This document shows positions 1-64,000 of a stretch of 64,000 nucleotides of DNA, piece by piece. Position 1 is the first letter of the stretch, and each line of letters starts with the position of its first letter. Position numbers and translations under genes: made by a program. The notes under the pieces are model-generated. The model saw nothing but the letters and a program-made list of their open reading frames with translations, was not told the DNA's origin and ran no database searches. This DNA comes from Streptomyces barkulensis. Its GTDB lineage: Bacteria; Actinomycetota; Actinomycetes; Streptomycetales; Streptomycetaceae. The DNA lies in contig NZ_PGSG01000059.1 of NCBI RefSeq assembly GCF_002843305.1, positions 1 through 64,000 of the forward strand, read 5' to 3'.

Positions 1-1997
1 TGTCGCAGACGCCGCAGGTGTGGCTGGACCACCAGGTGATCGAGCAGGACGGCGGCCTGCTGCTGGTGTGGGACGCGGTCGAGGAACTCTTCCCGCCCGG
101 CGTCCTGGACGCCATGTTCACCACCTACACCCGCCTGCTCGACCACCTCGGCGACCACGACTGGAACACCCCCCTGCCCCCACTGCTCCCACCCGAGCAG
201 CGCCTCGTCCGCGCCACCGCCAACGACACCACCGGCCCCCTGCCCGACACCCTCCTGCACGACGGCTTCTTCACCCACGCCGCCCGCACCCCCCACCGCA
301 CCGCCCTGCTCACCCCCGACGGCCACACCACCTACCACGACCTCGCCGACCAGGCCCTGCGCATCGCCACAACCCTGCTGGACCGCGGCACCACCCCGGG
401 CGAACCGATCGCCGTCACCCTCCCCAAGGGACCCGACCAGATCGCCGCCGTCCTCGGCATCCTGGCCGCCGGAGCCGCCTACGTCCCCGTCGGCGTCGAC
501 CAGCCACCCGAACGCCGCAAACGGATCTACCAACGCGCCGGAGTACGCACCGTGCTGACGGGAGAGACCGCGGACGAACAGCCCGGAGAACCGGCGACGG
601 TGCCCCTGGCCGACTGCGCCGCCTCCGCCCCGCTGGACGCACCCCTGCCCCAGGACCCCGACACCCTGGCCTATGTGATCTTCACATCGGGATCCACCGG
701 CGAACCCAAGGGCGTGGCCGTCTCCCACCGCGCCGCCATGAACACCATCACCGACCTCAACGACCGCTGCCACGTCACCGCCGACGACCGCGTCCTGGCC
801 CTGTCCGCCCTGGACTTCGACCTCTCCGTCTACGACACCTTCGGCCTGCTCACCGCCGGCGGCACCCTCATCCTCCCCCACCACGACCACCGCACCGACC
901 CCGACCACTGGCACCACCTCGCCCACACCCACCACCCCACCATCTGGAACACCGTCCCAGCCCTGCTGGACATGCTCCTGACCACCACCACCGACGACCA
1001 CCCCCTACCCCCCACCCTCCGCCTCGCCCTCGTCTCCGGCGACTGGGTCCCCCTCGACCTCCACCCCCGCCTCACCCACCACCTCCCCCACTGCACCCTC
1101 ATCGCCCTCGGCGGCGCCACCGAAGCCGGCATCTGGTCCAACCACCACCACATCACCACCATCCCCCCGCACTGGACCTCCATCCCCTACGGCCGCCCCC
1201 TGCGCAACCAGCACTACCGCGTCGTCAACCACCACGGACACGACGCCCCCGACTGGGTCCCCGGCGAACTGTGGATCGGCGGCCACAGCCTCGCCCTCGG
1301 CTACCACAACGACCCCCACACCACCGACCGCAAATTCCCCCACACCCACCACACCCGCTGGTACCGCACCGGAGACCTCGGACGCTACTGGCCCGACGGC
1401 ACCCTCGAATTCCTCGGCCGCACCGACCACCAAATCAAGATCAACGGCCACCGCATCGAACTCGGCGAAATCGAAACCGCCCTCACCCAACACCCCCACA
1501 TCACCACCGCCACCGCCCTCAAAACCCCCCACACCCACCAACTCGCAGCCGCCGTCACCCCGGACCCGGAGGCGGCCGGGGACGACTCAGTGCTCGAGGA
1601 CCTGGAGGACTTCCTCGCCCAGAGGCTGCCCTCCTACGCCATCCCGCAGGTCTGCCTCGTCCTGGACGCCATGCCGCTGACCCCCAACGGCAAGATCGAC
1701 CGGCGGACGGTGGCCGACCTGTTCTCCGAGGAGCGGTCCGGCGGCGGTTCGCAGCCGCCGCGGGGTCCCGCCGAGGAGGCCGTGGCGGCCGTGTGGGAGG
1801 AACTGCTGAACGTCTCCGGCATCCACCGGGACGACAACTTCTTCTCCCTCGGCGGCGACAGCCTCATCGCCACCCGCATGGCCCAGGCGCTGCGTGAGCG
1901 CCACGGCGTCGAGGTCACTCTCCGGCAACTCTTCTCGGCTCCGACCGTCGCCGAGACCGCCGCACTGATCGACAGCTTCGAGGAGGGCTCCCTGTGA
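1..1997 (+). CDS. NRPS, PchE-like (partial): end of Cy domain, Cys-A domain, PCP
   Basis: The 5' end lies outside the window; the reading frame enters at base 3 with SQTPQVWLD, the closing motif of a heterocyclization (Cy) domain. An adenylation domain follows, with YVIFTSGSTGEPKG as the A3 core. The pocket residues I extract (FDLSVYD, WNTVP, LVSGDW, LGGATEAGIW, K of NGKID) read DLYNLSLIWK, the known cysteine code of pyochelin and yersiniabactin enzymes. A PCP (FFSLGGDSL) ends the protein. A8 (GHRIELGEIE) runs on to A10 with only about 60 residues between, so there is no epimerase/MT insert as in Pseudomonas PchE. Bases ~170-1560 are unusually C-rich with His/Thr-rich coding, unlike the flanks. 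The role is the first Cys condensation and cyclization onto an aryl starter. The stop overlaps the next start as GTGA. Confidence 0.93.
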   Translation, partial: SQTPQVWLDHQVIEQDGGLLLVWDAVEELFPPGVLDAMFTTYTRLLDHLGDHDWNTPLPPLLPPEQRLVRATANDTTGPLPDTLLHDGFFTHAARTPHRTALLTPDGHTTYHDLADQALRIATTLLDRGTTPGEPIAVTLPKGPDQIAAVLGILAAGAAYVPVGVDQPPERRKRIYQRAGVRTVLTGETADEQPGEPATVPLADCAASAPLDAPLPQDPDTLAYVIFTSGSTGEPKGVAVSHRAAMNTITDLNDRCHVTADDRVLALSALDFDLSVYDTFGLLTAGGTLILPHHDHRTDPDHWHHLAHTHHPTIWNTVPALLDMLLTTTTDDHPLPPTLRLALVSGDWVPLDLHPRLTHHLPHCTLIALGGATEAGIWSNHHHITTIPPHWTSIPYGRPLRNQHYRVVNHHGHDAPDWVPGELWIGGHSLALGYHNDPHTTDRKFPHTHHTRWYRTGDLGRYWPDGTLEFLGRTDHQIKINGHRIELGEIETALTQHPHITTATALKTPHTHQLAAAVTPDPEAAGDDSVLEDLEDFLAQRLPSYAIPQVCLVLDAMPLTPNGKIDRRTVADLFSEERSGGGSQPPRGPAEEAVAAVWEELLNVSGIHRDDNFFSLGGDSLIATRMAQALRERHGVEVTLRQLFSAPTVAETAALIDSFEEGSL

Positions 1998-4900
1998 CCC
2001 TGTCAGCAGACACTGCCCGTACACCGGAGACCCTGGTGGCGGATCTGCGCGAACGCGGAGTCCAGTTGTGGGAGGACGGGGGACGGCTGAGGTTCAGGGC
2101 CCCCCGCGGCGTTCTCACCGACGAGTGGCGCGAGGCGCTGGCCGCCCGCAAGGAGGCCGTCCTGGCGTGCCTGCGGGCGGAGTCGCCGCCGGTCGTCCGC
2201 GATCTTGAGCACCGGTACGACCCGTTCCCCCTCACCGACGTGCAGTCCGCGTACCTGCTGGGCCGGCGCGAGGCCTTCGCCTACGGAGGGGTGGGCTGCC
2301 AGGTCTACGCGGAGATGGAGTACGCCGAACTCGACCCCGCACGGCTGGAGTCGGCCTGGAACCGGCTCGTCGAGCGGCACGACATGCTGCGCGCGGTGAT
2401 CTCCCTGGACGGCCACCAACGGGTCCTCCCGGAGGTGCCCGACTACCGGATCGAGGTGACGGACGTACGCGGCGCCTCCCCCGCGGAAGCCCACAGGGCC
2501 AGGGCCGAGGTGCGTGCCGCGATGGACCACAGCGTCCACGACCCCGAGCGGTGGCCGCTGTTCGCGCTGCGCGTGACCCTGACCGACGCCTGCGCGGTGC
2601 TGCACGTGTCGGTCGACTTCCTGATCGCGGACTACCTCAGCGTGCGGACGCTGATGCGCGAGCTGCGGATGCTCTACGACGGCCTGACGCCGCCCCCGCT
2701 CGACATCACCTTCCGCGACTACCTGAGCGCGGCCGCGCGCCGCCGGGAGAGCCCCGCCTACGAGCGTGACCGCCAGTACTGGACACGCCGGCTGGACGAG
2801 CTGCCCACCGCCCCGGAACTCCCCGTGCGCGAGGGGGCCGAGTACCTGCCCGGGCGCTTTCACCGGCTGTCCTCGGCCCTCTCCCCGGAGCAGTGGCAGG
2901 CGGTCCGCCGGGCCTCCGCCCGGTGGAACCTCACACCGTCCGCGACGGTACTGGCCGCGCTCGCCGAGGTGATCGGCCGGTGGAGCGCGAAGCCGCGGTT
3001 CTGCCTCAACCTCACCCTGCTCAACCGGGAGCCGCTGCACCCGCAGGTGGACCGGCTCGTCGGCGACTTCACCACCGTCAGCCCGCTGGCGGTGGACACC
3101 GCCCCCCTCTCGCCGTTCGGGGAGCGCGCCCGCGCGCTGCAGCAGCGGATGTGGGAGGACATGGACCACCGGCTCCACAGCGGGGTGGAGGTGATGCGGG
3201 AGCTGGCGCGGCGGCGCGGATCCGCCGCGGCGCTGCTGCCCGTGGTCTTCACCAGTACCCTCGGGGCCGCCGGGGACGCCGGCGGCTCCGGGGAGGCCGC
3301 CGCGCAGGACGACCCGGCCGAGCGCCCCGTCCACGGGATCAGCCAGACGCCGCAGGTGTGGATCGACGCGCAGGCGGTGGAGTCGGACGGCTGCCTGGAC
3401 CTGCGCTGGGACGTGCGCGAGGGGGTCCTGCTCCCGGGCGTGGCGGAGGAGATGTTCGACGCGCTGGTGGCACTGCTGCGCCGGCTGGGCGACGACGCGG
3501 CCGTCTGGGAGGAGCCCTCCCCGGTCCCGCTGCCGCAGGATCAGCAGCGGCGCCGGGACGCGGCGAACGACACCGCGGCCCCCCTGCCGGACGCGCTGCT
3601 CCACGACGACCTGGTGGCCGCCGCGCGGGCGTACCCCGACCGGCCGGCGGTCGTCTCCCGCGGGCGGACCCTGAGTTACGGCGAACTGCTCGACCGGGCG
3701 GAGGCGGTGGCCGCACGGCTGCGGGAGGCCGGGTGCACGCCCGGGGAGGTGGTCGGCCTGGTCATGGACAAGGGCTGGGAACAGGTGGCCGGGGCCCTGG
3801 GAACCCTGCTGGCCGGCTGCGCCTACCTGCCGCTCGACGCCTCCCAGCCGCGGCTGCGCCGCGACCGGATCCTCGACGACGCCGCGGTCCGCCACGTGCT
3901 GGTCCAGTCGTGGTCCCTGCCGGTGGACGACTGCGGTCGGCACGCCGTCGCGGTGGACACACTCGACGTCCGCGGACGGGACGGCGAAGGCGCCGGGGCC
4001 CCGCCCGCCGGCCCGGACGACCTGGCGTACGTCGTCTACACCTCCGGATCGACCGGTGCGCCCAAGGGGGTGATGGTCTCGCACCGGGCGGCCCTCAACA
4101 CGCTGCGGGACGTCAACCGGCGGTTCGACGTCACCGCGGAGGACCGTGTGCTCGGCCTGGCGGGCATGGGCTTCGACCTGTCGGTGTACGACGTGTTCGG
4201 CGTGCTGGGCGCCGGCGGCACCCTCGTGCTGCCCGACCCGGAGCGGCGCGCCGACCCCTCGCACTGGGCGCAGCTGCTCGCCGAGCACCGGGTGACCGTG
4301 TGGAACTCCGTCCCCGCCCAGCTCCAGTTGCTGGAGGACTACCTCGCCGTCGAGCCCGTCGCCGGTCTGGACGCACTGCGGCTGGCCCTGCTCAGCGGCG
4401 ACTGGATCCCCGTGACCCTGCCCGACCGGGTCCGCCGCCGCCTGCCCGGCCTGCGGCCGGTGAGTCTCGGCGGCGCGACCGAGGCGGCCGTGTGGTCCAT
4501 CGCCCACCCCGTCGGCGAGGTGGATCCGGCCTGGCGCAGCATCCCGTACGGCAAGCCGCTGGCCAACCAGACCTTCCACGTCCTGGACCCGTGGCTGCGG
4601 CCCTGCCCGGAGCACGTGCCCGGCGAGCTGTACATCGGCGGGGCCGGCCTCGCCCTGGGATACCTGGGCGACGCGGAGAGGACCGCCGAGCGGTTCGTGC
4701 ACCACCCCCGCACCGGTGAGCGGCTGTACCGCACCGGGGACAGGGGGGTGTACGGCGATGACGGCGTCATCGAGTTCCTCGGCCGGCAGGACCGCCAGGT
4801 CAAGATCCGGGGTCACCGGATCGAGCTGGCCGAGACCGAGGCGGCCCTCTCCTCCCACCCGGCCGTGGTGTCGGCCCACGCGCTGGTCGACGGCGACGGG

Positions 4901-7567
4901 CCGCTGGAGCGCCGCCTGCTGGCGTACGCCCGGCTGGCCACCGGGGCGCGGCCGGTACCGGACCGCGGCACCGAGCGGTTCCTGGCGGCGGCCTCGGCCC
5001 GCGGGGACGCCGCGGTCCGGGACGTCGACCCCGCCGAGCTGGCGGAGTTCATGCGGCGGCTGGACCGGGCCGGCCTGCTGGCCATGCTGCACGCCTTCAA
5101 CCGGCAGGGCCTGTTCCGGTCGCCCGGCGACCGCCACACCGTGCCCGAGGTGCTGGAGGCGACGGCGGCGGCGCCCTGCCACCACCGGCTGGTGCGCCGC
5201 TGGCTGAAGTCCCTCACCGAGGAGGGCCTGCTCACCCGCCACGGCGACGCCTACGCGGCGGCCGGGCCCGTCGGCGGGGAGGACCTGGACGCGGCGTGGC
5301 GCGAGGTGGACGCGCTCCAGCGCGAGGAGTGGTACAAGGCCGACCTCATCGGCTACTTCCGCACCTGCGCCGAGCGACTGCCCGAACTGCTGCGCGACGA
5401 GATCGATCCGCTGCCGCTGCTCTTCCCCGAGGGAGGGCTGGACCTCTCCTACGCCGCCTACCGCGACAACGTCCTCAGCCGCTACGTCAACCACGCCGTC
5501 GTCGGGCTGGTCCGCGAGCTGGCCGCGTCGCACGAGGGGCCACTGCGGCTGCTGGAGGTGGGCGCGGGCGTCGGCGGGACCAGCACCGTGCTCGTCCCGG
5601 AGATCGCCGACACCGATGTGCGCTACCTCTTCACCGACGTGTCGCAGTTCTTCCTGGGCGAGGCCCGGCGACGTTTCGGCGACCGTGTCGACTACGGCCT
5701 GTTCGACATCAACGGCGACGCGCGGGAGCAGGGCCGGCTCCCGAACTCGCAGGACGTGGTGCTGTGCGCCAACGTCCTGCACAACGCCCGGCATGTGGGC
5801 ACCGTCCTGGCGCGGCTGCGCGAACTGCTGGCTCCCGGGGGGTGGCTGGTCTTCATCGAGACCACGCGGGAGAACGTGCAGATCATGACCTCGATGGAGT
5901 TCATGATGCCCGACAGGGATCCGGCCAAGTGGGACTACGAGGACCTGCGCCGGGGGCGGGACCAGACCTTCCTCGACTCCGGGCAGTGGCGGCGCCTGCT
6001 CCGGGAGGCCGGCGCGGACACCGTCCTGGAACTGCCGCACGCCGACGGCGTGACGGCACCGCTGGGGCAGCGCGTCTTCGCGGCCCGTTTCAAGGCGGAC
6101 CGGATCCCCGTGCGCCCCGAGGACGTGCTGGAGCACGCCGCCCGGCGCGTCCCGGAGTACATGCTGCCCGCACGGCTCGAACTCCTCGACGACCTGCCGC
6201 TGACCGCCAACGGCAAGACCGACACCGCGGTGCTGCGCGGCTGGGCACAACGGCACCGCGCCCCCGACGGCACCGAACTGCCCGGCGGAGCGGAGCACCT
6301 GGACGACCTGGAGCGGCGCGTCGCCGCCGTGTGGGCCGACCTGCTGCGGCTGCCCCGGGTGGGGCGCGACGACGACTTCTACCGGCTGGGCGGGGACTCG
6401 CTGCTGGTGGCGCGGCTGGCGGGGCGTGTCCGCGAGGAGATCCCCGAGGCGGCCGGGCTGCTGTACGACACGGTGCTGCGCGCCGTGCTGAGCCGTCCGA
6501 CGGTGGCCGCCCTGGCGGAGTTCCTGCGCGACTCCCGCGAGCACACCGAAGGCGCCGGCGGGGACGGCCCGGCCGACTCGCCGCTGGTCCCGCTCGGCGG
6601 CGCCGGTCCCTCCGGGTCCGGCGCGGAGGGACCGGAGGGAGCCGGGGACGCGGCGATGCGCGTGCTGGTCCACGACGGGATGGGCACGCTGGCCGCCTAC
6701 CGGCCGCTGATACCGCTGCTGGACGGACCGGGCCCGCTGGTGGGGCTCGCCGTCCCCGCGCACGAGCCGTACGCGCGGGAGGATCCCGAGGACCTCATCG
6801 TGCGGCGTGCGGCCCACTACACGCGCTGCCTGCTGGAGACCGGGCACACCCGCTTCCAGGTCGTCGGCTACTGCATGGGCGGGCTGCTGGCCACGGAGGT
6901 CGCCCGGCAGCTGGCCGAGTCGGGGGCGCTGGTGGAGAACCTGACCATCGTGAGCAGTTACGCACTGCCCCACACCATTGAGGACGAACTGGTGCTGGAG
7001 TACGTCTTCGCGCGGCTGCTGAACGCCGACACCGAGGAGCTCGGCTATCCCGACGACGCCGCGACCGCGCACGTCTTCCGGGCGGTGCTGGAGCGCACGC
7101 CCGGCCGGGTGCCCTCCGGATCCCCGGACTCCCTGACCGGGGGCCTCGTGGTGGAGGAGGCGGCACGCAGGTTCGCCGCGCTGCGGAAGGTGCCGCAGCG
7201 GGAGCGGCTCGCCGCGATCGGCCGCGCGGCACGCGGCGACGGCGAGAGCGGGGGCGGCGAGAGCGGGGGCGACGGATTCCCGATGGACCTGGAGGCGGTC
7301 TACTCCCTGTACCGCACGAGCATGACGGCGGTCACCCGGCACCGGGCCATGCCGTACGCGGGCGATGTCGTCCTGCTGCGCGAGGACGAGGCGACCGGCT
7401 TCCTGCCCTGGCTGCGTGCGGACATGACGGAGTTCTGGGGGGAACTGTGCCTGGGTGAGCTCGAGATCGTCGACGTGCCCGGCGACCACTTCTCCTGTAT
7501 GCGCCCGCCGCACGTCGGCCGTGTCGCGCGCGAGCTGGACCGGCTGCACCGGGGAGGCGGCCGGTGA
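1994..7567 (+). CDS. NRPS, PchF-like: TubC_N docking, Cy, Cys-A with embedded MT, PCP, TE
   Basis: GTG start overlaps the preceding stop, with GAGGAGGG upstream. Residues ~10-60 form a TubC_N-type docking domain (LVADLRERGVQLW). The Cy domain carries the DxxxxDxxS motif as DFLIADYLS (D208, D213, S216). The A domain has A3 YVVYTSGSTGAPKG and a code I read as DLYNLSLVWK, the Cys code with one conservative change. A SAM methyltransferase (LLEVGAGVGGT, near residue 1185) is inserted between A8 and A10 (LTANGKTD, ~1403), as in PchF. The PCP motif is LGGDSL (~1465). The terminal thioesterase has GYCMGG with Cys1627 where Ser is usual. It should add and cyclize a second Cys, methylate it (N- or C-methylation cannot be told from sequence) and release the product. 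Confidence 0.95.
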   Translation: MTLSADTARTPETLVADLRERGVQLWEDGGRLRFRAPRGVLTDEWREALAARKEAVLACLRAESPPVVRDLEHRYDPFPLTDVQSAYLLGRREAFAYGGVGCQVYAEMEYAELDPARLESAWNRLVERHDMLRAVISLDGHQRVLPEVPDYRIEVTDVRGASPAEAHRARAEVRAAMDHSVHDPERWPLFALRVTLTDACAVLHVSVDFLIADYLSVRTLMRELRMLYDGLTPPPLDITFRDYLSAAARRRESPAYERDRQYWTRRLDELPTAPELPVREGAEYLPGRFHRLSSALSPEQWQAVRRASARWNLTPSATVLAALAEVIGRWSAKPRFCLNLTLLNREPLHPQVDRLVGDFTTVSPLAVDTAPLSPFGERARALQQRMWEDMDHRLHSGVEVMRELARRRGSAAALLPVVFTSTLGAAGDAGGSGEAAAQDDPAERPVHGISQTPQVWIDAQAVESDGCLDLRWDVREGVLLPGVAEEMFDALVALLRRLGDDAAVWEEPSPVPLPQDQQRRRDAANDTAAPLPDALLHDDLVAAARAYPDRPAVVSRGRTLSYGELLDRAEAVAARLREAGCTPGEVVGLVMDKGWEQVAGALGTLLAGCAYLPLDASQPRLRRDRILDDAAVRHVLVQSWSLPVDDCGRHAVAVDTLDVRGRDGEGAGAPPAGPDDLAYVVYTSGSTGAPKGVMVSHRAALNTLRDVNRRFDVTAEDRVLGLAGMGFDLSVYDVFGVLGAGGTLVLPDPERRADPSHWAQLLAEHRVTVWNSVPAQLQLLEDYLAVEPVAGLDALRLALLSGDWIPVTLPDRVRRRLPGLRPVSLGGATEAAVWSIAHPVGEVDPAWRSIPYGKPLANQTFHVLDPWLRPCPEHVPGELYIGGAGLALGYLGDAERTAERFVHHPRTGERLYRTGDRGVYGDDGVIEFLGRQDRQVKIRGHRIELAETEAALSSHPAVVSAHALVDGDGPLERRLLAYARLATGARPVPDRGTERFLAAASARGDAAVRDVDPAELAEFMRRLDRAGLLAMLHAFNRQGLFRSPGDRHTVPEVLEATAAAPCHHRLVRRWLKSLTEEGLLTRHGDAYAAAGPVGGEDLDAAWREVDALQREEWYKADLIGYFRTCAERLPELLRDEIDPLPLLFPEGGLDLSYAAYRDNVLSRYVNHAVVGLVRELAASHEGPLRLLEVGAGVGGTSTVLVPEIADTDVRYLFTDVSQFFLGEARRRFGDRVDYGLFDINGDAREQGRLPNSQDVVLCANVLHNARHVGTVLARLRELLAPGGWLVFIETTRENVQIMTSMEFMMPDRDPAKWDYEDLRRGRDQTFLDSGQWRRLLREAGADTVLELPHADGVTAPLGQRVFAARFKADRIPVRPEDVLEHAARRVPEYMLPARLELLDDLPLTANGKTDTAVLRGWAQRHRAPDGTELPGGAEHLDDLERRVAAVWADLLRLPRVGRDDDFYRLGGDSLLVARLAGRVREEIPEAAGLLYDTVLRAVLSRPTVAALAEFLRDSREHTEGAGGDGPADSPLVPLGGAGPSGSGAEGPEGAGDAAMRVLVHDGMGTLAAYRPLIPLLDGPGPLVGLAVPAHEPYAREDPEDLIVRRAAHYTRCLLETGHTRFQVVGYCMGGLLATEVARQLAESGALVENLTIVSSYALPHTIEDELVLEYVFARLLNADTEELGYPDDAATAHVFRAVLERTPGRVPSGSPDSLTGGLVVEEAARRFAALRKVPQRERLAAIGRAARGDGESGGGESGGDGFPMDLEAVYSLYRTSMTAVTRHRAMPYAGDVVLLREDEATGFLPWLRADMTEFWGELCLGELEIVDVPGDHFSCMRPPHVGRVARELDRLHRGGGR

Positions 7568-8679
7568 CCGCCGTGCTCGGTCTGCTCGGCTCCGGTGGTG
7601 CCGTCGGAGGACATCTCGCCCCTCTGCTGGTGGACAGTGGCGCCCGGGTGCTGCTGGGCGGCCGCGACCGGGCGCGGCTGGAGCGGTCGCCCGGTCATGA
7701 GCGGGTGGTGGTCGACGTGGACGACCCGCACGGTCTGGAACGGTTCGCCAGGAGGTGCGACGTGGTCGTGGACTGCACGGGGCCCGCCCGGCGCACGGCG
7801 CCCCGGGTGCTGCGCGCCGCGCTGGCCGGGGGCGCGCACTACGTGGGCGCGTCGGGCGAGGAACTGCTCGACGCGCCGGAGTCCGAGGAGTTCGGGGAAC
7901 CGGACGGAGGGCTGTGCGCGGTGCTGGGCGCGGGGATGGTGCCCGGTCTCTCGGCACTGCTGCCCCGCGCGCTGGCCACCGGCCTCGACCGGCCGAAGCG
8001 GCTGGTCGCGTACGTCGGCGGCCGGGACCGCTTCACCTGGGCATCGGCACAGGACTACGTGGCCGGCGCCCGGGACGGCGGCGGGCGCTCCCTCGGCGCG
8101 TGGTCCGGCGGGCGCCGGGTGCCCGGCGCCCTGGCCCCGCTCACCGACGCGGAGCTGCCCTTCTTCCCCGGGCCCGTCACGGCGTACCCGTTCCTCAGCG
8201 CCGAGACGGAGCGGCTGGCCCGGGACCTGGGGCTGGCCGAGGCCCACTGGTACAACGTCTTCGACGGCGGGCACGCGCTGCGCGCGCTGTCCTCCCCCTC
8301 GGACGGAGACCTGCGGGAGGCGGCCGGGCGGCTGGTCCGCGCCGCGGAACTGGACCTGTTCGGCCGCACGCCGTACCAGCTCATGGTCTTCCGGCTGGAG
8401 GGGGAGCGCGACGGCCGCCCCCACCGCCGGACCCTGGTGCTGCGGGCCGACGACAGCTACGCGCTCACCGCCGCGTTCACCGCGTTCGTCGTCCGGTGTG
8501 TGCTGGCCGGGGAGGTGACGCCCGGTCCGCTTCCGGCGGACGAGGCCGTCGACGCCCGTACGGCTTTGGACCGGCTGGCCGCCATGCCGGGGATCGGCCG
8601 CCCGCGGATCATCGAGGACACCCCGTCGGCGGAGGAAGAGGAAGAGGACGCCCCGCCGGTGGAGGAGGGAGTGCTGTGA
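7564..8679 (+). CDS. Saccharopine-dehydrogenase-like NAD(P)-dependent reductase
   Basis: The 371-residue protein starts at GTG overlapping the NRPS stop (GTGA). The N-terminus LGLLGSGGAVGG is a Rossmann nucleotide-binding loop, and the fold pattern (VVDCTGPARRTAP, AGGAHYVGASGE) is that of saccharopine dehydrogenase-like reductases. Such proteins occur in thiazoline siderophore clusters. From memory, PchK, the thiazoline reductase of enantio-pyochelin, is distinct from PchG and may be of this kind; I cannot verify that here. Since a PchG-like reductase follows at once, this one may reduce a different ring or intermediate, or one of the two may do another job. The C-terminus is acidic (EEEEEDAPP). 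Family confidence is good; substrate is inferred. Confidence 0.8.
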   Translation: MTAVLGLLGSGGAVGGHLAPLLVDSGARVLLGGRDRARLERSPGHERVVVDVDDPHGLERFARRCDVVVDCTGPARRTAPRVLRAALAGGAHYVGASGEELLDAPESEEFGEPDGGLCAVLGAGMVPGLSALLPRALATGLDRPKRLVAYVGGRDRFTWASAQDYVAGARDGGGRSLGAWSGGRRVPGALAPLTDAELPFFPGPVTAYPFLSAETERLARDLGLAEAHWYNVFDGGHALRALSSPSDGDLREAAGRLVRAAELDLFGRTPYQLMVFRLEGERDGRPHRRTLVLRADDSYALTAAFTAFVVRCVLAGEVTPGPLPADEAVDARTALDRLAAMPGIGRPRIIEDTPSAEEEEEDAPPVEEGVL

Positions 8680-9776
8680 CGGCGAACGTGGTGGTCTGCG
8701 GGACCGGGTTCGGCCGGGTCTACCTGCGTGCGCTGGAGGCCGGCGGCCCGGACGCGCCGCGGGGAGCCGGGGACCTGCGGCTGACCGGTGTCCTCGCCCG
8801 CGGCAGCGAGCGGTCGCGGGCCTGCGCCGAACGCGCGGGCGTGCCCCTGTACACCGATCCCGGGCAGTTGCCGGCCGACACCGACATCGCCGTGGTCGCG
8901 GTGTACGCCGGAGTGAACGGCGGGCCCGGGAGCGAGCTGGCCCGGCAGTTGATGGAGCGGGGCGTCCACGTCCTGCAGGAGGGGCCGCTGCACCACGACG
9001 AGTTGGCGCAGTCGCTGCGTGTGGCGCGCCGGGCGGGGGTGGTCTTCCGGGTCAGTACCCACTACGTGCGGGTCGAGCCGGTGCGGAGGTTCATCGCCGC
9101 GGCCCGCAGGCTCGCCGCCCGCCGGCCGGTGCTCTACGCCGACGCGGCCTGCGGACTCCAGGTCTTCTACCACCTGTTCGACATCCTGCGGCTGGCCCTG
9201 GGCGGACTGCGGCCGTGGTCCTTCGACGACGCGCGGCCCACCCCGGTGTTCCACACCCTGACCGGGACGGTGCGCGACGTACCGCTGACCCTGCGCGTGC
9301 AGAACCAGCTGAACCCGTCGGATCCGGACAACCACGCCCATCTGCTGCACCGGATCACGCTCGGTACGGACGGCGGCAGTCTGACGTTGTCCGACACCCA
9401 CGGGCCGCTGCTGTGGAGCCCGCGCCCCCACTTCCCGTCCGGGGAGCGGTCGCTGACGCGGCTGGAGGAGGCGGCGGCCGACCATCTCGACCATGCCGCG
9501 ACCACCCCGCTGGGCGATGCCGCGGCCCCCAGCTACCGGGAGGTCGTGGGGAGACTGTGGCCGGACGCCGCGCTGCGCGCGCTGACGGAACTGCACGAGG
9601 CCGTGCGCGAGGGGCGCCATCCGCTGGCCGAGGGGCACGCCCAACTCGCCGTCTCGCACGCCTGGCGGGACGCCGCCGTGCGGCTGGGCCCGCCGGAACT
9701 GACCGACGGGGCGGCCGTGAGGCCGATCGGCGCCGGGGAACTGGCCGGGGAACCGGAGGTGCCGCGATGCGCCTGA
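8676..9776 (+). CDS. Thiazolinyl imide reductase, PchG/Irp3 family
   Basis: GTG at 8676 overlaps the previous stop at 8677-8679. The N-terminus VVVCGTGFGRVYLRAL is the Rossmann loop typical of Irp3/PchG (VVCGTxFG). Further family features are VLQEGPLHHDEL, where a GFO/IDH/MocA-fold oxidoreductase has its catalytic loop, and STHYVRVEPVRRFI. Length (366 residues) fits the family. The enzyme reduces a carrier-bound thiazoline to thiazolidine with NADPH while the chain is on the NRPS. Its position directly after the two NRPS genes supports this. It overlaps the downstream thioesterase by 10 bases. Confidence 0.9.
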   Translation: MTANVVVCGTGFGRVYLRALEAGGPDAPRGAGDLRLTGVLARGSERSRACAERAGVPLYTDPGQLPADTDIAVVAVYAGVNGGPGSELARQLMERGVHVLQEGPLHHDELAQSLRVARRAGVVFRVSTHYVRVEPVRRFIAAARRLAARRPVLYADAACGLQVFYHLFDILRLALGGLRPWSFDDARPTPVFHTLTGTVRDVPLTLRVQNQLNPSDPDNHAHLLHRITLGTDGGSLTLSDTHGPLLWSPRPHFPSGERSLTRLEEAAADHLDHAATTPLGDAAAPSYREVVGRLWPDAALRALTELHEAVREGRHPLAEGHAQLAVSHAWRDAAVRLGPPELTDGAAVRPIGAGELAGEPEVPRCA

Positions 9777-10624
9777 ACCGGACGACGCGGATCGTCACCG
9801 GCCCCGACCGGGGCGAGGAGGAGCGGCGGCGCTGGCTGCGCCCGCTGGACGGACAGGGTTCCGGCTCCCGGTCCGGTTCCGGTTCCGGTTCCGGACAGCG
9901 GATCAGGCTGGTCTGCTTCCCCCACGCGGGGGGCGCCGCGGGCTCCTTCCGGCCCTTCGCGCCGCTGCTCCCCGGCGGCGTCGAGCTGCTGGCGGTGCAG
10001 TACCCCGGACGCCACGACCGCACCGGGGAGCCGTGCGCGACCCGGATGGAGGAGTTGGCGGGTCCCCTCGCCGCGGCCCTGGCCCCCGTCTCCGGGGACG
10101 GTCTGGTGCTGCTGGGGCACAGCATGGGGGCCGCGGTCGCGGCGGAGGTCGCCGCACGGCTGGAGGAGCACACCGGAAGGCCGTTGCTGCGGCTGTTCGT
10201 TTCCGGTCGCCCCGCCCCGGGGACCCGTGACCCCGTGTCGGTGCACGAGGGAGGGGACGAAGCCCTGCTGGCGGATCTGAGGCGACTGGGCGGCACGGAC
10301 GAGGCGCTGTTCTCGGACCCGGCGCTGCGGAGTCTCGTCCTGCCGTCGCTGCGGGCGGACTACCGGCTGATCGAGACCTACCGGCCGCCGGAGGGCCGCC
10401 GGCTGCGCACCCCGCTCACCGCGCTGACCGGGGACAGTGACCCCGAGGTGACTCCCGAGGAGGCACAGGCGTGGCGGTCCCGCTCGTCGGGCCCGTTCCG
10501 TCTGCACGTCTTCCCCGGAGGCCACTTCTACCTGCTGGAGCGCCCTGTGGCGGTGCTGGGAGCCGTACTGGCGGACCTGGGCCGCGGAGCCCCGGCGGGT
10601 CTGGAGTGGCCGTCCACCCCCTGA
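9767..10624 (+). CDS. Type II thioesterase, PchC-like editing enzyme
   Basis: ATG at 9767 lies inside the end of the reductase gene. The 285-residue protein is an alpha/beta hydrolase with the type II TE hallmarks CFPHAGGAAGSF, GHSMG (nucleophile Ser) and GGHFYLLE (catalytic His). It removes misprimed acyl groups from carrier proteins, as PchC does in pyochelin synthesis. Residues ~30-45 are a low-complexity Gly/Ser run (GSGSRSGSGSGSG) coded by tandem tccggt units and probably variable between strains. It ends the first coupled block; about 100 bases separate it from the next gene. Confidence 0.93.
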   Translation: MRLNRTTRIVTGPDRGEEERRRWLRPLDGQGSGSRSGSGSGSGQRIRLVCFPHAGGAAGSFRPFAPLLPGGVELLAVQYPGRHDRTGEPCATRMEELAGPLAAALAPVSGDGLVLLGHSMGAAVAAEVAARLEEHTGRPLLRLFVSGRPAPGTRDPVSVHEGGDEALLADLRRLGGTDEALFSDPALRSLVLPSLRADYRLIETYRPPEGRRLRTPLTALTGDSDPEVTPEEAQAWRSRSSGPFRLHVFPGGHFYLLERPVAVLGAVLADLGRGAPAGLEWPSTP

Positions 10625-10681
10625 GAACGGCGCCGTGGCCGCCGCGAGTCGGTGGGGACGGCGAGGGGCCGGGGGGGAACA

Positions 10682-10732
10682 ATGAAAAGAAGCGGGACAG
10701 AAGCGAAGAAGAAAGGAACAAGCCAAAAATGA
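10682..10732 (+). CDS. Possible 16-codon leader ORF
   Basis: An ATG at 10682, preceded by a G-rich potential ribosome binding site (ggggggaa), opens a 16-codon frame MKRSGTEAKKKGTSQK. Its stop overlaps the ATG of the NTF2-like gene as ATGA. The stretch is unusually A-rich for this genome. It could be a translational-coupling leader, or simply an A-rich untranslated region containing a chance start. Confidence 0.3.
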   Translation: MKRSGTEAKKKGTSQK

Positions 10733-11118
10733 CCGAAATCGACCGAAACACCATGGAGAAGGAACTCTTCGCCCTGGAGGAAGCGGGCTGGGAGGCCATC
10801 TCCTCCGCGAACGGCGACTTCTACCGGCGACTCGTCACCCCGGAAACCCTCGTGGTCGAGCACGACGGAGTGGCCACGGGCGACGACCTGGTGGCCGAGA
10901 TCGACGGCAACGAGTCACCGTTCGAGAACTTCAGGCTGGACGACCGCCGCCTCGTCCCGCTGTCGCCGGACTCCGCCGTCGTCACCTACCGGGCCACCGC
11001 CGACGTCACCGGAAGGGGCACCTTCAGGTTGTACATGTCCAGCGTCTGGGTACGCCGGGAGGAAGGCTGGAAGCTGATGTTCCATCAGCAGACCCCCGCC
11101 TCCCAGCAGGAGGGGTGA
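10729..11118 (+). CDS. SnoaL/NTF2-like small protein (DUF4440 type)
   Basis: The 129-residue protein has the layout of NTF2-fold proteins: an N-terminal helix (LFALEEAGWEAISSANGDFYRRLVTPE), DGVATGDDLVAEI, then beta strands ending GWKLMFHQQTP. Family members include ketosteroid-isomerase-like and SnoaL-like enzymes as well as pure ligand binders, so no reaction can be assigned. The start is ATG at 10729, after A-rich DNA with AAAGGA. It lies between the thioesterase and the exporter in the NRPS cluster, and may handle an intermediate or the product. Confidence 0.75.
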   Translation: MTEIDRNTMEKELFALEEAGWEAISSANGDFYRRLVTPETLVVEHDGVATGDDLVAEIDGNESPFENFRLDDRRLVPLSPDSAVVTYRATADVTGRGTFRLYMSSVWVRREEGWKLMFHQQTPASQQEG

Positions 11119-11170
11119 GAAAGGCCGGCGGACTCGCGAGGGAAATGACCGACGGGCGGGAGGAAGACGA

Positions 11171-12123
<953 letters not shown>

Positions 12124-12127
<4 letters not shown>

Positions 12128-12930
12128 CGACGACGAAGGAACGCCCCCGTGCCGGGGCGTCGACCGAACACGGCGCCGGCAACCTCGCCGCACAGGGCCT
12201 GGTGCTGGCCGCACGGAACCTGCGGCGCGGCGCGAACGCGCAGTCGGTGGTGGTCTACGCGGTCTTCCCGCTGGTCTTCGTCTTCGGCTTCCTGATGCTC
12301 TTCGGCAGGGTCTTCGAGGAGCGGGGGCTGGACTACGCCCAGTTCCTCACCCCCGCGATCGTCGTCCAGTGGATGTTCACCGTCGCCAACACCTCGGGGG
12401 TGGCCACGGCCTCCGACCGGGAATCGGGGATGCTGTCCCGGTGCCGGTGGATGCCCGTCAACCGGGGCGCGTTCGTCGCGGGGCGGCTGGTCTCGGACGT
12501 CGTCTGGGTGCTGGTGGCCGTCGTGGTCATCGGCGCGGCGGGCCATCTGGCGGGCTTCCGCTTCCAGGGCCCGGTCCTCGCGGTCGCCGGCTTCGTAGCA
12601 CTGGCCGTCGCGTTCGCCCTGACCCTGACGGCGGCCACCACGGCCGTCGGCCTGGTCTCGGCGGGTCCCGAGGCGGCCTCGGCGACGCTGAACCTGCCGT
12701 ATCTGGTCCTGATCCTGCTGTCGACGGCCTTCGTGCCCGCCTCGGCCTTCCCGGACTGGCTGGAGCCCGCCGTCAGGGCGTCACCGGTCTCCTCGGTCAT
12801 CGACGCCCTTCGATCACTGGCGTCCGCCTCGCCGTCGGCCGGGGAGGTGTGGCCGGCCCTGGCCTGGATCGCCGGTCTGCTGGCCGTCGGCGTGTGGGCG
12901 GCCACCAAGGCGTTCGGGAGGGCGCGATGA
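12124..12930 (+). CDS. ABC-2 type permease, DrrB-like
   Basis: ATG overlaps the ATPase stop (ATGA). The 268-residue protein has about six hydrophobic segments, beginning VVVYAVFPLVFVFGFLMLF and including VVWVLVAVVVIGAAGHLAG, VAGFVALAVAFALTL and LPYLVLILLSTAFVPASAF. The ASAFPDWLEPAVRASPVSSVIDALR segment is characteristic of DrrB-type permeases. It should pair with the downstream permease and the DrrA-like ATPase as a heteromeric exporter in the cytoplasmic membrane. Confidence 0.9.
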
Positions 12931-13679
12931 CGGTCGTGTTCGAAGCGTCGGTGCTCGCCGGGCGCAACATCAGGCGGTTCCTGCGCAGCCCGCAACTGCT
13001 GGGCGATGCGCTGGCGTTCCCCCTGATCCTGCTGGTGGCGCTGTACGTGATGTTCCAGGAGGTGGTCGGCGGCGCCGGGGACGAGCCCTACATCGCCCGG
13101 CTGACCCCGGGGATCGCCCTGTTCAGCGTGGCGTACAGCTGCACCGGGACGGCGGTCGGGTTCTACGGCGACCTGCGCGGCGGCTTCCAGGACCGGCTGC
13201 GCACTCTGCCCATCGGGCGCTCCGCGGGGCTGCTGGGCCGTGTCACCGGCGATCTGGTCAAGTTCGTCCTGGTGACGGCGGTCACGGTACTGGTGGGCTT
13301 TCTGCTCGGTTTCCGTTTCGAACGCGGCGCGGTGGCCGCGGTGGGCTTCCTGCTCGTGGTGCTGGCGTTCGCCTCGATCTTCCTGTGGCTCGCGGTGGTG
13401 ACCGCTCTGTCGGCCGGCAGCCGGGAGACGGCCTCGGGGCTGCTGAACGCCCCGGTCACACTGCTGCTGCTGCTGTCGACGACGCTGGTGCCGGCCGAGG
13501 CGTTCCCCGGGTTCGTGCAGCCGGTGGTGCGCGCGAACCCGCTGTCGTGCGCCCACGGCGCGCTGATGGGACTGTCCTCGGGCGGACCGGTGCTGGTGCC
13601 CGTGCTGCAGACGCTGGCCTGGGTCGTCGCGGCCACCGCCGTGCTGGTGCCGCTGGCGGTACGGCTCGGCAGGAGATGA
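12927..13679 (+). CDS. ABC-2 type permease, DrrB/DrrC-like
   Basis: ATG overlaps the first permease stop (ATGA). The 250-residue protein has the same architecture: FPLILLVALYVMFQEVVGGA, FVLVTAVTVLVGFLLGF, VGFLLVVLAFASIFLWLAVV, VTLLLLLSTTLVPAEAFPGFVQPVVRANPLS and a final helix. The shared AEAFPGFVQPVVRANP motif marks it as a paralogue of the upstream permease. It ends the exporter block and a strong hairpin follows. Confidence 0.9.
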   Translation: MTVVFEASVLAGRNIRRFLRSPQLLGDALAFPLILLVALYVMFQEVVGGAGDEPYIARLTPGIALFSVAYSCTGTAVGFYGDLRGGFQDRLRTLPIGRSAGLLGRVTGDLVKFVLVTAVTVLVGFLLGFRFERGAVAAVGFLLVVLAFASIFLWLAVVTALSAGSRETASGLLNAPVTLLLLLSTTLVPAEAFPGFVQPVVRANPLSCAHGALMGLSSGGPVLVPVLQTLAWVVAATAVLVPLAVRLGRR

Positions 13680-13694
13680 CGGCGCGGGCCGCCC

Positions 13695-13742
13695 CCGCCG
13701 CTCCCCCGGGCGCCGGCCCGCCGGGCCGGGAGGGAGCGGCGG
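13695..13742. terminator. Hairpin between convergent genes
   Basis: The arms ccgccgctccc (13695-13705) and gggagcggcgg (13732-13742) are perfect complements, and the interior is itself G/C-rich with further pairing. It sits between the exporter operon and the convergent methyltransferase, where a bidirectional terminator is expected. It lacks a T-tract, as is usual in Streptomyces. Confidence 0.65.
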
Positions 13743-13754
13743 AGGCGCCGGACG

Positions 13755-14465
13755 TCAGACGGGGAGGAGTTCGAGCAGTTCGTACCGCAGCTCCCCGTCC
13801 GGGTAGACGCCGACGGCACGGCGGCGCGGCACCGGCGACCATCCGTGCTCCCGGGCCACCCGTTCCAGCAGCTCGTCGTCGCCGAGGTCGGTGAAGCCCA
13901 GCAGCACTCTTCCGCCGGGATTGAGGTGATCGCGGACCCCGTCGAAGAACTTCCGGTGCGTGGCGTAACCGGGATCGCAGAACGCTAGGTCGAGCATGGC
14001 GTCCCGGTCCGTCTCCGGCCCCTGCGGGGCCGCCGGATCCCCGAAGGAGGCCTCCACGAAATTCGAATTCCAGAAGACCACGTCATAGCGGTCGTTCTCG
14101 GTGAGCGGCTCGAACATGTCGCCGCACAACACGGTGACCCGGTCGGAAACCCCGTGCCGTTCGGCGTTCTTCCGGGTGTTCTCGGCGGATACCGGACCGA
14201 TGTCGATCGCGGTCACACGGTCACATCCCCGATGTGCGGCGGTCACCGCTATATATCCGGTACCGCTGCCGATCTCGCAGAGGGAGCCGCCGACGGGATA
14301 GGGAACCCATTCCGCGTAGAGCAGGGCGGACGGTGTCAGATTCGGGGCGTACACACCGGGAAGGAGGTCCCATTCCTGGCCACCGAGACGGAATGTCCGG
14401 GGCTCGGTGATCTCCCGGTGGCGTTCCCTGAGACGGAGCACTCGTTCACGATCACGCGTTTCCAC
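13755..14465 (-). CDS. Class I SAM-dependent methyltransferase
   Basis: I place the start at GTG 14465, just downstream of a strong AGGAGGAGGAAG on the minus strand; the protein is 236 residues. Motif I is CEIGSGTGYIAV, followed by VTAIDIGPVSAENTRKNAERHG and VTVLCGDMFEPL. The overall pattern resembles PrmA/HemK-like methyltransferases, but the NPPY position reads WNSNF, so it is probably not a glutamine methylase. It is the only minus-strand gene in the NRPS cluster and is transcribed away from the flavoprotein gene. It might supply a second methylation of the metallophore; the substrate is unknown. Confidence 0.82.
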   Translation of the reverse strand: METRDRERVLRLRERHREITEPRTFRLGGQEWDLLPGVYAPNLTPSALLYAEWVPYPVGGSLCEIGSGTGYIAVTAAHRGCDRVTAIDIGPVSAENTRKNAERHGVSDRVTVLCGDMFEPLTENDRYDVVFWNSNFVEASFGDPAAPQGPETDRDAMLDLAFCDPGYATHRKFFDGVRDHLNPGGRVLLGFTDLGDDELLERVAREHGWSPVPRRRAVGVYPDGELRYELLELLPV

Positions 14466-14519
14466 AGTCTTCCTCCTCCTTCTTTTCCGAAGGAAGCATA
14501 CGCAAGAAGGGATGTCACG

Positions 14520-15191
14520 TTGAGAGTGGAAAGGATCCGGGAGAAGAATCCCGTTCAGGAGGGCACGGAGCAGCGGCGCGACCGGCTGATGAGGGAGGGA
14601 ATGGGCGACGCGGACGCGGTGGGCGATCCGCTGGTCCGGTTCCGCGACTGGCACCGGGAGTGGGCCCGGACACGTCCCTACGACGCGGCGGCCGCGGTTC
14701 TGGCGACGGCGGACGCCGAGGGCAGGCCGACGGCGCGTTTCGTCGATCTCGCCCGCACCGACCACGGATTCGTCTTCTTCACCGGCCACCGCAGCCGCAA
14801 GGCCCTGGACCTGGCGGTGAACCCGTGTGCGCAACTGTGCTTCGGCTGGCTCGAACTGGGCCGCCAGGTCCGTGCGGCGGGCCCGGTGGAGCGCCTGGAC
14901 CCACTGGCCTGCGACGACCACTACACCCGGCTGCCGCGTACCGTGCAGCTCCTGGCCTGGGCCACCGACCAGCGGGCCGTGGTGTCCGGCTCCGATGCGG
15001 TGCGGGACGCCGTCGCGTCCGCCGCCGAGCGGTTCGCGGGTCAGGAGGTACCGCGGCCCGAGGGGTGGGGTGGTTTCCGCCTGGTCCCCGAGAACGTCGA
15101 GTTCTGGCAGGACCGCGCCGACCACGTACCCGACCGACTGCGCTATCAGCTCACCGACGGCGGCTGGTCGCGGCAGTGGATAGCGCCGTGA
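14520..15191 (+). CDS. FMN-dependent oxidase, PdxH/PhzG family
   Basis: TTG at 14520 follows GAAGGGA by about seven bases; ATG 14589 is an alternative. The 223-residue protein matches the pyridoxamine-5'-phosphate-oxidase fold: AAVLATADAEGRPTARFVDL, FVFFTGHRSRKALDLAVNP, and a C-terminal block FRLVPENVEFWQDRADHVPDRLRY. Its similarity to PhzG of phenazine biosynthesis is supported by a neighbouring DAHP synthase, a pairing also found in phenazine clusters. Here no other phz gene is visible. It may oxidize a ring of the NRPS product (for example thiazoline to thiazole) rather than make a phenazine. The fold is clear; the substrate is inferred. Confidence 0.85.
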   Translation: MRVERIREKNPVQEGTEQRRDRLMREGMGDADAVGDPLVRFRDWHREWARTRPYDAAAAVLATADAEGRPTARFVDLARTDHGFVFFTGHRSRKALDLAVNPCAQLCFGWLELGRQVRAAGPVERLDPLACDDHYTRLPRTVQLLAWATDQRAVVSGSDAVRDAVASAAERFAGQEVPRPEGWGGFRLVPENVEFWQDRADHVPDRLRYQLTDGGWSRQWIAP

Positions 15192-16372
15192 CCCCCACGG
15201 CGCCGGCCGGGGTCAGGAGGGCACGGCAGCAGCCGCCGTGGCCCGATGGGGACGAACTCGCTCAGGTGGAGGACGAGTTGGCCGCCCGTCCCGGTCTGGT
15301 CACCGAGGGCGAGTGCACGGCGCTGCTGGCCGCTCTGGCGCGTGCCGCGCGTGGTGAGGCACTGGTGCTGCAGGCCGGCGACTGCGCCGAGCGGTTCGCG
15401 GACGCGGCGCCGGCCGCCGTCGACCGGCGCGCGGAGTACCTCTACTCGCTGGCCGACGCGATGAGCACGGCGTCGGGGCTGCCGGTGGTGCCGCTGGGCC
15501 GGATGGCGGGCCAGTACGCCAAACCCCGCTCCGCCGATTCCGAGACCCGCGCGGACGGCGTACGGCTGCCCGTCTACCGGGGCGACGCCGTGAACGGGCC
15601 CGAGGCCGAGCCGCCGGCCCGCTCCTGCGATCCGCGGCGGCTGCTCGCCGCGTACGACCATGCCGCCGCCGTCCTCGGCCGGGTGCGCGCCACCTGGCAC
15701 GGCCGGCCGGCGGGCAGGCGGCTGTACGTCTCGCACGAAGGGCTGCTGTGCGCCTACGAGTCCCCCCTGGAGCGCCGGGGAGCGGGCGGGGTCCACGCCT
15801 CCTCGGCGCACTCGGTGTGGATCGGTGACCGTACCCGGGCCCTGGACGGCTGGCACGTGGAGTGGGCGGCGGGACTGGGCAATCCCGTCGGCGTCAAGCT
15901 CGGGCCCTCGGTCACCCCGGCCGAGGCGGTACGGCTCAGCCGTGCCCTCAACCCGGCGGGCGTGGAGGGGAAACTGCTGTTCATCGTCCGCCTGGGCGCC
16001 GGTCCCGCGCGCAGGCTGCTGCCCGGCCTGGTCGCCGAGGTGGCCCGCCGGGGCGCACCGGTGGTGTGGCTGTGCGATCCCCTGCACGGCAACACCTGGC
16101 GGCTGCGCTCGGGGCGGAAGACCCGGCCCATGGAGGCGGTACGGGACGAGGTCTCGGTGTTCACCCGGATCGTGCGCGCCCACCGGCAGTGGCCCGCCGG
16201 ACTGCATCTGGAGACGACCCCCGAGGACGTCACCGAGTGCGTCTCCGCACAGGACCACACGCCCGTTCCGTCCTTGCGTGTCGCCTTCCCCCGCTACACC
16301 AGCGCTTGCGACCCTCGGCTCAATCCCGGGCAGACGGCCGATGTCCTGGCCCGGTTCGCCCAATCGCTGTGA
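15188..16372 (+). CDS. Class II DAHP synthase (PhzC-like)
   Basis: GTG overlaps the preceding stop (GTGA). The 394-residue enzyme condenses PEP and erythrose 4-phosphate, the first shikimate step. Class II motifs are LQAGDCAERFAD, GRMAGQYAKPRS, SHEGLLCAYESPLER, VGVKLGPSVTPAEAV and CDPLHGNT. It is shorter than the ~460-residue primary-metabolism form, like secondary-metabolism copies that escape feedback control. In this cluster it should raise chorismate supply for salicylate. It is cotranscribed with the flavoprotein and probably with the genes downstream. Confidence 0.93.
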   Translation: MTPTAPAGVRRARQQPPWPDGDELAQVEDELAARPGLVTEGECTALLAALARAARGEALVLQAGDCAERFADAAPAAVDRRAEYLYSLADAMSTASGLPVVPLGRMAGQYAKPRSADSETRADGVRLPVYRGDAVNGPEAEPPARSCDPRRLLAAYDHAAAVLGRVRATWHGRPAGRRLYVSHEGLLCAYESPLERRGAGGVHASSAHSVWIGDRTRALDGWHVEWAAGLGNPVGVKLGPSVTPAEAVRLSRALNPAGVEGKLLFIVRLGAGPARRLLPGLVAEVARRGAPVVWLCDPLHGNTWRLRSGRKTRPMEAVRDEVSVFTRIVRAHRQWPAGLHLETTPEDVTECVSAQDHTPVPSLRVAFPRYTSACDPRLNPGQTADVLARFAQSL

Positions 16373-16394
16373 AGCACCCGCCCGAGGAGACGAT

Positions 16395-17033
16395 GTGAAG
16401 TTCCAGGGTTTCCCCGACCGCGCGTTCGAGTTCTACGCCGGTCTGGAGAAGGACAACTCGAAGGAGTACTGGCACAGCCTCAAGGACGTCTACGACACGT
16501 GTGTGCGCACGCCCGTGGAGGCCCTGGCCGAGGCACTCGAGGAACGGTACGGCCCCGTGAAGGTGTGGCGGCCCCAGCGCGACGTCCGCTTCTCGAACGA
16601 CAAGTCGCCGTACAAGACCTACCAGGGGATCACCGCCGGCTCGGCGGACAGCATCGGGTACTACGCGCAGCTGTCCGCGGAGGGGCTGCGGCTGGGCGCC
16701 GGGTTCCACGGCGGCACCGAGCAGCTCGGCCGCTACCGGGAGGCGCTGGACGACGACCGGCACGGACCGGAGCTGGAGCGGATCGTGCGGAAGCTGGAGC
16801 GGAACGGCTGGAGCCTGGTGGGGGAACGGCTCAAGACGCGGCCCCGCGGCTTCCCCGCCGACCACCCCCGGCTGGAGCTGCTGCGGTACCGCTCGCTCGG
16901 CGCGGAGCGGCTGCATCCGCCGGCCGAACTGCACGACCCAAAGGCGCTGGACCTGGTGAGGAAGGGCTGGTCCGGGCTCAAACCGCTGACCGACTGGCTG
17001 GAGACCCGGGTGTCCGGGGAAGGGAGGCCGTGA
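16395..17033 (+). CDS. DUF2461 (TIGR02453-type) protein
   Basis: GTG at 16395 follows CGAGGAGACGAT; the protein is 212 residues. FQGFPDRAFEFYAGLEKDNSKEYW, VWRPQRDVRFSNDKSPYKTYQG and LKTRPRGFPADHP are diagnostic of the DUF2461 family, which has no established biochemical function. Homologues are usually housekeeping-type genes, so its place between DAHP synthase and the AMP ligase, with the ligase start overlapping its stop (TGATG), is unexpected. A cluster role is possible but unsupported. Confidence 0.88.
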   Translation: MKFQGFPDRAFEFYAGLEKDNSKEYWHSLKDVYDTCVRTPVEALAEALEERYGPVKVWRPQRDVRFSNDKSPYKTYQGITAGSADSIGYYAQLSAEGLRLGAGFHGGTEQLGRYREALDDDRHGPELERIVRKLERNGWSLVGERLKTRPRGFPADHPRLELLRYRSLGAERLHPPAELHDPKALDLVRKGWSGLKPLTDWLETRVSGEGRP

Positions 17034-18658
17034 TGCTGGAGGGATGTGTGCCCTGGCCCGAGGAGTTCGCGCACCGGTACCGGGAGGCGGGCCACTGGCG
17101 CGGTGAGCTGCTGGGGGACCTGGTGCGCCCGTGGGCACGGCGCGATCCGGCGCGCACCGCGCTGGTCGGCGGCGGGGTGCGGTGGTCCTACGCCGAACTG
17201 GACCGGCGCGCGGACCGGCTGGCCGCCGGGCTGGCCGCCCGGGGGATGGCTCCGCGGGAGCGGGTGGTGGTGCAGCTTCCCAACGTGCCGGAACTCGTGG
17301 TGCTGTGCCTGGCTCTCTTCCGGCTCGGCGCGCTGCCGGTGTTCGCGCTGCCCGCGCACCGCGAGAGCGAACTGCGCCATCTGCTGGAGGCGTCCGCCGC
17401 CTCCTGGCTGGTGGTTCCGGACCGCTACCTCGGCGAGGACCACCGGGTCCTGGCGCGGCGGGTCGAAGAGGTCGGAGGAGTCGGGCGCGAACGGGTGCTG
17501 GTGGCCGGGGACGCCGAGGAGTTCACGGCCCTGGGCGACGCCGACGCGGACCCGGCCCCCCTGCCTCCCCCGGACCCCGGCGACGTGGCGCTGTTCCTGC
17601 TGTCGGGCGGGACCACCGGGCTGCCCAAACTCATTCCGCGCACACACCAGGACTACGTCTACAACCTGCGCGTCACCGCCCAGAACGCCCGGCTCGGCCC
17701 CGGCGACGTGTACCTGGCGGTGCTGCCCGTGGCGCACAACTACGCCCTGGGCTGCCCCGGTGCGCTGGGCACCCTGCACACGGGCGGCAAGGTGGTCCTC
17801 GCTCCCACCCCGAGCATCGACGACACCTTCCCTCTCGTCGAGCGCGAACGGGTCACCGTCACCGGCCTCGTGCCCCCGCTGGCCCTGCTGTGGAAGGACG
17901 CCGCCGCGGCCCTGTCCGCCGACCTGTCCAGCCTGCGCCTGGTCCAGGTCGGCGGTGCGAAGTTCGGCGCCGAGGCGGCACGGGCCTTCGGGCCGGCGCT
18001 GGGATGCTCGCTGCAGCAGTCCTTCGGCATGGCCGAGGGGCTGCTGTGCCAGTCCGCCCCGGACGATCCGCCGGAGGTCGTCGCCACGACACAGGGCAGG
18101 CCGCTCTCGCCCGCCGACGAGATACGTGTCGTGGACTCCCGGGGGGCGGACGTCGCGCCCGGCGAGCCGGGCGAGTTGCTGACCCGCGGCCCCTACACCA
18201 TCCGCGGCTACTACCGGGCCGAGGAGCACAACGCGGTCGCCTTCACCCCGGACGGCTTCTTCCGGACCGGCGACCTCGTCCGGCTCCTGCCCGGGGGACA
18301 CCTGGTGGTCGAGGGCCGGATCAAGGACCAGATCAACCGGGGCGGCGACAAGATAGCCGCCGAGGAGTTGGAGAACCATCTGCTCGCCCACCCGCGGATC
18401 CACGACTGCGCGGTGGTGGCGACGCCGGACGCGCTGCTCGGCGAGCGGGTGTGCGCCTTCGTCGTGCCGCGCGGGGAACACGCCCCCGACCGTGCGGAGG
18501 TGACGCGGTTCCTGCGGGAGCGGGGGGTGGCCGCCTTCAAGCTGCCGGACCGGGTGGAGCGGGCCGGCTCACTGCCCCGTACCGCCGTCGGCAAGGTGGA
18601 CAAGAACACGCTGCGGTCGGCGGCGCGGCGGACGTCCGAAGCGGGAGGCGCCGCGTGA
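17033..18658 (+). CDS. Salicylate-type aryl-AMP ligase (PchD/YbtE/DhbE family)
   Basis: ATG overlaps the previous stop; 541 residues. The adenylation motifs are [35 protein letters not shown] and [18 protein letters not shown], with [10 protein letters not shown] at the end. The aryl pocket contains HNYALGCPG (His235 to Cys241) and GMAEGLLC (Leu338). In DhbE, which uses 2,3-dihydroxybenzoate, the matching positions are Ser240 and Val337; Cys and Leu are reported for salicylate-activating homologues. The predicted reaction is therefore salicyl-adenylate formation and loading of an aryl carrier protein, which must lie on the missing N-terminal part of the first NRPS or elsewhere upstream. Confidence 0.94.
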
Positions 18659-19836
18659 TCGTGGTGGGTGCGGGGCCGGTCGGGCTGACGGCGGCGCTCG
18701 CGCTGCGTGCCCGCGGCCGGGAGGTGACGCTGCTGGAGGCCGATCCCGAGGACAGGCGGCGGCCGGGCAGCAGGGCGCTGTTCGTGCACGGCGGGACCCT
18801 GCGTCTGCTGGACCGCGTCGCGCCGGGCCTGGGGGCCCGCATCGCCGCGTACGGCGTGGTGTGGCCGGAGCGCAGGACCCTCTACCGCGGCCGGGAGGTC
18901 TACGCCCGGACCTACCCCCCGCGTCCGGCGGGCGGGAGGCTCCCGCCGTTCACCAGCCTGCGCCAGGTGGACACCGAGCGGTTCCTGCTGGAGGCCTGCG
19001 CGGCGGCCGGGGTGCGCATCGTGTGGGACGCGCCCGTCCGCGACGTCCGTTCCGCGTCCGGCGGTGTGACCGTCTCGGCGGAGGACGGGAGGTCCTGGCG
19101 GGCCCCGTACGTGATCGCCGCCGACGGGGCGCGGTCGGCGGTACGCAGATCCCTGGGCATCGCCATGGAGGGGCCGAGGCCGCCGGGGTTCCACGTCGTG
19201 GTGGACCTCGCGGACGGCGGCCGGGCCCCGTTGCCGTCGGCCAGGATCTTCCACTACGAGCATCCCGGGGCGGCGGGGCGCAGCGTGATGCTGGTGCCGT
19301 TCGCCGGCGGCCTCCAGGTGGACCTGCAGTGCCGTGAGCGCGACGACCCCGACTTCTTCGCCACGCCCGAGGGGGTGCGGGAGTGGCTGCCGCACGTGCT
19401 GCCCGCGCCGTGCTCCGAGCATCTGCTGTGGGTCGCGCGCTACCGGTTCCGTCTGGTGGTGGCCGACGCCTTCACCGACGTGCGGCGGCGGGTGCTCCTG
19501 GCCGGAGAGGCCGCCCACCTGTTCCCGCCCTTCGGCGCCCGCGGCATGAACAGCGGCATGGCCGACGCCGTGGCAGCGGCCGACGCCGTGGCCGACGCGG
19601 AGGCCGCACGGGATCGGGACCCGGTGCAACGGTTCGCCGAGGAGCGACGGGCCGCCGCGCTCCACAACCGGGCCGCCGCGGGCGAGGCGCTGCGGCACCT
19701 GCGTCCGGGAGGGGCACGGCGGCTGCGCCAGCGGGTGTCCGCCGCGCTGGCGCCCCGGGTGCCCTCCCTCGGGCGGTGGCTGGAGACGGCTCCCTACGGG
19801 CCGAGGTCCGGGCCGACGGCGAGGAGCAGGTACTGA
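18655..19836 (+). CDS. FAD-dependent monooxygenase (class A)
   Basis: GTG overlaps the ligase stop (GTGA); 393 residues. VVGAGPVGLTAALALRARG is the dinucleotide-binding loop, VIAADGARSAVR the DG motif, and VLLAGEAAHLFPPFGARGMNSG the GD motif of para-hydroxybenzoate-hydroxylase-type enzymes. It should hydroxylate an aromatic or activated carbon with NAD(P)H and O2. As the last gene of the cluster it may tailor the salicyl ring or the finished thiazoline. A decarboxylative hydroxylation of salicylate is also conceivable for the family, but would remove the starter unit. Confidence 0.9.
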   Translation: MIVVGAGPVGLTAALALRARGREVTLLEADPEDRRRPGSRALFVHGGTLRLLDRVAPGLGARIAAYGVVWPERRTLYRGREVYARTYPPRPAGGRLPPFTSLRQVDTERFLLEACAAAGVRIVWDAPVRDVRSASGGVTVSAEDGRSWRAPYVIAADGARSAVRRSLGIAMEGPRPPGFHVVVDLADGGRAPLPSARIFHYEHPGAAGRSVMLVPFAGGLQVDLQCRERDDPDFFATPEGVREWLPHVLPAPCSEHLLWVARYRFRLVVADAFTDVRRRVLLAGEAAHLFPPFGARGMNSGMADAVAAADAVADAEAARDRDPVQRFAEERRAAALHNRAAAGEALRHLRPGGARRLRQRVSAALAPRVPSLGRWLETAPYGPRSGPTARSRY

Positions 19837-19873
19837 ACCCCCGTCCGGCCCGCTCCGGCGCGGTGGCCCGGGA

Positions 19874-20536
19874 TCACGGCACGAGCCGGGCCGCCCACGC
19901 CAGGCCGCCGAGCAGATGGCCCCGGAAGGCGGGATCGGCGTAGGCCTCGGGGCTGTGGCCGAGGGCGGTGTAGAACGAGCGCCCCCCGGTGTTCTCGTGG
20001 CACCACGCCAGCGGGTGGTCCTCCCCCATCCCGCCGCCCTCGTAGGTGGACTCGTCGGCGCGGACCAGCACCCGCACCCGGCCGCGCGGACTGGCCCGGA
20101 AGTCGTACCACTCGTCGGTGAACGGCCAGGCGGCGCCCAGGTGCGCGGTGGCCGGGTGGTCGCGGTCCTCCACCACCGCCACGCCCGGCTGGAGTTCGGG
20201 ATGCCGCTCGAAACGGGCGCCGAGCAGTTCGCCGTACCAGGGCCAGTCGTACTCGGTGGTGGCCGCGGCGTGCACACCGACGAAGGCGCCGCCGGCGGCC
20301 GCGTACTCCCGCAGCGCCTCGCGGCTTTCGGGGGTCAGCACCTCGCCGCTGGTGGAGAGGAAGACCACCGCGCGGCAGCCGTCCAGCGCGGCGGTGAGGA
20401 CACCGGGGTCCTCGGTGGCCTCGACGGTGAGGCCCAGGCCGCCGCCGAGATCGCGGAAGGCCTCGACCCCGTGCGGGATGGAGTCGTGCCGGTAGCCGGT
20501 GGTCCGGGTGAAGACGAGGATCCGTTCAGCGTTCAT
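19874..20536 (-). CDS. ThuA-like domain protein
   Basis: The 220-residue protein begins ILVFTRTTGYRHDSIPHG and contains AVVFLSTSGEVLTPESREALREYAAAGGAFVGVHAA, ELLGARFERHPELQ and WYDFRASPR, all typical of ThuA (trehalose-utilization-type, glutamine-amidotransferase-like fold). Members act in sugar metabolism, but the exact reaction is not settled. It is convergent with the monooxygenase gene, and I take the NRPS cluster to end before it. Confidence 0.88.
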   Translation of the reverse strand: MNAERILVFTRTTGYRHDSIPHGVEAFRDLGGGLGLTVEATEDPGVLTAALDGCRAVVFLSTSGEVLTPESREALREYAAAGGAFVGVHAAATTEYDWPWYGELLGARFERHPELQPGVAVVEDRDHPATAHLGAAWPFTDEWYDFRASPRGRVRVLVRADESTYEGGGMGEDHPLAWCHENTGGRSFYTALGHSPEAYADPAFRGHLLGGLAWAARLVP

Positions 20537-20585
20537 GGCTCCATGATCCCCCGCCCCGGTACCGCGCCGGACTACGCTCGTCGGC

Positions 20586-20978
20586 ATGCCAGCACGTATC
20601 AAGGACCTGGTCGTGGACGCCGCGGACCACCAGGCGCTCGCCGACTGGTGGTGTGCCGCGCTGGGGTACGAGCGCCGCAGGCCGCTGGGCCAGCCTCCCC
20701 CGCCGGCGGAGTGGGCGGTGGCCATCCACCATCCGCAGGACGCCGGGCCGGTGATCTGGTTCACCCCGGTGCCGGATCCCGCGGCCGGCCGGAACCGGGT
20801 GCGCTTCGACGTGTGGGGCGACACCGGCGAGTTCCTCGCACTGGGGGCCACCATGGTGCGGCGGCATGACGAGGACACCGGGTGGGACGTCCTGGCCGAC
20901 CCGGAGGGCAACGAGTTCGGCGTGTTCGCCCCGCGTTCCCCGGGGCTCCATCTCTCGGGCGGGAGGACCACCCTGTGA
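20586..20978 (+). CDS. VOC (glyoxalase-like) family protein
   Basis: The 130-residue single-domain protein has the VOC layout: IKDLVVDAADHQALADWWCAALGYE at the start, then IWFTPVPDPAAGRNRVRFDVW, and DVLADPEGNEFGVFAP at the end. This is the actinobacterial glyoxalase/bleomycin-resistance-like subgroup, commonly of unknown substrate. It is divergent from ThuA with about 50 bases between, and coupled to the Nudix gene (GTGA). Confidence 0.87.
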   Translation: MPARIKDLVVDAADHQALADWWCAALGYERRRPLGQPPPPAEWAVAIHHPQDAGPVIWFTPVPDPAAGRNRVRFDVWGDTGEFLALGATMVRRHDEDTGWDVLADPEGNEFGVFAPRSPGLHLSGGRTTL

Positions 20979-21418
20979 CGGGCGCCGCCGACTCCATACC
21001 CGGTTCGCCCGGCCCCGTACGAAGGCTCATCGACACGGTGGCGTGGGTGCATCTGCGCGACGGCGTGATCCTGGGCGCCCGTACGCGCGGCAAGGATCTC
21101 TTCTACATCCCGGGCGGCAAGCGCCATGCCGGGGAGAGCGACGAGCAGACCCTGCTGCGGGAGGTCGAGGAGGAGTTGACCGTGGCGATCGTGCCGGGCA
21201 CGGTCGCCCATGTGGGCACGTACGAGGCCCCGGTGGACGCGGACAGCCCTCAGGTGGTGGTGCGGATGGCCTGCTACACCGGCGACTACCGCGGCACGCT
21301 CGCCGCCGCCGGCGAGATCGAGGAGATCCGCCTGCTGTCGTACGCCGACCGCGATCTGGTACCGCCGGTGGACCAGCTGGTCTTCGACGAACTGCACGCC
21401 GCGGGGAGGCTGTCGTGA
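20975..21418 (+). CDS. Nudix hydrolase
   Basis: GTG at 20975 overlaps the VOC stop. The 147-residue protein has the Nudix box GGKRHAGESDEQTLLREVEEEL (here GKRHAGES...REVEEEL), matching Gx5Ex7REUxEE for metal-dependent hydrolysis of nucleoside diphosphate derivatives. The fold continues through VAHVGTYEAPVDAD and EIEEIRLLSYADRD. The substrate cannot be told. It may share transcription with the VOC gene only. Confidence 0.9.
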   Translation: MTGAADSIPGSPGPVRRLIDTVAWVHLRDGVILGARTRGKDLFYIPGGKRHAGESDEQTLLREVEEELTVAIVPGTVAHVGTYEAPVDADSPQVVVRMACYTGDYRGTLAAAGEIEEIRLLSYADRDLVPPVDQLVFDELHAAGRLS

Positions 21419-21527
21419 CCGCTCCCGCCGCGGAACCGCGCGAGACCGTGCCCGGCGACCTGCCCCCCTCTTCCGCTTCCGGCTCGCCCCGGAGGCCAAC
21501 ACGCGCTGGTGCTGCGCTGACGGTGGC

Positions 21528-23444
21528 TCAGGCGGGGGCGGTCTCGACCGCTCCGGGGCCGGATCCGGCCGGACCCGCCGTCTTGGGGCCCGCCGTCTCC
21601 GGTCCGGCCGGATCGGGCCCCGCCGCCCGGGACCCCGCCGAATCGGGGAGGACGGCGTCGCGCCGCAGCAGGGCCGCGTAGCGCCCGTCGCGCGCGATGA
21701 GCTCGTCGTGGGTGCCGCGCTCGGCGATCCGGCCGCCGTCGAGGACGACGATCTGGTCGGCGTCGCGGATGGTCGACAGACGGTGGGCGATCGTCAGCGT
21801 GGTGCGGCCCGCGGCCAGCGCGTCGACGGCCCGCTGGACCGCCTGCTCGGTGCGGGTGTCCAGGGCGCTGGTGGCCTCGTCGAGGATGAGGACGGGCGGG
21901 TCGCGCAGAATGGTGCGGGCGAGGGCCAGGCGCTGCTTCTCGCCTCCGGAGAAGCGGTATCCGCGCTCGCCGACGAGGGTGTCGTAGCCCTCGGGCAGCG
22001 AGGCGATGTGCTCGTGGATCTGGGCGGCGCGGGCCGCGGCCTCGATCTCGGCGTCGGTGGCGCCGGGGCGGGCGAAGCGGAGGTTGTCGGCGACGGACGC
22101 GTGGAAGAGGTAGGTCTCCTGCGACACCACGCCCACCGTCCGGGCCAGGGAGTCGAAGTCCAGCTCCCGTACGTCGACGCCGTCGATGGTGACCCGGCCT
22201 CCGGTGACGTCGTACAGCCGGGGCACCAGATAGCTCAGTGTGCTCTTGCCGGATCCGGTGGCGCCGACGACGGCGAGGCTGCTGCCCGCCGGGACGGTCA
22301 GATCGATGCCGCCGAGCGTGGGGGTGGCCGAGTCGGGGTCGTAGGAGAAGCTGACGTCCTCGAAGCGGACCTCGCCGCGTGCCCGCCCCAGCCTCACGGG
22401 CCGGGCGGGCTCGGTGATGTCCACCGGCAGGTCCAGGTACTCGAAGATGCGCTGGAAGAGCGCGAGCGAGGTCTGCACCTGCACGCCGGTGCTCAGCAGG
22501 GAGACGGTCGGGCGCAGCAGGCCCTGCTGGAGGGTGACGAAGGCGACCAGGGTGCCGATGGAGAAGGCCGGGCCGCCGAGGTGGAGGAGCAGCCCGGCCG
22601 CCCAGTACAGCAGCGCCGGGATGGCCGCCATGATGATGCCGATGACCGACATGCGCCAGCGTCCGGCCATGTTGGAGCGGATCTCCAGGTCCGCCAGCCG
22701 TTCCGACTCCTCGGAGAAGGAGCGGGTGAGGGAGTCGGCGCGGCCCATGGTGCGGCCCAGCAGGATGCCGCTGACCGACAGCGACTCGGTCACCATCGCC
22801 GACATCGCCGCCATCTGCTTCTGCCGCCGGGTGGCGATCTTCTTGCGCTCCCGGCCCACCCTGCGGCTTATCCAGACGAACAACGGCATCAGCAGCAGGG
22901 AGACGAGGGTGAGCCGCCAGTCCAGCACCAGCATCGCCACGATCGTCGCCACCACGCTGGTGAGGTTGGAGACCAGGGAGGTCGCGGTGGAGGTGACCGT
23001 GGCCTGCATTCCCCCGATGTCGTTGGCGATGCGGGACTGGACCTCGCCGGTGCGGGTGCGGGTGAAGAACGCCAGGGGCATCCGCTGGAGCTTGGCGTAG
23101 ACCCCGGTGCGCAGGTCGTGCATGACGTGCTGGCCGACGGTGGTGCTGATCAGCGTCTGGAGGACGTTGAATACGCTGGTCAGCACCGCCGTGGCGATCA
23201 TGCCGAGGGCGAGCAGGGACAGCAGGCCGGTGCGCTGCTCGGGGATGGCCACGTCGAGGATCTCGCGCAGCAGGAACGGCGAGGCCACCGACACCAGCGA
23301 GGAGGCGCCGACCAGCAGTCCGACCACGGCCAGCCGCCCGCGGTAGGGGCGGAAGAGGCGCAGGATGCGGCGGATCTGGGCGGGCGGCTGCGGCTCGTCC
23401 TTCCCCCTCCGCGGTGGGGTCCAGTCGGGTTCGTCGCGGTGCAA
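21528..23444 (-). CDS. ABC exporter, fused TMD-NBD (MsbA/BmrA type)
   Basis: TTG at 23444 is preceded on the minus strand by AAGGAGCG; 638 residues. A six-helix ABC1 domain (from LAVVGLLVGASSLVSVASPF) is followed by an NBD with Walker A GATGSGKST, Q-loop VVSQETYLFHASV, signature FSGGEKQRLALAR, Walker B VLILDEATSALD and H-loop TIAHRLSTI. All catalytic elements are intact, so it can work as a homodimer exporting lipids or drugs. The C-terminal tail is a Gly/Pro/Ala repeat (DPAGPETAGPKTAGPAGSGP). It is divergent from the ABC pair at 23763. Confidence 0.93.
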   Translation of the reverse strand: MHRDEPDWTPPRRGKDEPQPPAQIRRILRLFRPYRGRLAVVGLLVGASSLVSVASPFLLREILDVAIPEQRTGLLSLLALGMIATAVLTSVFNVLQTLISTTVGQHVMHDLRTGVYAKLQRMPLAFFTRTRTGEVQSRIANDIGGMQATVTSTATSLVSNLTSVVATIVAMLVLDWRLTLVSLLLMPLFVWISRRVGRERKKIATRRQKQMAAMSAMVTESLSVSGILLGRTMGRADSLTRSFSEESERLADLEIRSNMAGRWRMSVIGIIMAAIPALLYWAAGLLLHLGGPAFSIGTLVAFVTLQQGLLRPTVSLLSTGVQVQTSLALFQRIFEYLDLPVDITEPARPVRLGRARGEVRFEDVSFSYDPDSATPTLGGIDLTVPAGSSLAVVGATGSGKSTLSYLVPRLYDVTGGRVTIDGVDVRELDFDSLARTVGVVSQETYLFHASVADNLRFARPGATDAEIEAAARAAQIHEHIASLPEGYDTLVGERGYRFSGGEKQRLALARTILRDPPVLILDEATSALDTRTEQAVQRAVDALAAGRTTLTIAHRLSTIRDADQIVVLDGGRIAERGTHDELIARDGRYAALLRRDAVLPDSAGSRAAGPDPAGPETAGPKTAGPAGSGPGAVETAPA

Positions 23445-23762
23445 TGCGCTCCTTCGGCGGTCGGCGGGGGGCGGTGCCGGCCGCCCGGCGGGCGGCCGGC
23501 CCCGGCTCACCAGCCTACGGTCGCCCGCACGCCGGGTGCCCGTCCGCGCCGTCCGGGCGGGCGGCGCCGTGCCCGGACGGCGGCCTCCCGGACAGCGGTC
23601 CCCCGTCCGGTGGGCTTCCGGTCCGAACCGTGTACCGGACCTGCTCATGCCGTACCTCGTCCCATCCCCGCGCGGAAAACCCTTTGCCCTCCCGCCGGAG
23701 ATGACGGAAGGCTTGCACGGCCTCCTCCGCTTGTCCGACATCGAGACCGTTTCCGGGACGTC
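23445..23762. other. Divergent intergenic region between ABC genes
   Basis: About 318 bases separate two divergent ABC exporter genes and must hold both promoters. The left third is extremely G/C-rich; the right third (from ~23640) is slightly richer in A and T. I find no convincing -35/-10 pair, dyad or small gene here. Confidence 0.5.
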
Positions 23763-25625
23763 ATGCGCATTCGCGATCTTCCATATCCCGATCCCGGCGA
23801 CCCCGACGTACGGTCCGGGGCCCGCCTCATGCTCTGGCTGTGGCGCGCGCAGCTGGGCGGCCAGCTGAAGGCGCTGGCCTGGGGGACGCTCCACATGGCG
23901 GCGGTCGCCTCCTTCCCCCTGGCCGTGGGCATGGCCGTGCAGGCCGCCACCGAGCGCTCCGGGAACCGGCTGGTCCTCGCGGGCGCCCTGACCGTGGCGC
24001 TGGGTCTGGCGGTCACCGTCGGCGACACCATGCTGCACCGTGCCGCCGTCACCAACTGGATCACCGCCGCGGCCCGGGTGCAGCAGCTGCTGGCCCGGCG
24101 GACCGCCGAGCTGGGGGCCGCACTGACCCGGCGGGTGGCGGCGGGCGAGGTGGTGGCCGTCTCCACCGGGGACATCGAGAAGATCGGCTGGTTCGTCGAG
24201 GCCGTCTCCCGCTTCGGCGCCGCTTCGCTGACCACGGCCGGAGTGTGCGCGGCCCTGGTGGTGTACGAGCCACTGCTGGGCACCGTGGTGGCGTTGGGCG
24301 TGCTGGCGCTGGTGGCGGCCGTACTGCCGCTGCTGCCGCCGGCGACCCGCCGGGCGGACGCGCAGCGGGCGAAGGCCGGGCGGGCCACCGAGCTGGCCGC
24401 CGACACCGTGGCCGGGCTGCGGGTGCTGCGCGGCATCGGAGGCGAGGAGCTGTTCCTCGGCAGGTACCGAAGGGCCTCGCAGGAGGTGCGGCGGGCGGCG
24501 GTGCGGACCGCGCGGATGTGGTCGCTGATCGACGCCGTGCAGGTGGTGCTGCCGGGGGTGCTGCTGATCGCGGTGGTCTGGCTGGGGGCGCGGCTGGCGC
24601 TGGAGGGCACGGTCGCCGTGGGTGAACTGGTGACGGTGTACGGCGCGGTGACCTTCCTGCTCTTCCCGCTGCGGCTCTTCCAGGAGATCGCCATGGCCTA
24701 CTCCTTCTCCCGCCCCTCGGCCGAGCGGGCCGCCCGGGTCCTGGCGCTGAGCCGCGGGACGCGGACGGACGCCGCGGTGGCGCGCGACGGCGCGCGGGTG
24801 CTGCCGGACGGCGACCTGTACGACCCGGTGAGCGGGCTGCTCGCCCCGGCCGGAAGCCTGACCGCGGTGGTGTGCGGCGACCCCGACGAGGCCGGCCGGC
24901 TCGCCGAACGTCTGGGCGGACACGGCACCGGATCCGGAACCGGGGCGCCGTCGGTGCTGCTGGGCGGGGTCGCCCTGGACGAGGTGCCGCTGGAGACGGC
25001 CCGTACCGCCGTACTGGTCCAGGACAAGGACCCGGTGCTGCTGTCGGGCACCCTGGAGGAACTGCTCGACGTGCCGTCGTCCGGCGCGGTCGCGCCCGGG
25101 CGGGCGCTGGAGGCGGCCCGGTGCGGCGATGTGCTCGCCGCACTGGCGCGCGCCGGGGGCGCCCCGGGCGGCGACCCGATGCGGGCCCGGATCACCGAGC
25201 GCGGCAGGTCGCTGTCGGGCGGCCAGCGCCAGCGACTGGCACTGGCCCGGTCGCTGGTCGCCGATCCGCGGGTGCTGGTGCTGGACGAGCCGACCAGCGC
25301 CGTCGACTCGCACACCGAGGCACGTGTCGCCGACGCGCTGCGCAGGCTGCGGGCCGGCCGCACCACGGTGGTGTTCTCCTCCAGCCCGCTGCTGCTGGAC
25401 CGGGCCGACCGGGTGGTGTTCGTCTCCGGCGGCGAGGCCGCCGCGGTGGGCACCCACCGGGAGCTGCTGGCGGACGAGCCGGGGTACCGCGCGGTGGTCA
25501 CCCGTGAGGCCGGCGGCGATGACGACGGCGCCGACATCGCCGACACGGCCGGCGAGGACGAACTCGCGGCCGACGCGGCCGGGAGCCGGGGGCCGCGGCA
25601 CGAGTGGATGGAGGAGAGCGCATGA
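23763..25625 (+). CDS. ABC half-transporter with degenerate Walker A
   Basis: ATG at 23763; 620 residues: a six-helix ABC1 domain (residues ~20-310), then an NBD. Where Walker A should be, the sequence reads VVCGDPDEAGRLAERL, with no GxxGxGK[ST]. The H-loop His is also lost (VVFSSSPLLLDRADR). The signature LSGGQRQRLALARS and Walker B VLVLDEPTSAVD are intact. The downstream partner has the opposite pattern, so the two should form a heterodimer with one ATPase site. The C-terminus is acidic. Substrate unknown. Confidence 0.9.
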   Translation: MRIRDLPYPDPGDPDVRSGARLMLWLWRAQLGGQLKALAWGTLHMAAVASFPLAVGMAVQAATERSGNRLVLAGALTVALGLAVTVGDTMLHRAAVTNWITAAARVQQLLARRTAELGAALTRRVAAGEVVAVSTGDIEKIGWFVEAVSRFGAASLTTAGVCAALVVYEPLLGTVVALGVLALVAAVLPLLPPATRRADAQRAKAGRATELAADTVAGLRVLRGIGGEELFLGRYRRASQEVRRAAVRTARMWSLIDAVQVVLPGVLLIAVVWLGARLALEGTVAVGELVTVYGAVTFLLFPLRLFQEIAMAYSFSRPSAERAARVLALSRGTRTDAAVARDGARVLPDGDLYDPVSGLLAPAGSLTAVVCGDPDEAGRLAERLGGHGTGSGTGAPSVLLGGVALDEVPLETARTAVLVQDKDPVLLSGTLEELLDVPSSGAVAPGRALEAARCGDVLAALARAGGAPGGDPMRARITERGRSLSGGQRQRLALARSLVADPRVLVLDEPTSAVDSHTEARVADALRRLRAGRTTVVFSSSPLLLDRADRVVFVSGGEAAAVGTHRELLADEPGYRAVVTREAGGDDDGADIADTAGEDELAADAAGSRGPRHEWMEESA

Positions 25626-27403
25626 TCGGCGTCGCACCGCCCGCCCATGATCCCGCCGCGTCCGAGGCGGCCGCGACTCTGCCGGTCGGCGCGCCGGGTA
25701 CCGTGCGCGCCTACGTCGGCGAACTGGTCCGCCGGCACCGCCGGGCCTTCGCCGTGCTGGTGTCGGTGAACGCCGTCGCGGTGCTGGCCTCCATGGCCGG
25801 CCCCTATCTGCTGGGGCGGGTGGTGGAGGACCTCGCGGCGGGGACCCGCGATCTGCGCCTGGAGCGCACCGTCGTCCTGTTCGCCGTGGCCCTGGTCGTC
25901 CAGACGGTCTTCGTCCAGCAGGTACGGCTGCGCGGGGCGGTGCTGGGTGAGCGGATGCTGGCGGATCTGCGCGAGGACTTCCTGGTCCGCTCGGTGCGGC
26001 TGCCGCCGGGTGTGCTGGAGCGGGCCGGTACGGGTGACCTGCTGTCCAGGATCACCACCGACATCGACCGGCTGGCGGGCGCCATGCGCGAGGCGGTGCC
26101 CCAGCTGTCGATCGGCGTCGTCTGGGCCGCGCTGCTGCTGGGCGCGCTCACGGCCACCGCGCCGCCGCTGGCGCTGTCCGTCGTGATCGCCCTGCCGCTG
26201 CTGCTGGCGGGCTGCCGCTGGTACTACCGGCGGGCGCCCGGCGCCTACCGCTGTGAGGCGGCGGGCTACGCCGCCGTCGCCGCCGCCCTGGCCGAGACCG
26301 TGGACGCCGGGCGGACGGTGGAGGCCCACCGGCTGGGCCCGCGCCGGATCGCCCTGTCCGAGCACCGCATCGGCCGGTGGACGGCGTGGGAGCGGTACAC
26401 GCTGTGGTTGCGCACCGTCCTCTTCCCCGTCGTCAACGGCACCCATGTGCTGATCCTCGGCTCGGTGCTGATGCTCGGCGGCTTCTTCGTGCTGCGGGGC
26501 TGGATCTCGGTCGGCGAGCTGACGACGGGCGCGCTGCTGGCACAGATGCTGGTCGAACCGATCGGCCTGATCCTGCGCTGGTACGACGAGCTCCAGACCG
26601 CCCAGGTGTCCCTGGCCCGGCTGGTCGGGGTACGGGAGATCGAGCCGGAGTCCGGCGACGGCACGCTGCTCCCGGACGGCCGCGAGGTGCGGGCCGGCCA
26701 GGTGCGGTTCGGCTACGGCGCGGGCGGCGACGTACTGCACGGGGTGTCGCTGGACGTCGCGCCCGGTACGCGGGTCGCGCTGGTGGGGCCGTCGGGGGCG
26801 GGCAAGTCCACGCTGGGCCGGCTGCTGGCGGGGATCTACGCGCCGCGGGCGGGCGAGGTCACGCTCGGCGGGGCCGAGCTGTCCCGGATGCCCGCGGAAC
26901 GTGTACGCGAACACGTGGCGCTGGTCAATCAGGAGCACCACGTCTTCGTCGGTTCGCTGCGCGACAACCTGCTGCTGGCGAACGCGGGCGCCGGCGACGC
27001 CGAGCTGTGGGCCGCCCTCGCCGCGGTGGACGCCGACGGCTGGGCCCGGAAGCTGGCCGACGGCCTGGACAGCGAGGTCGGCTCGGGCGGGGAGGCGATC
27101 ACCCCGGCCCAGGCCCAGCAGATCGCACTGGCCCGGCTGGTGCTGGCCGATCCGCACACCCTGGTGCTGGACGAGGCGACGTCCCTGCTGGACCCGCGTG
27201 CCGCACGGCATCTGGAGCACTCCCTGGCGCGGGTGCTCAGGGGGCGCACCGTGGTGGCGATCGCGCACCGGCTGCACACCGCGCATGACGCGGATGTGAT
27301 CGCGGTCGTGGAGGACGGCCGGATCAGCGAGCTGGGAAGCCACGGTGAGCTGGTCGCCGCCGACGGCGCCTACGCCGCGCTGTGGCGGTCCTGGCACGGC
27401 TGA
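25622..27403 (+). CDS. ABC half-transporter with degenerate signature motif
   Basis: ATG overlaps the partner's stop (ATGA); 593 residues. The membrane domain spans ~30-320. The NBD has intact Walker A GPSGAGKSTLG, Q-loop LVNQEHHVFVGS, Walker B LVLDEATSLLD and H-loop VAIAHRLHTA. The signature motif, however, reads ITPAQAQQIALARL instead of LSGGQ. It thus supplies the ATP-binding half of the single composite site, completed by LSGGQ from the upstream protein. It ends before a long palindrome. Confidence 0.92.
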   Translation: MIGVAPPAHDPAASEAAATLPVGAPGTVRAYVGELVRRHRRAFAVLVSVNAVAVLASMAGPYLLGRVVEDLAAGTRDLRLERTVVLFAVALVVQTVFVQQVRLRGAVLGERMLADLREDFLVRSVRLPPGVLERAGTGDLLSRITTDIDRLAGAMREAVPQLSIGVVWAALLLGALTATAPPLALSVVIALPLLLAGCRWYYRRAPGAYRCEAAGYAAVAAALAETVDAGRTVEAHRLGPRRIALSEHRIGRWTAWERYTLWLRTVLFPVVNGTHVLILGSVLMLGGFFVLRGWISVGELTTGALLAQMLVEPIGLILRWYDELQTAQVSLARLVGVREIEPESGDGTLLPDGREVRAGQVRFGYGAGGDVLHGVSLDVAPGTRVALVGPSGAGKSTLGRLLAGIYAPRAGEVTLGGAELSRMPAERVREHVALVNQEHHVFVGSLRDNLLLANAGAGDAELWAALAAVDADGWARKLADGLDSEVGSGGEAITPAQAQQIALARLVLADPHTLVLDEATSLLDPRAARHLEHSLARVLRGRTVVAIAHRLHTAHDADVIAVVEDGRISELGSHGELVAADGAYAALWRSWHG

Positions 27404-27431
27404 TCCGGGCCCCCTTCCTCCTCTTCCTCCT

Positions 27432-27477
27432 CTTCCTCCTCCGCGTCCCGGAGCGCTCCGGGACGCGGAGGAGGAAG
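27432..27477. terminator. 46-bp perfect palindrome, bidirectional terminator
   Basis: The sequence from 27432 to 27477 is a perfect 23+23 palindrome centred between 27454 and 27455, with core ccggagcgctccgg and outer arms ttcctcctcc / ggaggaggaa. It lies between the convergent ABC and membrane-protein genes. The left arm is preceded by further ttcctcctc direct repeats from about 27414. A strong hairpin serving both genes is the simplest reading. Confidence 0.8.
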
Positions 27478-27519
27478 GGGGCGGGGCGTGCGGCCGGGGG
27501 CGGCTCGGCCGAGGGTGGC

Positions 27520-28314
27520 TCAGCCCAGGAAGCCCACGGCCCACAGCCCGCTCAGCCCACCGGCCAGCATGAAGCCGGGCATCAGGACCTGCACCTCGAC
27601 CCAGCTGCCCGCCTTGAACCGCATGGGCTTGGGCGTGCCCAGCGGGTACCAGCGCTTGCTTCCCACGGGTATCGGCCACAGGACCGGGCAGCCGGAGACG
27701 GTGATGGCGTCGCCGAGGTCGTGGACCAGGGCGCCCAGCACGATCGGCAGTCCCAGCCACAGGTACTCCTGGCCGGGTGCGGTGAACAGCCAGTCCGCCC
27801 CGTTCCCGGGCTTGTTCAGGATGTCCGCCAGGATCCAGGCGCTGGTCGCCCCCAGCAGCCACACCAGAACGTCGCTGGAGACCCGCGCCGCCCGCCACAG
27901 CAGGCCCTCGACGGCCAGCACCATGTGGACGAAGAGGATGCCCAGCACCGCCCAGCGTCCGCCCAGTATCGCGAAGGCCGAGAAACCGGCGCCCATCGCC
28001 ACCGCCCACAGCCAGGTGTGGGTGAGGGTGCGGTGGCCTCCCGCGCGGCGCGGGTCGCCGGACTTGCGGGTGGCCTTGTAGACCGCGCACGAGAGTTTCT
28101 CGATCACCATGCACAGCCATCTGGAGAGCGGGCCGAAGGCACGGGAGATCGTCGCCGACTTGTGGTCCAGATCGGGCGCGAGGGCCGCGCCCGCGCAGAT
28201 CAGGGCACCGACCACCAGGACCGGCCACGGCATCGGCCGGCCCAGGGCGTCCGCCGCCGCTCCCACCCCCAGCCACGCCGCCGCCCCCGACAGTGAATGC
28301 GCCGGTCCCATCAT
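27520..28314 (-). CDS. YdjM/DUF457-type membrane metal-dependent hydrolase
   Basis: I choose ATG 28314 (MMGPAHSLSGAAAW); ATG 28311 directly follows. The 264-residue protein has several membrane segments and the family's polar residues: GPAHSLSG at the N-terminus, APDLDHKSAT, GHRTLTHTW and ALVHDLGDAITVSG. These His/Asp motifs are those of the inner-membrane YdjM (DUF457) family, thought to be metal-dependent hydrolases. It is convergent with the ABC pair and divergent from the helicase. Confidence 0.85.
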   Translation of the reverse strand: MMGPAHSLSGAAAWLGVGAAADALGRPMPWPVLVVGALICAGAALAPDLDHKSATISRAFGPLSRWLCMVIEKLSCAVYKATRKSGDPRRAGGHRTLTHTWLWAVAMGAGFSAFAILGGRWAVLGILFVHMVLAVEGLLWRAARVSSDVLVWLLGATSAWILADILNKPGNGADWLFTAPGQEYLWLGLPIVLGALVHDLGDAITVSGCPVLWPIPVGSKRWYPLGTPKPMRFKAGSWVEVQVLMPGFMLAGGLSGLWAVGFLG

Positions 28315-28435
28315 GTGCGTCCCCACCCCATCGCGCTCGCTCCTGCGTTGTGCCGGTGGCACAGCGTAGTGCCGATGATCTTCGTGCGGTCGGCCGGTTC
28401 CCACCGCAGGCGCCGCGGCAGGCAGTATGGAGGGC

Positions 28436-30949
28436 GTGACCCTTATCGATCAGATGCCGAGCACCGCAGATCCCGACACTCTCTACGAAGCCTTCTCCGG
28501 CTGGGCCGAGGGACGGGGCATCACGCTCTATCCCGCCCAGGAGGAGGCGCTGATCGAAGTGGTCTCCGGGGCGAACGTCATCCTGTCCACGCCGACCGGG
28601 TCCGGCAAGAGCCTGGTCGCGGCCGGGGCGCACTTCGCCGCGCTCGCCCAGGACAAGGTCACCTTCTACACCGCCCCCATCAAGGCCCTGGTGTCGGAGA
28701 AGTTCTTCGACCTGTGCAAGATCTTCGGCACCGAGAACGTCGGCATGCTCACCGGCGACGCCTCGGTCAACGCCGACGCGCCCGTCATCTGCTGCACCGC
28801 CGAGGTGCTCGCCTCCATCGCGCTGCGCGACGGCGCGGACGCCGACATCGGCCAGGTCGTGATGGACGAGTTCCACTTCTACGCCGAACCGGACCGCGGC
28901 TGGGCCTGGCAGATCCCGCTGCTGGAACTGCCCCAGGCGCAGTTCGTCCTGATGTCGGCGACGCTCGGCGACGTGAGCAGGTTCGAGAAGGACCTGACGC
29001 GGCGCACCGGGCGCCCCACCGCCGTGGTGCGCTCCGCCACCCGGCCGGTGCCGCTGAGCTACGAGTACCGCACGACCGGCCTGACCGAGACGCTGACCGA
29101 ACTGCTCGAAACCCACCAGGCTCCGGTCTACATCGTGCACTTCACCCAGGCCCAGGCGGTGGAGCGCGCCCAGGCGCTGATGAGCATCAACATGTGCTCG
29201 CGCGCCGAGAAGGACGAGATCGCCAAGCTGATCGGCAACTTCCGTTTCACCACCAAGTTCGGGCGGAACCTCTCGCGCTACGTCCGGCACGGCATCGGGG
29301 TGCACCACGCCGGAATGCTGCCGAAGTACCGGCGGCTGGTGGAGAGGCTGGCCCAGGCGGGCCTGCTGAAGGTGATCTGCGGTACCGACACCCTCGGGGT
29401 GGGCGTCAACGTGCCCATCCGCACGGTGCTGTTCACCGCGCTGACCAAGTACGACGGCAACCGGGTGCGGGTGTTGCGGGCACGGGAGTTCCACCAGATC
29501 GCGGGCCGCGCCGGCCGGGCCGGTTTCGACACCGCGGGCCTGGTCGTGGCCCAGGCTCCCGAGCACGTCGTCGAGAACGAGAAGGCCCTGGCCAAGGCGG
29601 GTGACGACCCGAAGAAGCGCCGCAAGGTGGTGCGGAAGAAGGCCCCGGAGGGCTTCGTCAACTGGAGCGAGCAGACCTTCGAGAAGCTGATCGCCTCCGA
29701 TCCGGAGCCGCTCACCTCCCGCTTCAGGGTGACCCACGCGATGCTGCTGTCCGTCATCGCCCGGCCCGGTGACGCCTTCGCCGCGATGCGCAAGCTGCTG
29801 GAGGACAACCACGAGGACCGGCGCAGCCAGCTGCGCCACATCCGGCGGGCGATCGCCATCTACCGCTCTCTCCTGGACGGCGGGGTCGTCGAGCGGCTGG
29901 ACGCACCCGACGCCGAGGGGCGCCGCATCCGGCTGACCGTGGACCTCCAGCAGGACTTCGCGCTCAACCAGCCGCTGTCGACCTTCGCTCTCGCCGCGTT
30001 CGAGCTGCTGGACCCCGAGTCCCCCTCGTACGCGCTGGACATGGTCTCCGTGGTGGAGTCCACGCTGGACGACCCGCGGCAGATCCTGGCCGCCCAGCAG
30101 AACAAGGCCAGGGGCGAGGCCGTCGCACAGATGAAGGCCGACGGCGTCGAGTACGAGGAACGCATGGAGCGGCTGGCGGACATCGGCTACCCCAAGCCGC
30201 TGGAGGAACTGCTCTTCCACGCCTACGGCGTCTACCGCAAGAGTCATCCGTGGGTCGGCGACCATCCTCTGTCCCCCAAATCCGTGATCCGTGACATGTA
30301 CGAACGGGCCATGACCTTCGGGGAGTTCGTCTCCCACTACGAGCTGGCCCGCACCGAGGGCATCGTGCTGCGCTACCTGGCCAGCGCCTACAAGGCGCTG
30401 GAGCACAACGTGCCCGACGACCGGAAGTCCGAGGACTTCCAGGACATCGTCGAGTGGCTGGGCGAGATGGTGCGCCAGGTCGACTCCAGCCTGCTGGACG
30501 AGTGGGAGCAGCTGGCCAATCCCGAGGACGAGACCGCCGAGGAGGCCCAGGACCGCGCCGACCAGGTCAAGCCCGTCACCGCCAACGCCCGTGCCTTCCG
30601 CGTGCTGGTGCGCAACGCGATGTTCCGGCGGGTGGAGCTGGCCGCCCTGGACAAGGTCGAGGAGCTGGGCGAGCTGGACGCCGAGGCCGGCTGGGACGCC
30701 GATGCCTGGGCCGAGGCCATGGACGCGTACTGGGATGAGTACGACGACCTGGGCACCGGTCCGGACGCCCGCGGCCCGAAGCTGCTGCGGATCGAGGAGC
30801 GTCCCGAGGACGGCCTGTGGCGGGTGCGGCAGACGTTCGCCGACCCCGGCGGCGACCACGACTGGGGGATCACCGCGGAGGTCGACCTCACCGCCTCCGA
30901 CGAGGAGGGCCGAGCGGTGCTCAAGGTCATCGACGTGGGACAGCTCTGA
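28436..30949 (+). CDS. DEAD/DEAH-type helicase with DUF3516 C-terminus
   Basis: Start chosen at GTG 28436 (MTLIDQMPSTADPD); ATG 28427 upstream is possible but has no ribosome site. 837 residues. Helicase motifs: YPAQEEALIE (Q-like), STPTGSGKSLVAAG (I), TAPIKALVSEK (Ia), MDEFHFYAEPDRG (II), LMSATLGD (III), CGTDTLGVGVNVP and HQIAGRAGRAGFD (VI). The C-terminal half fits DUF3516, seen in actinobacterial Ski2-like RNA helicases. It probably acts in RNA metabolism. Its 3' end overlaps the convergent DUF6397 gene by 23 bases. A cagtat just upstream of the start hints at a leaderless transcript. Confidence 0.93.
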   Translation: MTLIDQMPSTADPDTLYEAFSGWAEGRGITLYPAQEEALIEVVSGANVILSTPTGSGKSLVAAGAHFAALAQDKVTFYTAPIKALVSEKFFDLCKIFGTENVGMLTGDASVNADAPVICCTAEVLASIALRDGADADIGQVVMDEFHFYAEPDRGWAWQIPLLELPQAQFVLMSATLGDVSRFEKDLTRRTGRPTAVVRSATRPVPLSYEYRTTGLTETLTELLETHQAPVYIVHFTQAQAVERAQALMSINMCSRAEKDEIAKLIGNFRFTTKFGRNLSRYVRHGIGVHHAGMLPKYRRLVERLAQAGLLKVICGTDTLGVGVNVPIRTVLFTALTKYDGNRVRVLRAREFHQIAGRAGRAGFDTAGLVVAQAPEHVVENEKALAKAGDDPKKRRKVVRKKAPEGFVNWSEQTFEKLIASDPEPLTSRFRVTHAMLLSVIARPGDAFAAMRKLLEDNHEDRRSQLRHIRRAIAIYRSLLDGGVVERLDAPDAEGRRIRLTVDLQQDFALNQPLSTFALAAFELLDPESPSYALDMVSVVESTLDDPRQILAAQQNKARGEAVAQMKADGVEYEERMERLADIGYPKPLEELLFHAYGVYRKSHPWVGDHPLSPKSVIRDMYERAMTFGEFVSHYELARTEGIVLRYLASAYKALEHNVPDDRKSEDFQDIVEWLGEMVRQVDSSLLDEWEQLANPEDETAEEAQDRADQVKPVTANARAFRVLVRNAMFRRVELAALDKVEELGELDAEAGWDADAWAEAMDAYWDEYDDLGTGPDARGPKLLRIEERPEDGLWRVRQTFADPGGDHDWGITAEVDLTASDEEGRAVLKVIDVGQL

Positions 30950-31916
30950 CGGCGGCCGCGGGCTCGCGCGGGGACGGGTCCGCGGCCGGCGGAGGCGACT
31001 GCCGGGTTCCGTGACGCGGGAGGAAGTCTCCCCGGGGGAGCGGAACCGGTCCCCCTCGACCGGCTCCCCCGGCTCCTCCGGCTTCCGCGTTCCCGGCCGG
31101 CCGGTGCTCCCGCTCCGGCCGGCACAGGGGACGGGCCGACCGCGCCGTGCTCAGCGCCAGCGTCAGGCCCAGCCGGTGCCGGAGAACCTCGTCCTCGCCG
31201 TCGGCGGTGAGCAACCCCCGCACGACCCTCCTGGCCGCGAGGGACTCCGGCCGGGCGGTGGTCAGCTCCGGCCGCAGTTCCGCCAGGCGGGCCCGCTCGG
31301 CCGGATCCGGTACGGCCTCCTCCAGTACCTCTGGTGTGAGCACCGCGGCGTGGGCGGCGGCCGCCGCCCACGGATCGTCCGTCCGGCGGACCGCCTGGGC
31401 GATCCGCCGGTCCCGCCAGTGGCGCGGACGCCAGTCCTCGCCCTCGGCCAGAACGCGCAGCAGCCCCTCGGGCAGCGGACCGCGCAGCAGCGCCGGCCGG
31501 TACTCGGCGACGTCTCGCAGCTCGCTGGCGAGGTAGAGCCAGACCACCGCCCGGTACCGGTTGAGGGAGAAACGCACCGGCCCGAAGCAGCCGGCCCGGG
31601 CCAGCCGCGTGAAGCGCACCGCGGTGACACCCAGCAGCCCGGCGCCCTCCCGTGCACCGACCAGACGCAACCGCTCACGCAAAGTGGCCGGAAACCCCTC
31701 CTCGGCTCGCACCCGGGCCAGTTCGGCCACCGGCACCCGGCGGCGACGGCTCTCGCGCCGCGACGCCACCGTCGCCAGCGCGCCCAGCTCCACGGCCAGT
31801 TCCAGCTCCCTCGGCCTGATCCCCAGCATCCGGTGCGCCTCACCCATCGGCACGGCCTCCACCGCGTCCGTCTCCCGTGTAACGGTTTTCTCCGCCCGTA
31901 CCAGTCCGACCGGCAT
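30927..31916 (-). CDS. DUF6397-type protein with helix-turn-helix-like N-terminus
   Basis: ATG 31916 has AGGGGG eight bases upstream on the minus strand; ATG 31934 is the alternative. 329 residues. The N-terminal segment EAHRMLGIRPRELELAVELGALATV followed by RRRVPVAELARVRAEEGFP looks like an excisionase/MerR-type winged helix and matches what I know of the Streptomyces DUF6397 family. The last ~70 residues are Pro/Gly/Arg-rich and disordered. Function unknown; DNA binding is inferred. Confidence 0.7.
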   Translation of the reverse strand: MPVGLVRAEKTVTRETDAVEAVPMGEAHRMLGIRPRELELAVELGALATVASRRESRRRRVPVAELARVRAEEGFPATLRERLRLVGAREGAGLLGVTAVRFTRLARAGCFGPVRFSLNRYRAVVWLYLASELRDVAEYRPALLRGPLPEGLLRVLAEGEDWRPRHWRDRRIAQAVRRTDDPWAAAAAHAAVLTPEVLEEAVPDPAERARLAELRPELTTARPESLAARRVVRGLLTADGEDEVLRHRLGLTLALSTARSARPLCRPEREHRPAGNAEAGGAGGAGRGGPVPLPRGDFLPRHGTRQSPPPAADPSPREPAAAVRAVPRR

Positions 31917-31940
31917 GGCGATCCCCCTGTGCATCTCGAC

Positions 31941-31966
31941 GACTACCGTGTGCGACGAAGGTAGTC
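31941..31966. promoter_or_regulatory. Dyad upstream of DUF6397 gene
   Basis: The arms gactacc (31941-31947) and ggtagtc (31960-31966) are perfect complements separated by 12 bases, directly upstream of the DUF6397 start. They overlap where its promoter must lie, suggesting an operator, possibly autoregulatory. Confidence 0.4.
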
Positions 31967-32080
31967 CGCTGTCGATCCGCTCCGGGGAGCCTGTGGAAAA
32001 CCTGGAGAAAGCCCTGATGGGGCTGTGTCCGGGGTAAGGCCTGCGACGGCCCGGCGGGGTGGTCGGCCCCGGGCCGCCGC

Positions 32081-32473
32081 TCAGTGGTCGTTGCGCATGG
32101 CCACTCCCAGGTGCTCGCCGACCCGGTTCACCAGCAGGGTCGTCTCGTAGGCGATCTGGCCCAGGTCGGCCTCCGCCTCGGCGAGCACGCACAGACAGCT
32201 GCCGTCTCCGGCGGCCGTCACGAAGAGCATCCCCTCGTCGAACTCGATCATCGTCTGCCGCGCCCGGCCCACGTGGAAGTGCTCCCCCGTGCCTCTGGCC
32301 AGGCTGTGCAGCCCGGACGCGACGGCGGCCAGGTGTTCGGCCTCGCTCCGCTCCAGGCTCTGGGCGGCTCCGGTGACCAGCCCGTCGTTCGAGAGCACCA
32401 GCGCATGTCGTACCGAAGGCATCCGCTGCGTCAGATCGTCCAGCAGCCAGTCCAGCTCACTGCTCAGGGCCAT
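32081..32473 (-). CDS. Roadblock/LC7 (MglB-like) protein
   Basis: ATG 32473 has GGGGGAA upstream; 130 residues. LDWLLDDLTQRMPSVRHALVLSNDGLVTG, EAEHLAAVASGLHSLARG and QTMIEFDEGMLFVTAAGDGSCLCVLAEAEADLGQIAYE are clear roadblock/LC7 features. In Streptomyces such genes usually sit in conservons with a sensor kinase, a DUF742 protein and a Ras-like GTPase. Here it stands alone, so its GTPase partner must be elsewhere. Confidence 0.93.
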   Translation of the reverse strand: MALSSELDWLLDDLTQRMPSVRHALVLSNDGLVTGAAQSLERSEAEHLAAVASGLHSLARGTGEHFHVGRARQTMIEFDEGMLFVTAAGDGSCLCVLAEAEADLGQIAYETTLLVNRVGEHLGVAMRNDH

Positions 32474-32645
32474 CCCCGATTCCCCCTTCTCATGGTCACG
32501 CGGTGCCAGCCTTACCCACGACGGGCCCCGGGGCAACCACCGATCTCGGCCGCCCGCCGCCCGGTCGGAACAGGAAGGAAACCGGAAGCAGGGGTACCGG
32601 GATCGGTCAACGGGAAAGGCACCGGCAGTGGACGATGACGACCGT

Positions 32646-33245
32646 ATGACGAAGTACGACGGGACAGGTGTGCTGGAGTTCTTCACCGAGCGGGCCGCCG
32701 GCTGGGACGCCCGCTTCCCCGACGACGGCCCCGCCTACGACGCAGCCGTGGCCGAGCTGGGGCTGTTCCCCGGCGACACGGTGCTGGACGCCGGCTGCGG
32801 CACCGGGCGCGCGCTGCCCGCGCTGCGCGCGGCGGTGGGCAGACAGGGCACGGTGATGGGCGTCGATCTCACCCCGGCGATGCTGGAGGTCGCCGTCCTG
32901 GCCGGACGGCACCGCGGCGCGCTGCTGACCGTCGCCGACGCCGCCCGGCTGCCGCTGCGCGGCGCAGTGCTCGACGCGGTGTTCGCGGCCGGTCTGGTGT
33001 CGCACCTGCCCGACCCGGCCGCCGGCCTGCGGGAACTGGCCCGGGTGGTCCGGCCCGGCGGCCGTCTCGCGCTGTTCCATCCGGTCGGGCGCGCCGCTCT
33101 CGCCGCCCGGCACGGACGCTCGCTCGGGCCCGACGACCCGCGGGCCGAGCCGAACCTCCGCCCCCTGCTGGCGGCCGCGGGCTGGCGCCTGGTCTCCTGC
33201 GCCGACGAGGACCACCGCTACTTCGCGCTGGCCGTGCGCGACTGA
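32646..33245 (+). CDS. Class I SAM-dependent methyltransferase (UbiE/Methyltransf_11 type)
   Basis: ATG 32646 is used (MTKYDGTGVLEFFTERAAGWDARF); GTG 32629, preceded by GGGAAAGG, is a real alternative. 199 residues. Motif I VLDAGCGTGRALPAL, then VMGVDLTPAMLEVA, VADAARLPLRGAVLDAVFAAGLVSHL and LARVVRPGGRLALFHPVG give the standard order. The acceptor is unknown. Isolated gene. Confidence 0.88.
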   Translation: MTKYDGTGVLEFFTERAAGWDARFPDDGPAYDAAVAELGLFPGDTVLDAGCGTGRALPALRAAVGRQGTVMGVDLTPAMLEVAVLAGRHRGALLTVADAARLPLRGAVLDAVFAAGLVSHLPDPAAGLRELARVVRPGGRLALFHPVGRAALAARHGRSLGPDDPRAEPNLRPLLAAAGWRLVSCADEDHRYFALAVRD

Positions 33246-33377
33246 GCGCCGCGCGCGGTCCCCCGGGCTCACGGGCCGAGGAGGGTGCCTTGGTGTGTCC
33301 CCGGTCTCTCGACGCCGCCCCCCTGACATGGCTAGGGTGCGCGGACGATGTCCGGAGAGTCCGGAGAGGAGGCCGAC

Positions 33378-34187
33378 GTGGCAGAGGCACAGGACGCGCG
33401 CGGCGGGAGCGACGACGCGCTGTACGTGCTGACCGCGGCGCTGCTCACCCCCGCGCAGTTCCCGAGCGTCCTCGGCGACGACTACCCCGAGGCGTGCGCC
33501 GCCCTGGGGCTGGAGCCGTACGCGGAGGGCCACGGCCTCGTCCTCGGTCAGGACGGGCAGGGCGCGCGCTGGACCGTCGTCACGGAGGACGTGTCCCTCG
33601 TGGCGTGCGCGATCGCCGCCTGGGACTGCGGTATGGAGTACGACCTGTCCCCGGACGAGCGGACGATCGCCGCCGTGCTGCCCGGCTGGCCGCTGGCACT
33701 GGCGGTCGCCGCGCCCGGCGTCCCCGCCCCCCACGACCCGGAGCCCGATCCGGAACTGGACGGCGGCCGGGCACCGCTGTCCCCGCCGGACACCTCGCGC
33801 TGGGGCCCGGCGCAGCGGCGGCTGGGCGCTGACGAGATCGCGTTGCAGTGGGCGGACTGGCGCGCCCGGGTCGAGGCGGACGTGACGTTCGTCGAGCCGG
33901 GTGAGAACCCCGACAGCAGGGTCCGGCACGTTCTGGAGGAGGCCCGCGGTTACGTGCACTCCCCGCCGCCGCCCGGCCGGATCCGTTCCGCCTTCGCCAC
34001 CGAGGAGGCCCGGACTCTGCGTGCGGACGGGCCCGGCTGGAGCCTGGTGGCGCGGACCGACGACATCGCGTTCGTCCTGCTGGACGACGAGCCCGGCGAG
34101 GTGCTCCCGGTGGGCCGCGGTTCGGAGCTGCCGGGGCTGCTCAAGGCTCTGGACGAGCTGGCGGTGCGGCCTGACGCGGCGGCCTGA
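33378..34187 (+). CDS. Hypothetical protein conserved in Streptomyces
   Basis: I prefer GTG 33378, because GAGGAGG sits eight bases upstream; ATG 33348 is possible. 269 residues, acidic, no signal peptide or membrane segment. Recognizable blocks are LTAALLTPAQFPSVLGDDYPEAC, GARWTVVTEDVSLVACAIAAWDCGMEYDLSPDE and DDIAFVLLDDEPGEVLPV. I recall similar proteins in other Streptomyces but no function, and I recognise no domain. Confidence 0.75.
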   Translation: MAEAQDARGGSDDALYVLTAALLTPAQFPSVLGDDYPEACAALGLEPYAEGHGLVLGQDGQGARWTVVTEDVSLVACAIAAWDCGMEYDLSPDERTIAAVLPGWPLALAVAAPGVPAPHDPEPDPELDGGRAPLSPPDTSRWGPAQRRLGADEIALQWADWRARVEADVTFVEPGENPDSRVRHVLEEARGYVHSPPPPGRIRSAFATEEARTLRADGPGWSLVARTDDIAFVLLDDEPGEVLPVGRGSELPGLLKALDELAVRPDAAA

Positions 34188-34226
34188 GTTCCGGCCGGTC
34201 CGCGCGGGCCACCGGCCGCGCCCGGG

Positions 34227-34412
34227 TCAGCGCCCGAGCTCCTTGCGGCCCACTCGCCGCACCCTGCGCCGCTGCGAGGGGTCGAGGGCCAGGTAGGCGA
34301 TCGCCGGCACACCGACCACCACCGCCAGTGCTATCAGGAAACTGCCGGTCAGCGCCCACAGCAGCAGCCCCACCGCCACACCGCCGACGGCGGCCTTTCC
34401 ACGGTTGGTCAT
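34227..34412 (-). CDS. Small membrane protein (61 aa)
   Basis: ATG 34412 has an excellent GGAGGAGG eight bases upstream. A short polar start (MTNRGKA) leads to one or two hydrophobic segments (VGGVAVGLLLWALTGSFLIALAVVVGVPAIAYLAL), then a basic tail (DPSQRRRVRRVGRKELGR). Function unknown. It lies downstream of the lipase on the same strand, behind a hairpin. Confidence 0.75.
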   Translation of the reverse strand: MTNRGKAAVGGVAVGLLLWALTGSFLIALAVVVGVPAIAYLALDPSQRRRVRRVGRKELGR

Positions 34413-34521
34413 CTTCCACGCCTCCTCCGGCGACGGTACGACCGCCGCTCACTTGGGAGAACGTACGTACGGGCCGCCTGGTTCCACACCTCTGCCGCGG
34501 TACCGGAGAACGAGGAGCGGC

Positions 34522-34560
34522 GCCGGTGGCTGCCCACGGTTTCCGCGGGCAGCCACCGGC
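34522..34560. terminator. Hairpin after the SGNH lipase gene
   Basis: The arms gccggtggctgccc (34522-34535) and gggcagccaccggc (34547-34560) are perfect 14-base complements with an 11-base loop. The hairpin lies 55 bases beyond the lipase stop on its strand. Confidence 0.75.
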
Positions 34561-34614
34561 CACCGTTCCGGCCGGGCTCCGGCCGGGTTGTGTCAGGAGT
34601 GGATCAGGAGTGGA

Positions 34615-35421
34615 TCAGGCGAGGCTCTCCATCACGGGGTAGTAGCCCCCGGACTGGCCGGCCGCCTTGGGGTGGTACGAGTTGGTGATGTTGAGCCAGT
34701 CGACGCTGTGCAGCCACGAGTCGCCGGAGCAGATCTCGTGCCCGGTGAACCTGCCGCGGACGTCGCCGAAGGTGAAGCCGTGGTTGGCGACGCGCTTGGC
34801 GATGGTGTCGCTCAGGTGGTCGGACGCGTCGTTGATGGCCGCGCGCGAGGTCTCGCTGAGTCCCACCCAGCAGCTGCCGTTGAGCTTGTAGAAGCGGGGG
34901 TAGTTGAGGACGACGACCCGGGCGTTGGGCGCCTTGCTGCGGATGGCGCTGTAGACCGCGTCGAGCTTCCCGGGCAGGGTGTTGGAGATGTAGGTGCGCG
35001 CCTCGTTGATCCGCGCGACGCACGCGTTGGTGCCCTGCAGGACACAGGTGGTCATGGCGTCGGCGAAGCCGGCGTCGTTGCCGCCGATGGAGATGCTCAC
35101 CAGGGTGGTACCCGACGACAGGGGGCCGAGCTGGTTGTTGATGACGTCGCCGGTCTTGGCGCCGGAGCAGGCGGTGAAGTGGAAGGAGGCGGGTGCGTTC
35201 GCGTTCTTCCACAGCACCGGGTACGCCTTGGTGCTGCGCTTGCAGGAGCCGCTGGAACTGTCGTAGCTGCCGGCGCCGACTCCGGAGGAGTAGGAGTCGC
35301 CGAGCGCGACGTAGGAGGTGGCCGCGGCTTCCTGGGCGGATGCCACGCCCGCGCCGCCGAGTCCGAGTCCGACCAGGGCGGCGAGGGTGGCCGCCACGGA
35401 CGCGAGACGGGACAACTTCAT
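34615..35421 (-). CDS. Secreted SGNH-hydrolase family lipase/esterase
   Basis: ATG 35421 with CCAGGAGA upstream; 268 residues. The signal peptide is textbook: MKLSR, a hydrophobic core, then GVASA before QEA. SGNH blocks: GDSYSSGVGAG (nucleophile Ser), GGNDAGF (block III) and SYHPKAAGQ with catalytic His near the end. Six Cys in the mature part suggest three disulfides, as in Streptomyces GDSL lipases. It is an extracellular lipid/ester hydrolase. A 14-bp palindrome lies in its promoter region. Confidence 0.95.
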   Translation of the reverse strand: MKLSRLASVAATLAALVGLGLGGAGVASAQEAAATSYVALGDSYSSGVGAGSYDSSSGSCKRSTKAYPVLWKNANAPASFHFTACSGAKTGDVINNQLGPLSSGTTLVSISIGGNDAGFADAMTTCVLQGTNACVARINEARTYISNTLPGKLDAVYSAIRSKAPNARVVVLNYPRFYKLNGSCWVGLSETSRAAINDASDHLSDTIAKRVANHGFTFGDVRGRFTGHEICSGDSWLHSVDWLNITNSYHPKAAGQSGGYYPVMESLA

Positions 35422-35461
35422 GAAGTCTCCTGGGTGTGGAGGGAAGAGGGGGGAAGTGCGC

Positions 35462-35475
35462 CTACTACGTAGTAG
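35462..35475. promoter_or_regulatory. Palindrome upstream of the lipase
   Basis: ctactacgtagtag is a perfect 14-bp palindrome about 40 bases upstream of the lipase start. The position suits an operator overlapping the promoter or 5' leader. Nearby minus-strand gaaagcgct resembles half of a LacI-type site. Confidence 0.5.
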
Positions 35476-35668
35476 CAGCGCGGAGCGCTTTCAGGAAGTG
35501 TCCATGCCAAAACTGATCCAACATTCGGTTGAACAACCGCCCCGCGTCGCCGCAGGTAACGGCCTTTTCCCGACAAACAATCAAGTGCGCCCCCCGGGGG
35601 CGGCGAGGGCCTGCCGGCCGCCGGAGGGTGCGCCCCCGGGCGGCTCCCGTCTCACCGGAAGCGGACCG

Positions 35669-36730
35669 TCAGGTCTGCGTCTCCGGCTCGTACGCGTCGG
35701 GATGCAGGCCGAACGTCCAGGCGACGCCCTCGCGGGCGGTCCGTGTGGACGGCGGCACCCTCAGCCAGTACGTGCGGTGCGTACCGTCCGGCTCGGGAGT
35801 GGAGTTGACCACCTCGACCGTCAGCACGGGCTCGTCGCCCTCCAGGTCGATCCGCCACAGCACGCCGGTGGAGTCCCGGTGGACCGGCCGGGCGCCGGAC
35901 TCGGACAGGTAGCGGTCGTAACCGTAGTGCTCCAGCATCACGCGGCGCAGTTCGGCGTTCTCCTCCGCACGGATGCGTTCGGGGGTGAGGGCGTCCAGCC
36001 CGGCGAGGAAACCCGCCGGGACCGGCATGCCCTTCCAGGCGTACAGGGCGAAGCCGTCGGGGAAGAGCAGTGCGGGGCCGTCGCTCCGGTCGAGCCGTCC
36101 GGCCTCGTCGCGGTGGAGCTCCACCGGGCGCTCGGCGACGACCGCCACCCGCTCGTAGGGCCACCACCAGCCCGCGGCGCGGGCGACCGCCGCAAGCCCT
36201 CCCAGCGGACCGGTCCCCTCCCCGCCGCCGAGAGCGGCCAGCCAGGGTGCGTCGTGCTGGCCGAGCACCGCGTCCAGCAGGGCCAGCCGCACCGCGGGCT
36301 CGTCCGCGGGCGAGGGCGAGGGCGAGGCATCCTCGACGACGCCGGTGCGTACGCGCTCCACCAGGAGTGTGGTGGTGTCCCACAGCGGTGCGCCGGTGCG
36401 CGCCCAGTGCTCCGCCCACCCCACCGGGCCCAGCCTCCCGTGCAGCCGCTGCCGCTCCGCCGCCCACGGCAGGGTGCGGACCTCCCGCCGTACGCCGCGC
36501 CCCGCTCCCCGCAGGGTTCGTACGGCGGCCACGGCCGCGCGCGGCGAGCCGGCCCACACGATGCGCTCGGGCTCGGCGAGCCCGGCCGTGCGGTACGCCA
36601 GGCGCACCCCGGCCTCCGCGGCGGGCCGGTCGGCCGGGCCGGTCCGTGCCGCGACCTGGCGCCACCGCTCCACCTCCCCCACCGTGCCCACCAGTTCACT
36701 CGTCCGGGTGTTCGTCACCGTCACCGTCAC
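35669..36730 (-). CDS. DUF6745-type protein
   Basis: Start among stacked GTG codons (36733, 36730, 36724) behind AGAAGGAG; I take 36730. 353 residues. Features: RRMLRHYG-like LRRVMLEHYGYDRYL, DGPALLFPDGFALYAWKGMPVP, DSTGVLWRIDLEGDEPVLTVEVVNSTPEPDG and PPSTRTAREGVAWTFGL, which match the pattern I associate with DUF6745 proteins. No catalytic motif is obvious. It forms a two-gene unit with the 108-residue gene and is divergent from the STM4015 operon, hinting at a shared process. Confidence 0.72.
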   Translation of the reverse strand: MTVTVTNTRTSELVGTVGEVERWRQVAARTGPADRPAAEAGVRLAYRTAGLAEPERIVWAGSPRAAVAAVRTLRGAGRGVRREVRTLPWAAERQRLHGRLGPVGWAEHWARTGAPLWDTTTLLVERVRTGVVEDASPSPSPADEPAVRLALLDAVLGQHDAPWLAALGGGEGTGPLGGLAAVARAAGWWWPYERVAVVAERPVELHRDEAGRLDRSDGPALLFPDGFALYAWKGMPVPAGFLAGLDALTPERIRAEENAELRRVMLEHYGYDRYLSESGARPVHRDSTGVLWRIDLEGDEPVLTVEVVNSTPEPDGTHRTYWLRVPPSTRTAREGVAWTFGLHPDAYEPETQT

Positions 36731-36768
36731 CACTCCTTCTCCGCTCTTCCCCGGCCGGCCCACGACGC

Positions 36769-37095
36769 TCAGTCGGCGACGATCCGCACGGCGCCCGGGA
36801 CGTACTCGCGTTGCCGGACCACCCGGTACCAGCCCCTGGGCAGCGGTATCGCGGCGTGCTCCTCGTGCACCACCCGCCCGCCGTCGGGGAGGTGGAGCAG
36901 CAGCGGTCCGAACGGCCCCGCCTCCCGCACGAGCCGGCCCGGTCCCACCACGGCGTGCGCGTGCCCGGTGACCTCGCCCAGGGCCAGCACCATCCGCCCC
37001 CGGGCGTCCCGCGGCAGTCCGGTCCGCCCCGTGGCGCCGTCCGGCACGGCCTCCTCGTCCACCGGCACGATCAGCACGTCTCCCTGGCGGTACAC
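36769..37095 (-). CDS. Small conserved protein paired with DUF6745
   Basis: GTG 37095 follows GAGGGGAGA on the minus strand; 108 residues. MYRQGDVLIVPVDEEAVP, LALGEVTGHAHAVVGPG, HEEHAAIPLPRGWYRVVRQREYVPGAVR form a compact beta-rich protein. His residues at GHAHAV and HEEHAA recur as in cupin-like or metal-binding folds, but I do not recognise a named family. It probably shares a transcript with the DUF6745 gene. Confidence 0.72.
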   Translation of the reverse strand: MYRQGDVLIVPVDEEAVPDGATGRTGLPRDARGRMVLALGEVTGHAHAVVGPGRLVREAGPFGPLLLHLPDGGRVVHEEHAAIPLPRGWYRVVRQREYVPGAVRIVAD

Positions 37096-37161
37096 AGAGC
37101 TCTCCCCTCGACGTCCGCACCGGTCGGTCCGGCGGCGGTGAACGGAAAGCTAGGGCAGGGG

Positions 37162-37209
37162 TCTGACAGAGCACCCCGAAGGACCCGGGCCGCGCAGCGG
37201 GCTGTCAGA
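37162..37209. promoter_or_regulatory. Inverted repeat in the divergent promoter region of the STM4015 operon
   Basis: tctgacag (37162-37169) and ctgtcaga (37202-37209) are perfect 8-base complements, 32 bases apart, between the divergent start codons at 37095 and 37260. They may be two half sites for one regulator controlling both directions. Confidence 0.4.
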
Positions 37210-37259
37210 GGCGGTTGATAGAACGTTCCGTACTGTCGGCACGCGTTCGGGGGAGCCCC

Positions 37260-38231
37260 ATGACCGTCAACGAGCACCTGCGGGAGCTGTACGCCCTGCC
37301 CGCCCACACCTACGTGCCGCCCGGCACGGACGGCGGCCCGGCGGACCCCCTGCCCGCGGCAGCGTCCGTGGCGTGGCGCCTGTCCTACGACCCCTACGAC
37401 GACGACTTCCCGGCCGAGGACTTCGAGGACGTCTGGCGCGGCTTCCTGGCGGCCGTGGACACCACGGCCGTCCGCGCCCTGATCATCGGCCAGTGGGGCG
37501 AGGCCTACGAATCGGACTCCGGTCTCGCCGTCGAACTGCTCACCTCGAACGCGGACCGGTTCCCCGCCCTGGAGGCCGTGTTCATCGGCGACATCGTGGC
37601 GGAGGAGTCGGAGATCTCCTGGATCGAGCAGACCGACGTCACCCCGGTCCTGGAGGCCTATCCCCGGCTGCGCGAGTTCGGGGTGCGCGGTGGTTCCGGC
37701 CTGACGCTCCGCCCTCTGCGCCACGAGCACCTGCGCACCCTGGTGTTCGAGGCGGGCGGACTGCCCGGCGGCGTCGTGCGCGCGGTCGCCGAAAGCGACC
37801 TGCCCGCGCTGGGCCGGCTCGAACTGTGGCTCGGCGTCAGCGAGTACGGGGGCGACGCCACCGTGGAGGACCTGGCTCCGATCCTGACCGGGGAACGCCT
37901 GCCCGCACTGCGCGGCCTGGGGCTGAAGAACAGCGAACTGCAGGACGAGATCGCCGCCGCCGTGGCCGGAGCGCCCGTGGTGGCGCGGCTGCGCGCCCTG
38001 GATCTGTCCATGGGCACCCTCACCGACCGCGGTGCCGAGTCGCTGCTGAGCGGGCAGCCTCTCACCCACCTGGCACGACTCGACCTCGCCCACCACTTCC
38101 TGAGCGACGCCGTGATGGAGCGGCTGCGCGAGGAACTGGAGAGCGCCGGAGTCGATGTGGACCTCTCCGACCAGGAGAAGCCGGACGAGTACCGCGGCGA
38201 GGTCTGGCGCTATGTCGCCGTCTCCGAGTGA
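37260..38231 (+). CDS. STM4015-family LRR-like protein
   Basis: ATG 37260 follows GGGGGAG; 323 residues. Repeating leucine-rich units are visible: FPALEAVFIGD, YPRLREFGVRG, HLRTLVFEAG, LPALGRLELWLG, LPALRGLGLKNS, VARLRALDLSMG, LTHLARLDLAHHFLSD. This matches the STM4015 family, always first in the STM4015-4011 gene set. LRRs are protein-interaction scaffolds, so it may be a substrate carrier or recognition subunit. Cytoplasmic: no signal peptide. Confidence 0.88.
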   Translation: MTVNEHLRELYALPAHTYVPPGTDGGPADPLPAAASVAWRLSYDPYDDDFPAEDFEDVWRGFLAAVDTTAVRALIIGQWGEAYESDSGLAVELLTSNADRFPALEAVFIGDIVAEESEISWIEQTDVTPVLEAYPRLREFGVRGGSGLTLRPLRHEHLRTLVFEAGGLPGGVVRAVAESDLPALGRLELWLGVSEYGGDATVEDLAPILTGERLPALRGLGLKNSELQDEIAAAVAGAPVVARLRALDLSMGTLTDRGAESLLSGQPLTHLARLDLAHHFLSDAVMERLREELESAGVDVDLSDQEKPDEYRGEVWRYVAVSE

Positions 38232-39423
38232 TCCCGGCGGCAGCGGCCCCGGCGGCGGGGCGCCGCGGTTCGCCGTCGTCGGCAACCCCGGAAACCGCCG
38301 GGTGGAGTCGTTCACGGCGGCCGTCGCCGGTGCGGGGCTGCCCGCGCCCCGCGTACTGCCGTGGGCCGAGGTGCTGACCGGCGGCGTGCGGTTCGCGGCG
38401 GGCGAGACCGTGCGGATCGACTCGCCCGGCGAGGATCCGCGGGTCGAGCGTCTGCTGCGCGGGGTGGACGATCCGGCGCGCGTGGAGGGCACGGCCCGCT
38501 GGTACGCGGGCTTCACCACGGCCGTACGCCGTGTCGCCGGGGCCGCCCGGGCCGCCGGGTGCGCGCTGCTGGACGGCCCGGACGATCTGGCGGTGCTCTT
38601 CGACAAGCGGCTGTGCCACGGAGCGCTGTCCGGGGCTGGTGTCCCGGTGCCCCCCTCACCGACCTCCGGCCCCCGCGCCGCGCCGGTGACGGGCTGGGAG
38701 GACGTGCGCGCGGCGATGCGTGACACGGGGATGCGCCGGGTCTTCGTCAAACTCGCCCACGCGTCCTCCGCCTCCGGGGTGCTGGCCGTCGAGTCGGGCG
38801 GGCGCGGCCGGTGGCGCGCCACCACATCCGTCGAACGCACCCCGGACGGGAGTCTGTTCAACTCCCTGCGGGTGCGGCGCTACGACGGCGAGTCCGGCAT
38901 CGCCGCCGTGGTCGACGCCCTGGCGCCGGACGGCCTGCACATCGAGCGCTGGCTGCCCAAGGCCTCCCAGCACGGCAGGGCGGCCGACCTGCGGGTGGTC
39001 GTGGTGGCCGGGGAGGCGACCCATGCCCTGGTGCGCACCGGCCACTCCCCCATGACCAACCTCCACCTCGGCGGTGCCCGCGGCGATCTGGCCGCGGCCC
39101 GCGCCGCGGCGGAGGCGGCCGGAGTGTCCTGGACGCGGGTGCTGGAGGTGTGCGAACGTGCCGCGGCCTGCTTCCCCGCCACCCTGTGCGTCGGTGTGGA
39201 CCTGCTGCCAGCCGCCGGATGGCGGCGTTTCACCGTCGGAGAGGTGAACGCCTTCGGCGACCTGCTGCCCCGGCTGACCGGACTGGCCGGCGGCCGGGCC
39301 GAGGGGCGGGACACCTACGCGGCACAGGTCGACGCCGTTCTGCGCGGTGCGGTACCGGGCGGACCGGCTGCCGGCCGGCCGGCAGCCGGAGGACGGGAGG
39401 AGGCCCGCCGTGCGGCCCGGTGA
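38212..39423 (+). CDS. STM4014-family ATP-grasp-like protein
   Basis: ATG 38212 lies 20 bases inside the STM4015 gene; 403 residues. FAVVGNPGNRRVESFTAAV opens a preATP-grasp-like domain; DKRLCHGALSGAGVPVP and RRVFVKLAHASSASGV (Lys180) match ATP-grasp substrate- and ATP-binding regions, and CVGVDLLPAAG...FTVGEVNAFGDLLP the metal-binding end. ATP-grasp enzymes join a carboxylate to an amine or thiol through acyl phosphate. Its substrate here is unknown. The C-terminal ~25 residues are Gly/Ala/Arg-rich. Confidence 0.85.
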   Translation: MSPSPSDPGGSGPGGGAPRFAVVGNPGNRRVESFTAAVAGAGLPAPRVLPWAEVLTGGVRFAAGETVRIDSPGEDPRVERLLRGVDDPARVEGTARWYAGFTTAVRRVAGAARAAGCALLDGPDDLAVLFDKRLCHGALSGAGVPVPPSPTSGPRAAPVTGWEDVRAAMRDTGMRRVFVKLAHASSASGVLAVESGGRGRWRATTSVERTPDGSLFNSLRVRRYDGESGIAAVVDALAPDGLHIERWLPKASQHGRAADLRVVVVAGEATHALVRTGHSPMTNLHLGGARGDLAAARAAAEAAGVSWTRVLEVCERAAACFPATLCVGVDLLPAAGWRRFTVGEVNAFGDLLPRLTGLAGGRAEGRDTYAAQVDAVLRGAVPGGPAAGRPAAGGREEARRAAR

Positions 39424-40264
39424 CGTCGAAGCCCGCGCGGGCATCCCGGACATGAACCGGATCGTGGGCAGCCACGACCTGCTGCTGGTCACTCTGGACA
39501 CCCTGCGCCACGACGTGGCCCGCGATCTGGCGGCCGAGGGCGCCATCCCCAACCTGGCACGGCACCTGCCGGACGGGCGATGGGAGGAGAGGCACTCCCC
39601 CGCCAGTTTCACCTACGCCTCCCACCAGGCGTTCTTCGCCGGTTTCCTGCCCACTCCCACCGCTCCGGGGCCGCATCCGCGACTGTTCGCGGCGCGTTTC
39701 GAGGGCAGTGAGAGCACCGCGGGGAGCACCTGGGTCTTCGACGCGCCGGATCTGGTGACCGGGCTGGCACAGGCCGGCTACCACACGGCGTGCATCGGAG
39801 GCGTGGGCTTCTTCAACAAGCGCGGCGCACTCGGTTCGGTGCTGCCCGGCCTGTTCGCCGAGAGCCACTGGGAGCCGGAGTTCTCCGTCGCCTCCCCCAC
39901 CTCCTTCGAGGCTCAGGTCGCCCGTGCCGAGGAGGTGGTGGCCGCGCTCCCGGCCGGGAAGCGGCTGTTCCTGTTCGTCAACGTCTCGGCGCTGCACCAG
40001 CCCAACTGGTTCCACCTGCCCGGTGCCACGGCCGGGGCCGGGGACTCCCTCGCCACCCACGCGGCGGCGCTGCGCTATGTGGACCGGCACATCGGGCGCC
40101 TGTTCGCCGCCGCGAGCAGCCGCCGCCCGTGCTTCACCGTCGTCTGCTCCGACCACGGCACGGCCTACGGGGAGGACGGCCACACCGGCCACCGGATCGG
40201 CCACGAGGTGGTCTGGACGGTGCCGTACGCCCATTTCACCCTCGACGCCTGCGAGCCGCGATGA
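39410..40264 (+). CDS. STM4013/SEN3800-family hydrolase (alkaline phosphatase superfamily)
   Basis: GTG 39410 has GGGAGGAGG upstream and overlaps STM4014 by 14 bases; ATG 39452 is an alternative. 284 residues. LLLVTLDTLRHDV (Asp30) is the first metal site of the sulfatase/phosphatase superfamily, SFTYASHQAFFAGFLP carries the likely Thr/Ser nucleophile segment, and VVCSDHGTAYGEDGHTGHRIGHE (Asp248, His249 and later His) the second metal site. Expected activity is phosphate or sulfate ester hydrolysis or transfer. No signal peptide, so it acts in the cytoplasm. Confidence 0.87.
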   Translation: MRPGDVEARAGIPDMNRIVGSHDLLLVTLDTLRHDVARDLAAEGAIPNLARHLPDGRWEERHSPASFTYASHQAFFAGFLPTPTAPGPHPRLFAARFEGSESTAGSTWVFDAPDLVTGLAQAGYHTACIGGVGFFNKRGALGSVLPGLFAESHWEPEFSVASPTSFEAQVARAEEVVAALPAGKRLFLFVNVSALHQPNWFHLPGATAGAGDSLATHAAALRYVDRHIGRLFAAASSRRPCFTVVCSDHGTAYGEDGHTGHRIGHEVVWTVPYAHFTLDACEPR

Positions 40265-41691
40265 GCACCACGACCGTTTCCGCCGCCGTTCCGTTCCCGG
40301 ACGGCGCCCCGGGCCCGCACCGGGACCCGTACCGGAGCCCGTACCAGAGCTATGTGTACGCCTATCCGCACAAGACGGCCTACCGGCGGCTTCCGGAGCG
40401 GCCTGCGCTGCGCGGGCTGTGGGCGCGGGAGAGGACCGACGCGCTCTCGCTCTATCTGCACATCCCCTTCTGCGAGGTGCGCTGCGGCTTCTGCAACCTC
40501 TTCACCCGCATCGGCGCGCCCGACGGGCTGACCGGCGCCTACCTCGACGCGCTGGAGCGGCAGGCGGGTCCGGTGCGCGAGGCGCTGGGCGAGGGCGCCC
40601 GGTTCGCCACCGCGGCCTTCGGCGGCGGCACCCCCACCTTCCTGACCGCCGCCGAGCTGGAGCGGCTCTGCGACATCGCCGAGGAGCGGATGGGAGCGGA
40701 TCTGCGCGCGGTGCCCCTGTCGGTGGAGGCGTCCCCGTCGACCGCCACCGCCGACCGGCTGGCCGTCCTGGCCGGGCGCGGCACCACACGGCTGAGCCTC
40801 GGGGTGCAGAGCTTCGTCGACGCCGAGGCACGGGCCGCGGTGCGCCCCCAGCGGCGCTCGGACGTCGAGGCCGCGCTGGGCCGCGTCCGGGACGCGGGCA
40901 TCCCGGTGCTCAACATCGACCTGATCTACGGGATCGAGGGGCAGACCACCGCCACCTGGCAGCGCTCCCTGGACGCCGCGCTCGCCTGGGAGCCGGAGGA
41001 GTTCTACCTCTACCCGCTCTACGTCCGCCCGCTGACCGGTCTGGGACGCGCCGTCGCGGCCCCCGACGCCCCCGACGCCTCCGGTGTACCCGACCCCCGG
41101 TGGGACGCGCAGCGGCTGGCCCTGTACCGCCACGGCCGCGACCATCTGCTGGCACACGGCTACGAGCAGGTGTCGATGCGGATGTTCCGCCGCACCGGGA
41201 CGGCGGCCGCCGCAAGGACGGGCGGGGGCCCGGCCGACCACGCCTGCCAGACCGACGGCATGGTGGGGCTGGGTTGCGGCGCCCGGTCCTACACCTCCGC
41301 CCTGCACTACTCCTTCGACTACGCCGTGGGGATGCGCCGGATACGTTCCATCATCGACGACTACGTCTCCCGCCCGGCCGAGTCCTTCGCCCACGCGGAG
41401 GTCGGCCGGTGGATGGACACCGACGAGGCCCGCCGCAGGCACCTGCTCCAGTCGCTGCTCCGGGCCGAGGGGATGGAGACGGCGGAGTACACGGACCGGT
41501 TCGGTGCGCCGCCCGCCGAGCACTTCCCCGCCGAACTGGCCGGCTTCGCCGAGCGCGGCTGGCTGGACGAGGGCGGGGCCCCCGGGCGGCTGCGGCTGTC
41601 GGCGGAGGGCCTGGCCCACTCCGACGCGGTCGGCCCGGCCCTGTTCTCCCCGTCCGTGCGCGCCGCGATGGCCGCGTACGACCCGAGGTGA
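40261..41691 (+). CDS. STM4012-family radical SAM protein (HemN-like)
   Basis: ATG overlaps the hydrolase stop (ATGA); 476 residues. YLHIPFCEVRCGFCNLF gives the CX3CX2C cluster (Cys71, Cys75, Cys78). AAFGGGTPTFLTAAELERL, RLSLGVQSF, NIDLIYGIEGQTTATW and the C-terminal winged-helix-like region resemble HemN/HemW, but gene context sets it apart from heme synthesis. It should use a 4Fe-4S cluster and SAM for a radical reaction on the unknown STM substrate. Confidence 0.92.
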   Translation: MSTTTVSAAVPFPDGAPGPHRDPYRSPYQSYVYAYPHKTAYRRLPERPALRGLWARERTDALSLYLHIPFCEVRCGFCNLFTRIGAPDGLTGAYLDALERQAGPVREALGEGARFATAAFGGGTPTFLTAAELERLCDIAEERMGADLRAVPLSVEASPSTATADRLAVLAGRGTTRLSLGVQSFVDAEARAAVRPQRRSDVEAALGRVRDAGIPVLNIDLIYGIEGQTTATWQRSLDAALAWEPEEFYLYPLYVRPLTGLGRAVAAPDAPDASGVPDPRWDAQRLALYRHGRDHLLAHGYEQVSMRMFRRTGTAAAARTGGGPADHACQTDGMVGLGCGARSYTSALHYSFDYAVGMRRIRSIIDDYVSRPAESFAHAEVGRWMDTDEARRRHLLQSLLRAEGMETAEYTDRFGAPPAEHFPAELAGFAERGWLDEGGAPGRLRLSAEGLAHSDAVGPALFSPSVRAAMAAYDPR

Positions 41692-42593
41692 CGGAGATTG
41701 CCGTGGACCTGACCCTGCTCTACCGCGGGCCGCTGGCCTCGTGCGACTACGACTGCCCGTACTGCCCGTTCGCCAAGCGGCGCGACTCCCGCGAGCAGCT
41801 GCGCGCCGACCGGGAGGCGTTGGAGCGCTTCTCCGGCTGGGTGGCGGAGCAGCGCGAGGACCGGCTCTCGGTGCTGTTCACCCCGTGGGGCGAGGGCCTG
41901 GTGCGGTCGTGGTACCGGCACACCCTGGCCGGGCTGAGCCGGCTGCCGCACGTGGCACGGGTGGCGATCCAGACCAACCTGAGCTGCCGCACCGACTGGC
42001 TGGACGACGCCGACACCGGCACCCTCGCCCTGTGGTGCACCTACCATCCCGGCCAGACTCCCTACGGGCGTTTCCTGGCCAGGTGCCGCGAGCTGGCGGA
42101 CAAGGGCGTGCGCCACAGCGTCGGAATCGTCGGCCTGCCCGGCCATCTGCACCACGCCCGGCGGCTCCGCGCCGATCTGCCCGAGCACGTCTACCTGTGG
42201 GTCAACGCCGCCGAGGGCCATGCATACACGGACGAGGAGGCCGACCGGTGGACGGCGATCGACCCCCTCTTCCCGTACAGCCGCCACCCCCACCGCAGTG
42301 CCGGGCTCCCCTGCCGCACCGGTGAGTCCGTGGTCTCGGTGGACGGTGCCGGTACGGTGCGGCGCTGCCACTTCGTCCCGGCACCGCTGGGCAACCTCTA
42401 CGACGGCTCCTGGCGCGCGGCACTGCGGCCCAGGCCCTGTCCGCTGGCCGTCTGCGACTGCCACATCGGATACGTCCACCTGGAGTCGCTGCCGCTGTAC
42501 GACGTCTTCGCGGGCGGTGTCCTGGAGCGGATACCGGCCTCCTGGCCGGTATCCGGGGCGCGGACTCAGCGCTTGACGCCGACCCCGCCGTAG
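41688..42593 (+). CDS. STM4011-family radical SAM protein
   Basis: GTG overlaps the previous stop (GTGA); 301 residues. ASCDYDCPYCPFAKR carries CX3CX2C (Cys19, Cys23, Cys26). The C-terminal part has five more Cys (209, 227, 251, 256, 258) in GLPCRTG, RRCHFV and CPLAVCDCH, resembling a SPASM/Twitch-type auxiliary cluster domain. VSVDGAGTVRRCHFVPAPLGNLYDGSW is typical of SPASM proteins. It is the last gene of the operon and overlaps the convergent methyltransferase by 28 bases. Confidence 0.92.
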   Translation: MTEIAVDLTLLYRGPLASCDYDCPYCPFAKRRDSREQLRADREALERFSGWVAEQREDRLSVLFTPWGEGLVRSWYRHTLAGLSRLPHVARVAIQTNLSCRTDWLDDADTGTLALWCTYHPGQTPYGRFLARCRELADKGVRHSVGIVGLPGHLHHARRLRADLPEHVYLWVNAAEGHAYTDEEADRWTAIDPLFPYSRHPHRSAGLPCRTGESVVSVDGAGTVRRCHFVPAPLGNLYDGSWRAALRPRPCPLAVCDCHIGYVHLESLPLYDVFAGGVLERIPASWPVSGARTQRLTPTPP

Positions 42594-43405
42594 AGCGCCA
42601 CGCGGCGCAGTTCGCCGGGCTCGGGCACCGGTCCGTCCGGCCGCCACAGCGGAAGCTGCACCAGCCCGGGGTCGGTGAGGTCCCAGCCGTCGAAGAACGA
42701 CAGGATCTCGGCATGGCTGCGCAGGCTGACCTGGGCGGTGGCGTTCCGGTAGACGTCGGTGCCCTCCTCCACCCGCCGCTTCTCGTGGAAGTCCGAGGTG
42801 CCGTGGGTGAGGACGAGGCAGCTTCCGGGGGGCAGCGCGCCGCCGAGCGCGGCCACGAGTGCGGCGGGGTCCTCCTCGTCCTTGACGAAGTGCAGGACCG
42901 CGATGAGGAGGAGGGCCACCGGACGGTCGAAGTCGATCAGTTCCCGGACGGCCGGATGCCCGATGACGGCCTCGGGCCTGCGGGCGTCGGCCAGGACGAA
43001 CTCGGCGTTGCCCGCGCCGGTGAGCTTGGCGCCGGCGTGGACGGAGACGATGGGGTCGTTGTCGACGTACACCACACGGGTGTCGGGAGCCGCGGCCCGG
43101 GCGAGTTCGTGGGTGTTGGGCGAGGTGGGGATGCCGGTGCCGACGTCGATGATCTGACGGATGCCCAGCTCCTCCACCACCGTCCGCACCGCGCGGCCGA
43201 GGAAGTCCCGGTTGGCCCGGGCGCTCACCCGCACGTCGGGGGCCAACTTCATCAGGCGCTCGGCGGCCTCGCGGTCCACCTCGTAGTTGTCGCTTCCGCC
43301 GAGGTAGTAGTCGTACATGCGGGCCGGGTGCGGCCTGCTGGTGTCGATCTGCTCGGGCGTGAAGCCCTCGTGCGCCTGGTGGATCAGGTGGGGCTGGTCG
43401 GTCAT
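42566..43405 (-). CDS. DUF574 (Methyltransf_19) SAM-dependent methyltransferase
   Basis: ATG 43405; 279 residues. The hallmark DTSRPHPARMYDYYLGGSDNYEVDREAAE is followed by ANRDFLGRAVR, IIDVGTGIPTSPNTHELA, VVYVDNDPIVSVHA and RPVALLLIAVLHFV. This family is expanded in Streptomyces, with unclear methyl acceptors. A gatgac tandem repeat precedes the start. Its 3' end overlaps the STM4011 gene tail-to-tail. Confidence 0.95.
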   Translation of the reverse strand: MTDQPHLIHQAHEGFTPEQIDTSRPHPARMYDYYLGGSDNYEVDREAAERLMKLAPDVRVSARANRDFLGRAVRTVVEELGIRQIIDVGTGIPTSPNTHELARAAAPDTRVVYVDNDPIVSVHAGAKLTGAGNAEFVLADARRPEAVIGHPAVRELIDFDRPVALLLIAVLHFVKDEEDPAALVAALGGALPPGSCLVLTHGTSDFHEKRRVEEGTDVYRNATAQVSLRSHAEILSFFDGWDLTDPGLVQLPLWRPDGPVPEPGELRRVALYGGVGVKR

Positions 43406-43451
43406 GCCGTCGCCGTCCTCGTCATCGTCATCGTCATCGTCTCGTCGGTTC

Positions 43452-43775
43452 TCAACACGTGCTCTGCGCGGGATGTGCGGAGTGTGCGGGGCGCGGGGGC
43501 CGCGGTGCGGGGCCCGCGCTCTCCTGGACGAGCAGGAAGTCGGCCTCCCCCGCCTTGACGCCCCTGATGAACCCGGCCATCGCGTGGTGGGCGTATATCA
43601 GAGCGGGTCCGTCGGGGTCGGTGGACTGGCGCAGCGCCACCCTTCCGTCCGCGAGCCGCATGGCCTCCACACAGCTCCCCCCGTTGCCGCCGCTCCACGG
43701 CTTGCGCCAGCCCTCGCTCCCCAACTGCCGGGCGGGCATGCCGTTGTAGACGCGTTTTCCCATGGGGTGGTTCAC
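43452..43775 (-). CDS. DUF397 protein
   Basis: GTG 43775 overlaps the XRE stop (GTGA); ATG 43763 is an in-frame alternative. About 107 residues. WRKPWSGGNGGSCVEAMRLADGRVALRQSTDPDGPALIYAHHAMAGFIRGVKAGEADFL is the DUF397 domain; the Pro-rich tail is nonconserved. In Streptomyces these small proteins pair with XRE regulators as in BldB/AbaA-like and WhiJ-like modules and modulate them. Confidence 0.92.
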   Translation of the reverse strand: MNHPMGKRVYNGMPARQLGSEGWRKPWSGGNGGSCVEAMRLADGRVALRQSTDPDGPALIYAHHAMAGFIRGVKAGEADFLLVQESAGPAPRPPRPAHSAHPAQSTC

Positions 43776-44638
43776 AGCTCCTTGCGCAGGCCGTCCAGGA
43801 CGGCCTCGGTCCGTCGCACCGGCGCCGCCTGTGCGCACATCCGGTCCAGCGCCTCCTGGAACGCCGAGACGTCGTCGCGCTGGTCGAAGTAGACGGCGCC
43901 CACCAGGCTCTCGCTGTAGGCGACGTCGGGCAGTTCCGGGATGGGGAACCGGAAGATGTGGAAGGGCCCGTACATGGCCGGGTGCGGTCCGGCGTCGAAG
44001 GGCATGACCTGCAGGCGCACCGTCGGCATCGAGCACGCCTCGATCAGGCGGGAGATCTGCCCGCGCATGACCTCGGGCCCGCCGATGGGCCTGCGCAGCA
44101 CGGTCTCGTCCATCACCACCCACAGCAGGGGCGGTTCGTCGCGCGTGAGCAGCCGCTGGCGTTCCAGCCGCAGTGCGATGCCGCGCTCGATCTCCTCCTC
44201 GGCGGCGTGCGGCATGCCCGCGCGCAGCACGGCGCGGGCGTACTCCTCGGTCTGGAGGAGTCCGGGCACGTAGTGCGGCTCATAGGCGCGGATGACGTGG
44301 GATTCGCTCTCCAGGCTGACGAAGGCGCTGAACCAGTCGGGCAGCACGTCGCGGTAGCGGTGCCACCAGCCGGGCCGGTTGGCCTCGCGGGCGAGGGAGA
44401 GGAAGCTGTCGATCTCCGTCTGCTCGGTGATGCCGTAGGTGCGCAGCAGCTTCTCGACGTAGGGGATCTTCAGACCGACCTCGGCCCGCTCCATCCGGCG
44501 GATCGTGGCGTGTGTGACGTCGAGCGCCTCGGCGGCCCGCTCGTAGGTCAGTCCCGCCCGCCGCCGCAGATCGCCCAGCCGCCGGCCGAGCACCACCCGC
44601 AGAACCGTGGGGGCGCCGCCCGCCCTGGTGTCAGCCAC
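43772..44638 (-). CDS. XRE-family regulator with DUF5753
   Basis: GTG 44638 behind GGGAGGGG; 288 residues. The N-terminal helix-turn-helix is LGDLRRRAGLTYERAAEALDVTHATIRRMERAEVG; the rest is a DUF5753 domain (WWHRYRDVLPDWFSAFVSLESES, YEPHYVPGLLQTEEYARAVL, LRLERQRLL, VRLQVMPFDAGPHPAM). This is the WhiJ-like type that works with a DUF397 partner and often with an anti-sigma-type kinase, here encoded divergently. Confidence 0.95.
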   Translation of the reverse strand: MADTRAGGAPTVLRVVLGRRLGDLRRRAGLTYERAAEALDVTHATIRRMERAEVGLKIPYVEKLLRTYGITEQTEIDSFLSLAREANRPGWWHRYRDVLPDWFSAFVSLESESHVIRAYEPHYVPGLLQTEEYARAVLRAGMPHAAEEEIERGIALRLERQRLLTRDEPPLLWVVMDETVLRRPIGGPEVMRGQISRLIEACSMPTVRLQVMPFDAGPHPAMYGPFHIFRFPIPELPDVAYSESLVGAVYFDQRDDVSAFQEALDRMCAQAAPVRRTEAVLDGLRKEL

Positions 44639-44782
44639 CGCACCCCTCCCGCACTCCAACTCGCTTGCCTGTAGCGGCAGTTTGTCATGCCATCGGATCT
44701 TCTCGACAGGGTGGCATGCACGTTTGTGCAAACAACAGATTGGTCCTTGCCAGATGTTGCTCACGCCCTTCACACTGAGGAC

Positions 44783-45262
44783 GTGGCTTACTTTTCCGAT
44801 GTTCGCCCGCTGGAGCGCGCCGGGGGGTCCGTCGAGAGACCCCTGCGAGACGTGTTCCGCCTCCCGGCCATAGGCGCCTCCGTGGCCGAGGCCCGCAGAA
44901 GGGTCCTCGCCCGGCTGACGGAGTGGGACATCGGGGCGGTGGTCCGCGACGACGCTCAACTGGTCGTCTCCGAGCTCTTCACCAACGCCGTGCGTCACAC
45001 CGACAGCGAGAGGGTCGACTGCGAGCTGCGCGTCACGGGCGTACGACTGCGGCTGGCGGTCACCGACCAGGGATCCGGCCCCGCCCGGTACGCCGGGGGC
45101 GCGTCGGGGCTCTGTCCGGAGACCGGCGGCGCGGAGGGGGAGAACGGACGCGGACTGCTGCTGGTCAGCGCCCTCGCCGAGGCCTGGGGGGTACGGCCGG
45201 GCGCCGGCGGCATGGGCCACACGGTCTGGGCGGAACTGGGCTTCGGCACCTCCGCCCCGTGA
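44783..45262 (+). CDS. HATPase_c anti-sigma-factor-like kinase
   Basis: GTG 44783 is the most reasonable start (MAYFSDVRPLERAG), with GAGG upstream. 159 residues. DDAQLVVSELFTNAVRHT is the N-box, VTDQGSGP the G1-like box and ENGRGLLLVSALAEAWG G2, as in RsbW/SpoIIAB-type kinases. It is divergent from the XRE-DUF397 genes and probably belongs to the same regulatory module. Confidence 0.88.
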   Translation: MAYFSDVRPLERAGGSVERPLRDVFRLPAIGASVAEARRRVLARLTEWDIGAVVRDDAQLVVSELFTNAVRHTDSERVDCELRVTGVRLRLAVTDQGSGPARYAGGASGLCPETGGAEGENGRGLLLVSALAEAWGVRPGAGGMGHTVWAELGFGTSAP

Positions 45263-45309
45263 CGCGGGACCGCCCGGCCTTGGCGGGGGAGGCCGGGCGG
45301 TCCCGCGTC
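45261..45309 (+). terminator. Strong hairpin terminator
   Basis: Perfect 20-base arms, 45261-45280 and 45290-45309, with a 9-base loop, beginning within the stop codon of the HATPase gene. No T-run follows. Confidence 0.85.
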
Positions 45310-45375
45310 GGACACGGCGCCGTCGGGCGGGAGAACGCGCTGCGCCCCGCGGGCGGCCGCGGATAGCGTGGCCGT

Positions 45376-45786
45376 ATGACCACCGTGTCCGACGGCGAAC
45401 TGATCGCCTCCGCCGAGGCGGTACTCCATCCGCACCCCGTCGGCGGCCGGCTCTTCGGCAACGTGGCCTCGACCCTGGTGACGGAGACGGGCCGCCTCCA
45501 CTCGGGCGTGTGTATCGACACCGGCTCGGGGACGGGTTTCTGTGCCGAGCACGCGGCCATCGCCGCCATGGTCACGGCGCGCGAGTACCGGATCGCGAGG
45601 ATCGTCGCCGTATGGCGGGACGAGGAGGGCACGCTGCGCGTGGTACCGCCGTGCGGACGGTGCCGGGAGTTCATCCGGCAGATCGATCCGGGCAACCTCG
45701 ACACCGAGGTGGTGCTCGGGCCGCGGCACTCGCTCCGGCTGCGGGAGCTGCTGCCGTATCAGGAGTGGCCGAGCGCGTACGGCTGA
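45376..45786 (+). CDS. Cytidine/blasticidin-S-type deaminase
   Basis: ATG 45376; 136 residues. The zinc site is complete: CAEHAAIAAM (Cys/Glu of the CDA family) and PPCGRCREFI. The sequence SGVCIDTGSGTGFCAEHAAI and ending RELLPYQEW are closer to blasticidin S deaminases and their uncharacterized relatives than to typical cytidine deaminase. It could be a nucleoside salvage or detoxifying deaminase. tagcgt, ten bases upstream, may be a -10 giving a leaderless or near-leaderless transcript. Confidence 0.88.
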   Translation: MTTVSDGELIASAEAVLHPHPVGGRLFGNVASTLVTETGRLHSGVCIDTGSGTGFCAEHAAIAAMVTAREYRIARIVAVWRDEEGTLRVVPPCGRCREFIRQIDPGNLDTEVVLGPRHSLRLRELLPYQEWPSAYG

Positions 45787-45907
45787 GCCCGTCCGCGCGC
45801 CAGTCCCGAACCGCCTCGAACCACCCCGGACCGGCAGGGGCCGGCGAGCAGCGGCAGGGACCGGCGAGGAGCGCCGCAGACGGTCGTGTCCCGCCCCCCA
45901 GGTGTAC

Positions 45908-45921
45908 GGTAAGCGCTTGCC
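45908..45921. promoter_or_regulatory. LacI-type operator before GH95 gene
   Basis: ggtaagcgcttgcc has the perfect core aagcgctt plus matching outer gg/cc, the form of LacI-family operators that control Streptomyces glycosidases. It lies ~36 bases before the start at 45957. Confidence 0.6.
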
Positions 45922-45956
45922 AGACCGCGCCCGTCCCGCCTCCCCTGGAGCCGCAA

Positions 45957-48299
45957 GTGAGCACGGACCACCGCCCCGCCCGCCCCGGCAGCCCGGCCTC
46001 CGGCGAGCTCCGCCTGTGGTATCCCCGCCCCGCCGCCGAATGGCTCCAGGCTCTGCCGGTGGGCAACGGCCGTCTGGGAGCCATGGTGTTCGGCGGCACG
46101 GACGGCGAGCGTCTCCAGCTCAACGAGGACACCCTGTGGGCCGGCGGCCCGCACGACTACGACAACCCCCGGGCCCTCGCCTCCCTCCCCGAGGTCCGCC
46201 GGCTGGTGTTCGAGGGGCGGTGGGACGAGGCACAGGCCCTGGCCGACTCCGATCTGATGGGCGTCCCCGTCAAGCAGCTCCAGTACCAGACCGTCGGTGA
46301 TCTGCGTGTGTCCTTCCCCGAAGGCGGCGGGACCACCGGCTACCGGCGCGAGCTCGATCTGGCCACCGCCGTCGCCTCGGTGGAGTACACGCGTGGCGGG
46401 GTGCGCCACCGCCGTGAGGTGTTCGCCAGCGCGCCGGACCAGGTGATCGTGGTCCGGCTGACCGCCGACTCCCCCGGCGCGGTCTCCTTCACGGCCCGCC
46501 TCGACAGCCCGCTGCGCTCCGCCTCCCGCTCCCCCGCCCCGCACACCATCGCCCTGGACGGCGCCGGCGACGACGCCCAGGGCATCGCGGGCGTGCTGCG
46601 CTTTCGCTGCCTGGTGCGGGCGGTCGCCGAGGGAGGCGCCGTGCACTCGGTGGACGGTGAGCTGCACGTCGAGGGGGCCGACGCCGTCACCCTGCTGGTC
46701 TCGGCCGCCACCAACCACCGCGACTGGCGCGGTGTGGAGGAGGATCCCGGGGTGGCCGCCCGCCGCGCCGCCGCCCCGGTGGACGCGGCGGCCGCCCGGC
46801 CCTGCGCCGAGCTGCGTGCCCGTCATATCCGGGACCATGCGGCGCTGTTCGACCGGGTACGGCTGGAAGTGCCGCCCACACCCGCCGCCGCGCTGCCGAC
46901 CGACGAGCGGGTGGCGCGCTTCGCGCGCGGTGAGGATCCGCACCTGGTGGCGCTGTACTTCGCCTACGGCCGCTACCTGCTCATCGCCTGTTCCCGTCCC
47001 GGCACCCAGCCCGCGAACCTCCAGGGGCTGTGGAACGACCTGACCGACCCGCCGTGGGGCGGCAAGTACACCATCAACATCAACACCGAGATGAACTACT
47101 GGCCGGCCGCCCCCGCCAACCTCCTGGAGTGCTGGGAGCCGCTGTTCGGCCTGCTGGAGGATCTGGCCGCCGCCGGCGCCCGTACCGCCCGGGCCGTGTA
47201 CGGCGCGCGCGGCTGGGTCGCCCACCACAACACCGACCTGTGGCGCGGCACCGCTCCGGTGGACGGGGCGTTCTGGGGGATGTGGCCCACCGGCGGCGCC
47301 TGGCTGGCGCTGTCGGTCTGGGAGCACCACCGCTTCACCAAAGACGAGGCGAAGCTGCGGGAGCGCTATCCGGTGCTGGCCGGCGCGGCGCGCTTCTTCC
47401 TGGACGCCTTGGTGGAGGACCCCGCGACGGGGGAGCTGGTCACCTGTCCGTCGCTCTCCCCCGAGAACGCCCACCACCTTGGCCCCGGCGGCTCGCTGTG
47501 CGCGGGGCCTGCCATGGACAACCAGATCCTGCGCGATCTGTTCGACGCCACCGTCGCGAGCGCCGAACTGCTCGGCGTGGACGAGGAACTGGCGAAGGAG
47601 GCGCGGGCGGCGCGCGAGCGGCTGGCTCCGCCCCGGATCGGGGAGCTGGGGCAGCTCCAGGAGTGGCGCGAGGACTGGGACGCGATCGCGCCCGAGCGCG
47701 GCCACCGGCATGTCTCGCATCTGTACGCGCTGCACCCGGGCGGCCGGATCACCCGGCGCGGCACCCCCGGGCTGTTCGAGGCGGCGCGCACCACGCTGGA
47801 GCTGCGGGGCGACGCGGGCACGGGCTGGTCGCTCGGCTGGAAGATCAACTTCTGGGCGCGGCTGGAGGACGGCGCCCGCTCCCACAAACTGCTGACCGAC
47901 CAGCTCACCCCCGGGCGCACCGCCCCGAACCTCTTCGATCTGCACCCGCCCTTCCAGATCGACGGCAACTTCGGCGCCACCGCGGGGATCTGCGAGTGGC
48001 TGGTGCACAGCCACGCCGGTGAGATCCATCTGCTGCCCGCCCTGCCGCCCGCGCTGCCCGAGGGCTCGGTGCGCGGGCTGCTGGCGCGCGGCGGTTTCGA
48101 GGTGGACCTCACCTGGCGCGGCGGCGCGCTGGCCGGAGCCGAGCTGTTCTCCCGGGCCGGACGCCGGGCGCGGGTGCGCACGGCCGGCGAGGTCGCGGTG
48201 TCCTGTGAGGGGCGGCCGGTGGAGACCGTACGGCCGGAGGCCGGTGTCGTGGAGTTCGGGACGGCTTCCGGGCGCGTCTACCGGCTCTCCCCGGGCTGA
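45957..48299 (+). CDS. GH95 alpha-L-fucosidase-like glycosidase
   Basis: GTG 45957 with CTGGAG seven bases upstream; 780 residues, no signal peptide, so cytoplasmic. The N-terminal beta domain begins LWYPRPAAEWLQALPVGNGRLGAMVFGG; family motifs are TLWAGGP, NLQGLWNDLTDPPWGGKYTININTEMNYWPA, WVAHHNTDLWRGTAP, SLSPEN and FQIDGNFGATAGICEWL, which include the Asn and Asp residues known as catalytic in GH95. It hydrolyses alpha-1,2-fucosides, or alpha-galactosides in some members. A single gene under a LacI-type operator, with no transporter nearby. Confidence 0.94.
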   Translation: MSTDHRPARPGSPASGELRLWYPRPAAEWLQALPVGNGRLGAMVFGGTDGERLQLNEDTLWAGGPHDYDNPRALASLPEVRRLVFEGRWDEAQALADSDLMGVPVKQLQYQTVGDLRVSFPEGGGTTGYRRELDLATAVASVEYTRGGVRHRREVFASAPDQVIVVRLTADSPGAVSFTARLDSPLRSASRSPAPHTIALDGAGDDAQGIAGVLRFRCLVRAVAEGGAVHSVDGELHVEGADAVTLLVSAATNHRDWRGVEEDPGVAARRAAAPVDAAAARPCAELRARHIRDHAALFDRVRLEVPPTPAAALPTDERVARFARGEDPHLVALYFAYGRYLLIACSRPGTQPANLQGLWNDLTDPPWGGKYTININTEMNYWPAAPANLLECWEPLFGLLEDLAAAGARTARAVYGARGWVAHHNTDLWRGTAPVDGAFWGMWPTGGAWLALSVWEHHRFTKDEAKLRERYPVLAGAARFFLDALVEDPATGELVTCPSLSPENAHHLGPGGSLCAGPAMDNQILRDLFDATVASAELLGVDEELAKEARAARERLAPPRIGELGQLQEWREDWDAIAPERGHRHVSHLYALHPGGRITRRGTPGLFEAARTTLELRGDAGTGWSLGWKINFWARLEDGARSHKLLTDQLTPGRTAPNLFDLHPPFQIDGNFGATAGICEWLVHSHAGEIHLLPALPPALPEGSVRGLLARGGFEVDLTWRGGALAGAELFSRAGRRARVRTAGEVAVSCEGRPVETVRPEAGVVEFGTASGRVYRLSPG

Positions 48300-48365
48300 G
48301 AAGCACCCACGCGGCGGGAACCCCACGGGGGCCGCCGTCCGTTCTCCGTGACCAGGAGGTGCGCC

Positions 48366-48632
48366 GTGGGTACTGGACACGCACGACGGGGAGAGGGCGA
48401 CGGCGACGACGCCGGAAGAGGCGCCTGGGACGACGTCGTACTCGACGAGGACTTCATACGCGGCGCCGAGGTGAGCGAGCCGGCCGCGCGTACGCGCATG
48501 CTGCGGGCCCGCTGGCGGGACGATCCGCCCGAGCCGCAGCCGTGGCGGGCGGACGAGCCCCCGGCGGGGTGGTTCTGGAGCAGGGGCCGGCGCAAGGGGC
48601 GCCGGTGGCGCCGCCGCCGCAATGACGGCTGA
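48366..48632 (+). CDS. Small charged hypothetical protein
   Basis: GTG 48366 has CAGGAGG seven bases upstream; 88 residues. WDDVVLDEDFIRGAEVSEPAARTRMLRARWRDDPPEPQPWRADEPPAGWFW is a conserved-looking core, followed by a strongly basic tail (RGRRKGRRWRRRRNDG). No membrane segment. I recall similar Streptomyces proteins but no function. Confidence 0.7.
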   Translation: MGTGHARRGEGDGDDAGRGAWDDVVLDEDFIRGAEVSEPAARTRMLRARWRDDPPEPQPWRADEPPAGWFWSRGRRKGRRWRRRRNDG

Positions 48633-48761
48633 CGCCCCCGGCCGCGCCTCTCGCGGCGGAGGCGGACCGTGCGGGGGCGCGGGCCGCCACCCGCGCCCCC
48701 GCACGGGGCCTCACCGGCCCGGGCCGTCCGCGGCTGGAACGGCCGGCCCGGGTCGGCCGTT

Positions 48762-49934
48762 TCAGCCGCGGACGCCCAGCAGGTGCTCCAGCGCCAGCTG
48801 GTCCAGCCGCTCGAAGGCCATGCCGCGCCCGGCCGCGGCGTCCACGTCGAACTCCTCGAAGGCGGCGGTGTCGGCCAGCAGGCCGGCGGCGGTCTCGCCC
48901 TCGTTCAGGGTCGGCCGGGCCAGCTCGTCCAGGCGCGAGGCGCGCAGCGCCTCCTGGACCTCGGGGTCGGCGCGGAAGGCGGCGGCCTTCTCCTTGAGGA
49001 TCAGGTAGTTGCGCATGCAGCCGGCCGCCGACGCCCACACTCCGTCGAAGTCCTCGGTGCGCGGCGGCTTGAAGTCGAAGTGCCGCGGGCCCTCGTAGCC
49101 GGCCGACTCCAGCAGGTCCACCAGCCAGAACGCCTGGCGCAGGTCGCCGGCGCCGAAGCGGAAGTCCTGGTCGTACTTGATGCCGGACTGGCCGTTGAGG
49201 TCGATGTGGAAGAGCTTGCCGTGCCACAGCGCCTGGGCGATGCCGTGCGGGAAGTTCAGTCCGGCCATCTGCTCGTGGCCGACCTCGGGGTTGAGGCCGA
49301 CGCGGTCGGCGTGCTCCAGCTCGTTGATGAACGCCAGCGCGTGGCCGACGGTCGGCAGCAGGATGTCGCCGCGCGGCTCGTTGGGCTTGGGCTCGATGGC
49401 GAAGCGCAGGTCGTAGCCCTGGGAGACGACGTAGTCGCCCAGGAGGTCGAAGGCCTCCTTGAGGCGGTCCAGCGCGACCCGCACGTCCTTGGCGCCGCCC
49501 GACTCCGCGCCCTCGCGGCCGCCCCAGGCGACGTAGGTGGTGGCGCCCAGTTCGGCGGCCAGGTCGATGTTGCGCAGGGTCTTGCGCAGCGCGTAGCGGC
49601 GCACGTCCCGGTCGTTGGCGGTGAAGGCGCCGTCCTTGAACACCGGGTGCTTGAAGAGGTTGGTGGTGGCCATCGGCACTTTCATGCCGGTGGCGTCCAG
49701 CGCCTGGCGGAAGCGCTTGACGATGCCCTCGCGCTCGGCCTCGGAGGAGCCGAAGGGGATCAGGTCGTCGTCGTGGAAGGTGACGCCGTGTGCGCCCAGC
49801 TCGGAGAGCTTCTGGACGGTCTCGACCGGGTCGAGGGCGGGGCGGGTGGCGTCGCCGAAGGGGTCGCCGCCCTGCCAGCCCACGGTCCACAGACCGAAGG
49901 TGAACTTGTGCTCGGGTGTCGGCTCGTAGCTCAT
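48762..49934 (-). CDS. xylA: Xylose isomerase
   Basis: ATG 49934 with GAGAGG upstream; 390 residues, the class I Streptomyces length. Catalytic and metal motifs: [52 protein letters not shown]. It converts D-xylose to D-xylulose (and glucose to fructose) in the cytoplasm. Divergent from xylB across a short AT-richer region that should bind the ROK regulator. Confidence 0.98.
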
Positions 49935-50012
49935 GTCATGCCTCTCGGGTATTTCGTCAGGCCCGTTGACAAATTAGTATGCGCCCAGAAGCCCCAGAGA
50001 GGAAGAGGCGAC
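49935..50012. promoter_or_regulatory. xylA-xylB divergent control region
   Basis: Only 78 bases separate the two starts. Bases 49966-49980 (ttgacaaattagtat) are conspicuously A/T-rich for this genome. ttgaca looks like a -35, but I see no well-spaced -10. The same bases read on the minus strand as actaatttgtcaac, resembling half of a XylR/ROK operator. Confidence 0.5.
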
Positions 50013-51440
50013 ATGGCCGCACCCGAAGGTCCGCTCGTTGTCGGTGTGGACAGCTCGACGCAGTCCACCAAAGCGCTGGTCGTCGACGCCGCCACCGGCG
50101 AGGTGGTCGCGCGCGGCCAGGCACCCCACACCGTCTCGCCCGACCACGAGAGCGATCCGGAGCAGTGGTGGCAGGCGCTGCGGCAGGCGCTGGACCAGTG
50201 CGGGCCGGCCGTCCACCGGGCCGCCGCGGTCTCGGTCGGCGGCCAGCAGCACGGGCTGGTGACGCTGGACGGCCAGGGCCGCCCCGTCCGCCCCGCCCTG
50301 CTGTGGAACGACGTGCGCTCCGCCCCGCAGCGCGACCGCCTGGTGGCCGAGCTGGGCGGGCCCGAGGCCTGGGCCGAACGCTTCGGCAGCGTCCCGGCGG
50401 CCTCCTTCACCGTCACCAAGTGGCAGTGGCTGCGCGAGAACGAGCCCGAGGCCGCCGCCGCGGTGAAGGCGGTGCGGCTGCCGCACGACTACCTCACCGA
50501 GCGCCTGACCGGCCAGGGCACCACCGACCGGGGCGACGCCTCGGGCACCGGCTGGTGGTCGACGGCCGATGAGGCCTACGACCAGGAGATCCTGGGGAAG
50601 GTCGGCCTCTCCCCCGAGCTGCTGCCCCGCGTACTGGGCCACGGCGAGGCGGCCGGTACGGTACGGCCTCAGGAGGGGCTGCCACTGCCCCAGGGCACGC
50701 TGGTGGCCACCGGCACCGGCGACAACATGGCCGCCGCCCTCGGCCTCGGTCTGCGGCCGGGCCGGCCGGTGCTGAGCCTGGGCACCTCCGGCACCGTCTA
50801 CGCCGTCTCCACCCGCCGCCCCGCCGACCCCACCGGCACCGTCGCCGGCTTCGCCGACGCCCGCACCGACTGGCTGCCGCTGGCCTGCACCCTCAACTGC
50901 ACCCTGGCCGTGGACCGCGTCGCGGCCCTGTTCGGCCTGGACCGCGAGGCCGTCGAGCCGGGCGGCGGCGTGACCGTCCTGCCGTTCCTGGACGGCGAGC
51001 GCACCCCCAACCTCCCCTACGCCTCCGGCACCCTGACCGGCCTGCGGCACGACACGAGCGCGGGCCAGATCCTCCAGGCCACCTACGACGGCGCGGTCTA
51101 CGCCCTGCTGGCCGCCCTGGGCCTGGTCCTGGACGAGGACGCCGAGCCGGACGCCCCGATCCTGCTGATCGGCGGCGGCGCGAAGGGCACCGCGTGGCGT
51201 GAGACGGTACGACGCCTGTCGGGGCGGCCGGTGGTCGTGCCGCGCGCGCAGGAGCTGGTCGCGCTCGGCGCCGCGGCGCAGGCCGCGGCCCTGGTGCTGG
51301 GCGAGGACGCGGCGGCGGTCGCCCGCCGCTGGTCCACCGCCGAGGGCCCCTCCTACGAGGCGGTGGAGCGCGACGAGGAGGCGCTGACCCGCCTGGCGGC
51401 CACCCTGAGCGACGCCGATACGCTGCTGCGGCGGCACTGA
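50013..51440 (+). CDS. xylB: Xylulokinase
   Basis: ATG 50013 after GAGGAAGAGG; 475 residues. FGGY-kinase features: VGVDSSTQSTKALVVD (phosphate 1), VGGQQHGLVTLD, ALLWNDVRS, TGTGDNMAAALG, LSLGTSGTVYAVS and ILLIGGGAKGTAWRE (adenosine). It phosphorylates D-xylulose to the 5-phosphate for the pentose phosphate pathway. Divergent from xylA; a ROK regulator lies downstream. Confidence 0.96.
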   Translation: MAAPEGPLVVGVDSSTQSTKALVVDAATGEVVARGQAPHTVSPDHESDPEQWWQALRQALDQCGPAVHRAAAVSVGGQQHGLVTLDGQGRPVRPALLWNDVRSAPQRDRLVAELGGPEAWAERFGSVPAASFTVTKWQWLRENEPEAAAAVKAVRLPHDYLTERLTGQGTTDRGDASGTGWWSTADEAYDQEILGKVGLSPELLPRVLGHGEAAGTVRPQEGLPLPQGTLVATGTGDNMAAALGLGLRPGRPVLSLGTSGTVYAVSTRRPADPTGTVAGFADARTDWLPLACTLNCTLAVDRVAALFGLDREAVEPGGGVTVLPFLDGERTPNLPYASGTLTGLRHDTSAGQILQATYDGAVYALLAALGLVLDEDAEPDAPILLIGGGAKGTAWRETVRRLSGRPVVVPRAQELVALGAAAQAAALVLGEDAAAVARRWSTAEGPSYEAVERDEEALTRLAATLSDADTLLRRH

Positions 51441-51565
51441 CCGGCGGCGCCGTCCCACAACCCGCCCGGCACAGCCTTGCCGCGCAAGCCCCGCCGCGCA
51501 GGTCCCGTCCCGTGTCACCACCGTCCGCGGCACCGTCCGCACAGCCCTTGAGGAGTACGCCACCG

Positions 51566-52828
51566 ATGGCAGCACCCGCGCCCAACACCCAGCAGGAGAT
51601 GCGGCGGCGGAACCTGGCGCGCGTACTGCACGCGGTGGCCGACGGCGGCCCCCAGTCGCGGGCCGCCGTCGCGGCGCGGATCGGGCTCACCCGCACCGCC
51701 GTCTCCACCCTCGTGGACGAACTCCTGGGCGCCGGGCTGCTGGTGGAGCTGGGGCCGGGCCGCTCCGGCGCGGTGGGGCGGCCGGGCACCGCGCTGGCGC
51801 TCAGCGACGGCGGCCCCTGCGGGATCGGCGCCGAGATCGGCGTCGACCACCTCGCCGTGTGCGCCGTCGACCTGCGCGGCGAGGTCCGCGCCCGCACCGC
51901 GATGGACGCGGCCAACCGCGACAGCGATCCCGGCCCGGTGCTGGAACAGCTGGCCGGTCTGGTCGGGGAGGTCGCGCACGAGGCCCGCGGGCTGGGACTG
52001 CGCCCGGCCGGGCTGGCCGTGGCCGTGCCCGGCCTGGTCGCCCGCGGCACCACCACCATCGTCCAGGCCCCCAACCTCGGCTGGACGGACCTCGACCTGG
52101 GCCCCCGCCTGGCCGAGAAGGCCCTCGGCGGCGGCAATGCTGGCGGCAGTGGCAGTGGCAGTGGCGGTGTTGGCGCCGGTGGCACGGCCGTGTGCTCCAT
52201 CGACAACGAGGCCAACCTCGGCGCCCTGGCCGAGCTGTGGCTGGGCGGCCACACCCCGCCGCCCGACGACTTCGTGCACGTCTCGGCCGAGATCGGCATC
52301 GGTGCCGCGATCGTGGTGGACGGGGAACTCCTGCGCGGCACCCGCGGGTTCGCCGGCGAACTGGGCCATGTGCCGGTGCGCCCGGAGGGCCGCCCGTGCG
52401 CCTGCGGCGGGATCGGCTGCCTGGAGCAGTACGCGGGTGAGGAGGCCGTCCTGCGGGCCGCCGGGCTCGACCCGCGCGCCACCGCCGCACAGCACCCCGG
52501 TCCCGGCGCCCGCATCGACCTGCTCGCCACTCGCGCCGAGGGCGGCGACCGCGCGGTGCTGGGAGCGCTGGCCGAGGCCGGAAGCGCGCTGGGCACCGCC
52601 CTGACCGGCGCGGTCAACCTGCTCGACCCGCAGACCGTGGTCCTGGGCGGTGCCCTCGCCCGGCTGGCGCCCTGGCTGCTGCCCTCCCTGGAGCACGAAC
52701 TGGGCCGCCGTCTGGCCGGCCCCCCGCCGGTGTCGGTCTCCCGCCTCGGCGCGGACGGGCCGCTGCTGGGCGCGGCCCACTCCGTCGTCCGCGCGGTCCT
52801 GGACGACCCGATGGCCCACCGCGCCTGA
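51566..52828 (+). CDS. ROK-family transcriptional regulator (XylR/ROK7B7-like)
   Basis: ATG 51566 with TTGAGGAG upstream; 420 residues. The N-terminal winged HTH is QEMRRRNLARVLHAVADGGPQSRAAVAARIGLTRTAVSTLVDELLGAGLL; the ROK domain follows (GIGAEIGVDHLAVCAVDL, FVHVSAEIGIGAAIV) with the zinc motif CACGGIGCLEQYAG. Between ~190 and 212 lies a Gly/Ser/Asn run (GGGNAGGSGSGSGGVGAGG) coded by ggcagt repeats. Position next to xylAB suggests it is their xylose-responsive repressor. Confidence 0.92.
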   Translation: MAAPAPNTQQEMRRRNLARVLHAVADGGPQSRAAVAARIGLTRTAVSTLVDELLGAGLLVELGPGRSGAVGRPGTALALSDGGPCGIGAEIGVDHLAVCAVDLRGEVRARTAMDAANRDSDPGPVLEQLAGLVGEVAHEARGLGLRPAGLAVAVPGLVARGTTTIVQAPNLGWTDLDLGPRLAEKALGGGNAGGSGSGSGGVGAGGTAVCSIDNEANLGALAELWLGGHTPPPDDFVHVSAEIGIGAAIVVDGELLRGTRGFAGELGHVPVRPEGRPCACGGIGCLEQYAGEEAVLRAAGLDPRATAAQHPGPGARIDLLATRAEGGDRAVLGALAEAGSALGTALTGAVNLLDPQTVVLGGALARLAPWLLPSLEHELGRRLAGPPPVSVSRLGADGPLLGAAHSVVRAVLDDPMAHRA

Positions 52829-52986
52829 CGGGCCGCGGCGCAGGAGGGCGGGCAGAGACGGCGGCGCCCCCGTACACGGTGGTCCACCCCCGCAGACGTC
52901 AACACCAGCGCCCATCGTTCATCACTCCGGGGCATTCGGTGTCCGTTTCACCATGACGGCGGTCCCGCCTGCGCAGAGAACCCTCC

Positions 52987-53658
52987 GTGTACCGAAGGCA
53001 CAGCAGGTGGGGAGCGGGAGCGGGAGCGGTCGCCCTGGTGCTCGCCGCGGCGGGCGGGGCCCGCGCCGACGGGACGGCCGTTCCACGGCCCTCCCCGGCC
53101 CTCGTCCCGGGCATCGAGATCCGAACCGACGGCGGGACCGGGACACGGCCGGCCGACGGTGACACGTCGGTGGTGGTCGTGGAGCGCCCCGGCTGCCCGA
53201 GCCTGTCCGTGGTGATCACGGCCGGCGGCGAGGACGGCATGAGGCTCGACGCGTTCCTGGGGCGCCCTTGCCCGCCCGCGCATCCCCCGACACCCGCGCC
53301 CACGCCCGCACCCGCACCGCCACCTCGGGCGTCGCCGTCGCCCGTACCGTCCGCGACTTCCGAACCACCGTCCGTCCGGCCCACCGCGAAACCGCGCCCG
53401 ACGGCCGGGGCCGTCGCCGCGCCGACCGCCCCCGTGCCCGGCGGACCGGTTTCTGCGCCGCCCGCGCGGGAGAGCACGCCGCCGAAGCGCCCCTCCCCGC
53501 CGCCGAGCGCCTCCTCCCTGCCCGCACCCCGCCCCGGGGCCGGGCGCCACCGGTCCGACGCGGGGCTGCCGCTGACCGGACGCGCCCTGCTGATCGTCGC
53601 CCCGGCGGTGCTGGCCGCCGCCGCGCTGCGCCCGCGATCCGGTTCCCGATCCCGCTGA
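52987..53658 (+). CDS. LPLTG cell-wall-anchored Pro-rich protein
   Basis: GTG 52987; 223 residues. An N-terminal signal peptide (YRRHSRWGAGAGAVALVLAAAGGARA) precedes a ~70-residue domain with two Cys, then a long Pro/Thr/Ala spacer (TPAPTPAPAPPPRASPSP...). The end, LPLTGRALLIVAPAVLAAAALRPRSGSRSR, is a complete LPxTG sorting signal: pentapeptide, hydrophobic helix and basic tail. It should be fixed to peptidoglycan by sortase. Function unknown. Confidence 0.8.
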   Translation: MYRRHSRWGAGAGAVALVLAAAGGARADGTAVPRPSPALVPGIEIRTDGGTGTRPADGDTSVVVVERPGCPSLSVVITAGGEDGMRLDAFLGRPCPPAHPPTPAPTPAPAPPPRASPSPVPSATSEPPSVRPTAKPRPTAGAVAAPTAPVPGGPVSAPPARESTPPKRPSPPPSASSLPAPRPGAGRHRSDAGLPLTGRALLIVAPAVLAAAALRPRSGSRSR

Positions 53659-53689
53659 CCCCGAGGCCCAAGGCCCGAAGGAGCCCCCC

Positions 53690-54457
53690 GTGACCGAATG
53701 GCTCTTCCTGTTCCTCGCCGTCGCCGCCTCCTGCGCCACCGTCGTGACCGTCATCCTGCTGCGGCGGCGCCGGGCGGGCGAGGACGACGACCCGTCCGAG
53801 ACGCCCGACGTCATCGAGTACATGACGATGATGATCGGCGTGGTGTACGCGATCGTCCTCGGTCTGGCCATCGCGGGCGTCTGGGAGGGACGCTCCGCCG
53901 CACAGGAGTGGACGCGCCAGGAGGCTCAGGCGCTGTACGAGGTGCGCGAGCGCGCCCAGGCCTACCCCGCCGCGGTCCGCGACCGCGTTCGCGAGGACGT
54001 CGACGCGTATGTCCGCCACACGGTCGCGGTGGAGTGGTCCCACATGGCCGAGCACGGCGAGACGACCGAACGTGGCACGGTGCTCCTGGCGGACCTGCGG
54101 CGGACCGTCACCGGCCACGAGCCGGTCACCGTGCGCGAGACGCAGACGTACCAGGCCCTGGTGGACCAGGTGGCCCTGGCCGACGAGGCACGTGCCGCCA
54201 GGTCGCAGGGCGCCGAGCCGACGCTGCCCGGTGTGGTGTGGCTCGGCCTGGTGTCGGGCGCCGTGATCGCGGTGGGCATGGTGTTCGCCCTGCAGATCCG
54301 GCGCTCGGGCCGGGAACTGGCGCTGGCCGGCCTGTTCACCGCGCTGATCGCGTTCCTGCTCTTCCTGGTCTGGTACTTCGACTCGCCGTTCACCCGCGGG
54401 TTCGCGGACTCGGCCGAGTCGTTCACCGCGCTCTTCCCCGGCACCGCGGGCGACTGA
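53690..54457 (+). CDS. DUF4239-type membrane protein
   Basis: GTG 53690 after AAGGAG; 255 residues. Four membrane helices are visible: WLFLFLAVAASCATVVTVILL, MMIGVVYAIVLGLAIAGVW, GVVWLGLVSGAVIAVGMVFAL and LALAGLFTALIAFLLFLVWYF, with a ~120-residue helical cytoplasmic or external domain between the second and third. This matches bestrophin-like DUF4239 proteins. Function unknown. Confidence 0.85.
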   Translation: MTEWLFLFLAVAASCATVVTVILLRRRRAGEDDDPSETPDVIEYMTMMIGVVYAIVLGLAIAGVWEGRSAAQEWTRQEAQALYEVRERAQAYPAAVRDRVREDVDAYVRHTVAVEWSHMAEHGETTERGTVLLADLRRTVTGHEPVTVRETQTYQALVDQVALADEARAARSQGAEPTLPGVVWLGLVSGAVIAVGMVFALQIRRSGRELALAGLFTALIAFLLFLVWYFDSPFTRGFADSAESFTALFPGTAGD

Positions 54458-54549
54458 GATCACACCGCGCACCCCGGGCTGCGCGCGACCGGATGGGTAG
54501 GCACTCTGGAGACCGACCGCACGGCCGTGAACCAGACGAGGAGCCCCGG

Positions 54550-56034
54550 GTGCCCGCACTCTTCCCCAGCCTGTACCAGGCGCCGGACAAACCCGCGCTG
54601 CACTTCGGAGACCGGGTGATCGACTACGGCCGGCTGGCCGGGGCCGCGCACGCGCTCGCCCTGGAGATCGCCGACACCGGGCGGGTGGCGGTGTGGGCGA
54701 CCCCCTCGCCGCACACCTGCGTCGGCGTTCTGGCCGCCCTGCTGGCCGGGGTCCCCGCCGTCCCCGTCAACCCGCGCATCGGCGAGGAGGAACTGGCCCA
54801 CATCCTCGGCGACAGCACGCCCACCCGGGTACTGGCCGCCTCCGGCGACGAGCTGCCCCCGGCACTGGACGCGCTGCCGCGCACCGACGTCGCGCTGGAG
54901 CCGGAGGCGGATCCCAGCCCCGACGGCACCACGGCCGCGCCCGACGAGAACGGCCCGGCGCTGATCGTCTACACCTCCGGCACCACCGGACCGCCCAAGG
55001 GCGTGGTGGTACCGCGCCGCGCGATCGCGAGCACGCTGGACGACCTGGCCGACGTCTGGCGGTGGACCGGTGACGACGTGCTGGTGCACGCGCTGCCGCT
55101 GTTCCATGTGCACGGGCTGGTCCTGGGCGTGCTGGGCCCGCTGCGGCGCGGCGGCACGCTGCGCCATCTGGGCCGCTTCTCGCCCGAGGCCGTCGCGGCG
55201 GCGCTGGAGGAGGGCGGCACCATGGTGTTCGGGGTGCCGACGATGTACCACCGGCTGGCCGAGGCCCTGGAGACCGGCGGCGGGGCGGGCGGCGAGGGGG
55301 ACGGCGAGGACGGCGGCCGGCTGGCCGCGGCCCTGCGCGGGGCCCGGCTGCTGGTGTCCGGCTCGGCCGCGCTGCCCCTGCACGACCACGAGCGGATCAC
55401 GGCCGCGACCGGGCAGCGCGTCGTCGAGCGCTACGGGATGACCGAGACACTGATGATCACCAGCGTCCGGGCGGACGGCGAGCGCCGCGCCGGCACCGTG
55501 GGCGTCCCCCTGCCCAGCGTGGACGTACGGCTGGTGGACGACGAGGGGCGGCGCATCGAGGGCGGCGACGGCGAGACCGTGGGCGAGGTCCAGGTGCGCG
55601 GACCCAACCTGTTCACCGAGTACCTGCACCGGCCGGACGCCACCGCGCAGGCCTTCGCGGGCGGCTGGTTCCGCACCGGCGACATGGCCACCCGGGACGC
55701 CGACGGCTTCTACCGGATCGTGGGCCGCAGGGCGACGGACCTGATCAAGAGCGGCGGCTACCGGATCGGCGCCGGGGAGATCGAGAACTGCCTGCTGGGC
55801 CATCCCGGCGTCGCCGAGGCGGCGGTCGTCGGCGAGCCCGACCCGGACCTGGGCGAGCGGATCGTGGCGTGGGTGGTGCCGGCCGGCGGGCAGGCGCCCA
55901 CCGGGCAGGAGCTGGTCGACCATGTGGCGCGGCGGCTCACGCCGCACAAGCGGCCCCGGGCCGTGCGGTTCACCGACGCCCTGCCCCGCAACGACATGGG
56001 CAAGGTCATGAAGCGGGAGCTGGGCCGTGGCTGA
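54550..56034 (+). CDS. matB: Malonyl-CoA synthetase
   Basis: GTG 54550; 494 residues. It closely follows the Streptomyces MatB pattern: FPSLYQAPDKPALHFG, IVYTSGTTGPPKGVVVPRRA, LPLFHVHGLVLGVLGPLRRGG, MVFGVPTMYHRLAE, ERYGMTETLM, GRRATDLIKSGGYRIGAGEIE and PRNDMGKVMKREL. It makes malonyl- or methylmalonyl-CoA from the free acid, CoA and ATP. It overlaps the carboxyltransferase gene by 8 bases, so both probably serve malonyl-CoA supply. Confidence 0.94.
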   Translation: MPALFPSLYQAPDKPALHFGDRVIDYGRLAGAAHALALEIADTGRVAVWATPSPHTCVGVLAALLAGVPAVPVNPRIGEEELAHILGDSTPTRVLAASGDELPPALDALPRTDVALEPEADPSPDGTTAAPDENGPALIVYTSGTTGPPKGVVVPRRAIASTLDDLADVWRWTGDDVLVHALPLFHVHGLVLGVLGPLRRGGTLRHLGRFSPEAVAAALEEGGTMVFGVPTMYHRLAEALETGGGAGGEGDGEDGGRLAAALRGARLLVSGSAALPLHDHERITAATGQRVVERYGMTETLMITSVRADGERRAGTVGVPLPSVDVRLVDDEGRRIEGGDGETVGEVQVRGPNLFTEYLHRPDATAQAFAGGWFRTGDMATRDADGFYRIVGRRATDLIKSGGYRIGAGEIENCLLGHPGVAEAAVVGEPDPDLGERIVAWVVPAGGQAPTGQELVDHVARRLTPHKRPRAVRFTDALPRNDMGKVMKRELGRG

Positions 56035-57484
56035 GCGGCCGGCCGGAGAGGGGCCGAAGCCGACGGGGCCGGGCGGGCGGCTGCCGGCCCGTGCGGTGAT
56101 CGGCGCGGTGGCCGACGGCTTCACCGAGCTGCCCGGTACCGACGGCGGCGGGGGCGTAGGTGCCGGTGCCGGCGCTTACGGGGACGGGCCGATCGCCTGG
56201 GAGGGCTACGGCCGGGCGCTGGCCCGCGCGCACGAGCGCACCGGCGAGCACGAGTCGGTGGTGTGCGGCACCGGCACGGTCGGCGGTGTCCCCGCGGTCC
56301 TGATCGTCTTCGAGTTCGCCTTCCTCGGCGGCTCCCTCGGGCAGCGCACCGGCGACCGGATCGAGGCCGCCCACCAGCACGCCCGCGAGGCTCGGCTGCC
56401 GGTGGTGTCCCTGACCGCGACCGGCGGCAGCCGTATGCAGGAGGGCATGCGGGCCCTGGTCCAGCTCCAGCGCGTGGCGCGGCAGTCGGCGCTGACCCGG
56501 GCGGCGGGTCTGCCGCAGATCGCCGTCGTACGGGACCCGACGACCGGCGGCGGCTGGGCGACGCTGGGTGCGGGCTCCGACGTGGTGCTGGCCCTGCCGG
56601 GCGCCCAGGTCGCCTTCGCCGGTTCCCGGGTGCGCCCGCCGGACGCCGACCCCGCCGCGTACGGCGCCGAGGAGAAGCTGGCGGCCGGGCAGGTCGACCG
56701 GGTCGTGGCGCCGAAGGAGCTGCCCGGTGTCCTGGGCCGCTGGCTGTCCCTGCTCTCCTCCCCCGACGGCTCCCCCGGTGCCGCTGGCGGTCCCGCCGAA
56801 CCACCTCGCGCGCTGGGCGGCGCGGGCGCGCCGGGCCTGCCGGGCCTGCCGGGCCTGCCGGGCCTGCCGGGCCTGCCGGAGACGGGCTGGGAGGCGGTGG
56901 AGCGGGCCCGCTCCGCCCGCCGGCCGCGCGCGGACGCCTATCTGGACGCGCACTTCGAGGTCCGCGAGGAGATATCGGGCGACCGCTGCGGCGGCACCGA
57001 CCCGGGGGTGCGCTGCGGTTTCGGGCGCAGGGACGGCCGCACCATCGCCTACGCCGCCCAGTGCGGCACGCCGACCCTGCCGGCGGGCTTCCGCACCGCC
57101 ACCCGGCTGATCCGGCTGGCCGACCGGCTGGGCATCCCGGTGCTCACCCTGGTGGACACCCCGGGCGCGGCCAACGACGAGGCGGCCGAGCGCTCCGGCG
57201 CGGGCGCGGCCATCGCGGACCTCTTCGCGGCGGTGGCCGAGGCCCGGGTCCCGGTGACGACCCTGGTGGTCGGCGAGGGCGGTTCGGGCGGAGCGCTGGC
57301 GCTGGCGGCGCCGGAGAACACCTGGGTCACCCCGGACTGCTACTTCTCCGTCATCGCCCCGGAGTCGGCCGCTGCCATCCTCAAGCGCGGCCCGGAGCAC
57401 GTCCGCGAGACGGCCGGCGAGCTGCGGCTGCGCCCGCAGGACCTGGTGGATCTGGGCGTGGCGCGCGGCATCGTGCGGCCGTAG
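56027..57484 (+). CDS. Acyl-CoA carboxyltransferase, fused AccD/AccA-type
   Basis: GTG 56027 overlaps matB; 485 residues. Two crotonase-like halves: the N-terminal one with FLGGSLGQRTGDRIEAAHQHARE and TATGGSRMQEGM, and the C-terminal one with LVDTPGAANDEAAERSGAGAAIADLF and GEGGSGGALALAAPENTWV. This is a beta/alpha fused carboxyltransferase like those next to matB in other Streptomyces. The N-terminal zinc finger of AccD is absent. A GLP repeat (56831-56878) sits in the interdomain linker. Confidence 0.9.
   Translation: MAERPAGEGPKPTGPGGRLPARAVIGAVADGFTELPGTDGGGGVGAGAGAYGDGPIAWEGYGRALARAHERTGEHESVVCGTGTVGGVPAVLIVFEFAFLGGSLGQRTGDRIEAAHQHAREARLPVVSLTATGGSRMQEGMRALVQLQRVARQSALTRAAGLPQIAVVRDPTTGGGWATLGAGSDVVLALPGAQVAFAGSRVRPPDADPAAYGAEEKLAAGQVDRVVAPKELPGVLGRWLSLLSSPDGSPGAAGGPAEPPRALGGAGAPGLPGLPGLPGLPGLPETGWEAVERARSARRPRADAYLDAHFEVREEISGDRCGGTDPGVRCGFGRRDGRTIAYAAQCGTPTLPAGFRTATRLIRLADRLGIPVLTLVDTPGAANDEAAERSGAGAAIADLFAAVAEARVPVTTLVVGEGGSGGALALAAPENTWVTPDCYFSVIAPESAAAILKRGPEHVRETAGELRLRPQDLVDLGVARGIVRP
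56831..56878 (+). repeat. 9-bp tandem repeat in carboxyltransferase gene
   Basis: Five copies of ccgggcctg in tandem code for a GLPGLPGLP... run in the linker between the two carboxyltransferase domains. A length-variable microsatellite is likely. Confidence 0.9.
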
Positions 57485-57604
57485 CGCCGCCGTGCCGGAG
57501 CGCCGGAGCGGTCGGCATCGCGCCGTGCGGACGTGGCGCCGTCCCTGCCATGGCCCGGCCACCGGCCCCGCCGTTCCCGGGCACGGCCGGCGCCACGCCC
57601 CCGG

Positions 57605-58633
57605 TCACCGGCCGGCGGGGCTCAGGCCCGCCGACCGGGCCAGCCGGCGGTAGGAGTCCAGCCGCCGCCCGTGGTCGTGGGTGCCCAGGGTGAGCAGCAG
57701 TTCGTCGGCGCCGCTGCGCCGGGCGAGTCCGGCGAGCGCTTCGGCCGTCTCCTGCCCGGTTCCGCCGATCCGGGAATCGAGTGCCTCGGCGAACAGGGCG
57801 CGCTCACGGTCGGTCATCTCCCGCTCCAGCACCTTCCGCGCCGGCTCCAGCGGCGGGAAGACCCCCCGGGTGCGGGAGACGACCGTCGCCCATACCTCCG
57901 GGACGTGCAGCGCCTCCGCCTCAGCGGTGGTGGCGCCCGCCGCCGCGCTCACCGAGACGACCACGTACGGCCTGCGGTACCGCTCCGGGGCCGAGGCGGA
58001 GGGCCGGAAGGCCGCGCGGTAGCCGTCGATCGCGCGCAGCATCCGCTCCTCGCCGCGCACCGGGGCGATCACCAGCGGCAGCCCGCGCTCGGCGGCCGCC
58101 CGAGCCCCCGAGCCCGTGGCCAGCACGAACACCGGCACCCTCAACCCCTGGGAGGGCACGGCCCGCATGCCCCGCGCGCCGTCGCCGGTGAACCAGTCCA
58201 GCAGCTCGTCCAGGTCGCCGCCGAACCGGTCGGCGGCCTCCTTCTCCGCTCCCAGCGCCCGCCGCACCACGCCGGTGAAGCCGACCGAGCGGCCCAGGCC
58301 CGCGTCGATCCGTCCCGGGAACAGTGACTCCAGCACCCCGAACTGCTCGGCGACCACCAGCGGCCGGTGGTTGGGCAGCATCACCCCGCCCGTCCCGACC
58401 CGGATACGGCCGGTGGCCGAGGCGACGGCGGCGGCTAGCACGGTCGGCGCGGACCCGGCCACGCCGGGGACGCCGTGGTGCTCGGCCACCCAGAAGCGGT
58501 GGTAGCCCAGCGCCTCGATCTCCCGGGCGAAACGCACGGTGGCGCGCAGGGCCTCGTCCGCGCCCTCCCCCTCCCGGACCAGGGAGCGGTCCAGGACCGA
58601 CAGGCGGACGGTGCGCAGCGCTTCATCGACCAT
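57605..58633 (-). CDS. LLM-class flavin-dependent oxidoreductase (MsnO8 type)
   Basis: ATG 58633; 342 residues. Luciferase-like features: ALGYHRFWVAEHHGVPGVAGSAPTVLAA, RIRVGTGGVMLPNHRPLVVAEQFGVLESLFPGRIDAGLGRS, and a C-terminal ELLLTLGTHDHGRRLDSYRRLA. This is the MsnO8 subgroup of F420/FMN-dependent monooxygenases or reductases. Substrate unknown. Confidence 0.93.
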   Translation of the reverse strand: MVDEALRTVRLSVLDRSLVREGEGADEALRATVRFAREIEALGYHRFWVAEHHGVPGVAGSAPTVLAAAVASATGRIRVGTGGVMLPNHRPLVVAEQFGVLESLFPGRIDAGLGRSVGFTGVVRRALGAEKEAADRFGGDLDELLDWFTGDGARGMRAVPSQGLRVPVFVLATGSGARAAAERGLPLVIAPVRGEERMLRAIDGYRAAFRPSASAPERYRRPYVVVSVSAAAGATTAEAEALHVPEVWATVVSRTRGVFPPLEPARKVLEREMTDRERALFAEALDSRIGGTGQETAEALAGLARRSGADELLLTLGTHDHGRRLDSYRRLARSAGLSPAGR

Positions 58634-58694
58634 GTACGTCCCAACAAGCGCGGCGGTGGGGGATTCCCGCGCCGCGCCCGCCGCCTGTGAGCGT

Positions 58695-59396
58695 TCAGCC
58701 CTCCCGGACGCCGTCCTCCAGCAGCCCGGCGTCGTGGACGAGCAGAGCGATCTGGACCCGGTTGTTCAGGCCCAGCCTGGCCAGAACGCGCGAGACGTGC
58801 GCCTTGACGGTGGGCACGCTCAGATACAGCTCGGCGGCGATCTCGGCGTTGGAGCCCCCGCGCCCCACCGCGACCGCGATCTCCCGTTCCCGCCCGGCCA
58901 GCTCCGCAAGCCTGTGCCGGGCCCGTTCGCGCCGCTCGTCACGGCCGGAGGTGACGGCGCGGGCGATCAGCCGTCGGGTGACGGCCGGGGAGAGCACCGG
59001 CTGCCCGGCGGCCACCCGCCGCACCGCCTCGACGATCTCGGCGGGCGGGGTGTCCTTGAGGACGAAGCCGGCGGCACCGGCCCGCAGAGCGCGCAGCACA
59101 TGGTCGTCGGCGTCGAAGGTGGTGAGGACGATCACCTCGGGCGGATCGGGCCTGCGGCGCAGCGCCTCGGTGGCGGCCAGCCCGTCCACGTCCGGCATCC
59201 GGATGTCCATCAGCACCACGTCCGGCCGGTGGCGCTCCACCAGCGGTGGCACCTCGGATCCGTCGGACGCCTCGCCGGCGATCTCGATGCCGGGCGCGCC
59301 GCCGAGCATCAGCTTCAGGCCGGCGCGTACGAGGGGGTCGTCGTCGACGAGGAGGACGCGGGCGGTCCGGTCGGCAAAGGTGTGGCCGTCGGTCAT
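58695..59396 (-). CDS. NarL/LuxR-family response regulator
   Basis: ATG 59396 overlaps the kinase stop (ATGA); 233 residues. The receiver has the acidic pair DDD, phospho-Asp in DVVLMDIRMPDVDG, and Lys in GFVLKDTPP. The C-terminal HTH is ELAGREREIAVAVGRGGSNAEIAAELYLSVPTVKAHVSRVLARLGL. It is the partner of the kinase just upstream. Target genes unknown. Confidence 0.95.
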   Translation of the reverse strand: MTDGHTFADRTARVLLVDDDPLVRAGLKLMLGGAPGIEIAGEASDGSEVPPLVERHRPDVVLMDIRMPDVDGLAATEALRRRPDPPEVIVLTTFDADDHVLRALRAGAAGFVLKDTPPAEIVEAVRRVAAGQPVLSPAVTRRLIARAVTSGRDERRERARHRLAELAGREREIAVAVGRGGSNAEIAAELYLSVPTVKAHVSRVLARLGLNNRVQIALLVHDAGLLEDGVREG

Positions 59397-60574
59397 GCCC
59401 GCCACGGTAGCCAGGCACGCAACCTGAAGTCACAGCCGTCCCGGCCGTGTTCCAGCCGCCCCCCGGCGAGCGCGACACGTTCGGCCAGGCCCACCAGCCC
59501 CACGCCCGCCCCGGGAACGGCCGGCCCGGACGTGCTCCGGGCTGTGTTCTGGGTGGTGTTCTGGGTGGTGTTCTGGGTGGTGCCTCCCAGCCGGTTGCGG
59601 ACCTCCACGGTCAGCCCGCGGCGGGGCCCCCCGGCGACCACCACCTCGATCTCACAACCGGCCGCGTGCTTACGGGCGTTGGTGAGCCCCTCCTGCACCA
59701 CGCGGTAGGCGGTGCGCCCCACCGCCCGCGGTACGTCCGCCGCCCCGCCGGTCTCCTGCCGCAGGTCGACGGGGGTTCCGGCGCGACGGGTCTCCTCCAC
59801 CAGCCGGGGCAGATCCGCCAGGGTCGGCTGGGGGTGCTCGGCGCCGTCCCGCGTACCGTTCCCCGCGTCGCTGCGCAGTACGCCGATGACCTCGCGCAGT
59901 TCCTCCAGTGCCTGGTGGGCGCTCTCCCGGATCACTCCCGCGGCCTGCCGCACGTCCCCCAGTGGCACGTCGGGCCGGTACTCCAGGGCACCGGCGTGGA
60001 CGCTCAGCAGCGACAGCCGGTGGGCGAGCACGTCGTGCATCTCCCGGGCCATGGCCTCGCGGGTGTCGCGCCGGGCCCTGTCGTAGAGCGAGGCGAGCAG
60101 TTGCCGCCGGGAGCGGACGTACAGGCCCCAGCCGACCACCCCGCCGATCAGCACCAGGCCGATGAACACGTCCAGTTCCGGGGGCGTGTGCGGGTCCGGC
60201 CGGACCAGTACCGTCGCGACGAGGCAGACGAGCGCGAGGGCGGTCACCCAGACGACCGTGCGCGGCCGGCGGTGCACGGCGACGGTGAACAGGGCGACCT
60301 CCAGCGGCCCCGCGACGAAGTGCGAGAAGACGCCGACCGGCAGGATCGCCAGCGCGACGCCCACCGGCCACCTCCGCCGCAGCCACAGCGCGGCGCAGGC
60401 CAGGGCGCCAGCGATCTGGTCGGCCGCCAGCCGGGCGTCGGAGACGGCCGGGTTGTCGACGACCGGCTCCGAGGTGACCACGCTGAAGACGGCGGCCAGC
60501 ACGAAGGCACCGGCGTCGACGGCCCATTCGCGTCTGCCGCGCCGGACGGGTTCACCGGGTATGAGACGGAGCAT
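59393..60574 (-). CDS. HisKA_3 sensor histidine kinase
   Basis: ATG 60574; 393 residues. The N-terminal ~160 residues have several membrane helices (FVLAAVFSVVTSEPV, ACAALWLRRRWPVGVALAILPVGVF, VVWVTALALVCLVATVLV, FIGLVLIGGVVGWGLYV). The dimerization box is REMHDVLAHRLSLLSVHAG with the phospho-His; the ATPase part is AYRVVQEGLTNARKHA and GAGVGLVGLAERVALAGGRL. Three TTQN repeats interrupt the ATPase domain just before the G box. Confidence 0.95.
   Translation of the reverse strand: MLRLIPGEPVRRGRREWAVDAGAFVLAAVFSVVTSEPVVDNPAVSDARLAADQIAGALACAALWLRRRWPVGVALAILPVGVFSHFVAGPLEVALFTVAVHRRPRTVVWVTALALVCLVATVLVRPDPHTPPELDVFIGLVLIGGVVGWGLYVRSRRQLLASLYDRARRDTREAMAREMHDVLAHRLSLLSVHAGALEYRPDVPLGDVRQAAGVIRESAHQALEELREVIGVLRSDAGNGTRDGAEHPQPTLADLPRLVEETRRAGTPVDLRQETGGAADVPRAVGRTAYRVVQEGLTNARKHAAGCEIEVVVAGGPRRGLTVEVRNRLGGTTQNTTQNTTQNTARSTSGPAVPGAGVGLVGLAERVALAGGRLEHGRDGCDFRLRAWLPWRA
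59542..59582 (-). repeat. 12-bp tandem repeat in kinase gene
   Basis: Three near-perfect copies of gtgttctgggtg read on the minus strand as Thr-Thr-Gln-Asn units in the ATP-lid region of the kinase. Absent from typical members as far as I know. Confidence 0.85.
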
Positions 60575-60696
60575 GGCGCGAACCTACCGGCGGCCCCAGC
60601 CGTCCGCGTCGGTCGCGGTCCGGCCGTATACCGAAGTCGCGCGGCCGGATACCTTCGTCGGTCGTTTTGGCCGGAGGCGGTTCATAGCCTGCGGGC

Positions 60697-60897
60697 ATGA
60701 GAGGTCTTCTGGGATTCGTGTCCTTCGTGCTGATAACGCAGGGAGTGGGCGGACTGGCCCACCACTTCGGCTGGTTCGAGCTGTGGGGGCTCGTCCACCG
60801 GGCCGGTTTCCTGGACGGCCACGAGGTCTACGCGAGCATCGTGCTGATCGTGCTCGGCCTGGCCGCGGGCGGCCTCGCGGAGCGGGCCGGGAGCTGA
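60697..60897 (+). CDS. Small membrane protein (66 aa)
   Basis: ATG 60697; 66 residues with two likely membrane helices: LLGFVSFVLITQGVGGLAHHFGWF and VYASIVLIVLGLAAGGLAERAG. It lies divergently 120 bases from the kinase gene, so it may be a target or partner of the two-component system. I do not recognise a family. Confidence 0.75.
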   Translation: MRGLLGFVSFVLITQGVGGLAHHFGWFELWGLVHRAGFLDGHEVYASIVLIVLGLAAGGLAERAGS

Positions 60898-61073
60898 GCC
60901 CCCGCCGTACGCGGCTCACCGTCCGCGCCCTTGCCCTCCTCCGGCCGAGCCGGTCCCCCGTCCGGCCGTTGCGGGTTCGCCGCGCCGTACGGAGCAGCCG
61001 CGCATGCGCGTGGACGCGTCCTTCACCCAAAGGACCTGTGCGGAGAGTCGACGGAGAGAGCGGGGGGCCGCCG

Positions 61074-61736
61074 GTGGGTGTCACGCTGGGCGAGGAGATC
61101 ATGCTGCTGTCGCTGGACGACGCCTCCGGTGCGACGAAGGCCCTGTCCTCCACGGGCTGGGGCGTGGCGGGCGGCATCCTGCTGGATCTGGTCATGGCCG
61201 GGCGGGTGGCCGTCGAGGGCGGGCGGCTGGAGGTCGCCGATCGCACTCCGACCGGTATCCCCCTGCTCGACGGGCGCCTGGATCGGATCGCCGGCTGGAC
61301 AGGTGGCGGAAAGCGGAAGAAGGCCTCCGACTGGCTGGCCGAGGACCAGGCCAAGTCCGTCCGGGCGGCGGTGGAGAGCCTGTGCGAGCGCGGCCTGGTC
61401 GCCGAGGAGCGGGTCCGCGTCCTCGGCCTCTTCCCCGTGCGGCGCTATCCGGAGGCGGACGGCTCGGTGGAGCGGGAGGTGCGCGAGCGGCTGGCCTCCG
61501 TGGTCACCGGCGGCGCGGACCCCGACGACCGTACCGCCGGCCTGGTCGCCCTGCTGCACGCGGCGGGGCTGCACCGGCAGGCGTTCCCCGGTCTGCCCCG
61601 CAAGCGGGTCGAGCCGCGTATGGCCGGGATCGCCGAGGGCGACCGGGCGGGCGACAGCGTCCGCCGGGCGATCCGCGATGTGCGGGCCGCGGTCGCGGTG
61701 GCCACGACGATCACCGTGGTCGCGGCCACCTCCTGA
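61074..61736 (+). CDS. GPP34 (GOLPH3-like) family protein
   Basis: GTG 61074 chosen; GTG 61038 with AAAGGA upstream is an alternative. 220 residues. TLGEEIMLLSLDDASGATKALSSTGWGVAGGILLDLVMAGRVAVEGGRLEVAD is the GPP34 opening, with PDDRTAGLVALLHAAGLHRQAF and RAAVAVATTITVVAA at the end. Eukaryotic relatives bind phosphoinositides at the Golgi; bacterial members, abundant in Streptomyces, have no settled role. Confidence 0.93.
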   Translation: MGVTLGEEIMLLSLDDASGATKALSSTGWGVAGGILLDLVMAGRVAVEGGRLEVADRTPTGIPLLDGRLDRIAGWTGGGKRKKASDWLAEDQAKSVRAAVESLCERGLVAEERVRVLGLFPVRRYPEADGSVEREVRERLASVVTGGADPDDRTAGLVALLHAAGLHRQAFPGLPRKRVEPRMAGIAEGDRAGDSVRRAIRDVRAAVAVATTITVVAATS

Positions 61737-61776
61737 GCCCGGTGCCGGAACGGGCCCGTGCCGGGTGCGCCGGCGG

Positions 61777-62688
61777 TCACGGCCTTCCCGGCGTGGTCCT
61801 CCGGTCGTCCTGCCGGGCGGTGCGCAACCGCCGCCGGCTGGCCGCGTGGACGGCCGCGGTGATGCGGTTCAGCCGTTCGGACTCCAGCGACCAGGTCTGC
61901 CAGTGGAGGGCGACGTCGCGGTGGGCCCGGTCCTCGAGCAGGATCAGCCTCCCGTCGGCGAGGTCCGTGTCCAGCTGGAGCTCCGGGATCATGCCCCATC
62001 CCAGGCCCGCCCTCAGGGCCGCGAGGAATCCCTCGGACGACGGGATGGTGTGGGTGGGCGGGGTCCGGTCGACGCCTCGGGAGCGGAGCACCTGGCGCTG
62101 CAGGTCGTCCTTGGCGTTGAACTCCAGCATGGGCATGCCCGCCCAGTCGACGTCGGCTCCGTTGGTGAACCGCCGGTGCAGCGCGGGGGCGGCCACGGGC
62201 ACGTAGCGCATGAAGCCCAGCCGCTCGACCCGGCATCCGTTGACCGGCGCGGGGTCGGCGGTGACGGCTGCGATGACGTCCCCCTGGCGCAGGAGCCGGC
62301 TGCTGTGGTCCTGGTCCTCCACGTGCAGGTCCAGTGTGGTGTCCGTCCAGCCGGCGGCCTCGTGGAGGACGGGCACGAACCAGGTGATCAGGGAGTCGGC
62401 GTTGACGGCCACCGGTGTCACCGCCCGGGAGGAGACCCCGTTGCCCAGCGCGTGCCGGGTCTCCGTCTCCAGCACCTGCACCTGGCGTGCCATGCGCAGC
62501 AGCACCGCTCCGGCCTCGGTGGGGGCGCACGGCACGCCCCGGCGCACCACCGTCTGGCCCACGGAGTTCTCCAGGGCCTTGATGCGCTGGCTGACGGCCG
62601 AGGGGCTGATCCCGAGCAGGTCCGCCGCGGCCTCGAAGGTCCCCTCGTCGATGATCGCGGCCAGGGCGCGCAGATGCTCGAAGTTCAT
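61777..62688 (-). CDS. lysG: LysR-family regulator, LysG/ArgP type
   Basis: ATG 62688; 303 residues. HTH: LRALAAIIDEGTFEAAADLLGISPSAVSQRIKALE, then VVRRGVPCAPTEAGAVLLR. The effector domain contains VNADSLITWFVPVLH and HTIPSSEGFLAALRAGLGWGMIPE, diagnostic for ArgP/LysG. It senses lysine/arginine and activates the divergent exporter gene lysE. The shared 70-bp A/T-rich region carries the likely operator. Confidence 0.95.
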   Translation of the reverse strand: MNFEHLRALAAIIDEGTFEAAADLLGISPSAVSQRIKALENSVGQTVVRRGVPCAPTEAGAVLLRMARQVQVLETETRHALGNGVSSRAVTPVAVNADSLITWFVPVLHEAAGWTDTTLDLHVEDQDHSSRLLRQGDVIAAVTADPAPVNGCRVERLGFMRYVPVAAPALHRRFTNGADVDWAGMPMLEFNAKDDLQRQVLRSRGVDRTPPTHTIPSSEGFLAALRAGLGWGMIPELQLDTDLADGRLILLEDRAHRDVALHWQTWSLESERLNRITAAVHAASRRRLRTARQDDRRTTPGRP

Positions 62689-62691
62689 GAA

Positions 62692-62751
62692 GAAAATCTA
62701 ATGCATACATCATTCTTTTCATTTGTCTGTAGTCAGCAGGCTGGCTAGCGT
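62692..62751 (+). promoter_or_regulatory. lysG operator and lysE promoter
   Basis: 62692-62720 is an interrupted dyad with outer gaaaa/ttttc and inner aatg/catt. It is followed by a -35 ttgtct (62723-62728), a 17-base spacer and a -10 tagcgt (62746-62751). Transcription would begin at about the ATG of lysE (62759), giving a leaderless mRNA. Confidence 0.7.
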
Positions 62752-62758
62752 CAGGGCC

Positions 62759-63355
62759 ATGTGGGGTACCTGGGGTGCCGGGCTGGCGGCCGGCCTGGCT
62801 TTGATCATCGCCATCGGCGCGCAGAACGCGTTCGTGCTGCGGCAGGGCATCCGCCGGGAGCATGTCGGGGCTGTGGTGGCGCTGTGCACGGCCGGCGATG
62901 TCGTGCTGATCCTCGGCGGCACCGCGGGGATCGGGGCGCTGGTGTCCCGGTTCCCCGGCGCCCTGGAGGTGCTGCGGTGGGCGGGAGCCGCCTATCTGGC
63001 GTGGTGGGCGGTGCGCTCCTTCGTCTCCGCGGTGAGACCCGCCTCGCTGAAAGCCGACGCCGCCCGGTCGCGGAGGTCGGTGATCACCACCACCCTGGCC
63101 CTGACCTTCCTGAACCCCCATGTCTACCTCGACACCGTGGTGCTGCTGGGCAGCCTCGCCAACCAGCAGGGCCCTGACGCCCGGTGGGTCTTCGCCGCCG
63201 GGGCGGTGACGGGGAGCGTGATGTGGTTCTCCGCTCTCGGCTACGGCGCCAGGGGGCTGTCGGGCGTGCTCAACAGTCCGCGCACCTGGCGGGTGGTGGA
63301 TCTGGTGATCGGCGTCGTGATGCTCGTCCTGGCGGCCGGCCTGGTCCTGGGGTGA
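62759..63355 (+). CDS. lysE: LysE/ArgO amino-acid exporter
   Basis: ATG 62759; 198 residues. GLALIIAIGAQNAFVLRQGI is the LysE signature; further helices include VVALCTAGDVVLILGGTAGIGAL, WAGAAYLAWWAVRSFV, TTTLALTFLNPHVYLDTVVLLGS and VVDLVIGVVMLVLAAGLVLG. It exports basic amino acids (lysine, arginine) across the membrane, under LysG control. Confidence 0.95.
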   Translation: MWGTWGAGLAAGLALIIAIGAQNAFVLRQGIRREHVGAVVALCTAGDVVLILGGTAGIGALVSRFPGALEVLRWAGAAYLAWWAVRSFVSAVRPASLKADAARSRRSVITTTLALTFLNPHVYLDTVVLLGSLANQQGPDARWVFAAGAVTGSVMWFSALGYGARGLSGVLNSPRTWRVVDLVIGVVMLVLAAGLVLG

Positions 63356-63388
63356 CGGCCCGGGGGTGACGGCCCGGGGGTGACCCGC

Positions 63389-63407
63389 CCGCGGTGCGTC
63401 ACCGCGG
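63389..63407. terminator. Hairpin at the convergent gene ends
   Basis: ccgcggtg and caccgcgg pair perfectly around a 3-base loop, overlapping the stop of the minus-strand ATPase. Just before it, ggtgacggcccggg is repeated in tandem after the lysE stop. Confidence 0.45.
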
Positions 63408-64000
63408 CAGGAGGGCCTCGAAGTCCACCGTCCTGTCGCACCAGCGCTCCAGCAGCATCCGGTCGTGGCCGACCGCGAGCAGCGCCGCGCCGTGTTCGCG
63501 GCGGTACTCCTCCACGGCGGCGACGAGGGCGGCGGTGGTGGAGGCGTCGAGCATGGCGGTCATCTCGTCGCAGACCAGCAGCCGGGGGCGCAGGACGAGC
63601 GCGCGGGCCAGGCAGGCGCGCTGGAGCTGGCCGTCGCTGACCTCGTGGGGGCGGCGGGCGAGCAGGTCGCCGCCGAGGCCGACGGAGGCGGCCAGCGCGG
63701 GCAGCCGGCCGGGGACCTCGGCCCGGCGGCCGGTGGCGCGCAGGGGTTCGGCGATCAGGTCGGCGAGGGTCAGGCGCGGGTCGGCGGCGAGGCGGGGCTG
63801 CTGGAAGACGACACCGACGGTCGTGCGCAGCTCGCGGGGGGCGCGGTGGCGGAAGCCGTACGCCGTCCGTCCGGCCAGCCGTACGGTGCCCGCCCGCGGC
63901 CGGTGGAGCAGGGCGGCGACGCGGGCCAGGGTGGATTTGCCGCATCCGCTGGGGCCGAGCAGCCCGACGGCCTCGCCGTCGCCCACGGTCAGGGACGCCC
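63399..64000 (-). CDS. ABC transporter ATPase, DppF/NikE type (partial)
   Basis: The 5' end lies beyond the window. The visible ~200 residues have Walker A GPSGCGKST, Q-loop VFQQPRLAADPRLT, signature VSDGQLQRACLARAL (a variant of LSGGQ common in this group), Walker B LLVCDEMTAMLD and H-loop AVGHDRMLLERWCDR. This matches the second ATPase of oligopeptide or nickel/metallophore importers (DppF/OppF/NikE). The rest of the importer should follow to the right. Confidence 0.9.
   Translation of the reverse strand, partial: ASLTVGDGEAVGLLGPSGCGKSTLARVAALLHRPRAGTVRLAGRTAYGFRHRAPRELRTTVGVVFQQPRLAADPRLTLADLIAEPLRATGRRAEVPGRLPALAASVGLGGDLLARRPHEVSDGQLQRACLARALVLRPRLLVCDEMTAMLDASTTAALVAAVEEYRREHGAALLAVGHDRMLLERWCDRTVDFEALLPR

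Follow-up and report, generated by a model that had tools for sequence, protein, structure and literature searches.

The DNA analysed here, a window of 64,000 nucleotides from Streptomyces barkulensis (contig NZ_PGSG01000059.1), carries a complete operon of the families STM4015 to STM4011 and, divergent from it, a two-gene unit encoding H108 and a DUF6745 protein. The favoured account, which has about an even chance of being right, is that the operon specifies a damage-induced, protein-tethered radical SAM pathway operating on an LRR carrier or substrate. It is built on the gene set, gene order, co-occurrence, promoter motifs and C-terminal Glu of STM4015, which are observed, and on the predicted fold of STM4014. 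The promoters of damage type and the C-terminal Glu are points that the first-pass annotation of this DNA had missed.

Gene set and conservation of the locus

The features of the locus are listed below by position in the window.

35669..36730, minus strand: DUF6745 gene, start uncertain (GTG at about 36724-36733); PF20530 in the C-terminal ~206 aa, 380 bits (cut-off 27)
36769..37095, minus strand: H108, conserved protein of 108 aa, first gene of the divergent unit; HAH and HEEH motifs, C-terminal Asp
37147..37168, minus strand: RecA-NDp-like (PafBC-type) motif TGTCAG-N10-TAGCTT, facing H108-DUF6745
37203..37224, plus strand: RecA-NDp-like motif TGTCAG-N10-TAGAAC, facing STM4015-4011; last -10 base departs from TAnnnT
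37260..38231, plus strand: STM4015, LRR protein, proposed carrier or substrate; NF038076, 408 bits (cut-off 275)
38155..39423, plus strand: STM4014, ATP-grasp ligase with LysX/ArgX/RimK-like predicted fold, start may be 38212; NF038074, 451 bits (cut-off 175)
38208..38228, plus strand: codons of the STM4015 C-terminal heptapeptide RYVAVSE, last residue the conserved Glu
39452..40264, plus strand: STM4013, alkaline-phosphatase-superfamily hydrolase, Thr54 in the nucleophile column; NF038075, 422 bits (cut-off 250)
40261..41691, plus strand: STM4012, HemN-like radical SAM protein with CX3CX2C; NF006067, 629 bits (cut-off 380)
41703..42593, plus strand: STM4011, radical SAM protein with SPASM/twitch-like cysteines; NF038073, 416 bits (cut-off 200)

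All five operon proteins exceed the curated NCBIfam cut-offs, in agreement with their earlier assignment to these families. The models are hypothetical equivalogs (STM4015, STM4014 and STM4013), a subfamily (STM4011) and an equivalog (STM4012); they are catalogued by locus number, and their stated function goes no further than hydrolase or radical SAM protein. The literature passages that name the families state no function for any of them, as the earlier annotation had also indicated, and DUF6745 is not named in the literature searched. Scans of the window for Rfam families and tRNAs gave no matches. Six of the seven proteins have no match among the PADLOC anti-phage profiles, and STM4012 matches PDC-M51A over ~100 residues (23 bits, 6e-6). 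The genes had been described as overlapping throughout, which is true of part of the operon: the STM4014 frame can begin within STM4015 (38155 or 38212) and STM4013 and STM4012 share an ATGA, whereas 28 nt lie between the end of STM4014 and the start of STM4013, and 11 nt between STM4012 and STM4011.

The order 4015-4014-4013-4012-4011 recurs with unrelated flanks in Actinomycetota, Deinococcota, Alpha- and Gammaproteobacteria and Bacillota. Salmonella and Bacteroides have a HAD phosphatase in addition. Within a locus sample taken from the best 80 of at least 544 STM4013 relatives (77-98% identity), whose counts lean to near kin and in which other phyla are represented by plasmid records, all seven genes are retained in 52 of the 66 loci having full flanks. 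None of seven flanking window genes occurs in more than 7 of 87 loci, so that the clustering exceeds chance. Among 99 genomes searched for STM4011, STM4014 and STM4015, the three occur together in 44 and are all missing from 53, only 2 being discordant; with the same order in four phyla, this supports the earlier view of the genes as one unit. DUF6745 is found in 41 of the 44 genomes with the STM genes and in 3 of the 55 others. Among the 85 loci searched, no additional ORF (at least 25 aa, overlapping known genes by no more than 30%) is shared with more than 20 of the other loci, and the best such families (20 other loci) are ordinary flanking genes. Viral contigs yielded just one locus for STM4015. 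In a megablast search of 5,426 E. coli genomes, no place covered 80% of the operon of Salmonella together with its HAD gene; 94 genomes have partial matches, and the eight listed are a HAD segment of ~160 bases.

The STM4015 tail and the four enzymes

The best solved relative of STM4015 is 2ra8, followed by ribonuclease inhibitor, and LysW is absent among its 33 solved-structure matches. The tail has the pattern R-[YF]-[VT]-[AS]-V-[GSA]-E-COOH and is preceded by a mostly acidic linker whose variability amounts to 1.9-3.3 bits at each position between -30 and -8. The last residue is Glu in all 129 STM4015 genes that remained of 132 after length and completeness filters. It is Glu in 9 of 9 genes outside Actinomycetota, in 14 of 14 orphan genes, and in both STM4015 genes of a genome (G199) in which STM4014 and STM4011 were not found. 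Further matches end in Glu in 31 of 35 cases and otherwise in 4, and three orthologous copies in four-copy operons have a C-terminal Ala. These exceptions, and the occurrence of STM4015 in G199 apart from the two enzymes, count against the favoured account. At the C-termini of the four enzymes, the most frequent residue is less fixed (39/87, 53/94, 71/89 and 24/89). Since H108 (Asp, 71/73) and DUF6745 (Thr, 57/62) also have fixed termini, a fixed last residue is not peculiar to STM4015. Of 84 Actinomycetota loci, 29 have at least two STM4015 copies, which would suit a protein that serves as substrate or carrier.

A profile search with STM4014 finds LysX first (8.5e-5), and the STM4014 model (pLDDT 87) is nearest to ArgX with LysW (Z 24.1), LysX (23.4) and RimK (23.3), with a gap of less than 3 in Z to other ATP-grasp enzymes, among them the free-substrate enzymes glutathione synthetase (21.6) and DcsG (21.4). 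The top Foldseek matches include the graspetide ligase PsnB and the RimK-RpsF complex. ArgX acts chemically on the terminal Glu of LysW, according to the available text of PMC4490483. Orphan STM4015 genes paired with an STM4014-like gene were considered as a second loader module and set aside, the ATP-grasp motif residues looking degenerate by eye in three sequences.

In STM4013, Thr54 occupies the nucleophile column, a position identified by eye with the help of sulfatase motifs, and all 19 sequences compared have Thr there. A formylglycine sulfatase needs Cys or Ser there, so the sulfoester half of the earlier suggestion of a phosphoester or sulfoester hydrolase is not borne out for an enzyme of the formylglycine type. 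STM4012 falls below the cut-offs for HemN (117.8 bits; 325), HemW (124.3; 205) and ChuW/HutW (125.7; 400). In STM4011, C14, C18, C21, C204-x12-G217-x4-C222, C246, C251 and C253 are invariant among 22 sequences. The SPASM/twitch motif combines CX3CX2C with C-X9-15-G-X4-C and further C-terminal cysteines, and STM4011 fits this pattern. The Pfam SPASM model is reached weakly, by the Bacteroides STM4011 alone (18 bits; cut-off 21.5), and the SPASM part of STM4011 matches SkfB (8e-4).

SkfB is a RiPP enzyme. As a rival account, the operon might direct a RiPP-like maturation, in which STM4015 would be a large precursor and the radical SAM and ATP-grasp enzymes would cross-link or rearrange its RYVAVxE tail before release, following the logic of PQQ, mycofactocin or graspetides. 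The SPASM-like cysteines, the PsnB neighbour of STM4014 and the motif and multiple copies of STM4015 would all suit such a system. It is nonetheless unlikely: Glu(-1) is the sole invariant position among the 129 tails, Tyr/Phe(-6) giving way to Ser in Methylobacterium and to Asn in Salmonella; the conserved genes include no protease; and a widely conserved short ORF was not found (85 loci; ORFs of at least 25 aa).

Damage-type promoters and the divergent module

The RecA-NDp consensus is given as tTGTCRgtg - 8 nt - TannnT in the available part of PMC5656591. Sixty-three intergenic regions were collected from 73 H108 genes, each lying between complete divergent H108 and STM4015 genes less than 700 nt apart. 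Back-to-back TGTC[AG]G-N10-TA motifs occur on both sides in 58 of them, compared with a mean of 0.1 in shuffles. On the H108 side, TGTCRG-N10-TAnnnT is present in 61 of 63 regions and the strict consensus form in 35, whereas the STM4015 side keeps the motif spacing in 60 and the strict form in none, departing at -10. In the S. barkulensis genome, the RecA-NDp pattern precedes several repair genes as well as recA. Of 27 genes found behind damage motifs, at 30 of 55 sites, ten were selected by eye for a Pfam check.

Outside Actinomycetota, the RecA-NDp motif is absent at all 7 STM4015 and all 7 H108 genes examined. An RDRM-like damage palindrome is present at 4 of 4 Deinococcus H108 promoters, and RDRM at none of 3 Deinococcus STM4015 genes. 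LexA-type boxes give no consistent signal at distant loci; single matches at 0-1 mismatch were seen in Bacteroides and in D. psychrotolerans. According to the available text of PMC9380542, conservation of the mycobacterial PafBC motif in S. venezuelae was not seen in an initial search. This report, the departure on the STM4015 side, the absence of the RecA-NDp motif outside Actinomycetota and that of RDRM at the Deinococcus STM4015 genes count against the favoured account. The same text describes a mitomycin C-induced radical SAM gene, vnz_31145, likened to repair enzymes for UV thymine cross-links; no tie could be made between this gene and the STM4015-4011 operon.

H108 and DUF6745 form a separate module, also present in Deinococcus, Alphaproteobacteria (Methylobacterium and Skermanella) and cyanophages, H108 occurring in nine cyanophage records; they had been suggested as possible Streptomyces-specific partners, which this distribution contradicts. 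H108 has no NCBIfam or Pfam match at E 0.001 and matches phrog_27831, a family of unknown function, at 2e-13. Its AF2 model (pLDDT 81) is mostly beta, with no match in the PDB (best E 0.88) and weak matches to viral structures (best E 0.04), and a profile search against solved structures found nothing.

In Microcystis phage Ma-LMM01, H108- and DUF6745-like genes immediately precede uracil-DNA glycosylase. This arrangement, the damage-type promoters and the WGR domain of the Bacteroides STM4015 could all point to a protein-modification or repair system, in which the LRR protein would be switched as a signalling or DNA-repair scaffold with no small molecule released. Such a system is improbable, since two radical SAM enzymes beside a ligase and a hydrolase, joined in Salmonella and Bacteroides by a HAD phosphatase, seem excessive for a switch. 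Equally improbable is an ordinary small-molecule pathway with STM4015 only a scaffold or regulator and STM4014 joining two free small molecules, which would accord with the close scores of free-substrate ATP-grasp enzymes and with an STM4013 paralogue located in a nucleotide-like cluster but would leave the conserved C-terminal Glu unexplained.

A proposed tethered pathway and its relation to known systems

The favoured protein-tethered pathway, in which induction, Glu loading, the sequence of reactions and the part played by the helper module are inferred, would take the following form. In this Streptomyces, the RecA-NDp (PafBC-type) promoters would co-activate both divergent units. STM4015, with its LRR body, variable linker and Glu-ending tail, would be the carrier or protein substrate. 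STM4014 would activate its C-terminal Glu with ATP and then attach an amino compound. Radical chemistry on the group so attached would next fall to STM4011 (SPASM/twitch type) and STM4012 (HemN-like). STM4013, as a Thr-nucleophile phospho-hydrolase or -transferase, would remove or transfer a phosphoryl group. DUF6745-H108, a damage-linked two-gene module, may have been recruited as helper. The LRR scaffold and the modified small molecule or peptide of the first-pass annotation remain the best reading. A bolder version, amounting to a new class of biosynthesis, can be put forward only tentatively: that LRR proteins act as covalent carriers in several phyla, loaded at Glu by a LysX-like ligase and served by two radical SAM enzymes, giving a protective compound or cofactor after DNA damage with DUF6745-H108 as the damage-response partner. 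If the favoured account is right, LRR proteins and radical SAM enzymes would together be the basis of a carrier-protein chemistry, and the bacterial response to DNA damage would gain a new branch. Five families numbered after Salmonella loci become a testable system, with DNA damage as candidate inducer, the last Glu of STM4015 as candidate covalent handle and STM4014 as candidate loader.

Each part of the system has relatives among known ones. The promoters resemble those of the PafBC/RecA-NDp regulon in motif and spacing. The passages available do not list the operon in that regulon, and its STM4015 side departs at -10. The cysteine pattern of STM4011 and its SkfB match recall the SPASM RiPP systems (SkfB, PqqE and MftC), which differ in that the substrate here would be an LRR protein of ~320 aa, with no widely conserved short ORF. 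The difference from graspetides is similar, no short precursor peptide gene having been found beside STM4014 (85 loci; ORFs of at least 25 aa). RimK, a fold neighbour of STM4014, targets the C-terminal Glu of ribosomal protein S6; STM4014, unlike RimK, belongs to an operon that also encodes an LRR partner and radical SAM enzymes. The LysW/LysX/ArgX system is alike in that a ligase, here one whose nearest relatives by profile and predicted fold are of the LysX/ArgX/RimK group, adjoins a protein that ends in a conserved Glu behind a mostly acidic stretch. The LysW tail is EDWGE, compared with RYVAVxE in STM4015. AmCP pathways do occur in Streptomyces, for example that of vazabitide (PMC9570651, available text). 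The carrier here would be an LRR protein without detected LysW homology in place of the small LysW, and radical SAM tailoring would stand where the LysW system has LysZ/Y/J/K.

Gene content and cohesion of the locus

The five plus-strand genes all exceed the curated NCBIfam cut-offs for STM4015, STM4014, STM4013, STM4012 and STM4011, which confirms their assignment in the first-pass annotation. Its statement that the genes overlap throughout holds in part: the borders are tight, but not every border is an overlap. Two further genes lie on the minus strand, divergent from the operon.

35669..36730 (-), DUF6745 (PF20530)
36769..37095 (-), conserved 108-residue protein, here called H108
37260-42593 (+), STM operon: STM4015 (LRR), STM4014 (ATP-grasp), STM4013 (hydrolase), STM4012 and STM4011 (radical SAM)

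The genome is 6.53 Mb, and its nearest named relative is S. verrucosisporus, whose STM4013 is 98% identical. Among the 80 closest STM4013 loci from named genomes, 66 have full flanks; all seven genes are present at 52 of these, the five STM genes alone at 12, and a detectable H108 is the sole absentee at two. Each of the seven flanking genes of the window is present at no more than 7 of 87 loci. When 99 Kitasatosporales genomes were searched for STM4011, STM4014 and STM4015, the three occurred together in 44 and were all absent from 53. The two discordant genomes have STM4011 alone, as an incomplete match (G281), or two STM4015 genes alone (G199). These counts support the view that the five genes form one unit. 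Co-occurrence with DUF6745 is likewise upheld, since this gene is present in 41 of the 44 genomes versus 3 of the 55 others (G199, G228 and G242; Fisher p ~1e-20, which is not an independent-sample probability because the genomes are related). STM4013 is rare, being above its cut-off in 6 of 197 genomes of the phylum.

The same five-gene order occurs in plasmid records of Deinococcus (three), Methylobacterium, Paenibacillus and Salmonella. In the Salmonella record (L122) the operon adjoins typA and glnA, which are usually chromosomal genes. The Bacteroides finegoldii copy (L123, 4513-8530), with a WGR-LRR STM4015 and an STM4011 fused to a HAD, looks damaged: STM4013 is shortened and no gene is annotated as STM4012.

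DUF6745 and H108 form a module separate from the STM operon. Relative to the operon, the module lies upstream in Streptomyces, in divergent orientation; in Deinococcus and genus g147 it is found downstream and convergent, and in Methylobacterium it is again upstream but co-directional. Three placements beside one operon argue for a functional link over mere inheritance as neighbours. In Skermanella and D. ficus the module has no STM genes within 6-8 kb, and it is absent at the Paenibacillus, Salmonella and Bacteroides STM loci. Microcystis phage Ma-LMM01 (L127, 3968-6257) carries an H108 relative, then a DUF6745-like gene whose product aligns with the window's protein at 22% identity, then uracil-DNA glycosylase. 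With this distribution, the two proteins are not the Streptomyces-specific partners they were suggested to be.

Damage-type motifs in two phyla

The 63 intergenic regions between complete, divergent H108 and STM4015 genes contain TGTC[AG]G-N10-TA facing STM4015 in 60 cases, facing H108 in 61 and in both directions in 58; over 40 dinucleotide shuffles the mean was 0.1, and no shuffle exceeded 1. The spacing matches the RecA-NDp motif, given as tTGTCRgtg-8 nt-TannnT in a passage of PMC5656591. PafBC is described as acting through this motif (passages in PMC6789036 and PMC8223512), which is also found upstream of the UV-inducible gene SCO6735 in S. coelicolor (passages in PMC5087735 and PMC9411070). 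Against this, according to a passage in PMC9380542, an initial search in S. venezuelae did not detect conservation of the mycobacterial PafBC motif. The full strict form occurs on the H108 side in 35 of 63 regions and on the STM4015 side in none, because the -10 there is mostly TAGAAC. When every Actinomycetota locus is counted, 77 of 84 have the motif no more than 250 nt from their first STM4015 gene, and the same holds for H108 in 63 of 66; loci without H108 have it on the STM4015 side in 14 of 18. None was found at seven STM4015 and seven H108 genes outside the phylum.

The S. barkulensis genome has 55 sites of the pattern with TAnnnT, versus 11 for a reversed control pattern, and one is 56 nt upstream of a recA match. 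Ten downstream genes, chosen by eye, were domain-scanned: seven have DNA-metabolism domains (NucS, exonuclease-BRCT, AlkZ-like glycosylase, RecD2, NAD-dependent DNA ligase, a DEAD helicase match and UDG), and the others are PhoH, DUF4132 and one without a domain match. The DUF4132 gene (L179) may be another damage-response gene. The genome has two full-length recA-family matches and two recA pieces at contig edges (C45, C107, C26 and C27).

All four Deinococcus H108 genes are preceded by a palindrome with 3, 4, 5 and 4 mismatches from the radiation/desiccation response motif, TTATGTCATTGACATAA. Shuffled upstream regions never equalled the site in three cases and equalled the five-mismatch site in 2%. 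Three of the loci have no other site with four mismatches or fewer; the fourth has a second, unrelated five-mismatch site. The D. ficus and D. psychrotolerans sites are one base off the ddrB and ddrF sites, respectively, listed in a passage of PMC1978522. The palindrome precedes none of three Deinococcus STM4015 genes. Given RecA-NDp-type motifs in Actinomycetota and these palindromes in Deinococcus, the DUF6745-H108 module is associated in two phyla with damage-type motifs that belong to two different regulators. We consider damage induction in Streptomyces quite likely.

The terminal glutamate of STM4015 and the putative modifying enzymes

STM4015 is an LRR protein whose closest solved relative is the B. 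fragilis protein 2ra8 (E 2e-90), followed by ribonuclease inhibitor; the Bacteroides form carries an N-terminal WGR domain. In 32 aligned sequences the invariant L271 is 45-55 residues from the C-terminus, and this stretch includes a variable, mostly acidic linker followed by R-[YF]-[VT]-[AS]-V-[GSA]-E. Acidic minus basic residues in the last 30 average 6.7 (range -3 to 13). Of 131 complete genes encoding more than 250 residues, 130 end in Glu; the remaining one is read out of frame and takes on an unrelated end. After a length filter the count is 129 of 129. Another 35 matches, from one viral contig and further genomes, end in Glu (31), Ala (three orthologous copies) or Lys (one fragment), and orphan genes away from the operon end in Glu in 14 of 14. 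Since H108 and DUF6745 also have fixed ends (Asp in 71 of 73 and Thr in 57 of 62), conservation by itself does not carry the argument, which needs both the Glu and the ligase encoded next to it. We lean slightly towards use of this Glu as a covalent site.

Two or more STM4015 copies occur at 29 of 84 loci. L131, L133, L136, L138 and L150 have three or four per operon (one a fragment in L138), and one copy ends in Ala in L133, L136 and L150. In genus g147 (L151-L155) a Glu-ending orphan adjoins a divergent STM4014-like gene, whose ATP-grasp motif residues look degenerate in three sequences; the operon's radical SAM genes are not beside it. At L158 (8344-11685) an orphan directly precedes a gene with PF24410 wHTH-HSP90_Na-associated repeats, a relative of which adjoins the STM4015 place at L159.

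STM4011 keeps eight cysteines, CX3CX2C plus a SPASM/twitch-like set, and has SkfB as a PDB match. STM4012 is HemN-like, nearest to HemN and the methyltransferase NocN, and falls far below the HemN, HemW and ChuW family cut-offs. STM4013 belongs to the alkaline phosphatase/sulfatase superfamily; Thr in its nucleophile column rules out a formylglycine sulfatase, narrowing the phosphoester/sulfoester hydrolase originally proposed. An STM4013 paralogue lies in the following clusters.

S. barkulensis, C30:1-14000 (L032), 3340-6766: radical SAM, dTMP-kinase-like, hypothetical, hydrolase, NUDIX
S. albidoflavus, L125, 4860-8309: matching cluster, radical SAM protein MoaA-like

These neighbours hint at phosphate esters.

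A candidate pathway and a possible known counterpart

DNA damage would induce both divergent units; STM4014 would load the terminal Glu of STM4015, STM4011 and STM4012 would alter the load, STM4013 (with HAD in Salmonella and Bacteroides) would handle phosphate, and DUF6745-H108 would assist. We give the whole chain, from damage induction through Glu loading and radical SAM alteration to phosphate handling, an even chance; its computed parts are statements of sequence, motif and fold only. The families STM4015-4011 and DUF6745 are already catalogued. Searches of the open-access literature for the five STM names, DUF6745, 2RA8 and radical SAM with LRR terms, the last covering 20 of 115 matches, yielded no function for them or for the arrangement, and no damage link.

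The top profile match of STM4014 is LysX, and Foldseek places its AF2 model closest to LysX, ArgX-LysW and RimK, then PsnB. VIA-align gives Z of 24.1 for ArgX (rmsd 2.7, 270 aligned), 23.4 for LysX and 23.3 for RimK, rows within 1 Z being tied, and glutathione synthetase is not far below (21.6). Across 36 sequences K199, R294, T301-N302, D349 and N365 never vary and E363 hardly does; presumably these have the catalytic roles of the corresponding ATP-grasp motif residues. The reading of STM4015 as a carrier has at its core the pairing of a probable LysX/ArgX/RimK-group ligase with an adjacent protein whose terminal Glu is conserved. ArgX links the side-chain carboxyl of LysW's terminal Glu to an amino group (passage in PMC4490483).
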